Virus record (IMG/VR): IMGVR_UViG_3300020118_000445
Span: 1-38,204 of that record
Strand: one strand, 5' to 3'
Source of the DNA: a virus
Length of the DNA stretch: 38,204 nt
Shown: positions 1 to 38,204 of the stretch, in pieces
Position numbering within the stretch: position 1 is the first letter of the stretch
How the letters are laid out: each line of letters begins with the position of its first letter
The notes under the pieces: generated by a model
The model's input: only the letters and a program-made list of their open reading frames with translations
The model's database searches: none
What the model was told of the DNA's origin: nothing
Made by a program: the position numbers and the translations under genes

Positions 1-127
1 TACAAAGAAGCCAATCGTCAAGAGACCTTAATGCTTCGTGAGAAGCTCGATCAAGCCGTAGTTCCCATCATGAAATTTGATTACTATAAATACAAGCGTG
101 AGCAGTACTCTGCTTTGATTGATCCTA
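1..127. repeat. Terminal direct repeat, left copy (circularisation overlap)
   Basis: These 127 bases are identical to 38078-38204. The overlap joins the chaperone frame across the two ends without a break, so it marks a circular assembly. A length of exactly 127 is a common assembler k-mer size, so it is more likely an assembly overlap than a biological terminal repeat. Confidence 0.9.
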
Positions 128-249
128 AAATAAAAAATCTACCGCCTTCAGCTCCAGGCCCGGCCTTGGACGCTGGAAGCAAAGAAGCTAAAGTAGCCGT
201 GATGAGTGTATTTGCCGCCATGAAAAGGAATTTAGGATATGGCGGATGA
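1..249 (+). CDS. Tail assembly chaperone frameshift extension (GT-like), 3' part
   Basis: This is the C-terminal part of the longer tail assembly chaperone. The frame is open from base 1 and, because bases 1-127 repeat at 38078-38204, it continues from the end of the window. There it follows a -1 frameshift at the A-run near 37957-37967. Together the parts give a product of about 258 residues, close to the gpGT-type proteins of lambda-like phages. Such proteins load onto the tape measure and recruit tail tube subunits but are absent from the virion. The stop overlaps the tape measure start by 11 bases, the usual order. An ATG at 31 could give a 72-residue protein, but the open upstream frame and the gene order favour the fusion. 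Confidence 0.8.
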   Translation, partial: YKEANRQETLMLREKLDQAVVPIMKFDYYKYKREQYSALIDPKIKNLPPSAPGPALDAGSKEAKVAVMSVFAAMKRNLGYGG

Positions 250-2338
250 CAATAAATTACAGTTTATTCTTGATTTAGATATTAAAGAATTCACTGAAAA
301 GATACTTCATGCCAAAGGTTCCATCCAGGAAATAGGTTCTAAAGAGAATCTCACCGAGCTTTTAGAGGGGTTGACGAGTGTTGGCATTGGATTGGCTGCA
401 GCGGGAGTGGCTGCGTTTGCCTTCAAAGAAGCCATCGATCTCACATTAGAAGCTGAACAGATTCAAAAGGTAAATACTCAATTCGAACTTCTCACGAAAA
501 ATGCTGGGATCAGTTCAGAAGAGTTGAAAACAGGTTTAGAAGAAGCCTCCAAAGGACTCATCGATAACACTGAGCTTTTGAAAATTGCCAATCAAAGCAT
601 CGTGACAATGGGTGGAAGCGCTAAACGTTTACCTGAGATCATGGAGCTTGCTCGAAAAGCTACATCTGTATTCGGCGGGGATTTAAAGTCTAATTTCGAA
701 AATATCTCTCAAGCCATTTCTGTAGGCAATACTCGAATGCTGAAACATTACGGGATTGTCGTAGATTCTGAAAAGGCTACTAAACAATACGCAAAATCAA
801 TTGGGATTGCTTCTAATGAATTATCTGAATCTGGCAAGCGTCAAGCAATTTTGAATGAAGTTTTATTGAATGGTAAAAAGAATTTTAAAGATATGGGCGA
901 TGGGATTGGAACGGCAACAAATTCCATACAGCTCATGAAAACTGCTTGGGCAGAAATAAAAGAAATTGTTATTTTAGCATTAGAAAAAGTAATCGGACCA
1001 TTAATCCGATCTTTTTTGGGATATCTAAAAGATGCAGTAGTCGCAACAAAAGATTTTCTTAAATCATGGTCAGGAGATGAACATAAAAACACTTTGGATT
1101 CTATCTCTAAGATAGAAGATAAATTAAAAAATCTTAGAATTGAATTGTCAAAAGCTCAAGAAATACAAAAAAATCAAAAATTTGATATTTTTGGAGGTAC
1201 GGCGTCAAGAATTCAAAACGTCACTGCTGAGATCAAAAAATATGAAGCTGAGTTAAGTAAACTCAAAGCTAAAAACAGTGAAATTGAGGCATCTGAAAAA
1301 TCATTAGCTGATGAACGTGAAGCTAATGCGAAGAAATTTTCTCCAGAAAAAGATGCCGTCAATTTAATAAAAAAACTAGAAAATGAAAAAAAATATCAAG
1401 GTGAAGTTCTTAAGCTTGAGAAAGAACTCTTTGACGCCGAGAGCTTGAATATCGATTCGATTTCAAAAACAGATGCCATGGCATCTCAGTTAAGAACTCA
1501 GATCGAAAAAGAAAACGCTCAAAAAATACTTCAAATCAGAAACAATGAGAGCCTGAATGATCGGCAGAAAAATGCTCTCATTTTACAGCAAAACAAAGTT
1601 CTTCAGGCTCAATTGCAATCGCTGGAAACAAAAACATTCCAATTGAGGACTAAGCTGATCCAGAATTATGCCAATTACAATCAGCAGGAATTTAAAGCGA
1701 TCATCCGTGGATTCCAATCGGTAGCTGAGCAAGCCAAGCAAGAATTTTTCAATATGTCCAAATGGGGACAAGACGCAGCCCATGCGATGCAAAACCATTT
1801 TACAAATGCTTTTGAACAAATGGGCGCGGCCATGCATAAGAGTGGGTTGTCTGCAAAAAGTGCAGCGGCTCTCATCAAGGCTGCTTTCTTAAATTCCTTG
1901 GCAGATATTGCGATTCAAAAAGGTTCGGCTTTAATGCTCATGGGCGTGGGCGATCTCAATCCAGTCGAAGTGGGAGCGGGTGTAGGATTGATTGCATTGG
2001 GAGGCTATCTCAAATCAGTGGCCTCTGATTTGACCGCAGAAGCATCCAGTTCGTCCACTCCGACCGTTTCAACGGGTGGAGGGGGTGGGGCATCCATTAG
2101 TGCAGGAGGTCCATCAGCGACCGTTTCACAAGGCGGCGATGGGGGAGGCGGTGGAGGGGGTGCAGGAGAAGCGATGCCTGGAATGGCAGCTCAACAACAA
2201 GCACGTCCACAGCGATCGGTTCATATCAACATTCAAGGGCATTATCTCGATACGCCTGGGTCAAGACGGGCTCTCATGGAAATGATGAGGCAAGAAACAG
2301 ATGCCACAGATTTCACTTACAATAAGATTGGAGCGTAA
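239..2338 (+). CDS. Tail tape measure protein
   Basis: The protein has 699 residues. It sits directly after the chaperone pair and before the tail-tip genes, the invariant tape-measure position. It has a hydrophobic segment around residues 46-63 and an amphipathic region with tape-measure-like text to about 230. A second hydrophobic stretch follows near 240-265, then a long charged, coiled-coil-rich section to about 480. Another apolar glycine-rich stretch lies near 565-600 and a Gly/Ser-rich linker near 610-650. Tape measures set tail length at roughly 0.15 nm per residue (family knowledge), which would predict a tail near 100 nm. It is short for the family but complete. The start overlaps the upstream stop by 11 bases. 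Confidence 0.92.
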   Translation: MADDNKLQFILDLDIKEFTEKILHAKGSIQEIGSKENLTELLEGLTSVGIGLAAAGVAAFAFKEAIDLTLEAEQIQKVNTQFELLTKNAGISSEELKTGLEEASKGLIDNTELLKIANQSIVTMGGSAKRLPEIMELARKATSVFGGDLKSNFENISQAISVGNTRMLKHYGIVVDSEKATKQYAKSIGIASNELSESGKRQAILNEVLLNGKKNFKDMGDGIGTATNSIQLMKTAWAEIKEIVILALEKVIGPLIRSFLGYLKDAVVATKDFLKSWSGDEHKNTLDSISKIEDKLKNLRIELSKAQEIQKNQKFDIFGGTASRIQNVTAEIKKYEAELSKLKAKNSEIEASEKSLADEREANAKKFSPEKDAVNLIKKLENEKKYQGEVLKLEKELFDAESLNIDSISKTDAMASQLRTQIEKENAQKILQIRNNESLNDRQKNALILQQNKVLQAQLQSLETKTFQLRTKLIQNYANYNQQEFKAIIRGFQSVAEQAKQEFFNMSKWGQDAAHAMQNHFTNAFEQMGAAMHKSGLSAKSAAALIKAAFLNSLADIAIQKGSALMLMGVGDLNPVEVGAGVGLIALGGYLKSVASDLTAEASSSSTPTVSTGGGGGASISAGGPSATVSQGGDGGGGGGGAGEAMPGMAAQQQARPQRSVHINIQGHYLDTPGSRRALMEMMRQETDATDFTYNKIGA

Positions 2339-3124
2339 ATGGCACTCAGCTCAAGATCACTCATCGTTTATGGATTAGAAGTGACGACTCTCAATCGAAA
2401 CATCAATTTCAAAGCAGTCCTAGCCGGTCCCACATTGACTGCCATTGTCGATGTGGGATTTTACTCCCCTGCTGGATTAGCCAAAGCAGTGGGTGATGCA
2501 TTGATCATTGCGGATCCAGCGAATACCTATACCGTAAGTGTGGATCGAACCATCTTAGGTGGATTGGAAAATCGATTCACGATTTCTACTTCCGGAAGTT
2601 TTTTAAGCCTTCTCTTTGGAACAGGTCCTGATCAACCCACTGAGATTTGGAGTTTGATTGGATTCAATCCCGTCGATTACACTGGTTTGACGGTTTACAC
2701 CGGAAGTCAAACCGTGGGTACCGCACTCATTCCAGAACAGATTGCTTACAACTATTTGGACGATGAAAATCAATCCAAGGTTTTTGGCGCAGTGAATGTG
2801 AGTGCGGCGGGTTTGAAAGAGGCCGTCACTTTTAACATTCAGAATTTTATCGATTTACAGTTTAAATATGAACGCAAAATCAATATCCCAAATTGGAAGC
2901 TTTTTTTCACTTGGGCCATTCAGCAACGTCCATTTGATTTTACACGGGAAATCACAAGTCCTACTGTTTTCAAGCAGGTGACTTTGGAAAGTACCCCAAT
3001 GGATAATAAGGGTTTAGGATGGAAAATGGTTGAGATGTTGCCAAATTATCCCAATCATTATGAAACGGGCGCATTAAAATTCAGAGTTATTGAAGACGAC
3101 GCATTCTTTATTGCGCCGACTTAG
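2339..3124 (+). CDS. Putative tail protein (distal-tail position)
   Basis: The protein has 261 residues and begins at the base after the tape measure stop. It is beta-rich, with many Thr, Gly and aromatic residues and no signal peptide or transmembrane segment. I do not recognise the family. In siphoviruses the first gene after the tape measure usually encodes the distal tail or tail-tip adaptor protein, and size and composition are compatible with that. The role therefore rests on position rather than on motifs. The next gene starts nine bases later behind a GGGGGAA Shine-Dalgarno-like run. Confidence 0.55.
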   Translation: MALSSRSLIVYGLEVTTLNRNINFKAVLAGPTLTAIVDVGFYSPAGLAKAVGDALIIADPANTYTVSVDRTILGGLENRFTISTSGSFLSLLFGTGPDQPTEIWSLIGFNPVDYTGLTVYTGSQTVGTALIPEQIAYNYLDDENQSKVFGAVNVSAAGLKEAVTFNIQNFIDLQFKYERKINIPNWKLFFTWAIQQRPFDFTREITSPTVFKQVTLESTPMDNKGLGWKMVEMLPNYPNHYETGALKFRVIEDDAFFIAPT

Positions 3125-3133
3125 GGGGAATCA

Positions 3134-4141
3134 ATGGGCGTTTTAGATGGCCAACCAGTCAGTGCAGCGATCACGAATCCAGCGTTCATCAATAAGAACG
3201 TGGATGATACCATGCCCAATAAATTGGGATTCACGCGTCCTCTTTCAGGCCCTTCGATTCCCGATATTCAAGCCGCAGTCAACAAACTCTATACGACAAC
3301 GGGGGCTTCTGAATCAACTACCGGAACCAATTACAATGCGACTCCATCGACGATCGTCAATGGAACCTCTCATGAAACGGCTTTGACGGCTTTAGCGGAT
3401 AAGTTTGATCCCGCGACGGGTCATATGCATACGGGCGCTCCTGGAGATGGACCTCAAATTCATGGTTCAGATATCATCGGAGTCGTAGTTAGCATTCAAG
3501 CAGGAACTGCTGGGATCACGGAGCAAGGAGACATTACTTTAGTCGCAGGGGCTGGGATTTCAATTTCTGGATCTGGGACAGATATCACGATTTCAACTCT
3601 GGCTGCGACAGGTGGAGTGGATTCGATCCAAGCAGGGACTGGCGGAACTCCTGTCACAGGAGCCATCACTCTCATTGCCGGAACCAATATTTCCATCACT
3701 CAAAGTGGATCCCAGTTTACGATTGCAGCGAGTGCGGGGAGCGGAAGCGGCGAGCCCATTGCAACGGGTATCTACCCTTTTGTGGTGGGAACTTCTGCGC
3801 AAGTATCTGCTGGGCAAGCAGGATATACTACTTTTGCAGCGGCTCAAACAGCTGCAAGTGACGGCGATCGAATCACTTATTTGCGCGGGACATTCACTGA
3901 AAACATTTCAGTGTCCAAGGTGCTTAGGATTGACGGGCTAGGTCATGGAAGTATTTTGAATGGAACCGTGACTTTCACGAACACTTCATCGTTTAGTGAG
4001 TTGACCGACGTAAAAATCACCGACAATGTGACTTTGAATTCGGGAGCCAATGGAATTTTTGTGAATAATGTCTGGCTTGCCACAGGCAAAACGTTTATCG
4101 ATAATGGAACAGGAAATCTACTCGAAGCGATTGTAGAATAG
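3134..4141 (+). CDS. Tail fibre-like protein with beta-repeat C-terminus
   Basis: The protein has 335 residues. The central part has repeated fibre-type units of the form SIQAG-T-G-ITL-AG-ISI. There are two clear copies, near residues 116-155 and 160-197, as in trimeric phage fibre shafts. The C-terminal 120 residues show short periodic turns rich in Gly, Asn and Thr (for example DGLGHGS, ILNGTVTF, NGIFVNNVW) that suggest a right-handed beta-helix like those of pectate-lyase-type spikes. It is probably a tail-tip or side fibre that contacts the host surface. No chaperone or enzymatic residues are recognisable. It is followed 11 bases later by another small tail gene with a GGAG ribosome site. 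Confidence 0.6.
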   Translation: MGVLDGQPVSAAITNPAFINKNVDDTMPNKLGFTRPLSGPSIPDIQAAVNKLYTTTGASESTTGTNYNATPSTIVNGTSHETALTALADKFDPATGHMHTGAPGDGPQIHGSDIIGVVVSIQAGTAGITEQGDITLVAGAGISISGSGTDITISTLAATGGVDSIQAGTGGTPVTGAITLIAGTNISITQSGSQFTIAASAGSGSGEPIATGIYPFVVGTSAQVSAGQAGYTTFAAAQTAASDGDRITYLRGTFTENISVSKVLRIDGLGHGSILNGTVTFTNTSSFSELTDVKITDNVTLNSGANGIFVNNVWLATGKTFIDNGTGNLLEAIVE

Positions 4142-4152
4142 GAGATTGGATT

Positions 4153-4599
4153 ATGTCGACAAAACCCATTGGAACTCTTGGAACCATACCCACGATCACT
4201 ATTGGAGGGAGAGTTTTTGTTGATTTAGACAACCTGATTATTCTTTATTACTATGTGCCCACTGCTGGGAATTTTACGACAGGTAGAGCAGCTGGAACAT
4301 CGTCGGGTTATCAAGTCTCTGGAACTTTGACCACACTCTCTGTCACTGCGGTTCCCAATAGTCCAACGAGTGCTCTTCAAGGAATCATTCTTTATGGAGA
4401 CAACGATGTCGGTTTGAATACTTCTGCTCCCACAAATCCAAAATACATCGATAGCAATTTTGGCTTGAAAGTAGTTATCGCTTCTGGCACCACCACTAAT
4501 TCTGTGCCATTTTCTTTTGCGACTCCAAACACTAAATATCCAGCCATGTCTGCTGCCAATGATGGAGGCAGCTTCATGAGTTACAGTTATTTATCTTAA
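4153..4599 (+). CDS. Small tail-region structural protein, unknown family
   Basis: The protein has 148 residues, is neutral and beta-rich, and is dominated by Thr, Gly, Ser and Asn. It starts behind an AGGAG site ten bases upstream. It has no membrane segment and no motif I can assign. The composition, and its place between a fibre-like gene and the hub gene, suggest a virion component such as a fibre accessory or decoration domain. The assignment is by context only. Confidence 0.5.
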   Translation: MSTKPIGTLGTIPTITIGGRVFVDLDNLIILYYYVPTAGNFTTGRAAGTSSGYQVSGTLTTLSVTAVPNSPTSALQGIILYGDNDVGLNTSAPTNPKYIDSNFGLKVVIASGTTTNSVPFSFATPNTKYPAMSAANDGGSFMSYSYLS

Positions 4600-4601
4600 A
4601 T

Positions 4602-4895
4602 ATGAATAACAAAATTCCAACTCTCAAAAGATGGGTTCAATTCCATAATGTTTTAGCGGGATATGCTCATCATTGCCCTGGAATTGCTGAAGGTCAAAGA
4701 GTGATCACTGGACATGTGCATGAGATTGATCGAACTCTTTGGATTGCAAAATGCACTGGAAATGAAATTTGGAAACTCGATCAACCTGGCACGATTGCTG
4801 AACACAATATCCCACAAAAATCAGGGATCAATTTCAGGCAAATTTTTGAAAGTAGTTTAGATAAAATTTCAGACATTAAGAGACAATGGAAATAA
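4602..4895 (+). CDS. Conserved-looking small protein in tail operon
   Basis: The protein has 97 residues and starts three bases after the previous stop. It is mixed alpha/beta, with His and Cys spread through it (HH near residue 23, H38 and H40, C51). The charged tail near residues 80-97 is probably helical. I do not recognise the family. It lies tightly between two tail genes and ends four bases before the hub gene, so it is co-translated with tail-tip components. It could be a tail-tip chaperone or a minor virion protein, and nothing in the sequence decides between them. Confidence 0.45.
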   Translation: MNNKIPTLKRWVQFHNVLAGYAHHCPGIAEGQRVITGHVHEIDRTLWIAKCTGNEIWKLDQPGTIAEHNIPQKSGINFRQIFESSLDKISDIKRQWK

Positions 4896-4898
4896 TGA

Positions 4899-7424
4899 AT
4901 GCCAACATTCGGAAATTATCCAGATAAATACCTTCTTTACAATCAGCAGAAGTCTAAAAACTTAGCGCTGGTTTTTCAGATTGAAGGCATTGATCAACTT
5001 TTCGGTGTTTCAAGAACCTATACGGTGATTCGGTATGGGGATCCTGGATTGTTTTATGGTTTACCTGATCTTGTGTATGGAGGCCTTAGGCTAGTGGGGG
5101 GGGCACATGGAGCAGGTGGGGTCAAGCCTTACATCATTTTTGATCAAGGCTTGACCATTTCTCAAAGAATTGAACCTGAGCAGGGGAAAGGAAACGTAGG
5201 TGCCATTCAAATCTCGATGATCGATAAGAATGGCGAGATTTCAAAATTGATTGCTCCCGGCATCACCGTGGATGAAGTCCTGCTCAATCGACAAGTCACA
5301 TTGTATTTGGGATATCGACAATCCTCATTCCCGGAAGATTATTTGATCATTTATCGAGGATATATTACGAGTTTGGATTGCCCTCCGGGCGCGGTTGTTT
5401 TTCAGATCTCTGATTCGACAACTCGCACCCGACAAGCCATTTGTGATGTCCCCACCACAAAAACGACAGATATTGTGGATGCCTCCACTGGGGATATTCC
5501 AGTTTTGACTACGGCTTCCCTGTATAAGCAAATCATCGGTCCTGATGGAACCTATGATCCCATTGTGGCTACTTTCATCAAAGTCGAAGATGAAATCATG
5601 CAATATGGAGCGACTGGGATCATCAATGGCACAGATATTTTAGTGACGCGCGGTAGTTATGGCACGACTCCAGCTAGTCACGCTGCCGATTCGGATGTCA
5701 GTAATTCTATCGAATTGGGTCATAATGTGGAAGGCGAAAATTTTGTCACATTGGCTCTGAAGCTTCTTTTGTCTGGATGGGCTGGCCCTTGTGAGCAGAA
5801 TGTTGAAGTTTTGTCTTTTGTCTGGACTTACAATTTAGATTTAGGATTTGTGAATAATGTTTTTGTTTTGAAAACCCAAGATGCCAAACGTGACTTGGGA
5901 TTGACGGTTGGAGATTATTTCACGATCAGTGGATCTTCTCATCCTTCCAATAATGTGAGTGGTAAAATCACTCAGATTTCTATTTTAAATAGCTTCAATC
6001 GCCTGATCTACACTGACAAAACATTCACTTTAGAAAACCCCTCCAGTGCCGTGGTCGCCTTTCGATCGAAATACGATACTCTTCCCGTCACTGCGGGTGC
6101 GAAATGTCGCATGCGTGATGTGGATGTGGAGGGAATGGAAAACATCCGATCGAATTATTTCGATGCAGGCATTTTCAATGTGAGATTGTATTTGGATGCC
6201 GCAGTTTTCGCTAAAGACGTGATTGATACTGAGCTGATGCTACCCATGGGTTCTTATGGCATCAGTCGTTATGGACGAATTTCCATGTCTGTGGCGAAAC
6301 CTCCTTTGCCTGGAATCGGGAAATTGGTTCAATTGGATTGGACGAACGTTTTAGATCCAGACAAAATTCATGTGACTCGAGCCACGAACTCAAGGAATTT
6401 TTTCAATCAAGTGAGCTATGAGTACGACTTCAATCCAGTCGACGGAACTTTTGGAACTATCCAATATTTCTTAGATACTGATTCAGCGACTCTTTTCAAT
6501 CAAACCGCAACGCTTCCCATTACCACGAAAGCCATTCACACCGATTTGGGTGGAGCAGATGTCGCTCAAATTCGAGGAGGACAACTTCTTAATCGCTATA
6601 AAAAAGTCGCAGTGATGATTGAACTCACCGTCAATTGGAGCGTGGGCTCTCTCATTGAACTTTCCGATATCGTGCTTTTAGTGGATGAGGGAAAGCTCAA
6701 GATCATGAATTTTGAGACGGGTCAGAGAAATTTAAGATCTCAACTTTTTGAAGTAGTGGATCGTGAACTCAATATTGGGCAAGGAACGGCGAAACTCAAG
6801 CTTCTCAGTGGGGTAGGTTTCAGCTTCTATTCCAGGTTTGGATTGTATTCCCCTTCGTCCAAAATCGCAGCAGGCTCGACTTCCACTCGATTGAAATTGA
6901 AGCCTAGCTTTGGGCAAACCGATGTTTTCAGTGAAATCCAAAAGTGGACTCAATTCTTTGGATATAAAATTCAAGTGCATGATTACGCCTATACCGTGAA
7001 TGAGAAAGTGACGATGGTGAGTGTGGATCCTGCTGATTCCACCGCTCTTCTAGTGGATCCACCGCTTTCCTTTACGCCTCCTGAGGATTACATCATTGAT
7101 ATTGATACTTACAATGTGAATCCAGATGAGGAGAGTAAATACAAAACTTTGTATGAGTATTTCACTCCCTCGATTCCAGTGACGAGTGGAGTATCGACGA
7201 CTCAATTTCATGTGTCTTTATCGGATGTTTCAAAATTGACTATTGGCAATACAGTGATTTTGAGAAACACCGATTACTCAGTGGTCAGTCCAGAGATTGC
7301 AATTTTGAGCATTGTAGGTACTCTGGTCACATTGGCAAGCGCGTTGACTTTTACTCCGGATTCTACCTATACGGTAGAGGGTATCGGATTCACAGATGGA
7401 ACCAGTTTTTATAGGTGGGGATGA
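4899..7424 (+). CDS. Large tail-tip / baseplate hub protein
   Basis: This 841-residue protein is the largest of the tail-tip cluster. The first 250 residues read like a tail-hub domain, with many beta strands and a segment resembling baseplate hub proteins (LTISQRIEPEQG near 87-99, TLYLGYRQSS near 133-142). The middle has further beta domains, and the C-terminal part (about 690-841) looks like fibronectin-like or adhesin modules. In siphoviruses the long protein after the distal tail genes forms the tail-tip hub and often carries receptor-binding domains, the lambda gpJ-like role. No peptidase or lysozyme motif is visible. The ATG at 4899 follows the previous TAA by three bases. Confidence 0.65.
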   Translation: MPTFGNYPDKYLLYNQQKSKNLALVFQIEGIDQLFGVSRTYTVIRYGDPGLFYGLPDLVYGGLRLVGGAHGAGGVKPYIIFDQGLTISQRIEPEQGKGNVGAIQISMIDKNGEISKLIAPGITVDEVLLNRQVTLYLGYRQSSFPEDYLIIYRGYITSLDCPPGAVVFQISDSTTRTRQAICDVPTTKTTDIVDASTGDIPVLTTASLYKQIIGPDGTYDPIVATFIKVEDEIMQYGATGIINGTDILVTRGSYGTTPASHAADSDVSNSIELGHNVEGENFVTLALKLLLSGWAGPCEQNVEVLSFVWTYNLDLGFVNNVFVLKTQDAKRDLGLTVGDYFTISGSSHPSNNVSGKITQISILNSFNRLIYTDKTFTLENPSSAVVAFRSKYDTLPVTAGAKCRMRDVDVEGMENIRSNYFDAGIFNVRLYLDAAVFAKDVIDTELMLPMGSYGISRYGRISMSVAKPPLPGIGKLVQLDWTNVLDPDKIHVTRATNSRNFFNQVSYEYDFNPVDGTFGTIQYFLDTDSATLFNQTATLPITTKAIHTDLGGADVAQIRGGQLLNRYKKVAVMIELTVNWSVGSLIELSDIVLLVDEGKLKIMNFETGQRNLRSQLFEVVDRELNIGQGTAKLKLLSGVGFSFYSRFGLYSPSSKIAAGSTSTRLKLKPSFGQTDVFSEIQKWTQFFGYKIQVHDYAYTVNEKVTMVSVDPADSTALLVDPPLSFTPPEDYIIDIDTYNVNPDEESKYKTLYEYFTPSIPVTSGVSTTQFHVSLSDVSKLTIGNTVILRNTDYSVVSPEIAILSIVGTLVTLASALTFTPDSTYTVEGIGFTDGTSFYRWG

Positions 7425-7427
7425 AAA

Positions 7428-8072
7428 ATGTCAGATATTGCACCCAGTGAAGTAAAAATTCAAGCCGAGAGTGTTCAGTTCAATCAACCCGCGAGTGAAG
7501 CTTCTCAGTTTGCTATTGGGGGTTTAGCAAACGCCTTACGAGAAATCATCATGCCGGTGGGATCGATCATTTATTCCATGCTGGATGAGACGACCTTTCA
7601 AGCTCAAAATACCGATCCCAGTCCTGCGCGCTGGATTCTAGCCGATGGGCGTGATGTGACGGGTTCTAAGTATGCTTCTTTGGTGGCTTCTACGGTGCCT
7701 GATTTACGAGGCGTTTTCCTTCGGGGAAAAAACTATGGCCGTAGTACGGGATCCGGGGATCCGAGTGGGGATTTACCCGTTGGGCATTATGAGGGTGACG
7801 TTTTCAAATCCCATAACCATGCGATCAATGATCCATCTCATACTCATATCGTCAACGATCCAGGTCACAGCCATTTGTACAATGGTGGGGGAAACCATGC
7901 GGGGATTGGACCGACGACTGCTGGAAACAATACTAATTTGGTTCCAACATCCATAGAAACAACGGGCGTGAATCTTCAAACCGCTTTGACGGGGATCACG
8001 ATTTTGAATACTGGGTCAGCAGAGACCGCTCCTCGAGCAGTGGTAGTGAATGCTTTTATTCGGATTAACTGA
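7428..8072 (+). CDS. Tail collar-domain fibre tip protein
   Basis: The protein has 214 residues. It carries the phage tail-collar signature: a PVGSI start near residue 43, ILADGRDVTG near 70-79 and PDLRGVFLRG at 91-100. Three His-x-His pairs follow, at about 129-131, 138-140 and 147-149. In T4-type short fibres, HxH motifs bind metal along the needle axis (family knowledge), and this protein has the same spacing style. The C-terminus resembles a fibre tip that ends in the membrane-distal knob. It lies immediately before the endolysin, whose ATG overlaps this stop by one base. It is probably the receptor-contacting fibre tip. Confidence 0.75.
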   Translation: MSDIAPSEVKIQAESVQFNQPASEASQFAIGGLANALREIIMPVGSIIYSMLDETTFQAQNTDPSPARWILADGRDVTGSKYASLVASTVPDLRGVFLRGKNYGRSTGSGDPSGDLPVGHYEGDVFKSHNHAINDPSHTHIVNDPGHSHLYNGGGNHAGIGPTTAGNNTNLVPTSIETTGVNLQTALTGITILNTGSAETAPRAVVVNAFIRIN

Positions 8073-8548
8073 TGAATACTGAATTTGATTCCACGATTCT
8101 CAAATACGAATCTGCCTATGGCGTGAATGCTCTTTGGGTCAAAGCATTGATTGCCCAAGAAAGCTCTTTTAATCCAAACGTCATTCGTTATGAGGCAGCT
8201 TACAGCTATCTCTGTAGCCCAACCAAATTCATCAACGCTCAAAATTCTTTAGATACTGAAATGAATGCCCAGAGGATCTCTTGGGGATTGGGTCAATTGA
8301 TGGGAGCGGTCGCTCGGGAATTGGGACATGTGGGATTCATGACCGAGCTTTTGAATCCAGAAATCAACATTGTGTTCATTTACAAAAAGCTTCAAATTTT
8401 AAAACAGACCTCCAATCAGCCCGAAGATGTCTTTTGCATGTACAATGGCGGGAAAGGTGCTTTTTTGAAGAAACTCAAGACGGGCTTTTATCCCAATGCC
8501 TACTACGTTTCGAGCTTGATGACTCATTTGAACAATACCGTGATTTAG
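8072..8548 (+). CDS. Endolysin: lytic transglycosylase (SLT)-like
   Basis: The protein has 158 residues and an SLT/goose-lysozyme-type fold signature. A catalytic-glutamate motif AQESSFNPN places E30 as the acid. SWGLGQLMG lies at residues 70-78 and YNGG at 124-127. Such enzymes cleave the MurNAc-GlcNAc bond of peptidoglycan. There is no signal peptide or transmembrane segment, so release should depend on a holin. It starts in a TGATG overlap with the collar-fibre gene and is followed by several small membrane-protein genes, which fits a lysis cassette. A virion-associated muralytic enzyme is less likely because of its short single-domain form. Confidence 0.8.
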   Translation: MNTEFDSTILKYESAYGVNALWVKALIAQESSFNPNVIRYEAAYSYLCSPTKFINAQNSLDTEMNAQRISWGLGQLMGAVARELGHVGFMTELLNPEINIVFIYKKLQILKQTSNQPEDVFCMYNGGKGAFLKKLKTGFYPNAYYVSSLMTHLNNTVI

Positions 8549-8576
8549 GTCACATTTTATACAGAGGTGCATAAAT

Positions 8577-8753
8577 ATGCAAAACTTACTATCGATCGTC
8601 CAATTCGTTGCAGCCAATTATCAAGCCTTGATCGCAGCTGCAGTGGGCATTTTAAGCGGCGTCATTGCTATTTGTTTGCTCATTCCAGGCGACCAACCTG
8701 AAAAATCTCTTCAAAAAGTGGTCGATATCCTGCAAAGCATTTCCAGGAAGTAA
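8577..8753 (+). CDS. Small single-membrane-span protein, holin candidate
   Basis: This is a 58-residue ORF. The ATG is preceded by AGAGGTG seven bases upstream. Residues 14-37 form one apolar membrane span and are followed by a short charged helix ending in Arg-Lys. It lies 28 bases after the endolysin and three bases before the next small gene. Position, size and topology fit a class III-like holin or an antiholin. No family motif is recognisable, so the role is inferred from context. Confidence 0.55.
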   Translation: MQNLLSIVQFVAANYQALIAAAVGILSGVIAICLLIPGDQPEKSLQKVVDILQSISRK

Positions 8754-8756
8754 TCG

Positions 8757-8963
8757 ATGCTATTAGCCTTCTTAAAAGCTGTGGCGGCAATCCCCGCGAT
8801 TTGGGATATGTTGAAAACGATTATGGGCAAAATCAGTGATGGAATAGCGACCATTGAAGAGAATCGTGCAAAAAAACAATTGAATGATGCGATTGATCAG
8901 GCTAAGCAAACCAAAGATACATCAGGCCTAGATAAAATGTTCAATCCAGATGGAGAGAAATGA
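8757..8963 (+). CDS. Small amphipathic protein of the lysis region
   Basis: The protein has 68 residues. An apolar N-terminal helix (about 2-23) is followed by a charged helix rich in Lys, Gln and Asp, with a hydrophilic tail. The start lies three bases after the preceding membrane-protein stop, and the stop overlaps the lipoprotein start by four bases, so it belongs to the same transcript. It could be a membrane-associated holin or antiholin partner. I cannot name a family. Confidence 0.5.
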   Translation: MLLAFLKAVAAIPAIWDMLKTIMGKISDGIATIEENRAKKQLNDAIDQAKQTKDTSGLDKMFNPDGEK

Positions 8964-9325
8964 AGAATTACATTCCTGTTTCACAAGTCTTGACCTGCTT
9001 TGGAATAGGGATTCTTTTGATTCTTTTTGTCATTCAGTCCGGTTGTAAATCTATGCCGCCGTCGATTGATGCAAAATTCTGGGCAGGGGATTCTCAAAAC
9101 GACGGCATTACAAGAGCTCAAGATCATGAAACGATTCCATGCAAGGATTCCAGATTCGATGAATATGTTTGCCAAAGCTATGCTGACTTAAGAAAAATTT
9201 ACCAGACTCTTTTGAAATGCAAACAATGGTCAACGTCATTAGACTCCGAAGACATGGCATTACTGGATTACGTTTTAAAACAGGAAGAGGCCAAGATCCA
9301 GGGAACCAGAAATGGATCTCCATGA
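8960..9325 (+). CDS. Lipoprotein, possible outer-membrane spanin
   Basis: The protein has 121 residues. Residues 1-28 form a signal sequence with an apolar core (about 11-25) that ends VIQSGC. Cys29 is the likely lipidation site, although Gln at -3 is atypical for a lipobox. The mature part has further cysteines near 62, 71 and 88, then a helical, acidic C-terminus. The gene overlaps the preceding gene by four bases and the following membrane coiled-coil gene by 14. Lipoprotein and anchored-helix pairs with overlapping genes are typical of two-component spanins, which fuse inner and outer membranes at lysis. The mature part is longer than Rz1-type proteins, so a surface lipoprotein is an alternative. 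Confidence 0.55.
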   Translation: MKNYIPVSQVLTCFGIGILLILFVIQSGCKSMPPSIDAKFWAGDSQNDGITRAQDHETIPCKDSRFDEYVCQSYADLRKIYQTLLKCKQWSTSLDSEDMALLDYVLKQEEAKIQGTRNGSP

Positions 9326-9509
9326 GGATTATGGTTTAGGATTTTGGATCAAGATCCTTGGAGTTCTGTTATCTCTCACCGTCTCATCGATTATTTTTGT
9401 CTACTCTACCTTTCAAACACGAGCAGATGCCACAAAAGATCAAGACAGCATTGAAAAGAGATTGGAAAGAATCGAAAACAAAGTCGATCGATTATTGAAT
9501 GATCACTGA
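9312..9509 (+). CDS. Membrane-anchored coiled-coil protein, inner spanin or holin-like
   Basis: The protein has 65 residues. One transmembrane segment (about 10-33) is followed by a charged heptad-like helix (about 40-63, IEKRLERIENKVDRLL). This is the topology of small i-spanins and of XhlA-type lysis proteins. It overlaps the lipoprotein gene by 14 bases in another frame. If these are spanins, the lipoprotein comes first, the reverse of the lambda Rz/Rz1 arrangement. It is the last rightward gene before the convergent leftward block. Confidence 0.5.
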   Translation: MDLHEDYGLGFWIKILGVLLSLTVSSIIFVYSTFQTRADATKDQDSIEKRLERIENKVDRLLNDH

Positions 9510-9591
9510 TCTTTGCCTCTCAACAAAAAGCAAGCGATCAACAAACTGAAATAGCTGAATAAAAATATCCACTGTCTGGCATTCATAGTTT

Positions 9592-9708
9592 CATGCGATG
9601 ACTGGGATTTGCATCGGGATAATGCGTGTTCTTGTGCGGGCGAGGATTCGGTTGGATTGCGTGGGTGCAGGCTGTGAATAGCAGAATGAGAAGAATCAAT
9701 ATTTTCAT
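9592..9708 (-). CDS. Tiny putative lipoprotein
   Basis: This is a 38-residue ORF. A strongly apolar N-terminus (residues 4-11) ends LFTAC, giving a lipidation candidate at Cys14 and a Pro/His/Asn-rich mature part. The ATG lies one base after the stop of the upstream gene, and a weak GGGG site precedes it. It is the last gene of the leftward block. Its brevity limits confidence. The family is unknown. Confidence 0.4.
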
Positions 9709-9709
9709 T

Positions 9710-9874
9710 TTAACCCCAAGGAGGAGGAGCCTTGAATTGCTTCAAAATATACGTTTTTCCGAAAAGAATTTTGTACTTCGTGATGAGTCCAGTTCCTTCG
9801 TAGTCACACCAATAATAAGCCCTGCAAAAAAACAATGCGATCCTCTCCCATACCTTAAGCTTGTCAATGCTCAT
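9710..9874 (-). CDS. Small hypothetical protein
   Basis: This is a 54-residue ORF. Its ATG overlaps the previous gene's TGA (ATGA), and a near-perfect GGAGGAG lies five bases upstream. It is rich in Tyr, Trp, Lys and Phe (KVWERIALFF near 7-16, FGKTYILKQF near 38-47) and carries Cys17 and Cys23. The ribosome site and the coupling make it a credible gene. The family is unknown. Confidence 0.6.
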   Translation of the reverse strand: MSIDKLKVWERIALFFCRAYYWCDYEGTGLITKYKILFGKTYILKQFKAPPPWG

Positions 9875-10143
9875 TTCTCCTCCAGGATCTTTTCGATTTC
9901 GGCGAGCGCGTATGAACTATTAGCTGCTACCATATCGTGGTTCTCAAAGTAATCCTCTTCGAGTTCAAGTGCCGCACGATGGAGTTGATGCTTTGCCACA
10001 TGAATCGCCCTACGGTGACGTTCGAGCTGGTCGAGAAGCCACAAGAGATCGTCTTGTGAGGGCGACACAACTGGTGCAATAGGCATAAACGCACTTTTCT
10101 TCCATATTTCCTTCATCCTGGTATCGAGGGGGGTTGGGGTCAT
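9871..10143 (-). CDS. Hypothetical helical protein
   Basis: The protein has 90 residues and is mostly helical. It has a His/Arg-rich region near residues 40-57 and an acidic C-terminus. It overlaps the upstream zinc-ribbon gene and the downstream gene by four bases each, so translation is probably coupled. No motif is recognised. Its place among small early-type genes suggests an accessory takeover function, but nothing in the sequence shows it. Confidence 0.55.
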   Translation of the reverse strand: MTPTPLDTRMKEIWKKSAFMPIAPVVSPSQDDLLWLLDQLERHRRAIHVAKHQLHRAALELEEDYFENHDMVAANSSYALAEIEKILEEK

Positions 10144-10307
10144 GAAAAATAAACATCCTTCTTAATCCAAAACATCCACCATTTTCGCTGGATTAATGTA
10201 TAACCTGATTTTTGACAATCCCAACAAGGATAAAAAATCCCATTCGAAAGATCATAAACAGCATGTTTTTTTGTGCAAACACTACAAGGCATATTATGTT
10301 CTGCCAT
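10140..10307 (-). CDS. Small zinc-ribbon protein
   Basis: The protein has 55 residues, taking the ATG at 10307, which has a GGAGGT site five bases upstream. A start 15 codons earlier has no such site. Two cysteine pairs (CSVC near residues 8-11 and CWDC near 29-32) form a probable zinc ribbon, followed by a Trp/Lys-rich basic tail. Small ribbons of this kind are common in phage early regions and may bind nucleic acid or a host protein. The target is unknown. Confidence 0.6.
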   Translation of the reverse strand: MAEHNMPCSVCTKKHAVYDLSNGIFYPCWDCQKSGYTLIQRKWWMFWIKKDVYFS

Positions 10308-10338
10308 CGGGCTACCTCCAAAATCATTGACAGATATT

Positions 10339-10761
10339 TCAAGTAATTTCATTGTTTGGCTTTCTTAAAATAAAACATGCAATATGCTGACCTATGCCTT
10401 TACCTGGTTTTCCGTCTTCAATCGCACACCATTTTACGTCTTTTAAATTTCTTACCAATGCCCCGGCTTCAAGTAATAAATGGATCCATTTGTAAATTGG
10501 AAATACGAAAACCACTTGTTTACCTTTTTTGTTTTCTTCGATTGCTTTTCTCACCCACGCAGTCGGTCCACTAAAGGGAGGATTTACATAGGTTGATTCT
10601 CCCCACTCAACAGTCAGTCCATCAAAACCTTCCGGTCTTGGATATGGGCATGCATCAAAATCAAAGTGAAATTCTTTGTTCAATGCTTTCATTAGTTCAG
10701 GAGGTGTTAACCAGTAATTTTTTCCATCTTTAGCAATACCAATGCCTTCTCTTGGACTCAT
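10339..10761 (-). CDS. DNA N6-adenine methyltransferase-like protein (phage Dam family)
   Basis: The protein has 140 residues from the ATG at 10761, which follows GGGAG and starts one base after the upstream TGA. The phage Dam-family layout is visible: WLTPPELMKAL near 17-27, DFDACP at 34-39 and catalytic YVNPPFSG at 58-65. An SAM-pocket strand follows (VVFVFP). NPPF is the adenine-N6 methylase motif IV. Homologues methylate phage DNA to evade host restriction or mark it for other processes. It is about the usual length for this short family. No cognate restriction enzyme is seen. Confidence 0.82.
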   Translation of the reverse strand: MSPREGIGIAKDGKNYWLTPPELMKALNKEFHFDFDACPYPRPEGFDGLTVEWGESTYVNPPFSGPTAWVRKAIEENKKGKQVVFVFPIYKWIHLLLEAGALVRNLKDVKWCAIEDGKPGKGIGQHIACFILRKPNNEIT

Positions 10762-10762
10762 C

Positions 10763-11023
10763 TCACTTACTCCCTTCTGCGATGAGTGCGCGGATTCGTG
10801 CAGCACAAATTAAAATATTCGTGACCACCAGTTCTTTTCCTTTTAGTTTTCGAAGCTCTTCTGCTCTGAAGTCACAAACTTTAGCTGCCTCTTCCAAAGC
10901 CGTGCTTCTCGCTTGATTGATGATTTGCTGGAAGCATTCTTCAATGGTCATCGTCTCACTCACTGCCACTCTAGACCAATAGAAATTCGCCCATTCCTTC
11001 GCGGTTTTAGGTTGGTTGGTCAT
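10763..11023 (-). CDS. Hypothetical early-region protein
   Basis: The protein has 86 residues and is helical. It contains ARSTALEEAAKVCD near 38-51 and a basic Leu-rich segment ending AARIRALI. These phrases recur in small phage and prophage proteins of unknown function (recalled, not searched). It abuts its upstream neighbour with no spare base and ends one base before the methylase start, so the three genes form a tight translational unit. Confidence 0.6.
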   Translation of the reverse strand: MTNQPKTAKEWANFYWSRVAVSETMTIEECFQQIINQARSTALEEAAKVCDFRAEELRKLKGKELVVTNILICAARIRALIAEGSK

Positions 11024-11293
11024 TCAATAATCTCCGTCATCTTCGTTCGGTAGCAATTCATTGACCTGACTCTCGAGAAGACCGAATTCATGTTTCAATA
11101 TCGTTCGTTTAACCTTCCTGGTCACTCCAGTCATGTTCACAATTCCATTGATCTCCTTCAATTTATCGTTTAATCCCTGCTGAATGACCTTCCAATCATC
11201 CGGATGAATAATTAAATTGTCCGGCTTTATTCTTACCGTCATCGCCTCCCTCTTCAACATGTCCAAGGAGTCCTTGAGCGATTTGGCGCTCAT
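11024..11293 (-). CDS. Hypothetical protein
   Basis: The protein has 89 residues and is alpha-rich, with alternating charged stretches and an acidic C-terminus (LLPNEDDGDY). There is no Cys, signal sequence or membrane segment. It overlaps the upstream gene by four bases and touches the next. The IIHPDDWKVI segment (28-37) is the most distinctive part. Function is unknown. Confidence 0.55.
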   Translation of the reverse strand: MSAKSLKDSLDMLKREAMTVRIKPDNLIIHPDDWKVIQQGLNDKLKEINGIVNMTGVTRKVKRTILKHEFGLLESQVNELLPNEDDGDY

Positions 11294-11499
11294 TTCTTCA
11301 CCTTCAATAGCGCTCGGAGTTGTTTACCACAGGGCATATGCCTCATTGAGATTTGTATGCATTCCTCAATGGCTTCTTCCCTCGCTATCTCCATCACGCG
11401 CTCGAAGTCCTTCTTCAAGATGGCCCTCCAAGTCCGATCCGCGAACCATTCACTGGCGAACTTCTGTGCGATCTTGAGCTTGAGGTTCATTCTTCCCAC
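11290..11499 (-). CDS. Hypothetical basic helical protein
   Basis: The protein has up to 69 residues and is strongly basic at both ends. The alternative ATG three codons in (11490) follows GGGAAG and may be the true start. It overlaps its neighbours by a few bases on both sides. The IAREEAIEECIQ stretch (37-48) is a helix common in small phage proteins. No function can be assigned. Confidence 0.5.
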   Translation of the reverse strand: MGRMNLKLKIAQKFASEWFADRTWRAILKKDFERVMEIAREEAIEECIQISMRHMPCGKQLRALLKVKK

Positions 11500-11705
11500 T
11501 CTCCGATAATGTCTAAGCCGCTTTCCCGGTTTAAATAAATTCCATCCCTATAAAACATTCCATCTTCGCACCAAGAGGAACTCGACCATGACTGATCTAT
11601 TAAACATGCTCCACGAATGGGGTACGATCCAAAATCATCCACCGCGTAAATCCTGGCCTTGTTTCCGTCCCTGCATTTGTAGAATTTACCTACTTCGATC
11701 TTCAT
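11487..11705 (-). CDS. Hypothetical small beta-rich protein
   Basis: The protein has 72 residues. The start KIEVGKFYKCRDGNKARIYA resembles an SH3-like small beta fold seen in phage early proteins (recognition by eye). The end is acidic. The GGGAG in the tail of the upstream repeat-bearing small ORF could serve as its ribosome site. That ORF ends six bases before this ATG, so translation may depend on it. Function is unknown. Confidence 0.6.
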   Translation of the reverse strand: MKIEVGKFYKCRDGNKARIYAVDDFGSYPIRGACLIDQSWSSSSWCEDGMFYRDGIYLNRESGLDIIGEWEE

Positions 11706-11711
11706 GCGTTC

Positions 11712-11849
11712 TTATACTCCCAACCCCAACCCCGACCCCGACCGCGATCGCGACCCCGACCACGACCCCGACCGCGACCACGACCACGACCACGACCGCG
11801 ACCACGACCACGACTTATCAAAACCTGTCAGGATCAATGCTTGGTTCAT
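11712..11849 (-). CDS. Ser-Trp/Arg/Gly dipeptide-repeat small ORF
   Basis: This is a 45-residue ORF whose ATG overlaps the upstream stop as ATGA, behind AAAGGG. After 12 ordinary residues it becomes 14 dipeptides of Ser followed by Trp, Arg or Gly, then LGLGV and a stop. The dipeptides are the direct reading of a 16-unit hexamer repeat. Coupling and the next gene's start six bases after its stop argue that it is translated. However, the hexamer lacks stops in several frames, so the ORF may be a by-product of the repeat. Confidence 0.4.
   Translation of the reverse strand: MNQALILTGFDKSWSWSRSWSWSWSRSGSWSGSRSRSGSGLGLGV
11719..11814. repeat. Degenerate 6-bp tandem repeat, 16 units
   Basis: Sixteen consecutive hexamers fit C-[CAG]-C-[AG]-A-[CT]. 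Most are CACGAC, CGCGAC or CCCGAC, with two CCCAAC at the left end. The tract is far richer in C and G than its surroundings. Units vary mainly at their second base, as expected for slippage followed by point change. Confidence 0.9.
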
Positions 11850-12214
11850 TTTTGCCCTTTCGGAAGGGCATGCCTCCAAAGCGTGGCGTCAATGATAGAG
11901 CCCCGACCCACAATCACATCGTCCTGAAAACCCTCGTACTCATTGATCTTGCCGTCTTTAATGCAATCAAAGAAACGGCCATCGTCCGCAATCCAAGCCG
12001 CTTCTTCGAGCACGAGCTCTTTGGCTGTGACCTTCACAAGCCGTCCCGTTAAGTGATGGGTCACTGTACGGATAAAATAACTTTTGCCCACTTGATAGGG
12101 ATGAGAGCCTTCGCTGCTCGGTCCTTTCAATAAGGATTGAATATGCTTGATTTGCTTTACGGTTAGATTATCCAGATTATCGATTTCCATTTTTTCTCCT
12201 TCTTGTGTTTTCAT
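11846..12214 (-). CDS. Conserved phage hypothetical protein
   Basis: The protein has 122 residues from the ATG at 12214 (ATGA overlap with the sigma-like gene and GGAGG eight bases upstream). It has 114 residues from the ATG at 12190, which follows AAGGAG at ideal spacing. Either start could be used. The core near residues 45-75 in the long numbering (SYFIRTVTHHLTGRLVKV, then ELVLEEAAWIADDGRF) recalls a widespread phage and prophage family of unknown function. It is beta-rich with an acidic N-terminal helix. Confidence 0.65.
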   Translation of the reverse strand: MKTQEGEKMEIDNLDNLTVKQIKHIQSLLKGPSSEGSHPYQVGKSYFIRTVTHHLTGRLVKVTAKELVLEEAAWIADDGRFFDCIKDGKINEYEGFQDDVIVGRGSIIDATLWRHALPKGQK

Positions 12215-12660
12215 TTCTTCATCCTCCCGAACTTCATCCTCAACCTCTCTAACCTCTGCTTCACGACGTCCTCAGAGCACCCCAGCACGTCCGCCACCTC
12301 GCGCGCGTAGTACCCGTAGGCGAAGTAGAGCTGCGCGGTCACGCGGTCCTCCACGCTGAATTCCCTCACGATCCCTTGGCAATCCAGGGCTTCCGCGGCG
12401 GTCATCTCGTAGCTCCTGAGCTCTTTGAGCTCCTCGTCCGATAAATCAACCCGCTCTCTTCTGTGCTTCCGGTAACTCTTCGTGTCCGCTCGTGCAGCAT
12501 CTGAAACTGCCTGATCGATGGATTGGCGACTATGTGGTCTCTCCAGAAATCCAAGTATGACTTGTTGGGCGTAGTCGTCGGCAACTTCTGGTTTAAGGTA
12601 ACGTACAAGCGCTCTTCGGTAAGCGCGCTTCCTGAATCTTTTCGCTTCCTCATCGGTCAT
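12211..12660 (-). CDS. Sigma-like factor with C-terminal HTH (region 4-type)
   Basis: The protein has 149 residues. The N-terminal half (about 10-65) is helical and basic and recalls sigma region 2 of ECF-type factors (ALVRYLKPEVADDYAQQV). The C-terminal half (about 103-145) has a region-4-like helix-turn-helix: VEDRVTAQLYFAYGYY, then REVADVLGCSEDVVKQR. It could redirect host RNA polymerase or act as a sigma-like regulator of later genes. Its DNA is visibly richer in G and C than its neighbours (notably 12250-12420), which hints at a separate origin. A non-sigma HTH regulator is an alternative. Confidence 0.65.
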   Translation of the reverse strand: MTDEEAKRFRKRAYRRALVRYLKPEVADDYAQQVILGFLERPHSRQSIDQAVSDAARADTKSYRKHRRERVDLSDEELKELRSYEMTAAEALDCQGIVREFSVEDRVTAQLYFAYGYYAREVADVLGCSEDVVKQRLERLRMKFGRMKK

Positions 12661-12869
12661 TCCTTCAGCATACGCTCAAGCCAATCCGCGTAAAGCTCGC
12701 AATATTTCAATGTGCTATACGCCGGAGCCTTCCGGAGCCGTTCCACGGCCTTCCTAAATCCGAATTCACAACCCTTCAAGAACAGCTCATCGTGATCATC
12801 GGTATGCTGAATCCTGATTTCTTCGTTCTCGAAATCATCCCTGACGCGGTTGATTTTTTTCATATCCAT
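12657..12869 (-). CDS. Hypothetical protein upstream of sigma-like factor
   Basis: The protein has 70 residues. It is charged and helical, with Cys33 and Cys57, and ends YADWLERMLKE. Its stop overlaps the start of the sigma-like gene by four bases. AAGGAATGG upstream of the ATG is a plausible ribosome site. No family is recognised. Confidence 0.55.
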   Translation of the reverse strand: MDMKKINRVRDDFENEEIRIQHTDDHDELFLKGCEFGFRKAVERLRKAPAYSTLKYCELYADWLERMLKE

Positions 12870-12873
12870 TCCT

Positions 12874-13047
12874 TCAGTATTCTGGCGGCCTGCGCCCTTG
12901 AAAGAGTCTTTTGATCAAAAGGAATGGAAACCACAGAGGTGCACTCACTAAGGCAAAAGCACAAATGATGAAATAAGAGTAAAAAAAGATGCACATCTCT
13001 ACCCCATCCATCATCTCGCCCTCTAGATTTTTTAAGAAATCTCGCAT
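12874..13047 (-). CDS. Small membrane protein
   Basis: This is a 57-residue ORF. It has an acidic amphipathic start (1-16), a hydrophobic region from about 18 to 46 that is long enough for one span or a tight hairpin, and a basic, Pro-containing tail (KRLFQGRRPPEY). The ATG lies three bases after the upstream gene's stop, behind AAGGA-type sites. Topology suggests an inner-membrane protein with its basic end in the cytoplasm. Function is unknown. Confidence 0.55.
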   Translation of the reverse strand: MRDFLKNLEGEMMDGVEMCIFFYSYFIICAFALVSAPLWFPFLLIKRLFQGRRPPEY

Positions 13048-13050
13048 TCC

Positions 13051-13728
13051 TTATAGTTCCTTTCTTGGTGCAGATTCCCTCAAGAGCTCAAGGAGCTTCT
13101 CGGATTGCGCGATCCTCCATTCGGATCTTTTAGAAGCAGAACCAGCATAAGCAGCAGCATAAGCAGCAGCATAAGCAGCATAAGCAGCAGTAGCATAAGT
13201 AGCATCAGCAGCAGTAGCAGCATTAGCAGCAGTAGCAGCAGTAGCAGCAGTAGCATAAGTAGCATCAGCAGCAGCAGCAGTCCATTGCTCTTTTGTTATA
13301 TCTTCGCCGTTTAATTTTTTAGAATAAAGATCAGCGACCTCCTGGATCGCTTTCCGTTGCCGGTCCGTCCTCGCGAACTGCAACACGCCATACTTTTCAT
13401 TAACCAGCAGCCAAACTGCAAACATTGGCCATACATTCGAGAGATCAACACCCACTGGGACAGCGCTCAAGAACCTCTCAGGCCACGTCATGGCGAGCCC
13501 GTTCGGCAGGCTTTCGAATATCCCGTCCTCAAGTCTAGCTAGGATCCTGGGGATGCCGAGTTTATCTTCATAGTCCGCGTGGTCACCAGAATGAACTGTG
13601 CACCCGACGGCGCAACCCTTTCCATTCTCCCAGTATTGTCCCTTGACGATTTCATCCGCTAGGGCATGAGCTTGGATACGAGCCAAATATTTTTCCTTGA
13701 TCTCGGGTTTACCGTGAAAAGACAGCAT
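13051..13728 (-). CDS. Phage protein with Ala/Tyr/Thr-rich repeat domain
   Basis: The protein has 225 residues. Residues 1-145 form a conserved-looking globular part (GKGCAVGCTVHSGDHADYE near 37-55 and WPERFLSAVPVG near 82-93) that I recall from many uncharacterised phage proteins. Residues about 149-200 are a low-complexity run of A-T-A-A, A-Y-A-A and A-D-A-T-Y units encoded by imperfect GCA/GCT trinucleotides. A charged helical end follows. The Ala-rich repeat varies in length between relatives of this family (recollection). Function is unknown. It ends three bases before the small membrane-protein gene. Confidence 0.7.
   Translation of the reverse strand: MLSFHGKPEIKEKYLARIQAHALADEIVKGQYWENGKGCAVGCTVHSGDHADYEDKLGIPRILARLEDGIFESLPNGLAMTWPERFLSAVPVGVDLSNVWPMFAVWLLVNEKYGVLQFARTDRQRKAIQEVADLYSKKLNGEDITKEQWTAAAADATYATAATAATAANAATAADATYATAAYAAYAAAYAAAYAGSASKRSEWRIAQSEKLLELLRESAPRKEL
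13143..13281. repeat. Imperfect trinucleotide (GCA-type) repeat within a gene
   Basis: The plus strand reads almost entirely as AGC, ATA and AGT triplets in groups, giving poly-Ala/Thr/Tyr in the coding strand and open frames on both strands. It lies in frame inside the gene at 13051-13728, so expansions and contractions would keep the frame. Confidence 0.85.
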
Positions 13729-13729
13729 A

Positions 13730-14602
13730 TTATTTCACACTTTCTTGGAGTTGATCCATGCATTTCTCATAGCCTAAAGGAATGAGATTGAGGAGTTGAT
13801 CGAATTGTTTCTTATTCAATTGTTTCTTGGAATCTAAGCCATAGGCGTATTTCATGTATTCTTTCAATTTCTCATCCGTCCATCCGCTTTCTTTAGCTCG
13901 AATGATCAAAAGCCTCACCTGGGCTTCACTGACGAAAGAATGAGAAACGGGTACAGGTTTGATTTCTGAAACAGGAGGAGTGGAAAGAGAGCTAGGAATT
14001 TTCTCCTCCTGTTCCAGTGATGCCCCTACTGGCAACAAGCAGCTTGGTTCAGTAGAGGCATTCGAGACAGAAGGCACTATTACCTCTGTCTTACCTTCAG
14101 GCTCTTGGCCTAATTCTTCTGCGGTGTAACTGACTCCCGCCAAGGCGTCCGGGAAAATGGCTCTCGCCATCGCGCTAATGCAACGAGCTCTGAGCATAGC
14201 GGTGGGATAAGAGATCCAGGGACCTTTAGAAGCCAGCCCTGCTTTTTTAGCATCGTCCATATTGAATTCAAATCGCGCGGGTTTACCTTTTGGGCGACAG
14301 GCTTCAATGATGCATTTTTGAGCATCGGTATGAATAAAATCAACGTTCGCACCAGGAACGCGTTGATAGATCATGGCCAGCATGAGTTCACTACTCATCG
14401 TGGGTTTCCCGTTGACGACAGCGATTTGAGAGAAGGCTTGCATGGGCGGAATACCGAGCTCACGTCCTTTCAGCATGATCACAATGGCTTGTTCAGGAGT
14501 TTTAATGGTGGTGGGAAGAAATCCGCTTTGAACCGCCATACGACCGAGTTCCTTCATGGTCTGAAATTCTTGAGGAGAAGGCATGATAGTCAGGTCATTC
14601 AT
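13730..14602 (-). CDS. RecT-like single-strand annealing protein
   Basis: The protein has 290 residues. The N-terminal core resembles RecT-family recombinases: MAVQSGFLPTTIKTPEQA near 22-39, then a GRELGIPPMQAFSQI-type stretch and VVNGKPTMSSELMLAM near 62-77. ISYPTAMLRARC follows around 140. The segment 175-230 is a Pro/Ser-rich linker. The last 65 residues are a basic helical module that may bind DNA or a partner. RecT proteins coat single-stranded DNA and anneal complementary strands during phage recombination and replication. No paired exonuclease is recognised nearby. The start overlaps the upstream stop by a few bases. Confidence 0.75.
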   Translation of the reverse strand: MNDLTIMPSPQEFQTMKELGRMAVQSGFLPTTIKTPEQAIVIMLKGRELGIPPMQAFSQIAVVNGKPTMSSELMLAMIYQRVPGANVDFIHTDAQKCIIEACRPKGKPARFEFNMDDAKKAGLASKGPWISYPTAMLRARCISAMARAIFPDALAGVSYTAEELGQEPEGKTEVIVPSVSNASTEPSCLLPVGASLEQEEKIPSSLSTPPVSEIKPVPVSHSFVSEAQVRLLIIRAKESGWTDEKLKEYMKYAYGLDSKKQLNKKQFDQLLNLIPLGYEKCMDQLQESVK

Positions 14603-14801
14603 AATTGTTTTCCAATCGATCGATCAAAGTCAGAAGAGTATTAATGATTCTTTTTTGATGCTGAACTTCTTTTTTTTGTTTCTCGATCTGATCTTGTAAG
14701 ATTTCTTGTGGACTCTTTTCATAGGGAGCAGGACCAGATGCGGCGTGCATCAAATCATTTTGAGCCGTGAGAATGTGTTGCTGAAGAATGGATTCAGACA
14801 T
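14595..14801 (-). CDS. Small coiled-coil protein before RecT
   Basis: The protein has 68 residues. The C-terminal half (about 30-65) is a charged heptad-like helix. An AAGGAG site lies six bases before the ATG. Its stop overlaps the RecT-like start by eight bases, so the two are probably coupled. It could be a RecT accessory. No family is recognised. Confidence 0.55.
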   Translation of the reverse strand: MSESILQQHILTAQNDLMHAASGPAPYEKSPQEILQDQIEKQKKEVQHQKRIINTLLTLIDRLENNYE

Positions 14802-14838
14802 TTTAACTCCTTATTTCAGTGATTGAACTCCAAAAATA

Positions 14839-14945
14839 AGAAAGCCTGGTCGGCACGTCGAAGTGAAACCAGGCTTTCTATCGACAAAAGAAATCCGTAA
14901 ATGAGGGAGGATATTCTTTTGTCAAAACTTGTTTTCGACGTGCTG
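14839..14945 (-). ncRNA. Structured leader: terminator-like hairpin with pseudoknot potential
   Basis: Three long complementary pairs lie in 107 bases. S1 is 14839-14850 with 14868-14879 (12 perfect pairs). S2 is 14851-14862, inside the S1 loop, with 14934-14945 (11 Watson-Crick pairs plus one G-U). S3 is 14883-14892 with 14914-14923 (10 perfect pairs), between them. S1 and S2 can form together only as a pseudoknot. Read leftward, S1 is followed by TTATTTTT, so it looks like an intrinsic terminator placed before the coiled-coil/recT genes. It may be an attenuator or simply the terminator of the gene at 14988-15266. A fourth, weaker hairpin (14970-14976 with 14990-14996) overlaps that gene's stop. 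Confidence 0.6.
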
Positions 14946-14987
14946 AGGACTCAATAAGAGAGCCGAAAAGAGAAGTCAAATCTTTTT

Positions 14988-15266
14988 TTACTTCTCCCAT
15001 TCTTTGGGGAAATGTCCGGCTGAATCTCTCCATTTGGCATCAAAGGCCTCATCGAGGATTTGAGACACGATGTCGGGTTTGCGGATGAAGCCTCGTAATT
15101 CCTTTTTAAAGCCCTCTAATCGAATTCTGGTGCGTTTCATGAGCTTTTGAGCACGCTCGATCTTCTCGACGTCTTTCGTTGATTTCGCCATCTCATGAGC
15201 CAGGACGGCCGCGCAATAGTTCACACAAGCGAGATGAGCCTTCTGCCGATTACTTGACTTATTCAT
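14988..15266 (-). CDS. Hypothetical basic helical protein
   Basis: The protein has 92 residues. It is highly basic and helical to about residue 60 (KIERAQKLMKRTRIRLEGF near 35-53), with a Trp-containing end. It is the first gene of the leftward block. A promoter lies just upstream, whose predicted transcription start is within about three bases of the ATG, so the mRNA may be leaderless. No Shine-Dalgarno sequence is visible. The family is unknown. Confidence 0.55.
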   Translation of the reverse strand: MNKSSNRQKAHLACVNYCAAVLAHEMAKSTKDVEKIERAQKLMKRTRIRLEGFKKELRGFIRKPDIVSQILDEAFDAKWRDSAGHFPKEWEK

Positions 15267-15282
15267 CCAGGTATACTATACT
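15254..15282 (+). promoter_or_regulatory. Strong sigma-70-type promoter (rightward)
   Basis: TTGACT at 15254-15259 and TATACT at 15277-15282 are separated by 17 bases. Both hexamers match consensus at five of six positions. It points at the small lipoprotein gene at 15312, about 22 bases beyond the expected start. Its -35 lies within the first codons of the leftward gene. Confidence 0.7.
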
Positions 15283-15302
15283 GATCTTAGATAGAAATTC
15301 AA
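15275..15302 (-). promoter_or_regulatory. Sigma-70-type promoter (leftward), overlapping the rightward one
   Basis: On the minus strand TTGAAT (15302-15297) and TATAGT (15280-15275) are separated by 16 bases. Its -10 shares four positions with the rightward promoter's -10, so RNA polymerase cannot occupy both at once. It should drive the leftward early block. Confidence 0.55.
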
Positions 15303-15311
15303 GAGGGATTT

Positions 15312-15491
15312 ATGAGAATCATGGGATTGCTAATGATACTGGGTTTAATGAGTCAGGGATGTGGGAAGGCCACGGCAGGGAATGGGTATGACCTGAGTTG
15401 TCAGCAAGCCGATGAGACGCATACCCGTTGTATCAACTTAGAAGTCATTTGCTATGAATCTCCTCATGGCATTTCTTGTGTGAAGAGGTAA
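15312..15491 (+). CDS. Small putative lipoprotein
   Basis: This is a 59-residue ORF behind AGAGGG and a strong promoter. Residues 1-16 form a Met/Leu-rich signal ending LMSQGC, with Cys17 as lipidation candidate. The mature 42 residues carry four further cysteines (near 30, 40, 45 and 56) that could form disulphides in the periplasm. Small lipoproteins expressed early by phages such as T5 block receptor use by later phages. A similar exclusion role is possible here but is inference only. Confidence 0.6.
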   Translation: MRIMGLLMILGLMSQGCGKATAGNGYDLSCQQADETHTRCINLEVICYESPHGISCVKR

Positions 15492-15493
15492 TT

Positions 15494-15724
15494 ATGAAAA
15501 CTCAAGGCACGCCTAAAACCCTAATTGAAGCCATCGATCATGCATTTAACGAACTGGATGAGATGCGATTTGACGGCCCCTATAGCAGATGCCGAGATGA
15601 TTTAATGAAACAGTACATCAAAGATTTTCAAGCTCAAATCTTTGGAGCCTTCATGCTGAAAGCCACGGACTCAGAAGCTCAATTGCTTCGGGAACTTTGG
15701 GAACGGCTTTATTCTGCAGAATAA
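15494..15724 (+). CDS. Hypothetical protein co-transcribed with the small lipoprotein
   Basis: The protein has 76 residues from the ATG at 15494, which follows AGAGGT and begins two bases after the lipoprotein stop. An upstream in-frame start at 15476 would lie inside that gene. It is acidic and helical, with a Trp and Tyr near the end (LLRELWERLYSAE). No motif is recognised. It is followed by a hairpin and the non-coding array. Confidence 0.55.
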   Translation: MKTQGTPKTLIEAIDHAFNELDEMRFDGPYSRCRDDLMKQYIKDFQAQIFGAFMLKATDSEAQLLRELWERLYSAE

Positions 15725-15728
15725 AAAG

Positions 15729-15793
15729 ATCCCACTCGCATCCATACTTCCTACTATCCTCAAAAAGGAATTCGTTCTGAACAGGAGTGGGAT
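15729..15793 (+). terminator. Long hairpin after the rightward pair of genes
   Basis: ATCCCACTC at 15729-15737 pairs perfectly with GAGTGGGAT at 15785-15793. The 47-base loop contains a small TTCC/GGAA pair. It is followed by TTCTTAT, a weak uridine tract, so it may act as a terminator or a 3' end stabiliser. It separates the coding pair from the five-base array. Confidence 0.45.
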
Positions 15794-15813
15794 TTCTTAT
15801 GATAAGCTGCCAA

Positions 15814-16011
15814 ACAATACCGCGCAACACTGGACGACACTACACTAGACAGCACCATACGATACACAACTGTACCTTACTCACTTTACTTAACTCAACT
15901 TAACTCAACTTTACACCACAGTACTTGACAGAACGCGACCTTTCGCCTTACTACACTACATCACGCACAAATGGACTTTACAATACTGTATTATGCTTGA
16001 CGGTACGTCAC
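15814..16011. repeat. Five-base phased AC array (ACNNN; GTNNN on the other strand)
   Basis: The dinucleotide AC recurs every five bases while the three bases between vary. In phase one AC occurs at 15814, 15819 and at every fifth base from 15829 to 15879, with only 15824 missing. After a one-base contraction it occurs at every fifth base from 15883 to 15938, then at 15953, 15958 and 15963. A third phase holds 15975, 15980, 15985, 16000, 16005 and 16010. About 34 of 40 slots are exact. The plus strand is poor in G. No gene is visible. It fills the gap between convergent genes, and its right end touches the last codons of the gene at 16008-16595. No function is known to me. Confidence 0.85.
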
Positions 16012-16595
16012 TCATTCATTTCAGTGAATTCCACCACCGAAAATTGTCCAAAATATCCTGATTTCTGAACTCGAAAAGAACCAATGCCGGATCTTTTTCC
16101 TGCATCATTCAAAATATTGAGAGTCGTTTGTGGAGAGATTAAATCATCATCAATCGTGATTTCAAATTGAGCATTCCATCGATCAAATCTCGGACGACAA
16201 ACAGCTACAGCACCTTTCAGGTGATTCGTGGCTTTACGAATATCCACTTCGAATTTCTTCAAAGGGACTCCATCATCATCGATCAAGAGAGCAAACTCTT
16301 GAGAAGGTCTAAAGACTCCACCGGCAATGGCTTTGTAGCTTTTTCTTGAAGAATTGGTTTGTTTGTAATCTCCAGCCACATGAGCAAAAGCTCCAGAGAT
16401 ATATCCCATGGGAATATAAAAATCACCTTTCTCCGTCTTGTAGGCATAAGACTCAGCAATCTCTCTAGGAGTTAGTTCAATCTTATCTTTCTTTTTTTTC
16501 CCTTTTGTCCCTAAGAGATTAAAAAGTTCCTCTTCTCTCATTCTGTGATGCATCAAAGGAGTGTTTCCTTTGATCTTGACTTGAATTCGTTTCAT
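16008..16595 (-). CDS. Phage protein of unknown function next to the pentamer array
   Basis: The protein has 195 residues. It starts IQVKIKGNTPLMHHRM. A Lys-rich insert lies near 30-40, then ELTPREIAESYAY (40-52). The end has a glycine-containing loop, GKRSGIGSFRVQKSGYFGQF, near 164-183, then a beta strand. A KGNTPLLMH-type start and the G-x-G-x-F-R ending recur in uncharacterised phage proteins (recollection). The beta-rich layout with a late glycine loop loosely recalls RAMP/Cas7-like folds, but I cannot show homology. It is in one operon with the nuclease upstream (26-base gap, AAAGGATGG site). Its stop lies at the edge of the array, so the mRNA 3' end would carry GUNNN repeats. Confidence 0.65.
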   Translation of the reverse strand: MKRIQVKIKGNTPLMHHRMREEELFNLLGTKGKKKKDKIELTPREIAESYAYKTEKGDFYIPMGYISGAFAHVAGDYKQTNSSRKSYKAIAGGVFRPSQEFALLIDDDGVPLKKFEVDIRKATNHLKGAVAVCRPRFDRWNAQFEITIDDDLISPQTTLNILNDAGKRSGIGSFRVQKSGYFGQFSVVEFTEMNE

Positions 16596-16621
16596 CTTCC
16601 ATCCTTTCAGGCAATAAAATA

Positions 16622-16984
16622 CTATCCCCTGATTCTTTCAATACACTCAGCAATTGCGAGAAGCATTTCATCATTGAAAGCTTCTACTCTAAAAACTGTA
16701 TAATGATTTATTTCATAAACTTTATCCTTTCTTAAATCTCTTTTTTTTTGGCTACGTTTCTCATGAATGCTTCCATCTATTTCAATGACATATTTGAATT
16801 TGTGATTGATCACATCCGGGATGTAATGCATCCAGGGTTTGTTGTATTCACCTCTCTCATGCTCAAGTCCACTTTTCTTCCAAAAGTCCTGAAACCATTT
16901 TTCAGATTGAGGTAAGTTAGAATTTAATCGTTGAGCTACAAGTTGAAGATCTCTCTTTTTTTTTGTCCGTTTCAATTTCATCAT
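16622..16984 (-). CDS. DUF559/Vsr-like PD-(D/E)XK endonuclease
   Basis: The protein has 120 residues. It shows the DUF559-type nuclease core: a SEKWF helix with E28, YIPDV with D57, VIEIDGSIH with E68 and D70, a basic RSQKKRDLRKDK helix and a YTVFRV strand. D57, E68 and D70 are the likely metal ligands. Such small single-domain enzymes are related to very-short-patch repair and homing-type nucleases. The N-terminal 20 residues are very basic and may grip DNA. Two ATGs lie in tandem at the start. It heads the operon with the unknown 195-residue protein and is divergent from the structured RNA. Confidence 0.75.
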   Translation of the reverse strand: MMKLKRTKKKRDLQLVAQRLNSNLPQSEKWFQDFWKKSGLEHERGEYNKPWMHYIPDVINHKFKYVIEIDGSIHEKRSQKKRDLRKDKVYEINHYTVFRVEAFNDEMLLAIAECIERIRG

Positions 16985-16990
16985 TACTAT
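16963..16990 (+). promoter_or_regulatory. Candidate promoter for the structured RNA
   Basis: TTGTCC at 16963-16968 and TACTAT at 16985-16990 are 16 bases apart, each four of six to consensus. The predicted start near 16997 is just upstream of the first long stem. It overlaps the 5' end of the leftward nuclease gene. Confidence 0.3.
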
Positions 16991-16996
16991 CTACTT

Positions 16997-17465
16997 CCAT
17001 TCATTCTGACCCAAGATCCGAACGGAGGTGAGACACAACAAGGCCAACGAGAAAGAATCCCTAGAGATTCAATCCCTGCCTTGTTGTGTGTCGAAAGCTT
17101 TCTGACCCTGAGTCGTCAGGAGGCTCAACACAGGACGTGTGATGTGACAGCACACGTCCCAGAGGGTTTCACTTCGTCCACGCTGCACGTGTCCGCGGTT
17201 ACCGCGCTGTCCCCTCTAAGGATTTACTCCTCACAAGTCCCAGCTCGTAGGGCTATAGAACTCTGCCGATGGCCCTAAACTGTCTCGATCATCGCCCGTT
17301 GTTTGAGATGTCCAACGATGACCGTACTACCCACTTCTCATTGAGTGCGCTTTATTTTGATGATTGATTTAGTTACCCGAAGGGTGCTAGATTCGACTCA
17401 TCAAGATTACACGCAAGTATCTTATTAACCCTCTTGACTTCAAAACTCAAGGGGGTTTTTGTTTT
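16997..17465 (+). ncRNA. Large structured non-coding RNA ending in an intrinsic terminator
   Basis: About 470 bases without a credible gene but dense in helices. They are: 17033-17044 with 17078-17089 (12 perfect pairs, enclosing 17055-17059 with 17066-17070); 17107-17111 with 17116-17120 (GTCG loop); 17133-17141 with 17151-17159 (9 pairs); 17161-17166 with 17212-17217, enclosing 17194-17198 with 17202-17206; 17248-17253 with 17272-17277; 17289-17294 with 17316-17321; and 17375-17378 with 17382-17385. The terminator at 17428-17465 fixes the plus strand. Base composition is richer in G and C than nearby genes. It matches no RNA class I could recognise (not tmRNA, RNase P or tRNA by landmark motifs). 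It could be a free RNA or a long leader of rusA. Confidence 0.65.
17428..17465 (+). terminator. Intrinsic terminator before rusA
   Basis: ACCCTCTTGA (17428-17437) pairs with TCAAGGGGGT (17447-17456), ten pairs including one G-U, with a nine-base loop. It is followed by TTTTGTTTT. It ends three bases before the rusA ATG, so either rusA is read from terminator read-through or the hairpin is a control switch. Confidence 0.85.
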
Positions 17466-17468
17466 GAT

Positions 17469-17831
17469 ATGCAAGTGATTGAATTTGAAATGCCTGGCCT
17501 CCCTCCCCTCCAAAACATCGCTCTCTTAGTCCATCGCATGAAACGATACCGACTTAGTCAAGAATGGCATGAGCTTGTTTGGGCTTACGCTAGCCCTCAG
17601 AGGCCTTCGAAACCCTTTCGGAGGTATCAGCTCAGCCTCACTCGCTTCTCGTCTTCTGAGCCCGATTACGACGGTCTGGTAGCCAGTTTTAAATGGGTCG
17701 TCGATGGACTCAAACATGCCCAGATCATTCAAGACGACAAACTGTCTCAGTCCGGCCCCTGGAACTGTTCCTGGATCAAATGCAAAAAAAAAGAAGGAAA
17801 GATCCGAGTCCGAGTTGAATCTCGGGATTAA
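17469..17831 (+). CDS. rusA: RusA-like Holliday junction resolvase
   Basis: The protein has 120 residues. It shows the RusA pattern: FEMPGLPPLQN start (6-16), EPDYDGLVASFKWVVDGL with D66, D68 and K75, and a later QDD with D89 and D90. These correspond to the acidic metal ligands and the lysine of E. coli RusA. The enzyme cuts four-way DNA junctions as a dimer and would resolve recombination and replication intermediates before packaging, working with the RecT-like protein. No Shine-Dalgarno sequence lies at normal distance, since the terminator occupies that space. Its TAA overlaps the stop of the convergent spike gene. Confidence 0.85.
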   Translation: MQVIEFEMPGLPPLQNIALLVHRMKRYRLSQEWHELVWAYASPQRPSKPFRRYQLSLTRFSSSEPDYDGLVASFKWVVDGLKHAQIIQDDKLSQSGPWNCSWIKCKKKEGKIRVRVESRD

Positions 17832-19711
17832 GGAATCGTAGGGAAACTCCATAGGTTGACTAAATTCTGTGAAAGCTGATTGGGTACCTGGATCGCAGTG
17901 GTCTTGATGCTCACGGGCTTTAATCCAGGAACATTGTACCGAATCTCAAAAGTATAGGGATGAATCCCCAAAGACTGAGTCTCCACCACCCCATCACTCG
18001 CACTCACATCGGGCTTCTGTAGAAATAAAACCGTCGTCTCGACATAGCCATTAGCGTCATAAGCAAAGATTCTTTGGAAAGGAGCAATCATGAAGGCTCC
18101 GTATTTGAACTCTTGAGTCGATGAAACCACGAGTACCGCCTTCTCCACGCTCCCAATGGCACCGATCATGTCTTTTAAGAAATTGAAGACGATGCATTGA
18201 TTCGGCAGAGTCGGAAAAGGCTGCTCGAAATTGTAGGTCAAAACGACTTGGGTAAGAGTGGGCGTGGTGGAGCCATCGGCTGAATGAAGAAAGGCTTTGA
18301 TGTTGACGTTGACGCCTTGAGAGATACTGAGGGTGCCAACATGAGCAGCCACGGTTGCGGCATCATTGGCTTGGGCATAGCTACCATCCGATGCAACCCA
18401 TGCCGTGCCGTTCCAGTAGGTGTCCTGTCCTTGAATAACCAAGGCATATCGGATCGCATCTGAGCCCGATGCAGAGCTCGTTTCTGAAAAGGCAAGGATC
18501 GCACTGGCTGAGATTCCACTGGTATTAACCAAGGTCGGATTTCCGGTATCATAGATTTGTCCCGTATAGGTTAAAGTCAAATCATCCACACTCATTTGAA
18601 GATTCGAATCATCCCAAATCACCCGGATGACTACAGTATTGGAAGCCGTGAGATTCCCAATCTGAGCATTCACCACACTGGCTGAATTCGATTGAGCATA
18701 ACTCTCATCTGAGGCCAACCACGAAGAACCATTCCAATATTTTCCATTCACGGTGTAATGAGGCGTATTTCCATCCGTCGTACTGAAAGCATCCAAGCTC
18801 TGAATCGCCCCGGTTCCAGGATAAGTGAAAGTCGGCAAAACGACAGTGTCAGTCAGATAAATGAATTCGGGGACAGAATACCCAGGCGTGTAATTGGAGG
18901 TGTGTTGAACGGTCGTAAAGACCTCGATATCATCAAACGATCCATTGAAATAACCCGGAGTGCTCGGAGCCGTTTCATCCGCTCCAATATTGAAAATATT
19001 GATCGATGAGCTCCGGGCAGCCGTCACTAGCGTGATCGCCGAGCCAAATTGAATTCCATCGATGAATACGCGAGTCGCTCCATTCGTAAAATCGAGATTC
19101 GTTTCGATCTCATAAGTTTGTCCCGACACCGGAGACCAAGCCCCTAGGTCCGTGTCCGTCAATGTCGCTCCCGCTGCATTGGCCACAAAAAGGTGCAGAT
19201 GCCCAGTCCCCGTTCGATAAAGCGTCATGTAATTGTGCGTGCTATTCACGGCTTCCGACATCGCCCAAAGAATCGTCGTCCCACTCAAAGTCAAAGGCGT
19301 CACCTTCATTTTGATCGCGCCCACGCTGACAATCTGAGCATTCCCTACCGCTGAGTACTGCACGCCCCCCGTGCCATTGCAAACGAGCTTCCCGCCTGAA
19401 ACATGCCCCGTTCCCAATGCCGTTCCCGTCAACGTCCCATTGCCCCAGTTCCCATCGAGTGAGCTCGTATAGGTCGCTCCAAACGAAGCATTCGCTGGCC
19501 TTTGGTCCACTTGCCTCATCACTCCAGACACAAACTCAGTTCTTGAAGCATCAAACGTAAATCCAGCCGAAGAAGCAAAACTTTGATTGAAAAGCTGAGA
19601 AGGATTGTTTTTTAATTTCAACTCGGCCAGAGGTCCCGTGAATTGTATTTTCGTCGAATCAAAAATGAAATTGCCGGGCGTGTCATAATTGATGGTTTGA
19701 ACCAAAGACAT
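17828..19711 (-). CDS. LamG-domain tail spike or adhesin-like protein
   Basis: The protein has 627 residues from the ATG at 19711, which has AAGGAG upstream. An ATG-like start 27 codons earlier lacks such a site. Residues about 85-275 form a concanavalin/LamG-type lectin domain (GGKLVCNGTGGVQYS near 107-120, RVFIDGIQFGSA near 214-225, IDGI-turn and YFNGSFDDIEV near 254-264). Two tandem modules follow at about 305-385 and 405-495, sharing YWNG[ST]xWxASDxSYAQ. A beta-rich tail of 130 residues ends the protein. It probably binds host glycans. It is odd that a virion-type gene lies alone on the strand opposite the other structural genes, next to the sugar module. Confidence 0.65.
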   Translation of the reverse strand: MSLVQTINYDTPGNFIFDSTKIQFTGPLAELKLKNNPSQLFNQSFASSAGFTFDASRTEFVSGVMRQVDQRPANASFGATYTSSLDGNWGNGTLTGTALGTGHVSGGKLVCNGTGGVQYSAVGNAQIVSVGAIKMKVTPLTLSGTTILWAMSEAVNSTHNYMTLYRTGTGHLHLFVANAAGATLTDTDLGAWSPVSGQTYEIETNLDFTNGATRVFIDGIQFGSAITLVTAARSSSINIFNIGADETAPSTPGYFNGSFDDIEVFTTVQHTSNYTPGYSVPEFIYLTDTVVLPTFTYPGTGAIQSLDAFSTTDGNTPHYTVNGKYWNGSSWLASDESYAQSNSASVVNAQIGNLTASNTVVIRVIWDDSNLQMSVDDLTLTYTGQIYDTGNPTLVNTSGISASAILAFSETSSASGSDAIRYALVIQGQDTYWNGTAWVASDGSYAQANDAATVAAHVGTLSISQGVNVNIKAFLHSADGSTTPTLTQVVLTYNFEQPFPTLPNQCIVFNFLKDMIGAIGSVEKAVLVVSSTQEFKYGAFMIAPFQRIFAYDANGYVETTVLFLQKPDVSASDGVVETQSLGIHPYTFEIRYNVPGLKPVSIKTTAIQVPNQLSQNLVNLWSFPTIP

Positions 19712-19785
19712 GAACTCTCCTTTTGACTTTTTTCTTGTAATCCTGACTTTACTTGTTATCGCTGTAAAAGAGGAAATCTTCAAAT

Positions 19786-20781
19786 ATGTCAAAAAAAGTT
19801 CTCATTACAGGCTCAGCAGGATTTGTCGGTCATCATTTTGTGGATTACTTCTTAGAAAAAACAGATTGGGACATCGTTGGACTCGATTCCTTCAAACACC
19901 GGGGCGATTCCATGCGAGTTCAAACTCACGAACGCTATCAGATCTATACCTGCGATTTGACGACTCCCATCTCCTATCGGCTCGCCTCTCAAATCGGAGA
20001 AATCGATTATTTGCTTTCTGTAGCCAGTGAATCCCATGTCGATCGATCCATCACCGATCCCGTGCCTTTTGTGAAAAACAATGTCGATTTGATTTTGAAC
20101 GTCTTGGAATACGCTCGCGTCGTGAAGCCCAAAGTCTTTTTACAAATCTCAACCGATGAAGTCTATGGCGCAGCTCCGGAAGGCATCGATCATCAGGAAT
20201 GGTCCAGTATTCTTCCCTCCAATCCCTACTCGGCTTCTAAAGCCGCTCAAGAAGCCATTGCGATTTCTTATTGGCGTACCTTTGGAGTTCCTCTCATTCT
20301 CACCAACACCATGAACATGCTGGGTAAAAGGCAAGATCCAGAAAAGTATCTCCCCATGCTCATTCATCGCATCGCTCATGACCTGAAAGTCATCGTGCAT
20401 GGAACCCCAGAATACATCGGAAAACGCCATTATTTGGATTGCACGAATCTAGCCGACGCCGTTCATTTCTTGATCACAAAAACCACTCCCACTCTCTACC
20501 ACGATGATCCAAAAAAGATCATTCTACCGGATCGATACAACATTGTGGGAGATGTTGAATTGGATAATCTGCAATTGGCTGAAGCCGTCGCAGCCATTCT
20601 TCAAAAAAATCTCAATGTGGAATTTTTGGATTTTCATCAAGCTAGGCCTGGACATGACCGCAGATATTCGTTAGATGGGTCTAAAATAAAAAACTTAGGC
20701 TGGAGCGCTCCGATTTCACTGGAGCAAACCTTGAATGAAATCATTGAGTACACGTTGAAAAATCCCATTTGGTTGAAATAA
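19786..20781 (+). CDS. NAD-dependent sugar dehydratase (RmlB-like SDR)
   Basis: The protein has 331 residues. It has a Rossmann GSAGFVG at 9-15, a SESHVDRSI stretch at 81-89 typical of nucleotide-sugar 4,6-dehydratases, TDEVYG at 123-128 and catalytic YSASK at 148-152. RPGHDRRYSLD follows in the C-terminal part. It most likely converts dTDP-glucose (or a related NDP-sugar) to the 4-keto-6-deoxy sugar. It is about 20 residues shorter than RmlB of E. coli but has all landmark motifs. It starts the rightward sugar module, divergent from the spike gene with a 74-base gap, and is followed three bases later by the oxygenase gene. Confidence 0.85.
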   Translation: MSKKVLITGSAGFVGHHFVDYFLEKTDWDIVGLDSFKHRGDSMRVQTHERYQIYTCDLTTPISYRLASQIGEIDYLLSVASESHVDRSITDPVPFVKNNVDLILNVLEYARVVKPKVFLQISTDEVYGAAPEGIDHQEWSSILPSNPYSASKAAQEAIAISYWRTFGVPLILTNTMNMLGKRQDPEKYLPMLIHRIAHDLKVIVHGTPEYIGKRHYLDCTNLADAVHFLITKTTPTLYHDDPKKIILPDRYNIVGDVELDNLQLAEAVAAILQKNLNVEFLDFHQARPGHDRRYSLDGSKIKNLGWSAPISLEQTLNEIIEYTLKNPIWLK

Positions 20782-20784
20782 TCC

Positions 20785-21549
20785 ATGATCAATACAGAAA
20801 AAAAACTAGAGATCTTTCAGAACCTGAATGAGTACAAAAAAAAATATCAAGAAGCAAAACCTTTTTCTCATCTGGTGATTGATGAATATTTTGATCATCA
20901 ATACTTGTTGAATATCGAGCGAGAATTCCCTAAGCCAGGAACTACCTGGTGGAAGTATCACAATCCTTTTGAAAAGAAGTTTGCCTTTGATCAATTCGAA
21001 TGGATGCCTGCTTTGATTCAAGACTTCATCATGCAGCTTCAAAGCTTTCCCTTCATTCATTTCTTAGAGCAAGTCACTGGTATCGATGGACTTCTGCCGG
21101 ATCCCAAGCTCAACGGAGGAGGCTTGCATCAAATCGTGCGAGGCGGGAAACTCGATATCCATGCCGATTACAACTATCATCCCCTAACAAAACTTGATCG
21201 AAGATTGAATGTCCTCATTTATTTAAATCAAGACTGGCTGCCTTCCTGGGCAGGCGCTTTGGAGTTTTGGGATCAAAAAATGACTCAGTGTCAAAAAGAA
21301 ATTCTGCCTCTTTTCAATCGCCTGGTGATTTTTTCAACGACCGACATTTCTTTTCATGGGCATCCCGAGCCTCTTTTATGCCCAGAGGATCGAACCAGAA
21401 AATCCATTGCGCTTTATTATTACACCAATGGCCGCCCCGAGCATGAAAGATCAGCGCCTCACTCCACTCTTTATCAAAAGCGCCCTCAAGATGAAGAGAG
21501 TCCTGAAATGGCGGATCTCAGACAGAAGCGCGCGAAAGGGCGGATATGA
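20785..21549 (+). CDS. 2-oxoglutarate/Fe(II)-dependent oxygenase
   Basis: The protein has 254 residues. The iron-binding facial triad is visible: IHAD with H126 and D128, and a second histidine in SFHGHPEP (H191 or H193). R205 in the RKSIALYYYT strand is the likely 2-oxoglutarate ligand. The arrangement fits the prolyl-4-hydroxylase-like superfamily seen in polysaccharide clusters, where such enzymes hydroxylate sugars or peptides. The C-terminal 35 residues are highly charged. The stop overlaps the methyltransferase start by four bases. The substrate is unknown but its neighbours point to a sugar or glycan. Confidence 0.8.
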   Translation: MINTEKKLEIFQNLNEYKKKYQEAKPFSHLVIDEYFDHQYLLNIEREFPKPGTTWWKYHNPFEKKFAFDQFEWMPALIQDFIMQLQSFPFIHFLEQVTGIDGLLPDPKLNGGGLHQIVRGGKLDIHADYNYHPLTKLDRRLNVLIYLNQDWLPSWAGALEFWDQKMTQCQKEILPLFNRLVIFSTTDISFHGHPEPLLCPEDRTRKSIALYYYTNGRPEHERSAPHSTLYQKRPQDEESPEMADLRQKRAKGRI

Positions 21550-22226
21550 ATCGAGAAGAAATCGCGAGGCTTTACATCCAAGGCAAAGGCATTGAAATCG
21601 GAGCGCATCATCATCCCTTTCCCGTCATGCCCTGGCAATTCAAGGTGACTTACATCGATAAATTCCCAAAAGATGTTTTAGTGCCGATGTTCCCCGAGAT
21701 CCCAGCGTCTCAAGTCATTGAACCTCAGATCGTCACTAACGGAATGACTTTAGACGGGATCGCGTCTGAATCCCAATATTTTGTGATTGCTTCTCACGTC
21801 ATTGAACACATGGAAAGCGCTTTGGTAGCGATTGAGAATCATTTGAGAGTGACGAAGCCCGGTGGAATTATTTTTTACGCCATTCCTGATTTCACGAATC
21901 CTTTTGATAAAAAAAGAGCCATCACCTCTTATGCTCACCACGAAACGGATTATCATCAGTACACGTATCAACCATTGGATTTCCAAGCCAATCTTCAGCG
22001 GCATTATTTAGAGTATCTCTCCGTTGTGGATCAAATCACGGGAGAAAGAGCCATTCAGATCGCTGATGAGTACATGCAAAAAAACCGGGATATTCATTTC
22101 CATGTCTTTAATCAGGATGAGATTTTAAGAATTTTCACTCGATTCAAAAAGCTTTTTTATACCGTGGAATTCTATGAATACTTGCCCAAACATTTTGAAC
22201 ACTTTGTGGTGATCAGAAAAAAATGA
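21546..22226 (+). CDS. SAM-dependent methyltransferase (class I)
   Basis: The protein has 226 residues. The SAM-binding motif I is GKGIEIGA (13-20). The post-I region contains YIDKF, and FVIASHVIEHM (about 78-88) and LRVTKPGGIIFYAIPD (about 100-115) are the methyltransferase motifs that position the acceptor. It is typical of the Methyltransf_11-like family. It overlaps both neighbours by four bases, so it is translationally coupled in the sugar module and probably modifies a sugar or lipid-linked intermediate. Confidence 0.85.
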   Translation: MNREEIARLYIQGKGIEIGAHHHPFPVMPWQFKVTYIDKFPKDVLVPMFPEIPASQVIEPQIVTNGMTLDGIASESQYFVIASHVIEHMESALVAIENHLRVTKPGGIIFYAIPDFTNPFDKKRAITSYAHHETDYHQYTYQPLDFQANLQRHYLEYLSVVDQITGERAIQIADEYMQKNRDIHFHVFNQDEILRIFTRFKKLFYTVEFYEYLPKHFEHFVVIRKK

Positions 22227-22450
22227 ATGACACTGAACCTCAAGATATTCTGAGACTGCATGCTGATTTTGATCCCACCACGGTGATTTGCTTGAGCCAC
22301 AAAAAAGGAGAGTTCATGGTGGATTTTTCTACTCCTTGTGAGCTTCATACTCTCACTTTGCTTTCAAAGATGTTAGAAACCGAAATCATTCATCTCACTC
22401 AAATCATGATGGCAGAAAGAAGAAACGATGATAAAAATCCTCCTCATTAG
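22223..22450 (+). CDS. Small hypothetical protein in the sugar module
   Basis: The protein has 75 residues, acidic with His and Met clusters. It overlaps the methyltransferase by four bases and the glycosyltransferase by 23 bases in another frame. No motif is recognised. It may exist mainly to couple translation of the two enzymes. Confidence 0.45.
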   Translation: MNDTEPQDILRLHADFDPTTVICLSHKKGEFMVDFSTPCELHTLTLLSKMLETEIIHLTQIMMAERRNDDKNPPH

Positions 22451-23567
22451 CCCTTACCCCAGAGATGCTAACTCCATGTGGAGAAGTGTCGGTCCCATGA
22501 AGTATCTGGCCAAGAATTCCAATGGGAAATATCAAATCAAGGTGCATCCCATCGGCCAAGACATTGCTTGGGATGAGATGGCCGATGTCGATCTCGTCTT
22601 TCTTCATCGCCCCTGCAGGCAAGATGATCTCACGATTCTTAAGATCGCACGCAATCTCAATATCCCGGTCTGGGTGGAATACGATGATTGGCTTTTTGAT
22701 TTACCTTCTTGGAATCCACACAAAGCCTCTTATGACAATCCAGGATTGCAATCCGTCATGGCGAGCTGTGTGGCTTGCGCCGATGTGATCTCGGTCACCA
22801 CGAGCGCTCTTTATGAAAAATTCAGAATCATCAATCCCAACGTCGTCATCGTTCCCAATGCCTACAGGTCTGATCTATTCCCTTACCGGAAAAAAGAAAC
22901 GCCTAAACGCCAACGCGCATTTTTTTGGCGAGGCTCCAATACTCATGAAGGTGATATCCATTCCGTCTTAGACGGCATCAAACAACTCCCAGCTCCCACC
23001 TACTACCTGGGATCCCTCCCCTGGAATATCCAAGCGCAACTCAAGCAAGGGCAGGCCTTCATCGTGGGTCATCAAGATCCGTTTATCTACATGCGTTATA
23101 TTTACAATCAAGCCTATCAGGTCATGATCAATCCTTTGATTGATTGTTTTTTCAATAGAGTGAAATCCAATATCGCCTACATCGAAGCCATGCATGCAGG
23201 AGCGCTTTGCGTGGCTCCTGACATGCCGGAATGGAGAAGGCCAGGAGTGATTACTTACATTCCTCATCGATCCGATGATTTCTTAAGAGCCTGCACTCAA
23301 GCCATTGAAATGGATGAGGCGACTTTCCAAGATCAAGTCGAAGATGGCTTTGCCGATATGAAATCCATGTATGATATCACGCATATCAATCAAATCAGGC
23401 TTTCAATGATTGAGGCCATGCTGGACAAAGAATTCAAACGAAATGAAAGAGATCCTTGGGATCAGCTCACGGCTTTATGGGCCATCAGCCATTTGAAAGG
23501 AAAACCTCTAGCTCCGGTCAATGAACAAACCTTGCAAGAAAAACATCTTACGGTAGAATCTACTTAA
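22428..23567 (+). CDS. Glycosyltransferase, GT-B fold (GT4-like)
   Basis: The protein has 379 residues and a GT-B layout. The N-terminal Rossmann half (ILLISPYP start, DLVFLHRP near 54-61, WVEYDDW near 82-88) is followed by a linker with VVIVPNAYR near 138-146. The C-terminal half carries FFWRGSNTHEGD near 164-175 and a donor-site region NIAYIEAMHAGALCVAP near 247-263. The EAMHAG motif is the usual nucleotide-sugar-binding segment. It would transfer an activated sugar, perhaps the one made by the dehydratase. It starts within the previous gene and ends the sugar module. Confidence 0.8.
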   Translation: MIKILLISPYPRDANSMWRSVGPMKYLAKNSNGKYQIKVHPIGQDIAWDEMADVDLVFLHRPCRQDDLTILKIARNLNIPVWVEYDDWLFDLPSWNPHKASYDNPGLQSVMASCVACADVISVTTSALYEKFRIINPNVVIVPNAYRSDLFPYRKKETPKRQRAFFWRGSNTHEGDIHSVLDGIKQLPAPTYYLGSLPWNIQAQLKQGQAFIVGHQDPFIYMRYIYNQAYQVMINPLIDCFFNRVKSNIAYIEAMHAGALCVAPDMPEWRRPGVITYIPHRSDDFLRACTQAIEMDEATFQDQVEDGFADMKSMYDITHINQIRLSMIEAMLDKEFKRNERDPWDQLTALWAISHLKGKPLAPVNEQTLQEKHLTVEST

Positions 23568-23570
23568 GGC

Positions 23571-23777
23571 ATGGCAAAAGTCCCAGATACCTGGAGTCAT
23601 GAGCAATGCATTTCCGTGGGATGCGTGGAATGGACTCAGCATTCCTCTGGACGGTGCGAGAAATGCAGGACTTATCATTGTATTGTGTGTAAAAAATTAT
23701 TCACTTCCAATAAATATGTTTTTCATTCAAAACCCCGTTGTGCTTATTGCACCAGTAAAAATAAAACACTGAAATGA
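23571..23777 (+). CDS. Small zinc-finger protein
   Basis: The protein has 68 residues with eight cysteines: C13, C18, C29, C32, C37, C40, C57 and C60. The last six form CxxC pairs (CEKC, CIVC, CAYC), a treble-clef or double-ribbon arrangement with a basic C-terminus. It probably binds zinc and nucleic acid or a host protein. Its stop overlaps the next start by four bases. No family is recognised. Confidence 0.65.
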   Translation: MAKVPDTWSHEQCISVGCVEWTQHSSGRCEKCRTYHCIVCKKLFTSNKYVFHSKPRCAYCTSKNKTLK

Positions 23778-24187
23778 GATTTTATAATCCTCAAGATGAA
23801 GAAGATTTCAAACAGGAGCAGTTGATCAATGAATGGCTTGGTAAAAAAAAGAATCGATGGAATGGTATCAACTTTGTACGGAAATGTTATGGTCGCAAAG
23901 GGACTGATAAGTACTTTGGAATTTCAAGAACCCGAAGCCTTTCAGAAGAAATTGGAGGCGATGGAACCTCAACACTTGAGGATCTTATTATTGGATCTGA
24001 TGGAAGAGATCTTGAAAATGGAGCATCAAACTTCCATACTCAAGAATATCTTGACCATCAAATTTATTTAAATTTGTTTTATTTAGGAATAAAGGAAGAA
24101 CTCTTTCTATGGGTGAAAAAGATGTTATTATTGTCGATGAACGAAGAAAAAATGCTCTCACTGATATCGGAGATCGATTCGGAGTGA
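23774..24187 (+). CDS. Hypothetical protein with a sigma-like motif
   Basis: The protein has 137 residues. The RSLSEEIGGDGTSTLEDLI region (55-73), followed by GRDLE, resembles the spacer segment of sigma factors. RWNGINFVRKCYGRKGTDK (27-45) resembles sentences in uncharacterised phage proteins near the terminase. The C-terminal 40 residues are a Leu-rich helix. A weaker 80-residue frame overlaps it, but four-base coupling to the upstream gene supports this one. It may be a transcription regulator. Confidence 0.5.
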   Translation: MRFYNPQDEEDFKQEQLINEWLGKKKNRWNGINFVRKCYGRKGTDKYFGISRTRSLSEEIGGDGTSTLEDLIIGSDGRDLENGASNFHTQEYLDHQIYLNLFYLGIKEELFLWVKKMLLLSMNEEKMLSLISEIDSE

Positions 24188-24342
24188 AAAAAACGGTCGA
24201 GCAATTGCAATCCCTCATGACTGAAGTGACCAAGGATAAGATCACCCCAGATACCGTCAATGCCGCATGTAATTGTGTTCAAAATCTCAATTTAACGATC
24301 AAAACTGCCATTCAAGCAGCTAAATTTTTGAGTGACAAATAA
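24109..24342 (+). CDS. Hypothetical helical protein
   Basis: The protein has 77 residues. It is helical and balanced in charge, with Cys54 and Cys56. It overlaps the end of the previous gene by 79 bases in another frame and the next GTG start by 11. AAGGAAG lies about 11 bases before the ATG. Internal composition is gene-like and no motif is recognised. Confidence 0.5.
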   Translation: MGEKDVIIVDERRKNALTDIGDRFGVKKTVEQLQSLMTEVTKDKITPDTVNAACNCVQNLNLTIKTAIQAAKFLSDK

Positions 24343-25180
24343 AAACTGTTTAGAATGCAAAAAACCGATTTCTCAAAAAGCTCATGCAAATCGTAAGAGA
24401 TGCAGAAAATGTGTTGAGTTTTTCAGGCGATATCCTAAAACTTCTTTGACTCAAGAACAAATCCATGAAGCAAAAAAACTCATTGGAAAAATGAGTCGAG
24501 GGGATATTGCTCACGAAATGGGATGCTCGGTTGCTAGTTTGGGACGAGCCTTTCGAGGAACACGATTAGCGTTTTTCAATCGATATTCGATCAACCCAAA
24601 ATTAGTCAAACAAGTTTGCGCTTATTATGAAATCCATGGAAGGAGAAAAACTCAAGAGCGTTTTCCTGAAATATGTATTAGATCAGTCGTTGAAAGATAC
24701 AAGCAATTTAAACCCAGGCAATCCAGATGGACGGATTCTCAAATCATTGAAGCAGCTAAGATGGCTGGACTGGTTTCATTTAAACATCAAGCGAAATATT
24801 TCAATCGGCCTAATGCAAGAGCATGCTCCATCAAAGTTCTTTATGTGAAAAGATTCCATGCCGCTCCAAAACTCTTTCATGGAATGCCGGCATTTAAAGC
24901 TAAATATTTAGTCACAAAAGATTGCCCTTTTATTCGATCCAATATTGGTTCATTCAGGGGAATTGATGATCGACGAAAGCAAAATTCAAAACCTAGATCC
25001 ACTCATCGAATAAAACTTTATCTTTGGTGCGATATGGAAAAACATTTAAGACCAGATCTTCCGCCTTTCATTCAAGAAAGCATTCGATCTTTAGCGCAAT
25101 TTCAATGTTGGCTTTTTCAAAGCAATGATCCCAAAAAACAAATCTTGAAACTCATCGCACAACGGAATGGAAAAGGTTAA
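24332..25180 (+). CDS. Zinc-ribbon and HTH DNA-binding protein
   Basis: The protein has 282 residues from a GTG start. The N-terminal C6-x2-C9 and C24-x2-C27 form a zinc ribbon, which supports that early start. A helix-turn-helix-like segment GDIAHEMGCSVASLGRAF lies near 57-74. Basic, aromatic-rich regions follow, including a second helical block near 135-175. It precedes the terminase genes in the same direction. It might be a late-gene regulator or a DNA-recognition protein for packaging. I cannot assign a family. Confidence 0.5.
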   Translation: MTNKNCLECKKPISQKAHANRKRCRKCVEFFRRYPKTSLTQEQIHEAKKLIGKMSRGDIAHEMGCSVASLGRAFRGTRLAFFNRYSINPKLVKQVCAYYEIHGRRKTQERFPEICIRSVVERYKQFKPRQSRWTDSQIIEAAKMAGLVSFKHQAKYFNRPNARACSIKVLYVKRFHAAPKLFHGMPAFKAKYLVTKDCPFIRSNIGSFRGIDDRRKQNSKPRSTHRIKLYLWCDMEKHLRPDLPPFIQESIRSLAQFQCWLFQSNDPKKQILKLIAQRNGKG

Positions 25181-25198
25181 GATATCTGAATAAAGCTC

Positions 25199-25585
25199 AT
25201 GCCAAAACATTTATTTAAACCTGGAAATAAATATGGAAAAGGTAAGCCCAAAGGAGCACTGAGTAAGCGTACTCTCTTATTGCAAGAAGTTTTCAAGGAC
25301 ATGGGACTGGATGTTCCGAAAAGGCTTCATGCTTGTATTGCCGAAATGCAAAAGCTTTATGATGAAGCCAAGAAAGTTGAAACGAAGGCGATGATTCTTT
25401 CGAATATGACGAATACTTATTTGGAAGTCATGCAATACCTTTATCCGAAAAGAAGAGCGATTGAGATCGAAAACACTCAAGTTTTTGAGCAATCCATGAC
25501 ATTCAATTTGAGATGGCAGGACGAGGATGATTCAACACGAACTCTTATTGCGCCGCCGAACTCTTCCCCAAAAGAAATTACATGA
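25199..25585 (+). CDS. Putative small terminase subunit
   Basis: The protein has 128 residues. The N-terminal FKPGNKYGKGKPKGALSKR (6-24) is the basic Gly/Lys-rich start shared by many small terminase-type proteins. It is followed by helical segments (27-90) that could form the oligomerisation ring, then an acidic tail. It directly precedes and overlaps (59 bases) the large terminase gene, the usual place for the DNA-recognition subunit. No strong HTH is visible, so the call rests on position and the basic start. Confidence 0.65.
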   Translation: MPKHLFKPGNKYGKGKPKGALSKRTLLLQEVFKDMGLDVPKRLHACIAEMQKLYDEAKKVETKAMILSNMTNTYLEVMQYLYPKRRAIEIENTQVFEQSMTFNLRWQDEDDSTRTLIAPPNSSPKEIT

Positions 25586-26840
25586 ATCCAAGGCTCGATT
25601 CAATGTAGCGAGCTGGGGAAGGCAATCGGGTAAAACCACTGCTGGCTTGGATAAGATGCTTTACAAGCCTTTACAAGGCAGGCCCTTTGGAATCTATTGG
25701 TACGTCCTCCAAACCTATTCAGCAGCTGAAATCGCTTTTCATCGATACTGTCAAAACTTTTGGCGCGATAGGGGATTGCTCGGAGGTCAACCTAATAAAA
25801 GCGATCTCTTTGTCCCGCTGATCAACGGAGCAGTCGTCCATTTTAAATCAGGAGATAACTTTGAGAATCTGAGAGCTGAGACTTTGGATGGATGTATCAT
25901 CGATGAGTTGAGGCAGCAGAATTCCGCTCTCTGGCCCAGAGTCATTCGTGCGATGCTAGCCAAGCATAAGGGTTGGTGTGATTTTTATTCCACGCCGAAT
26001 GGCCATGATCATTTTTACGATCTCTACCAATTCGCAATTGAGCATCCAGATGAATGGTCTATCTTTCACGCTCCTTCCATCGAAGCTCCGTGGTGGGATG
26101 CTTCCGAAATTGAATCAGCCAAAGCTTCGATGTCAGAAGATGAATTTGCTCAAGAGATTCTGGCTGAGTTTAGAGAAATCGGAAAAGGCAAAGTCTACAT
26201 CAACCATGGCCTTCACAACCAACGTACCGAGAATCCATTTGCCATTCGTGGATATCTTTGGAGTCATTATCTACCCATCATCGTGGGATTGGATTTTAAC
26301 GTAGCTTCCATGCGTTGGCTTCTCATGCAACATCGTGCGGGAGACTTCTATGTAGGCGATGAGATCGCTCCCATGGGCTATACCAACACAGAAGAGACGG
26401 TCGGAGTGCTCATTGAAAAAGTACGAGGCCATAAACCCGGCGTAATCCTGATCGGTGACGCGTCAGGTAAATCCCAAAAGACTTCGGCCAGTGGATCCAC
26501 GGACTATTCGATCATCATGAAGGCTCTCAAGGAAGCCGGGATTCCGGTGCACAATTACACGCCCGAATCCAATCCACTCGTCAAAGACCGAGTGAATATG
26601 GTCAATTCTCGTTTAAAGAGCGCGAATGGTCAGGTGCACCTTTGGTATCACCCACTCAACTGCAAGCACTTAAAACGAGATTTTGAGCGCGTGGTCTGGA
26701 AAGAAGGCGCTCAAGGCGCGATCATGGAAAAATCAGACTCCACTCTCACTCATGCTTCTGACGCATTGGGTTATCCGATCTGTCATTATTCCAAAGAATG
26801 GAAGTCATCACCCGGAGTTTTGAGAGTGGTTCCGCGTTAA
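25527..26840 (+). CDS. terL: Terminase large subunit
   Basis: The protein has 437 residues with both enzyme domains. The ATPase part has Walker A GRQSGKTT at 31-38, Walker B CIIDE at 123-127 and a coupling motif YSTPNG near 154-159. The RNase H-like nuclease part has three metal aspartates in VGLDFN (D256), LIGDAS (D311) and HASDALGY (D412). It powers genome translocation into the prohead and cuts the concatemer. The start overlaps the small subunit by 59 bases. Its last 33 bases overlap the reverse-strand glycosyltransferase. Confidence 0.92.
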   Translation: MIQHELLLRRRTLPQKKLHESKARFNVASWGRQSGKTTAGLDKMLYKPLQGRPFGIYWYVLQTYSAAEIAFHRYCQNFWRDRGLLGGQPNKSDLFVPLINGAVVHFKSGDNFENLRAETLDGCIIDELRQQNSALWPRVIRAMLAKHKGWCDFYSTPNGHDHFYDLYQFAIEHPDEWSIFHAPSIEAPWWDASEIESAKASMSEDEFAQEILAEFREIGKGKVYINHGLHNQRTENPFAIRGYLWSHYLPIIVGLDFNVASMRWLLMQHRAGDFYVGDEIAPMGYTNTEETVGVLIEKVRGHKPGVILIGDASGKSQKTSASGSTDYSIIMKALKEAGIPVHNYTPESNPLVKDRVNMVNSRLKSANGQVHLWYHPLNCKHLKRDFERVVWKEGAQGAIMEKSDSTLTHASDALGYPICHYSKEWKSSPGVLRVVPR

Positions 26841-27584
26841 GAACTCTTCAAAGCTTCCATCGAATTCACGGCTGGTATGAGCCGTCTTCCAATTCCGATA
26901 ATCCACATCAAATAACTCTGGATCGTGTTTGTTGACCGGCGTCCAATCGCAATTGAAGTTCTTCAGATAAGCCAGTTTCATCCCTAAGTCTTTCCATTGG
27001 TCATAGAGCGCAGCTTCAATGCCTCCATAATAGGCAAAGATCTCTTTGAATCCACCGATGTCTTTGATGAATCCCACATGGTAGGCAGCCACATTCCACA
27101 TCTCTACCGTATTGTGAATGAACACCTGATGCTCAGCAATCAGGTCGGGCTTTGAATTTCGAAGCACCGAATGGTAATAATCATATCCCACGCAAGCCGC
27201 CACTGCGATTTTAGGATCAGCCTTCATGACTTGCTTCAAAGCCTTCAAAGATCCAGGAGCAGGCCGATCATCCGGATCGCAAACCAGCATGTAATCCTCT
27301 CGCGTGATTCCCACTTCTTTCATGGCATGATTCAATCCCTCATGCAGTCCTAGATCTTTTCCTGAATCCACATACAGGCAATTGTACTGTTCACAATAGA
27401 TTTTGATCCAATCTCGGTTTCTCTCTTTATTCACTGGATAATGATTATCGATCACCACATGTCTCATCGCGGCATAGAATGGGTCACGTTTTTTTTCCAT
27501 GTAGAAATGCTTCAAGCAATCTTCTAAAAGTTTGGCTTTGCAAAAGGCAGGAGTGAATAAAAAAGTTCTCATGAATTTACTCAT
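26808..27584 (-). CDS. Glycosyltransferase, GT2-like (reverse strand in head module)
   Basis: The protein has about 258 residues from the ATG at 27584. Starts further upstream overlap the next head gene, and the ATG at 27572 is also possible. It shows GT-A features: a TFLFTPAF start, VVIDNHYP near 43-50, and LVCDPDDRP (about 100-108) supplying the DxD-type metal site. WNVAAYHVGFIKDIGGF follows near 166-182. It is the only gene on the minus strand between the terminase and the head genes, so it looks like an independently added cargo gene. It may glycosylate a virion protein, a host surface or the sugar-module product. Confidence 0.75.
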   Translation of the reverse strand: MSKFMRTFLFTPAFCKAKLLEDCLKHFYMEKKRDPFYAAMRHVVIDNHYPVNKERNRDWIKIYCEQYNCLYVDSGKDLGLHEGLNHAMKEVGITREDYMLVCDPDDRPAPGSLKALKQVMKADPKIAVAACVGYDYYHSVLRNSKPDLIAEHQVFIHNTVEMWNVAAYHVGFIKDIGGFKEIFAYYGGIEAALYDQWKDLGMKLAYLKNFNCDWTPVNKHDPELFDVDYRNWKTAHTSREFDGSFEEFLTRNHSQNSG

Positions 27585-27638
27585 ACATGGAGTGTCTCTT
27601 TTGTAAAATTCCTTTTTATCGTGCATGTCTGATAAGAG

Positions 27639-28739
27639 GTGGAAACATCTCTTCATAACTCCAAACGCTATAAAACCTTCATTGCCGATCGAAATCGTGC
27701 GCTTGAGCAAGTTCATCTCAATGCTCAGACCGATATCTCTCGAATGCTTTTTGAGGTCTTAGATCGAATCACTGGATACGTGAGCCATATGGGCATGAGT
27801 GGACGCCTCAGCGTGATTCAAATCAATCAACTCTCTGGAAGCCTGGAAGGATTCATCGATCAGAATCTAGGCATTCTTTTTCATAATCTCGTCAGTCGCA
27901 TTCAAAGACTGAGAAAAAACGTATTTGTTTTGACCTACACTTCAGAGATGGAAGCCATTGGACGAGCCACTCAAACACATCGCGAGCCCTCTCCTCATGA
28001 ATTTAAAAAGCGTCTGGATTCCGTTGCATTCAAACCTACACTCGATGATCAAAAGATAGAAAATCGAATCTGGCTAGGACTCATGAAAGTCCGATCCAAA
28101 ATCGTGAATGCATTCAATCTCGCTGTGGTTCAAGAGCTCACTCCTTTGGAAGTCGTTCAAAAAGTCAAAGCTTCTTATCCAGAAATATTGCAATACAAAC
28201 GCCCTCCCAGGACATTGAAGCCCTTGAGGGAAGCAGGTTACAATCCTTACGAGGAGCGAAAAGAAGCCGAAGAGTTTTACGACTTTGATTTTATCAGTGA
28301 TGGAGATTGGGATTTAGCGACACAAGCCTACAAAGATTCTGAATTGCCTGCTTCTCGATTTGATCAGGAAGCTTTGTATGATCCAGAGGTAGGGTATCAA
28401 AGATACTCTTGGGAAGTGGAGCAAGAAGTCACCGAGGATTTTGTCAAATCCGTTCGGGATGGACAAGTCGATGCAGCGAAAGATCTAGGCATCCAAGATT
28501 TTGTTTGGGTAGCCATTTTGGATGATCACACCTGTGAGAAATGTTGCTTACCGCGCGCGGGCAAGCTTTCTTCTGAAATTGAAAAAATGTTAGCCAGTAA
28601 AGAACTAGATGCAGATGAGTGTGATGCGATCACGCCTCCTGCCCATATGAATTGCAGGTGTGATGTAGCACCCGTTGCATCCACTGATGAAGTCGAAGGT
28701 CCTGATTGGAAATCCTTTGGAGAATGGTTAGACACATGA
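27639..28739 (+). CDS. Minor head protein, Mu F / SPP1 gp7-like
   Basis: The protein has 366 residues from a GTG start; a stop lies just upstream, so no longer version exists. Its C-terminus has the head-morphogenesis (Phage_Mu_F) signature: VAILDDHTCEKCC near 288-300, then TPPAHMNCRCDV near 330-341. It is strongly helical in the N-terminal 200 residues. Such proteins sit inside or at the portal vertex and guide DNA or ejection. It lies directly before the portal, in an order opposite to SPP1, where gp6 (portal) precedes gp7. The portal ATG overlaps its stop as ATGA. Confidence 0.7.
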   Translation: METSLHNSKRYKTFIADRNRALEQVHLNAQTDISRMLFEVLDRITGYVSHMGMSGRLSVIQINQLSGSLEGFIDQNLGILFHNLVSRIQRLRKNVFVLTYTSEMEAIGRATQTHREPSPHEFKKRLDSVAFKPTLDDQKIENRIWLGLMKVRSKIVNAFNLAVVQELTPLEVVQKVKASYPEILQYKRPPRTLKPLREAGYNPYEERKEAEEFYDFDFISDGDWDLATQAYKDSELPASRFDQEALYDPEVGYQRYSWEVEQEVTEDFVKSVRDGQVDAAKDLGIQDFVWVAILDDHTCEKCCLPRAGKLSSEIEKMLASKELDADECDAITPPAHMNCRCDVAPVASTDEVEGPDWKSFGEWLDT

Positions 28740-30505
28740 GCGAAGAAAAAACGAAAGCAAAAAGAAGCACAGTTTTAAGAAGCCAATGCTTTGATGAGAA
28801 AAAGTACGAGTACGATTTTTCATTCAAAGCAGGCAACGTCAATGATCCTTTGTCCGTTCATACGACTGTCGAGATGCTCGAATGCTTAGAGCGAAATAAA
28901 AACGTTGAACTCGATGCCAAGGTCATGGGGATTCAAGAGGGACAGCTGGTTTCTAAGCGAATCAGTAAAGAAAAGTTTCGAGAGTCTTATGTCAAATCGC
29001 CTTGGGATCAAGTCAAATTCAAAGAATCATCCAATGCATTTGCGACTGGATTCGATCCCTTTCCTGGGGTAGGCAATGACTTCACTCCTCTTTTGGGCGG
29101 CCCATTCTATAAAAACCTGTACTATTATCAAGACTACATTCGGATGCATGCCGAAGCATTCTTTGCTTATCACAATGATCCCGTCGCAAGAGCTTTCACT
29201 CAAATCACGCGAGACTTCGTTTTAGGCACGGGATATGAAGTTCAATGCGATACCAACGATCGACAAGGTCAAGTGGCTTTGGCTGCGTGGAAAGCATTTG
29301 AAGAAGCCAATGACTTTCAAGAGCAAATTGATCAAGCCGTCACTGAAACCAGTATTTATGGCGAGATCATGTTTTGGGAGCTTCCCTCTCATCAAGCCAA
29401 AATTACTTATCAACTCAGTGGAAAAGATACCGATCCCAAAGCCATCATCCCTCGTTTAAGAATCATTGATCCATCCAACATCGTAGAGATCATCACTTAC
29501 CCAGAGGATATCACACGACCGCTTGCGTATATTTGGTTGACTCCCACTCAGTATCAGATTTTTACAGGCGGACTCAATTCTGACTCATCTGATTCCATGC
29601 CGATTCAGCCTACGTTAAAATTCATTTATCGGCAGATCCCCGCTGAGCAAATGCATCATTTCAAAATCAACTCGGTTTCCAATGAAAAGCGCGGGCGATC
29701 GGATTATTTTCCCATCTTTGCTTACTTGAAGCGTCTTAGGGATTCAGTCGATTATTCTTTGATTGGATTGCAAAAGGCTTCTGCGTGGGCGATTGATACG
29801 GAGATCGATGGCGATCAAGCAGACATCGATGCTTATGTTCAGGCTCAGGCAGCATTGGGCACCATTCCTCAAGCGGGATCGGAATTTGTTCACACGAAAG
29901 CGATCAAACGAATCATCTTGGCAGCTCAAGGAAAAGGGGGAGTCGCAAGCGATGCATTCTCATGGTCACTCAGCATGGCTTGCGCAGGTGTAGGTATTCC
30001 TGTTTCTTATTTGGGAACTCATTTAAGCGGCGGCTCGACTCGCGCTTCGGCTTTAGTCTCTACTGAGCCAGTCGCTAAGAAAATGGAGAAGCGAAGAGAA
30101 TTCATTAAGCGAATCATCAGACGCGCTTGGGCAATCGTCATGAAGCAAGCCGGACTCCCCATGATTGATTGCAACATCATCTTCCCAGAGATTATTACAC
30201 AAGACCGATCGCAAAAACTTAAGGATCTGCTTCTCATGCAGCAATCCAGATGGATCTCTCCCGAGCGAGCTGCTGCCATGGCGGCTAAGGAAATTGGGAT
30301 TCAGAATTACAGTTATCAAGTGGAACTTGAGAAGATGAAAGAAGAACTTCCCGAAGTTCCCATGCCGCTGACCACACCCGGTGCAGTGAGTGGGGATTCG
30401 GAGATGCAGACTTCTCCTTTTGGATCCAAAGATGACAATCCGGATGTCAGTGGTCTCACCTCTCAAAATAGAAAGGATATCAAATCCGATGATACCAACC
30501 TCTGA
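28736..30505 (+). CDS. Portal protein
   Basis: The protein has 589 residues from the ATG at 28736, which overlaps the upstream TGA. A start ten codons earlier is inside the previous gene. It has a portal-like layout: a DYIRMHAEAFFAYHNDPVARAF clip/wing region near 135-155 and a long helical stem near 320-345 (YFPIFAYLKRLRDSVDYS). A further helix near 440-475 ends in RRAW. It has the expected length of a 12-mer ring protein and sits between the Mu F-like gene and the protease/scaffold. The last 60 residues are charged and disordered. Confidence 0.8.
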   Translation: MSEEKTKAKRSTVLRSQCFDEKKYEYDFSFKAGNVNDPLSVHTTVEMLECLERNKNVELDAKVMGIQEGQLVSKRISKEKFRESYVKSPWDQVKFKESSNAFATGFDPFPGVGNDFTPLLGGPFYKNLYYYQDYIRMHAEAFFAYHNDPVARAFTQITRDFVLGTGYEVQCDTNDRQGQVALAAWKAFEEANDFQEQIDQAVTETSIYGEIMFWELPSHQAKITYQLSGKDTDPKAIIPRLRIIDPSNIVEIITYPEDITRPLAYIWLTPTQYQIFTGGLNSDSSDSMPIQPTLKFIYRQIPAEQMHHFKINSVSNEKRGRSDYFPIFAYLKRLRDSVDYSLIGLQKASAWAIDTEIDGDQADIDAYVQAQAALGTIPQAGSEFVHTKAIKRIILAAQGKGGVASDAFSWSLSMACAGVGIPVSYLGTHLSGGSTRASALVSTEPVAKKMEKRREFIKRIIRRAWAIVMKQAGLPMIDCNIIFPEIITQDRSQKLKDLLLMQQSRWISPERAAAMAAKEIGIQNYSYQVELEKMKEELPEVPMPLTTPGAVSGDSEMQTSPFGSKDDNPDVSGLTSQNRKDIKSDDTNL

Positions 30506-30887
30506 GCAAGACATTGATTTAGACGAAGCCATTCATTGGCTCACGAAACATACGACGTTTCCCACTTTTGACGAGTTCCGAAAAAACCCAGATAAATGGA
30601 GATTGAGGCCAGAAGAACTTTTTGAAAGCGCGGATGCTTCCACTCAGACTTTTCGGCGTCAATTGAAAGATCAAAAGTACTACTGGAAAGATCAATTCGA
30701 CTGTGGGGATTCTTTGGAAAAGGTAGAGCGAATCGCAAAAGAAGAGGGATTTACGATCGGCGATTTAGAAATGCAGCCTAAGGCTCGCCCTAAAAACGGC
30801 ACCTCACAAGACGACATGGAGATCGTGATTCATTTCTGGCCCAAAGTGGAATTCAAAGCCATGGGAGGGATTGTTGCCAATGAGTAA
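30489..30887 (+). CDS. Hypothetical protein after the portal gene
   Basis: The protein has 132 residues from the ATG at 30489, which overlaps the portal's last codons. It is acidic and aromatic-rich, with WLTKHTTFPTFDEFRKNPDKW near 14-34, and then helical. It is not recognised. Its place between portal and protease suggests a minor head-assembly function. The next gene starts inside its last codons. Confidence 0.5.
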   Translation: MIPTSEQDIDLDEAIHWLTKHTTFPTFDEFRKNPDKWRLRPEELFESADASTQTFRRQLKDQKYYWKDQFDCGDSLEKVERIAKEEGFTIGDLEMQPKARPKNGTSQDDMEIVIHFWPKVEFKAMGGIVANE

Positions 30888-31305
30888 AAAAGAATCGGGT
30901 CCAAAATCATTTGGCTTTGGCCCTGGCTCCAGAGCTTCCACTTATCCACTCAAGATGGGTGGGGTTTTAGGACTGAAGCCTTCGAAAGAAGTTAAATGGG
31001 AAAAATTGCCTAAAGGCTGGGATGATCAGTCTTTAAATAAATTTCATAAATCAATAGGTACTGAAACTCAAGAAGGCACGGTTTCTACTTGCATAAAAAA
31101 GATTGGAAGCCATGTCGATGATCCAGGAGCATTTTGCGCAGCTCTTCATGATAAAGTCACTGGCACCACGAAATGGCGAGGCAAAAAAGAAACCTCTCCT
31201 TTGGGTTTAGTTTCTCAGTTTGGATCAAAAAAGAAAGCTCATGAGGCAGATGGATCTGCGGGGAATGTTCAGGTTTTGAGAGGACAAAAGAATGCAGACG
31301 AGTAA
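30880..31305 (+). CDS. Hypothetical basic protein in the head operon
   Basis: The protein has 141 residues from the ATG at 30880. It is basic, with Gly/Ser-rich stretches (FGFGPGSRAS) and a central GWDDQSLNKFHKSIG segment. Two cysteines lie near 68 and 85. It overlaps its upstream neighbour by eight bases and the next gene by 14. It may be an internal head protein. The family is unknown. Confidence 0.45.
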   Translation: MSKKESGPKSFGFGPGSRASTYPLKMGGVLGLKPSKEVKWEKLPKGWDDQSLNKFHKSIGTETQEGTVSTCIKKIGSHVDDPGAFCAALHDKVTGTTKWRGKKETSPLGLVSQFGSKKKAHEADGSAGNVQVLRGQKNADE

Positions 31306-32671
31306 AACTCAAGCGGTTCAAATCAAATCCTCTTTCAAAGAGACCTCGGGGAGCATCAATAAGACTTCGAAGTTTGATGTCATCATGATTCAAGAAGGCT
31401 TGGGCAATTTCAGAGACTGCTTTTATTACACAAAGGAAGCATTGCAACAAGCAGTGAAAGATCAGCTTTTTGAGGGCTCGCAATGTTTTGCCGATCATCC
31501 TTCTGAGATTGAAGAGGTGTCTCGTCCTGAAAGATCCACTCGAGACATCATTGGTTATTTTGAAGACGTTAGGTTTGAGGAAGCCGATGGGTTAGGTCAA
31601 ATCATGGCAACCCTATGCGTGGCCAATAATATCTCATTGGATTGGGCGATGTCACTTTTGACTAATTCCCTAGGATACTCCAAAAAATATAAAGAGAAGG
31701 ATTTTACAGGTTTTTCAATCAATGCGTCCGGAGAGGCATCCGTTGTTGATTTGGATGATTTCATGAAGAATGAAAGCATTCCGAAATTAGCGCTCTCCAA
31801 ACTCATTGAAGCGAAAAGTCAAGGGATCGGGGAAATTAAGCCAGTCACCCGACTCACGGAAGCCATCAGTTGTGACTTCGTAACCAAAGCCGGAGCTGGC
31901 GGAAAAATACTCAAGATGCTTGAGGGAGAAAAAAAAATGAAACAAGCCGAGAAAAAAGAAGCCGAAGCGAAACTGAAACACTCAGAAGCTGAGGATGAAA
32001 TGCCAGCGAAAAAGCCTGCTGATGGCGATCATGAAGATGAGGACCAGGATAAAGCGCTTTTTGCTAAAATGATTAAGCAATATCTCGGGAAAGATGCAGA
32101 AGGCCAAGAAACCGAAGCCATGGAAATGGCCAAGCATGCTCATGAAGCCTATCAAGCCGAAGGCATGGAAGGCAATGAAGCCTATGAAGCTGCCGGTAAG
32201 CATTTGAAAATGGCCATGGCGATTGGCAAAAAAATGGCTGCCAAAAAAGGCGATGAAGACGCGGATGCTTCGGAATCTGAATCGGAAGCAGAAACTCATG
32301 AGTCTGAGTCCGAAGCCGAAAGTGAAGCGAAAGAAAAACACAAAGAATCGTTTCAGAAGAAATTCATTCAATTGCAAGCCGAGGTAGCCAAACTGCGTGA
32401 AGCCAGTCGTAAGGTGGAGCTCGCATCTTATTTGGATGCGAAGCTTTCTGCTTTGAAGCAGCCGCACAGTGTGACTAAGCTCATTCGTGAATCGATTGGG
32501 TCTGCGAAAACGAAGGCTCAGATTGATGATACGATCAAAATTTTCATGAAAGCCTATGAGGCCAAATCGGGGGAAGCTGATGCGGATCAAGGTTTCGTGT
32601 TTACTGAAAAATCAACATTCAAAACGTCGTCCGAGGGCAAGGTGGGCTCTTTGGAAGATTGTTTGGATTAA
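31292..32671 (+). CDS. Head maturation protease and scaffold fusion
   Basis: The protein has 459 residues in two parts. The N-terminal 210 residues resemble herpes/HK97-type prohead protease domains that accompany scaffolds: FADHPSEIEE with H69, a GFSINASGEA strand with S142, and ISCDFVTKAGAGGKIL near 192-207. H69 and S142 are the likely catalytic pair (inference). Residues 210-370 are an acidic, Lys/Glu/Ala/Ser-rich coiled coil that includes ESESEAETHESESEAESEA near 328-346, a typical scaffold. The C-terminal 80 residues are a helical capsid-binding end. It lies between the portal block and the decoration/capsid genes, as expected. Confidence 0.65.
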   Translation: MQTSKTQAVQIKSSFKETSGSINKTSKFDVIMIQEGLGNFRDCFYYTKEALQQAVKDQLFEGSQCFADHPSEIEEVSRPERSTRDIIGYFEDVRFEEADGLGQIMATLCVANNISLDWAMSLLTNSLGYSKKYKEKDFTGFSINASGEASVVDLDDFMKNESIPKLALSKLIEAKSQGIGEIKPVTRLTEAISCDFVTKAGAGGKILKMLEGEKKMKQAEKKEAEAKLKHSEAEDEMPAKKPADGDHEDEDQDKALFAKMIKQYLGKDAEGQETEAMEMAKHAHEAYQAEGMEGNEAYEAAGKHLKMAMAIGKKMAAKKGDEDADASESESEAETHESESEAESEAKEKHKESFQKKFIQLQAEVAKLREASRKVELASYLDAKLSALKQPHSVTKLIRESIGSAKTKAQIDDTIKIFMKAYEAKSGEADADQGFVFTEKSTFKTSSEGKVGSLEDCLD

Positions 32672-32696
32672 TCAAAGAATTTAGGAGGATAATACA

Positions 32697-33197
32697 ATGT
32701 CTGTCTCTCAAAATAACATTGTCCGTTCCGTCAATCCAAAATCTTTGTTTGAAAGTGCGAAGCCTGTTCTGAGCTCTGCGGTGACTTGTAACCAAGGAGA
32801 TTTGATCGCTTTTGATACTTCGGCAAAGGTTCTGAAAGTAGCGGGTACGGCTGATATTGATACTTTGTTGGGTGTTTCCCGTGTGAAACTCATTAACGGT
32901 GTCGTTGCATCGCCTTACCAAGGTACGGCAGTGGACGCATCGGTCGCGATTTCGGATGTAGCAGGCCCGGTTTACGGCGTGGTTGCATTCTTTTCGTTGA
33001 AGGTGGGCGATAACTTCAATCCGGGGGATAAAGTGTATCTCACTTCTGATCCTCAAACTGTGACCTCTACTGATCCTGGAAGCGGAAAGAACTTGGGTCT
33101 TTTCCAAGGTCCTTTGGCTGTGGTGTCAGCAGGAACGGGACAAGTCGGAGATGTTCTAGTGGGTGCTCGATATGGCCTATCTGGAATTCAATTCTAA
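32697..33197 (+). CDS. Head decoration-like protein
   Basis: The protein has 166 residues. It is beta-rich and neutral, with many Gly, Val, Ser and Asp and no cysteine beyond Cys31. It starts behind a strong AGGAGG and lies directly before the capsid gene, 11 bases apart. Small beta proteins in this slot stabilise the capsid (family knowledge). The FNPGDKVYLTSDP stretch near 106-118 resembles such domains. The call rests mostly on position and composition. Confidence 0.6.
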   Translation: MSVSQNNIVRSVNPKSLFESAKPVLSSAVTCNQGDLIAFDTSAKVLKVAGTADIDTLLGVSRVKLINGVVASPYQGTAVDASVAISDVAGPVYGVVAFFSLKVGDNFNPGDKVYLTSDPQTVTSTDPGSGKNLGLFQGPLAVVSAGTGQVGDVLVGARYGLSGIQF

Positions 33198-33208
33198 GGA
33201 GATGAAAC

Positions 33209-34477
33209 ATGTTATCCATATCTGAAATCAAAAAGATGTCCGAAAGTGACGCTTGGACAGGAAAAGATGGTCGCACCATTCGTGTGAATGAAGCGAATCC
33301 TCGAGCTGTCAAAGCCGTTGAAAAAAATCTCTGGGAAAATAAAGAGATCAAGTACATGCGAGAAAGGTTCCAAAAATCCTTTGGATTCGATTTCGCAGAT
33401 CGAAAAAAATTCCCAGTCATGGAAGATGGATTCAGCTGGAATAAATGCGCTCAGAAATTGGGTTACCCCAGTGTCGAGATGGCATTGAAAGAAGCGGATT
33501 CTGCTTCGACTTTCACGCAAGTGTTGCGAGCAGGGATTCAATCCATTGTGAACGCCAGTTATCAAACGGTGCCTACCACCTTTGAATCTTGGGTTTCTAC
33601 CGTCAACTCGAATAAAGACACCGAGCTCTATGCGCCGTTGCATGGAATCGATTTCTTGCGAGAAGTCGGTAAGCAAGAACTGTATGGCGAAAGCCGTGCA
33701 GCTGGCCTCGACATCAAACTCTACAACCGTAAATACGGGACGATGTTTGCTGTCGAAAAAGAATTGCTGATGGATGATCAGACGGGTCAATTCGCTAAGC
33801 AAGCAGGTCTTTTGGGTGAGTATGCAAAACTTGCCATTGAGGCCATTGTTTATGCCAAATTGGCTGGGATTCAATCTCAGTATGCCCAATTGATCATTCC
33901 AGCGACTGAAACCAAACCTGCCAATGAAAGCGCTTATCCATGGTCGGTGAGCCTTCAAGGCGGCGGTGCAAACCGTCCTGCTACCTATGGTCTTTTGACT
34001 CAACCCAATATCCAAAATGGATTTATTGCGTTGATGAACCAAAAGAACTTGCTCGGTTTGAAAATGGCCGTGGATCCCAATCGTTTGTTGATTGGCCCAC
34101 AATGGAGATTTGACGCAGCTGTTCTTTTGAACAGTTCGTTTTATCCTTCTCAGCCAGGTTCTACTCAGGGCAATACGGGTAACACCTTCGCGATCAACCC
34201 CATTGAATCGATTGCAGCACTGACTGTCAGTCGATTCATGGCGAAAAATGACGGTACCATGGACGGTACTTCGAAGGCTTGGTACTTGATTGATGGCAAT
34301 AAACCTTGGTTCATTGCTCAAATCCGTCAAGCTGCCGAAGTCGTCCAAGAAGCGCCTAACGCAGGCGAATCGTTTGATCGCGACATCATCCGCTATCGCT
34401 TGAGCCTCCGAGCCAACGCCGATCACATCGATCCTCGTTTCGCTTGGCAGGGCAATGACGGATCTGTAACTAGCTAA
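33209..34477 (+). CDS. Major capsid protein, HK97-type fold
   Basis: The protein has 422 residues behind AAGGAGATG. An N-terminal 110-residue helical, charged region is followed by a capsid core that starts TFTQVLRAGIQSIVN near 95-109. It has typical capsid sentences: TFESWVS near 117-123, YAPLHGIDF near 133-141, FIALMNQKNLLG near 272-283 and VDPNRLLIGPQW near 288-299. The spine helix (AKLAIEAIVYAKLAG) near 209-223 fits the HK97 fold. Its length and its place after protease/scaffold and decoration genes are normal. A long open frame on the opposite strand is a codon-bias shadow. Confidence 0.85.
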   Translation: MLSISEIKKMSESDAWTGKDGRTIRVNEANPRAVKAVEKNLWENKEIKYMRERFQKSFGFDFADRKKFPVMEDGFSWNKCAQKLGYPSVEMALKEADSASTFTQVLRAGIQSIVNASYQTVPTTFESWVSTVNSNKDTELYAPLHGIDFLREVGKQELYGESRAAGLDIKLYNRKYGTMFAVEKELLMDDQTGQFAKQAGLLGEYAKLAIEAIVYAKLAGIQSQYAQLIIPATETKPANESAYPWSVSLQGGGANRPATYGLLTQPNIQNGFIALMNQKNLLGLKMAVDPNRLLIGPQWRFDAAVLLNSSFYPSQPGSTQGNTGNTFAINPIESIAALTVSRFMAKNDGTMDGTSKAWYLIDGNKPWFIAQIRQAAEVVQEAPNAGESFDRDIIRYRLSLRANADHIDPRFAWQGNDGSVTS

Positions 34478-34503
34478 GTCAACTATTATATTCTTCCGGT
34501 CCC

Positions 34504-34544
34504 AGGGGAATCGGTCTAGGGTAAAACCAAAAACCGATTCCTTT
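34504..34544 (+). terminator. Hairpin after the major capsid gene
   Basis: GGAATCGGT (34507-34515) pairs with ACCGATTCC (34533-34541). Two G-U pairs and one A-U extend it to 34504 and 34544. No uridine tract follows, so it is a weak terminator or an mRNA 3' stabiliser that raises the capsid transcript. The next gene's GGGAGGG site follows at once. Confidence 0.5.
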
Positions 34545-34557
34545 GGGAGGGAATAAA

Positions 34558-34995
34558 ATGGCAAGAGGCAGACCTAAGAAAATCATTGCGCCTGAAGCGA
34601 AACCACAGAATCAATCCGTTGAGGTGGGGGATTTCCATCGCAATGATTTTGATGAGGACTCGCCTGCTCATAGAAATGCTTTGCGAAGAGCAGAATTGAA
34701 GGGACAATTCATCTCCATTTCTGATCAGGTCGCGCAGAGTAATTTGTTTTTCAGAAATTACAAGCTTCCACTCGAAGTGAAAATTCCAGTGGATCATCCG
34801 GATGCCCAGATTGTGACGAAGTTTTATCCCCATGCCAAAGGAGGGCCCTTGTATGTGGATGAACCGATTGCGGCTGTGACGATTGATCGGGCTTATTTGA
34901 GGCAGAAAATTTTGAAGAGTTTTGGATTGAGGCATATTGTGATTGAGAAGGATTCGAGTCTTGAACATGCATTGGAGCAATTAGGGGAATTCTAG
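34558..34995 (+). CDS. Hypothetical head-completion-region protein
   Basis: The protein has 145 residues from the ATG at 34558, which has GGGAGGG upstream. The start MARGRPKKII is AT-hook-like basic, and the rest is beta/helical with an acidic end (LEHALEQLGEF). It lies directly after the capsid and before the connector-type genes, one base apart. It is probably a neck or internal head protein. The family is unknown. Confidence 0.5.
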   Translation: MARGRPKKIIAPEAKPQNQSVEVGDFHRNDFDEDSPAHRNALRRAELKGQFISISDQVAQSNLFFRNYKLPLEVKIPVDHPDAQIVTKFYPHAKGGPLYVDEPIAAVTIDRAYLRQKILKSFGLRHIVIEKDSSLEHALEQLGEF

Positions 34996-35649
34996 ATGCC
35001 ATGGACAACTGCGGTTTCTGATCTCAGAACTCTTTTAAGTGATGGAGCGCAGGATCGATACAATTTTCGTAAAAGGTGTTTTGGCGAAATCAATGGAACC
35101 AATGTCCGCTTTAAGACATTTGACTTCCGAAGGATTACTGACTTCACTTCTTCTGTCGAGCCACTGGGCGTTTATATCGATGGAGAATTACAGAATACTT
35201 CTGCAATTGCTTCAGATGTTCCTGTGACGGGTGATTTCGTTTTAGCGGATGCACCGCTGGATGGCTCCATTGTCGAAGCCAGCTATTACATCCAATGGTT
35301 TTTAGATTCTGAATTGGTTGAGTTCCTGCAGACATCCGGCCTCTGGATCCAATCGAGTTCTGACTATACGCTTCTCAGTGGGGGATTGATCCCCGTGGCT
35401 TTGAAGTATGCGGCGTCCGAAGGTTATTTGAAACTCTCCCAGCGTTGGAGAAACTTCATGTCGGATGGCTACAAAGTGGAGGATTCTCCTCAGACTAAAC
35501 CCAATTCTTTGGCGGAATCTTTTTCAAAAATGAGTGAGGCTTATCGCAAGCAAGCCGAGAGCAGCTTAGAAATGTTCTATAAACGCCAGAAACGGCCTTT
35601 ACAGCCTCTTTTTGGATCAGTCCAGGGTAGGATCAGACCTTTCCCATGA
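34996..35649 (+). CDS. Putative head-tail connector protein
   Basis: The protein has 217 residues, mixed beta then helical. The final 70 residues are helical and basic. It lies in the slot of the head completion and adaptor genes between the capsid and the tail-completion gene, and abuts its neighbours within a few bases. The motif text (WTTAVSDLRTLLSDG at the start) fits connector-like proteins loosely. The call is positional. Confidence 0.5.
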   Translation: MPWTTAVSDLRTLLSDGAQDRYNFRKRCFGEINGTNVRFKTFDFRRITDFTSSVEPLGVYIDGELQNTSAIASDVPVTGDFVLADAPLDGSIVEASYYIQWFLDSELVEFLQTSGLWIQSSSDYTLLSGGLIPVALKYAASEGYLKLSQRWRNFMSDGYKVEDSPQTKPNSLAESFSKMSEAYRKQAESSLEMFYKRQKRPLQPLFGSVQGRIRPFP

Positions 35650-36170
35650 ACGGCGAGATTAAGCTGAAACAAGACAATTTCAAAATTCGGATGGACAAGC
35701 TTTTGGATAAAGCCAAAAGCGCTCAAGGCGGATTTGCCCGAGTCTATTCCATTTACCAAAAATTACAGGCCGAACGCTTTCAAACCGAAAATGCTTCTCA
35801 AGGGGATCCGTGGCCCTCGCTGAATGCAGATTATGCAGCGTATAAGATTAAGCGTTATGGTGGGGGCGCGAAACGAGATGGAAGCAATTGGAAATCTTGG
35901 CCCGGTGGTGGGACAAAAAAGCTCATCGGCACCGGGACTTTGGCTGGAGCCGTCATGGGTCCTGGCTCACCCTTTCCAGGAGTGAATCATCACAAAGCGC
36001 TTTTTACTTCCGTTTCCATGCAAATCAAAGTGGATCAGTCTGGAAATAATGCAGAGGGAAAGCCTTTCATTTATCCCAGTCTTTTAGTCGATCGGTTTTC
36101 GTTTATGAAATTCAGTGATGAGAGTTTCTCAAAAATGAAAAAAGAATTCATGAAATATGTATTGGAGTGA
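35646..36170 (+). CDS. Phage virion morphogenesis / tail completion protein
   Basis: The protein has 174 residues. Residues 50-120 carry the signature of virion-morphogenesis proteins of the HK97 gp10 / Mu gpG group: GDPWPSLNADYAAYK, then a loop and KKLIGTGTLAGAV. Such neck proteins join head and tail. It overlaps the upstream gene by four bases and lies before a tail-terminator-type gene, the common order in siphoviruses. Confidence 0.65.
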   Translation: MNGEIKLKQDNFKIRMDKLLDKAKSAQGGFARVYSIYQKLQAERFQTENASQGDPWPSLNADYAAYKIKRYGGGAKRDGSNWKSWPGGGTKKLIGTGTLAGAVMGPGSPFPGVNHHKALFTSVSMQIKVDQSGNNAEGKPFIYPSLLVDRFSFMKFSDESFSKMKKEFMKYVLE

Positions 36171-36173
36171 TGC

Positions 36174-36686
36174 TTGAGTGCTTATCAGCTAGCCGAAGGC
36201 GCAGTCGATCTCATTGAAGCCAAAATCAAGGCAGAGATTGCTGCGGCCCTGGATGCGGTCAGAATCGATCGGGCAGATGCTTCGGTCAGCACAGAGCCTC
36301 CCAGAGAATATTTCAGATACGAGACCGCGCACGTTTATCGAGCTCCTGCTGTTTTTACGATCATTCAAGGTCAGGACTTCAGAAATGAAGCCATGAAAGC
36401 CAACCACCTCAATGCCATGGACAACATTGTGGTTGCGGTGGTGGTGGAGGATCGCTTGGAAAGATTGCTCGTAAAAAAAGCATGGAGATATCAAGCCGCA
36501 TTGGCGCAGATCCTTCATGAGGTGTCTTTGACAAGTTCCAATGGCGCTCTTAGATTATTCAGTAGAGTGCAAAACTGTGAGTTCAGCGCGACCATCAATT
36601 TGAAAGATGAAAAAGCACGGGATGCCGTTTTTCGAAAAGAAGTGAGTTTGCGGTTACAGGTAGAGCACATCGAAAATTTAGTTTGA
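36174..36686 (+). CDS. Putative tail terminator-like protein
   Basis: The protein has 170 residues, read from a TTG at 36174; no ATG gives this frame at a normal place. It is mixed alpha/beta, with a VFTIIQGQDF strand near 60-69 and NIVVAVVVEDR near 84-94. It sits between the tail-completion gene and the tail tube gene, the usual place for the tail terminator protein that caps the tube. The call is by position and size. Confidence 0.5.
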   Translation: MSAYQLAEGAVDLIEAKIKAEIAAALDAVRIDRADASVSTEPPREYFRYETAHVYRAPAVFTIIQGQDFRNEAMKANHLNAMDNIVVAVVVEDRLERLLVKKAWRYQAALAQILHEVSLTSSNGALRLFSRVQNCEFSATINLKDEKARDAVFRKEVSLRLQVEHIENLV

Positions 36687-36708
36687 ACCTATTTCGGGGG
36701 AAATACAC

Positions 36709-37554
36709 ATGAGTCCAGTCAGCTTTGCAAATCTAAGCCCAGGTCAATTTGAACTGACACCTTGCCGGGTCACTTACAAAGGAGTGGATCTAGGGGGCAC
36801 CCTCGGAAACGTGATTGTCAAAATCGAAGACGCCTCGGCTGAAATGAAAGCGGATCAGTTGGGCAATACGATCATCGATAAAGTGATCTCTGGATTCAAA
36901 GTCACCATCGAAACTGAGATTGCTGAAACGAAATTGAAAGACAATTGGAAAGTCGTTTTCCCGAGTCATAAGCTCGTCACTCAAGGTGGAAACAGCATTT
37001 TGTATTTTGATTCCACTGTCGGAACTCATTTGAGGGATCTGGCTGGACAACTCATTTTGCATCCTCTTTCTAAGCCTGATTCTGATTTGTCGACTGACAT
37101 TTTGGTTTTCTTGGCCACTGCCATGGGAAACTCTGGAATTACTTTCAGCCCTACCGAGCAACAAAAGCTCAAAGTCACCTGGGAAATGTACCCAGATTTC
37201 TCAACCCTGCCTCCCAGATTCATGATCTATGGGGATCCAGCTGTAGGATTACAAGCAGCTACCGCTGGGGCAGCCACGGCTGGCACTGGCAACGTAGGCA
37301 ACGGATTAGTGACTGGCATCGTCGCTCATAACGGTTTTGCCAAAGACGAAACCATTACTGCTCAATGCGTCACTGCGGCTACCAATAGCGGGACATTCTT
37401 TGTGAGTGGGACTGTGAGTGGTCCTTTGGGATTGGCGACGGTGGGAATCACTTTCAATTCGAATCCTATTTCTTTCTTGATCAATGACGGATCCACTGAT
37501 TTTGCAGTGAATGATAATTTCTCGATTCACACGGGAGCCGCTAATTATCAATGA
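36709..37554 (+). CDS. Major tail tube protein with Ig-like C-terminal domain
   Basis: The protein has 281 residues behind GGGGGAA. Residues 1-185 form a beta-rich tube domain (RVTYKGVDLGGTLGNVIVK near 20-38). Residues 195-281 form a separate beta-sandwich (GNVGNGLVTGIV, then TAATNSGTFFVSGTV) of the kind appended to tail tube proteins for surface display. It is followed at once by the tail assembly chaperone and, across the ends, the tape measure, the canonical order. It is probably the most abundant tail protein. Confidence 0.8.
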   Translation: MSPVSFANLSPGQFELTPCRVTYKGVDLGGTLGNVIVKIEDASAEMKADQLGNTIIDKVISGFKVTIETEIAETKLKDNWKVVFPSHKLVTQGGNSILYFDSTVGTHLRDLAGQLILHPLSKPDSDLSTDILVFLATAMGNSGITFSPTEQQKLKVTWEMYPDFSTLPPRFMIYGDPAVGLQAATAGAATAGTGNVGNGLVTGIVAHNGFAKDETITAQCVTAATNSGTFFVSGTVSGPLGLATVGITFNSNPISFLINDGSTDFAVNDNFSIHTGAANYQ

Positions 37555-37976
37555 AGCAAGCGATGGGAGCTTTATATAAATTCTTGCCCGCTCGCCAAAA
37601 AGAGGATCTGACGCATCTAAAAATTGTGTCAGATTTTGACAAGCTCGTTTCTGAACCCGTGGGTTTCAAGTTCTTAGGCAGAGTTTGGAAAATCAAACCC
37701 GTGACGAATGAGATCTTCATGCAGGTCACTTTGCAATATGGAAAACTTGTAGGTTTCCTGCAAGGTGAAGGAGAGCTTCAAGGGGATGCATTGTTTGAGG
37801 AGTATCTCAAATTCATTCATCCCGTTTGTCCTGAATTCAAATTGGAAGATCTGAAAAAAATGAACATGCCACAGCTCAATGCTTTGATCGGATTGATCAT
37901 GAAGCATTTGACTGGGAATGTTTATTCAGAAGCGAATGCTTCCACCGAAGAAAACGAAAAAAAAAAGACGAGCTGA
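37551..37976 (+). CDS. Tail assembly chaperone, short form (G-like)
   Basis: The protein has 141 residues, acidic, with a helical C-terminal half (QLNALIGLIMKHLTGNVY near 110-127). It ends in a Lys-rich run EENEKKKTS, and the run of ten A at 37957-37966 is immediately followed by G. Its start overlaps the tail tube stop by four bases. Short and frameshifted chaperone forms are made from one gene in most siphophages and act on the tape measure. The size matches lambda gpG (140 residues). Confidence 0.85.
   Translation: MKQAMGALYKFLPARQKEDLTHLKIVSDFDKLVSEPVGFKFLGRVWKIKPVTNEIFMQVTLQYGKLVGFLQGEGELQGDALFEEYLKFIHPVCPEFKLEDLKKMNMPQLNALIGLIMKHLTGNVYSEANASTEENEKKKTS
37961..37967 (+). other. Programmed -1 frameshift site (A AAA AAG)
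   Basis: The heptamer A AAA AAG at 37961-37967 lies in the reading frame required for tandem slippage, the same heptamer as in E. coli dnaX. A -1 shift moves to a frame that stays open past the stop at 37974-37976, through the window end and back to base 249. It is preceded by more A, so slippage could also occur one codon earlier. Confidence 0.8.
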
Positions 37977-38204
37977 TTGAATTTCATTTCATCCCGATTG
38001 TGACCTTCATGTGTCGATTCTTTGGGTGGAGCTTTTCGGAATGGCTTTCTATGCCCACGCATACCACGTTCGCGCTCTACAAAGAAGCCAATCGTCAAGA
38101 GACCTTAATGCTTCGTGAGAAGCTCGATCAAGCCGTAGTTCCCATCATGAAATTTGATTACTATAAATACAAGCGTGAGCAGTACTCTGCTTTGATTGAT
38201 CCTA
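37964..38204 (+). CDS. Tail assembly chaperone frameshift extension, 5' part
   Basis: After the -1 shift the frame runs without a stop from 37964 to the window end and continues at base 128 of the left end, because of the circular overlap. The first residues after the Lys run are DELIEFHFIPIVTFMCRFF. The window then shows the same codons as bases 1-127. The T-like domain usually binds the tail tube and tape measure. The extension adds about 119 residues in total. An internal ATG at 38009 would be a weaker alternative start. Confidence 0.8.
38078..38204. repeat. Terminal direct repeat, right copy
   Basis: It is identical to bases 1-127. See the left copy for the interpretation as an assembly overlap of a circular or circularly permuted genome. 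Confidence 0.9.

What the first reader, a model, noticed from the sequence alone, without database searches (positions are those of the whole stretch)
15814..16011. Non-coding array with AC every five bases (ACNNN / GTNNN)
Over about 198 bases, AC stands at a fixed five-base pitch while the other three bases vary freely. There are 13 of 14 slots, then 12 in a row after a one-base slip, then further groups. It is neither an ordinary tandem repeat, since the units share only two bases, nor coding. A pitch without unit identity suggests selection for contact with a multimeric protein that reads every fifth nucleotide of single-stranded DNA, duplex DNA or RNA. A filament of an annealing protein, or the adjacent unknown protein, are possible readers. 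The periods resemble the spaced triplets bound by ring proteins such as TRAP, but the motif differs. I know of no described element like this.
Basis: seen in the sequence. Interest (0 to 1): 0.9.

Follow-up and report, generated by a model that had tools for sequence, protein, structure and literature searches.

The report
Phage guide-RNA array of VIPR type
The odd stretch with AC at every fifth base is most likely the guide-RNA array of a phage-borne VIPR system, a recently described relative of CRISPR in which a small protein uses gapped guide RNAs to find DNA, here with a looser repeat motif than the main published one.

Summary
AC at five-base pitch (GU-NNN in minus-strand RNA) gives 30 lag-5 pairs in 211 bp; 20,000 dinucleotide shuffles average 8.2 and never exceed 19. 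The array begins at the stop codon of the minus-strand 195-residue gene. A phage with a 63% identical protein carries a longer GTNNN array, with different NNN, at the same place. A blind scan of viral contigs for (ACNNN)10 gave 120 loci: 55 of 82 with variable NNN encode a homologue, usually beside the array; 0 of 38 plain tandem repeats do. The protein (phrog_4652) is predicted to have a Csm3/Cas7 RAMP fold (pLDDT 95), and its family matches PDB 36pp, 'SUSP1 Vipr protein'. So this is a VIPR locus (PMC13142463, April 2026): a RAMP protein plus vrRNAs of pentanucleotide repeats whose variable bases guide DNA recognition. The difference here is that the published GGY/NN unit is relaxed to GU-NNN, shared by a clade of four. 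Transcription, binding and target reading are inferred from published relatives; target searches found nothing convincing.

The parts
15814..16011 (-). Pentanucleotide array, GU-NNN in the sense of the minus strand (AC-NNN on +): the presumed vrRNA (guide RNA) region
   Evidence: same feature beside homologous genes
15885..15939 (-). Guide run C: GTCGC GTTCT GTCAA GTACT GTGGT GTAAA GTTGA GTTAA GTTGA GTTAA GTAAA, followed by a 4-base unit GTGA (vrRNA boundaries inferred, not shown)
15811..15880 (-). Guide run D: GTAAG GTACA GTTGT GTATC GTATG GTGCT GTCTA GTGTA GTGTC GTCCA GTGTT GCGCG GTATT GTTTG (boundaries inferred)
15940..16011 (-). Less regular 5' part of the array (GTGAC GTACC GTCAA GCATA ... 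GTATT GTAAA, then GTGAT GTAGT GTAGT ...), starting at the stop codon of the protein gene
16008..16595 (-). Vipr-like protein gene, 195 aa, phrog_4652, predicted RAMP (Csm3/Cas7) fold with C-terminal glycine-rich loop
16622..16984 (-). DUF559 gene, 120 aa, directly upstream on the same strand; candidate accessory (vap) gene, not shown to belong
   Evidence: PF04480, E 1.7e-10; no homologue in the other pattern loci
15723..15795 (-). Long inverted repeat followed by a U-run, AAAUCCCACUC ... GAGUGGGAUCUUUUU: possible terminator at the 3' end of the array transcript
   Evidence: -29 kcal/mol, z -1.8, 11 of 200 shuffles as good: weak; not found by the short-loop terminator scan

Best explanation
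The array encodes the guide RNAs (vrRNAs) of a VIPR system carried by this phage. Shown here: the array is real, lies directly 3' of the 195-residue gene on that gene's strand, and keeps its pitch with different NNN beside the 63% identical homologue; the protein belongs to the Vipr family and is predicted to have the Cas7/Csm3 RAMP fold; homologues of it accompany variable five-base arrays across viral contigs. Inferred: the array is transcribed as GU-NNN RNA, probably by read-through from the gene; about one Vipr subunit sits on each five-base unit and grips the fixed GU; the variable bases face outward and pair with DNA. In the published system two variable bases pair and one target base is skipped, so that each five-base unit reads three bases of target. 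The bound complex would silence genes of competing phages, satellites or prophages. In this clade the first G of the published GGY motif is not kept, so the unit is GU-NNN.
For: Statistics. Same array at the same place beside the 63% homologue. Blind pattern scan: 55 of 82 loci with variable units hold a homologue against 0 of 38 with plain tandem repeats, Fisher p = 8e-14, median array-to-gene gap 27 bases, and no homologue in 104 other viral loci. Family: phrog_4652 in 18 of 18 members. Profile of 52 members against PDB sequences: 36pp 'SUSP1 Vipr protein', E = 2.3e-27; window protein alone E = 6.3e-5. AlphaFold2 pLDDT 95.1, pTM 0.88; Foldseek best matches are Csm3 and type VII CRISPR RAMPs, E about 2e-7. 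Positive control: the homologue in felixounavirus VpaE1 is flanked by several NNGGT arrays. Published mechanism: PMC13142463. In classes with three fixed bases, TA is depleted exactly at the two variable positions, as expected if they copy coding sequence.
Against: No convincing DNA target of the window's two guide runs was found in 2.9 million viral contigs, nor of run D in 84,980 genomes; the few exact 9-unit matches do not extend beyond the pattern. The strict GGY motif is not met: the base before GU is G in only 4 of 25 units. No conserved structured 3' tail was recognised. Transcription and protein binding were not tested.
Confidence: 0.9

Rival explanations
1. The array is a landing strip in RNA for the Vipr-like protein alone, for example an autoregulatory 3' UTR that titrates the protein or stabilises its own mRNA, and the variable bases carry no guide information.
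For: The array starts at the stop codon of the gene on the same strand; no target found; arrays lie next to the gene in many loci.
Against: Related systems use such RNAs as guides, with gene silencing and phage defence shown (PMC13142463). L002 carries about 90 units, much for a simple regulator. The variable positions are TA-depleted in the classes with enough units.
Confidence: 0.07
2. A DNA site (replication origin, packaging or partition site) bound as duplex or single-stranded DNA by the RecT-like protein or another filament.
For: A RecT-like gene lies 1.2 kb away, and L002 also has a RecT gene.
Against: The window's RecT found a relative in only 1 of the other loci with arrays (an insensitive search), whereas the RAMP-fold protein accompanies them in most. 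A strict five-base pitch does not keep phase with the 10.5-bp helix over 200 bp (established knowledge).
Confidence: 0.02
3. A decayed five-base tandem repeat (microsatellite) with chance retention of AC.
For: A short stretch, 15888-15911, repeats ACTTAACTCA.
Against: Decay would erode AC as fast as NNN. AC is kept in 25 of 26 slots of the two long runs while NNN is near random. Plain tandem repeats in the same scan never accompany the protein.
Confidence: 0.01

Closest known systems
VIPR systems (Viral Interference Programmable Repeat), PMC13142463; Escherichia phage SUSP1 Vipr, PDB 36pp
   Same: Small phage-encoded RAMP protein of the same family; intergenic array of pentanucleotide units beside the gene and on its strand; fixed G-pyrimidine motif alternating with hypervariable bases; runs of 11 and 14 units, against 9-16 reported.
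   Different: Unit is GU-NNN, not GGY-NN: the first G is not kept. No vrRNA tail, target or expression shown here. A DUF559 gene lies upstream, whose part in the system is unknown. The paper says that some types use 'a related consensus' (its fig. S17), which could not be read here.
Class 1 CRISPR effector subunits (Csm3/Cas7, type III and type VII)
   Same: Predicted fold of the protein; RAMP subunits that line up along a guide RNA at fixed pitch.
   Different: No CRISPR repeats and spacers, no cas operon; pitch of 5, not 6; guide information interrupted in every unit.
TRAP binding sites in trp leader RNA (from own knowledge)
   Same: Spaced short motifs at about five-base pitch read by a multimeric protein.
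   Different: Motif GAG/UAG instead of GU; ring of 11 subunits; regulates trp genes; no RAMP protein.

Membership tests
VIPR | Vipr protein: a compact RAMP homologue of the family of SUSP1 Vipr | tested here: met
   Profile vs PDB 36pp E 2.3e-27; phrog_4652 in all 18 members scanned; RAMP fold by AlphaFold2 and Foldseek
VIPR | Array of pentanucleotide units, fixed motif alternating with hypervariable bases, beside the vipr gene | tested here: met
   association
VIPR, GGY types such as type II | Strict GGY/NN consensus | tested here: not met
   GU kept, but the preceding base is G in 4 of 25 units of the window and 20 of 153 in the clade. The paper allows 'a related consensus' for some types, so this excludes the GGY types, not VIPR as such.
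VIPR | 9-16 repeats per vrRNA | tested here: inconclusive
   Runs of 11 and 14 units, but vrRNA ends are not known
VIPR | Invariable structured 3' tail of each vrRNA | tested here: inconclusive
   None recognised in the window; no Rfam match; L002 shows a recurrent GRAATT between runs, several times 49 bases apart
VIPR | Variable NN match DNA targets with a one-base skip | tested here: inconclusive
   Scans of viral contigs and genomes gave only hits that do not extend or are within chance
VIPR | vrRNA is transcribed and co-purifies with Vipr | not testable with these tools
   needs small-RNA sequencing and pull-down
VIPR | Accessory vap gene for DNA binding or cleavage (typical, not universal) | tested here: inconclusive
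   DUF559 gene upstream, without homologue in L002 or the other pattern loci
CRISPR-Cas | Array of identical repeats separated by unique spacers | tested here: not met
   Units share two bases only
TRAP site | GAG/UAG triplets at 4-6 base pitch | tested here: not met
   The fixed dinucleotide is AC (GU on the other strand); AG and CT show no comparable lag-5 signal

The most novel reading that the evidence does not exclude
In the GU-NNN clade the loss of the fixed first G frees a third base per unit, so that the guide could pair with DNA in complete triplets without the published one-base skip: a different reading code within VIPR. Weak hint: TA is somewhat depleted in all three adjacent pairs of variable positions. 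Against: run C read as triplets contains TGA TAA TGA TAA, and the freed position has its own base composition, poor in G, which suggests that the protein still contacts it.
Probability: 0.1. Interest if true: 0.75.

Novelty: new variant of a known kind. Interest (0 to 1): 0.55.

Why it matters
VIPR was first reported in April 2026 from 664 systems and is proposed there as a forerunner of CRISPR. This locus came to light from the raw sequence pattern alone, and the pattern in turn found dozens of further loci in viral contigs. The repeat motif is more varied than GGY: besides GGU-NN there are CGU-NN, UGU-NN, GUC-NN, GUU-NN, GUG-NN and GU-NNN classes. If the protein recognises a different motif in each, these are natural orthogonal guide codes, and the GU-NNN clade asks directly whether the skipped base is a necessity or a consequence of the fixed G.

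Tried and rejected
Targets of the guides. Local search in 1.18 Mb of held sequence with target periods of 2, 3 and 4 gave hits at chance level that did not extend. Viral-contig scans with nine-unit patterns for runs C and D gave 2 contigs each, with no extension. For a 26-unit GU-NNN guide of L017 an eight-unit scan gave 16 contigs, none extending; a second pattern was mistyped by one base and repeated correctly with 9 contigs, none extending. A nine-unit guide of L002 hit L218 with 8 of 12 further bases matching, but the skipped base falls on codon position 1, on the other strand of the gene, and with some twenty hits inspected this is within chance. The genome scan for run D gave 4 hits, none extending. 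Targets in the window itself or in L002: no better than shuffled unit order. Hammerhead or other Rfam RNAs: none at gathering score. A stable fold of the array RNA: none, z -0.6. DUF559 as a conserved partner: not supported. RecT as reader: not supported. The paper's supplement, with its types and consensus motifs, could not be opened.

Full report
Observation. The array is as described. AC is at 15814-15879 in 13 of 14 slots and at 15883-15938 in 12 of 12, with shorter groups to 16010. There are 30 lag-5 pairs against 8.2 (sd 2.45, maximum 19) in 20,000 dinucleotide-preserving shuffles; peaks continue at lags 10, 15, 20, 25 and 30. No other part of the window has a comparable AC signal.

Strand and surroundings. 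On the minus strand the unit reads GTNNN. The first unit overlaps the stop codon of the 195-aa gene 16008-16595 on that strand, and a long inverted repeat with a run of T follows the last unit (the terminator is weakly supported). A DUF559 gene lies just upstream of the 195-aa gene on the same strand. No promoter-like site was found by a simple scan.

A relative keeps pitch and place. The only close homologue found in viral contigs, L002 (63% identity), has roughly 90 GTNNN units in about 850 bases directly 3' of the homologous gene, on the same strand, with different NNN and a terminator-like hairpin after it.

A blind search ties array to protein. Sorting them by how alike successive units are leaves 82 loci with variable units and 38 plain tandem repeats. 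A profile of the 195-aa protein finds a homologue in 55 of the 82 and in none of the 38 (Fisher p = 8e-14); the median gap between array and gene is 27 bases; 104 viral loci fetched for other reasons have none. Some of the 27 without homologue are at contig ends or may have more distant proteins.

What the protein is. All 18 members scanned match phrog_4652, unknown function, and no Pfam family convincingly. AlphaFold2 with 52 homologues gives pLDDT 95 and pTM 0.88. Foldseek against PDB structures up to early April 2026 returns Csm3 and type VII CRISPR RAMP subunits at E about 2e-7. The C-terminal GIGSFRVQKSGYFGQF resembles the glycine-rich loop of RAMPs (sequence and established knowledge). 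A profile search of PDB sequences of 2026 gives 36pp, 'SUSP1 Vipr protein', at E = 2.3e-27.

The known system. PMC13142463 (bioRxiv, April 2026) reports VIPR: a small phage RAMP protein and vrRNAs of 9-16 pentanucleotide repeats, fixed GGY alternating with hypervariable NN. The NN pair with double-stranded DNA with one target base skipped per unit. The complex silences genes and blocks phage, and natural guides target competing phages, satellites and prophages. The present locus fits in protein family, layout, pitch and variability. As a positive control, the felixounavirus VpaE1, found through a homologue, shows several NNGGT arrays around its gene.

How this one differs. Across loci with both parts, the unit falls into classes: GGU-NN (17 loci), GUC-NN (13), GUG-NN (10), GUU-NN (6), GU-NNN (5), UGU-NN (2), CGU-NN (1). 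The window, L002, L017 and L056 share GU-NNN and form a clade (support 94/96); L018 is GU-NNN elsewhere in the tree, and Listonella phage phiHSIC seems to have GC-NNN. In the four-member clade the base before GU is G in 20 of 153 units, and its composition differs from the other two variable positions (p = 0.013). So it is not the fixed G of the main type, but may not be wholly free either.

Reading code. In classes with three fixed bases, TA is depleted at precisely the two remaining positions (p <= 0.005 in each of the four larger classes), in line with copying of coding sequence at codon positions 1 and 2. For GU-NNN the test has too few units to choose a register. Under the published rule run D would read AAN ACN TGN ATN ATN GCN CTN GTN GTN CCN GTN GCN ATN and run C CGN TCN CAN ACN GGN AAN TGN TAN TGN TAN AAN. 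No match of either extended beyond the pattern in viral contigs, and none of run D in genomes. The target is therefore unknown, which is not surprising for a phage whose host is unknown.

Verdict. A VIPR locus of a variant repeat type. Shown: array, protein family, fold prediction, association, clade. Inferred from published relatives: transcription, binding, pairing, silencing of rivals. Not settled: vrRNA ends, tail, targets, whether DUF559 takes part, and whether the third base is read. Whether the GU-NNN motif is among the 'related consensus' motifs of the paper's fig. S17 could not be checked; if it is, the finding is a new member and not a new variant.

Noticed in passing
L026, L030, L065, L068, L083, L085, L089, L098, L108, L120: In all ten GUG-NN loci, and in about half of the GUC-NN loci, the GU strand of the array is antisense to the vipr-like gene, and arrays may lie on both sides of it. 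Either the vrRNA is made from the other strand or the sense motif is CAC/GAC-NN.
   Followed up: partly
L014 (7962, 10843-11124), L034, L052, L082, L092, L112: Arrays with a clear VIPR-like unit consensus but no homologue of the protein in the held stretch: contig ends, distant proteins, or orphan guides as reported for satellites.
   Followed up: no
L002 6687-7410: A GRAATT motif recurs between runs of units, several times exactly 49 bases apart; it fits an RNase E type site (RN/WUU, from memory) and could be where vrRNAs are cut apart.
   Followed up: partly
L025 2218-3400: A row of GGU-NN runs, most followed by an almost constant AAGGAATGGTTTAATGAATTTAAT, a candidate vrRNA tail in a GGU class.
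   Followed up: no
L233 3614-3895 (Listonella phage phiHSIC): A GC-NNN array lies inside annotated ORF21, on the strand opposite to it, beside the vipr homologue ORF22; ORF21 may not be a gene.
   Followed up: partly
window 11729-11814 and 13135-13280: Tandem repeats of 6 and 9/24 bases (ACCGCG/ACCACG; AGCAGCAGC); the second lies in a 225-aa minus-strand ORF with an Ala-Tyr-Thr-rich stretch.
   Followed up: no
window 10339-10806: Dam-type adenine methyltransferase gene (PF05869).
   Followed up: no
window 19786-23567: Sugar-nucleotide epimerase-like, methyltransferase-like and glycosyltransferase-like proteins upstream of the terminase (read from translations only).
   Followed up: no
L002 2475-2924: The related phage carries a Tad6 family protein, a Thoeris inhibitor (PF25188, E 2e-46).
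   Followed up: no

Follow-up and report, generated by a model that had tools for sequence, protein, structure and literature searches.

The analysed DNA, here called the window, corresponds to an entire IMG/VR viral record (38,204 bases), whose genes for a terminase, a portal, a capsid, a RecT-like annealing protein and a RusA-like resolvase indicate a tailed dsDNA phage. A divergent intergenic gap separates a DUF559 endonuclease-like gene (16622..16984, minus strand; PF04480, E 1.7e-10), read leftward from 16984, from a gene for a RusA-like Holliday junction resolvase (17469..17831, plus strand; recognized by PHROG hits), read rightward from 17469. The gap is occupied by a structured RNA, predicted to form a whole transcription unit (16995..17465, plus strand); it was delimited by its fold and its homologues, with an estimated 5' end and a 3' end placed at the terminator. 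A possible promoter (TTGTCC-16-TACTAT; 16963..16990, plus strand) matches at 8 of 12 positions, under the threshold of the scanner. Other features of the window include (i) a block of sugar- and methyl-modifying genes (19786-23567; nucleotide-sugar epimerase/dehydratase-like, 2OG-Fe(II) oxygenase, methyltransferase and glycosyltransferase), partly conserved in the related loci L006 and L007, (ii) a short tandem array (13135-13280) within the Ala/Thr/Tyr-rich C-terminal part of a 225-aa gene (13051-13728), and (iii) a short ACCACG/ACCGCG hexamer tandem array (11729-11814).

The segment 16985-17470 folds with -164.3 kcal/mol, compared with -127.4 +/- 5.3 kcal/mol for 100 dinucleotide shuffles, none of which folded as well (z -6.94). 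Among 634 segments of 240 nt taken from both strands of the 38-kb record, the one starting at 16921 on the plus strand ranked second by energy excess. Most of the excess lies in 16990-17170 and 17340-17465; the middle part (17161-17400) alone does not fold exceptionally. The first-pass annotation had proposed an unrecognised large structured RNA with eight or more helices on this strand, and at least eight were found with high pairing probability: 17033-44/17078-89, 17096-106/17115-125, 17133-41/17151-59, 17248-56/17269-77, 17282-88/17303-09, 17354-63/17398-407, 17364-78/17382-96 and 17427-37/17447-57. The higher G+C content that it had also noted holds for the first half of the RNA relative to the left side (54% at 17000-17250 vs. 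33-36% at 16500-17000) and fails on the right side (51% at 17500-17750). Its view that the region holds no credible gene and ends in a terminator was borne out. A 115-aa open reading frame with a TTG start (16931-17278) has no family match and no counterpart in the homologues described below, and an intrinsic terminator (AACCCTCTTGA-9nt-TCAAGGGGGTT-TTTG; 17427..17463, plus strand) is supported by eye and by base-pair probability; a simple terminator scanner gave no match because the loop is longer than 8 nt.

DNA searches with the RNA, performed by blast of phages, plasmids and E. coli genomes, returned nothing above chance. Single-protein scans for relatives of the phage (with RusA, the product of a 195-aa gene and the terminase) gave one relative per protein, alignment-based scans with the terminase and the capsid disclosed a phage family, and the capsid alignment yielded 51 related viral loci. 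The RNA was then searched in 30 records, drawn from the capsid-alignment loci and other relatives, and a 30-nt core match (93%) was obtained in two contigs, G019 (E 1.3e-7) and G020 (E 2.0e-7), whose copies of the RNA have the same sequence (locus L138). This homologue carries a 33-nt core, scattered motifs in the same order, a terminator and a core stem with compensatory changes; alone, it folds weakly (z -1.7). A core pattern (CCCGNNGTTTGAGATGTCCNNC) run over 2.9 million viral contigs recovered G019, G020 and one new contig, G034 (locus L156). The RNA of L156 shares 80.6% identity with that of the window over 377 nt (blastn) and 83.7% over the 363 columns that align best; the RusA genes of the two share 61.7% nucleotide and 51% amino acid sequence identity. 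Judged by these values, the RNA is far more conserved than the RusA gene beside it. The lengths of the RNA are approximately 470 nt in the window, 460 nt in L156 and 350 nt in L138. Two further candidates were rejected: a structured intergenic stretch of L007, which is an att-like tRNA fragment, and a strongly folding stretch of G004, which lies in a coding region. The L007 fragment (L007:1680-1735) resembles the 3' half of a tRNA, adjoins an integrase gene and is probably an attP core, which suggests that relatives of the window phage are temperate.

In the alignment of the window with L156, a structure of 99 pairs is paired in 198 of 198 cells. Six helices together contain 10 two-sided compensatory pairs, a result reached by none of 500 shuffles, while controls with slid partners gave 0-1 such pairs; the core stem of L138 adds two more. 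The lack of compensatory changes in homologues, which the first-pass annotation had named as an argument against an RNA, was thus not observed, and neither was the conserved protein frame that it had named as another: the gaps of the alignment include 1- and 2-nt indels, no frame is kept, and each homologue has stops in every reading frame. The kept pairs with their compensatory changes, together with indels that break every frame, identify the segment as a conserved structured RNA. The covariation argues strongly for the helices named here; two near-full-length sequences cannot fix a tertiary fold. The L138 hairpin was misaligned by MAFFT.

One rival explanation is a DNA-level element, i.e., an origin of replication or a site of recombination in which the inverted repeats would form hairpins as DNA; it is suggested by the position of the segment between divergent gene blocks and beside recombination genes. 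The minus strand scores well too (fold z -4.45 for 16985-17470), and the two strands differ little in RNAalifold energy, the plus strand of the window-L156 alignment lying 8.3 standard deviations below column-shuffled alignments (z -8.3) and the minus strand giving z -7.5. Such an element is nevertheless improbable, given that U-tract terminators stand at the same end of all three homologues, that two-sided changes in the consensus folds number 14 on the plus strand vs. 10 on the minus strand, and that the unpaired part of the core is strongly conserved.

Several parts can be distinguished along the RNA, all on the plus strand. A 5' motif (CCCAAGATCCG..CGGAGGTGAG; 17010..17031) is recognisable by eye in all three homologues. 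It is followed by a long hairpin (GACACAACAAGGC/GCCTTGT..GTGTC; 17032..17092) with 13 invariant pairs, whose inner stem (17055-59/17066-70) contains 2 compensatory pairs. A conserved loop segment (CCUGAGUC; 17107..17120) has the form GAGUCGUC in L138 and is common to the window and L156, though the flanking stem of the window is not kept. The next hairpin (GGACGUGUG/CACACGUCC; 17133..17159) varies in sequence and is replaced in the homologues, its counterparts being GGCGU/ACGCC in L156 and UGAAAAC/GUUUUCA in L138. A domain closed by AGAGGG/CCCUCU (17161..17217) encloses two inner hairpins (17179-91 and 17194-206) with 3 two-sided compensatory pairs, and a hairpin UAGGGCU/GGCCCUA (17248..17277) keeps 7 pairs in L156, while GCCGC/GCGGC was found by eye at its place in L138.

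The core itself (UCAUC-GCCC-GUUG-UUUGAGAUGUC-CAAC-GAUGA; 17289..17321) spans 33 nt, of which 29 are invariant in the three homologues. Its outer stem, UCAUC/GAUGA, is replaced by UCUUU/AAAGA in L138, with two compensated pairs. The core stem is interlocked with a further stem, GUCUCGA/UUGAGAU (17282..17309), which L156 retains with a single one-sided change and L138 does not preserve. In the longer forms of the RNA, we hypothesize, the two stems make up a pseudoknot or switch between two states. In the 3' domain, a long hairpin (GAUUUAGUUACCC/GGGUGCUAGAUUC within a covarying outer stem; 17355..17406) contains 2 compensatory pairs. Since L138 is devoid of this hairpin domain, the part common to all copies consists of the core and the hairpin preceding it. 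The terminator also has 2 compensatory pairs with L156, and L138 possesses a terminator of its own; the terminator sequences differ among all three copies.

Searches for additional members were negative. The core pattern gave 7 matches in approximately 85,000 genomes, all of them in unrelated context and devoid of the stem, and these were rejected as chance matches. A relaxed pattern produced 25 further matches in the viral contigs, none with the stem. When 1.47 Mb of loci from related phages were scanned for the core stem with structure taken into account, the true copies scored 24.6-24.8, compared with at most 18.6 for shuffles and all other sequences, and no further copy was found. Three distinct sequences of the RNA are known, and the family looks rare, since no further core-motif member was present in the 2.9 million viral contigs and approximately 85,000 genomes.

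The three carriers come from different metagenomes and differ in their gene content. G019 and G020 belong to the wider capsid family of the window, and the terminase of G034 shares 24% identity with that of the window over half its length. Beyond the RNA and RusA, no DNA similarity or convincing protein similarity was detected between G034 and the window. The RNA is flanked upstream by the DUF559 gene in the window, a ParB-like gene in G034 and a divergent HNH gene in L138, and downstream by RusA in the window and in G034 and by a YqaJ-type nuclease gene in L138; the DUF559 gene is found at this place in the window only. RusA is absent from G019 and G020 although the RNA is present, and G004, a closer relative of the window, has RusA and no RNA. 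Within the records read, of which G034 may be incomplete, no protein is common to the three carriers. Two of the three upstream neighbours are divergent endonuclease genes (DUF559 and HNH), a setting that would suit a self-splicing intron, a ribozyme or an endonuclease-associated RNA. This reading is very unlikely, as the third neighbour is ParB-like, no gene is interrupted and no Rfam intron, HEARO or ribozyme model was matched up to E 5-10.

The region to the left of the gap in the window resembles an RNA-guided locus. A pentamer-phased array (15815-16010, minus strand) shows GT at lag 5 in 28 pairs, compared with 0-6 at lags 3, 4, 6 and 7, and comprises 38 units whose other three positions are close to random. 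It lies directly 3' of the 195-aa gene (16008-16595, minus strand; phrog_4652), whose profile matches the solved Vipr protein of SUSP1 (PDB 36pp, E 1.3e-5). By sequence, the array and this gene look like a variant VIPR RNA-guided system; the published repeat is GGY/NN, and types may use "a related consensus" (PMC13142463, preprint), whereas the repeat of the window array is GU/NNN. The adjoining DUF559 gene (16622-16984, minus strand) is, by adjacency only, a candidate VIPR accessory gene. A longer GT/NNN array, with 105 phased units in several blocks (L004:4606-5470, plus strand), adjoins a homologue (63% identity) of the Vipr-like gene, and no other array scored alike in approximately 1.5 Mb of loci. 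With the Vipr-like gene and array 0.4-1.2 kb away, the RNA might be thought an accessory RNA of this locus. It has, however, no pentamer periodicity, no dinucleotide being clearly in excess at lag 5, and neither G034 nor the first 20 kb of G020 contains a Vipr-like gene, which makes this role hardly probable at all.

The right side of the gap bears on the main rival explanation, in which the RNA would be a cis-acting 5' leader of a RusA/YqaJ recombination-nuclease operon and its terminator an attenuator, with read-through dependent on the fold and possibly governed by two competing core pairings. The order RNA-terminator-RusA is common to the window and L156, only 6 nt separate the U-tract of the terminator from the start of RusA in the window, and in L138 a YqaJ nuclease gene follows the RNA. 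Moreover, AGAGGGTT (17161-68) is fully complementary over 8 nt to the 5' arm of the terminator (17427-34), and two stems, mutually exclusive or interlocked, are possible in the core. For a leader, however, the RNA is very long and far more conserved than its gene; the downstream gene is not the same in all carriers, approximately 140 nt and another hairpin intervene between the RNA and the gene in L138, and the antiterminator complementarity is reduced to 6 nt in L156. We therefore treat the leader as possible, though rather doubtful.

On balance, and with limited confidence, we consider the RNA to be probably a stand-alone noncoding RNA of approximately 470 nt with its own terminator, acting in trans with a host partner or alone. 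Transcription would start in the divergent intergenic region and proceed toward the structural genes, and the RNA would be released at its own terminator and may act in trans as a folded particle, in which a host component would make contact with the core loop (GCCC-GUUG-UUUGAGAUGUC-CAAC); alternatively, by analogy, it may work alone in the manner of ROOL or GOLLD. Action in trans is suggested by the lack of a phage protein common to all carriers and by the much smaller divergence of the RNA compared with the neighbouring gene. Against a stand-alone RNA, the same gene directly follows it in two of the three carriers, with the short spacing to RusA in the window also suiting a leader, and L138, weakly folded alone, has only the core and scattered motifs in common with the others. 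A more specific reading, offered tentatively, is that of a pseudoknotted RNA class that has moved between unrelated phages, sometimes with RusA, and whose invariant core loop would engage a conserved host factor, so that during infection the RNA itself, without a phage protein, would alter the DNA or RNA metabolism of the host or the phage.

Phages are known to carry very few classes of large structured RNA, of which the most familiar, ROOL and GOLLD, have no established function. The RNA would add a compact class, whose near-invariant core and apparent natural transfer between unrelated phages offer a small, testable target, and it indicates that single environmental contigs can still yield rare RNA classes. 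No description of it was found in the literature searched.

Among known systems, lambda 6S RNA (the pR'-tR' leader) is a short transcript of a phage that stops at a terminator, with rightward genes beyond it. The RNA would resemble it in these respects, but has an extensive, covarying fold that is common to phages whose late genes differ. In type III toxin-antitoxin (ToxIN-like) systems, an RNA, a terminator and a gene follow one another, and the same order is present here; unlike in these systems, the gene encodes a RusA-like resolvase rather than an endoribonuclease, and no tandem repeats, as in type III antitoxin RNAs, occur at 16995-17465. The compensatory changes above control place the RNA with covarying structured RNAs. 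A resemblance of two motifs, UGAGAUGU and CAGCUCGU, to 16S rRNA was set aside, as neither the rRNA models of Rfam nor E. coli gave a match.

An Rfam search of the window RNA, recommended in the first-pass annotation, revealed no family at the gathering score or up to E 10, where only weak sub-threshold matches appeared; His leader and others, below gathering and near chance, were rejected. No RNase P, group I/II intron, HEARO or riboswitch class was matched by the three homologues up to E 5-10, nor ROOL, GOLLD or OLE up to E 10 or 5, and ARAGORN detected no tRNA or tmRNA in the window, in agreement with the earlier failure to recognise tmRNA, RNase P, tRNA or intron landmarks. Of the two origins then envisaged, a new class is favoured over a divergent GOLLD or ROOL.

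ROOL and GOLLD, large RNAs of phages and prophages with no established role, have recently been shown to assemble into homo-oligomeric cages made of RNA only, and they frequently lie close to tRNA islands; GOLLD, in many cases longer than 800 nt, keeps its 3' region in all members (PMC12286853). Like ROOL, the RNA is large, highly structured and phage-encoded, with predicted pseudoknots and no known protein partner (PMC12286853); it differs in sequence and in the lack of an Rfam match in the three homologues, and the window has no tRNA island. Like GOLLD, it is an ornate phage-borne RNA. As for nearby tRNA genes, the carriers differ: a tRNA-Asn (gtt) lies approximately 1.1 kb downstream of the copy in G034 (L165:3182-3255, plus strand), and there is no tRNA in the window or in the read parts of G019 and G020. 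Unlike the universal 3' region of GOLLD, its 3' domain is missing in L138, and it has no Rfam match. These comparisons support a new RNA family that is not a member of ROOL or GOLLD, being set apart from them by Rfam models and sequence alone; by analogy, these two are the closest to the way in which the RNA would work.
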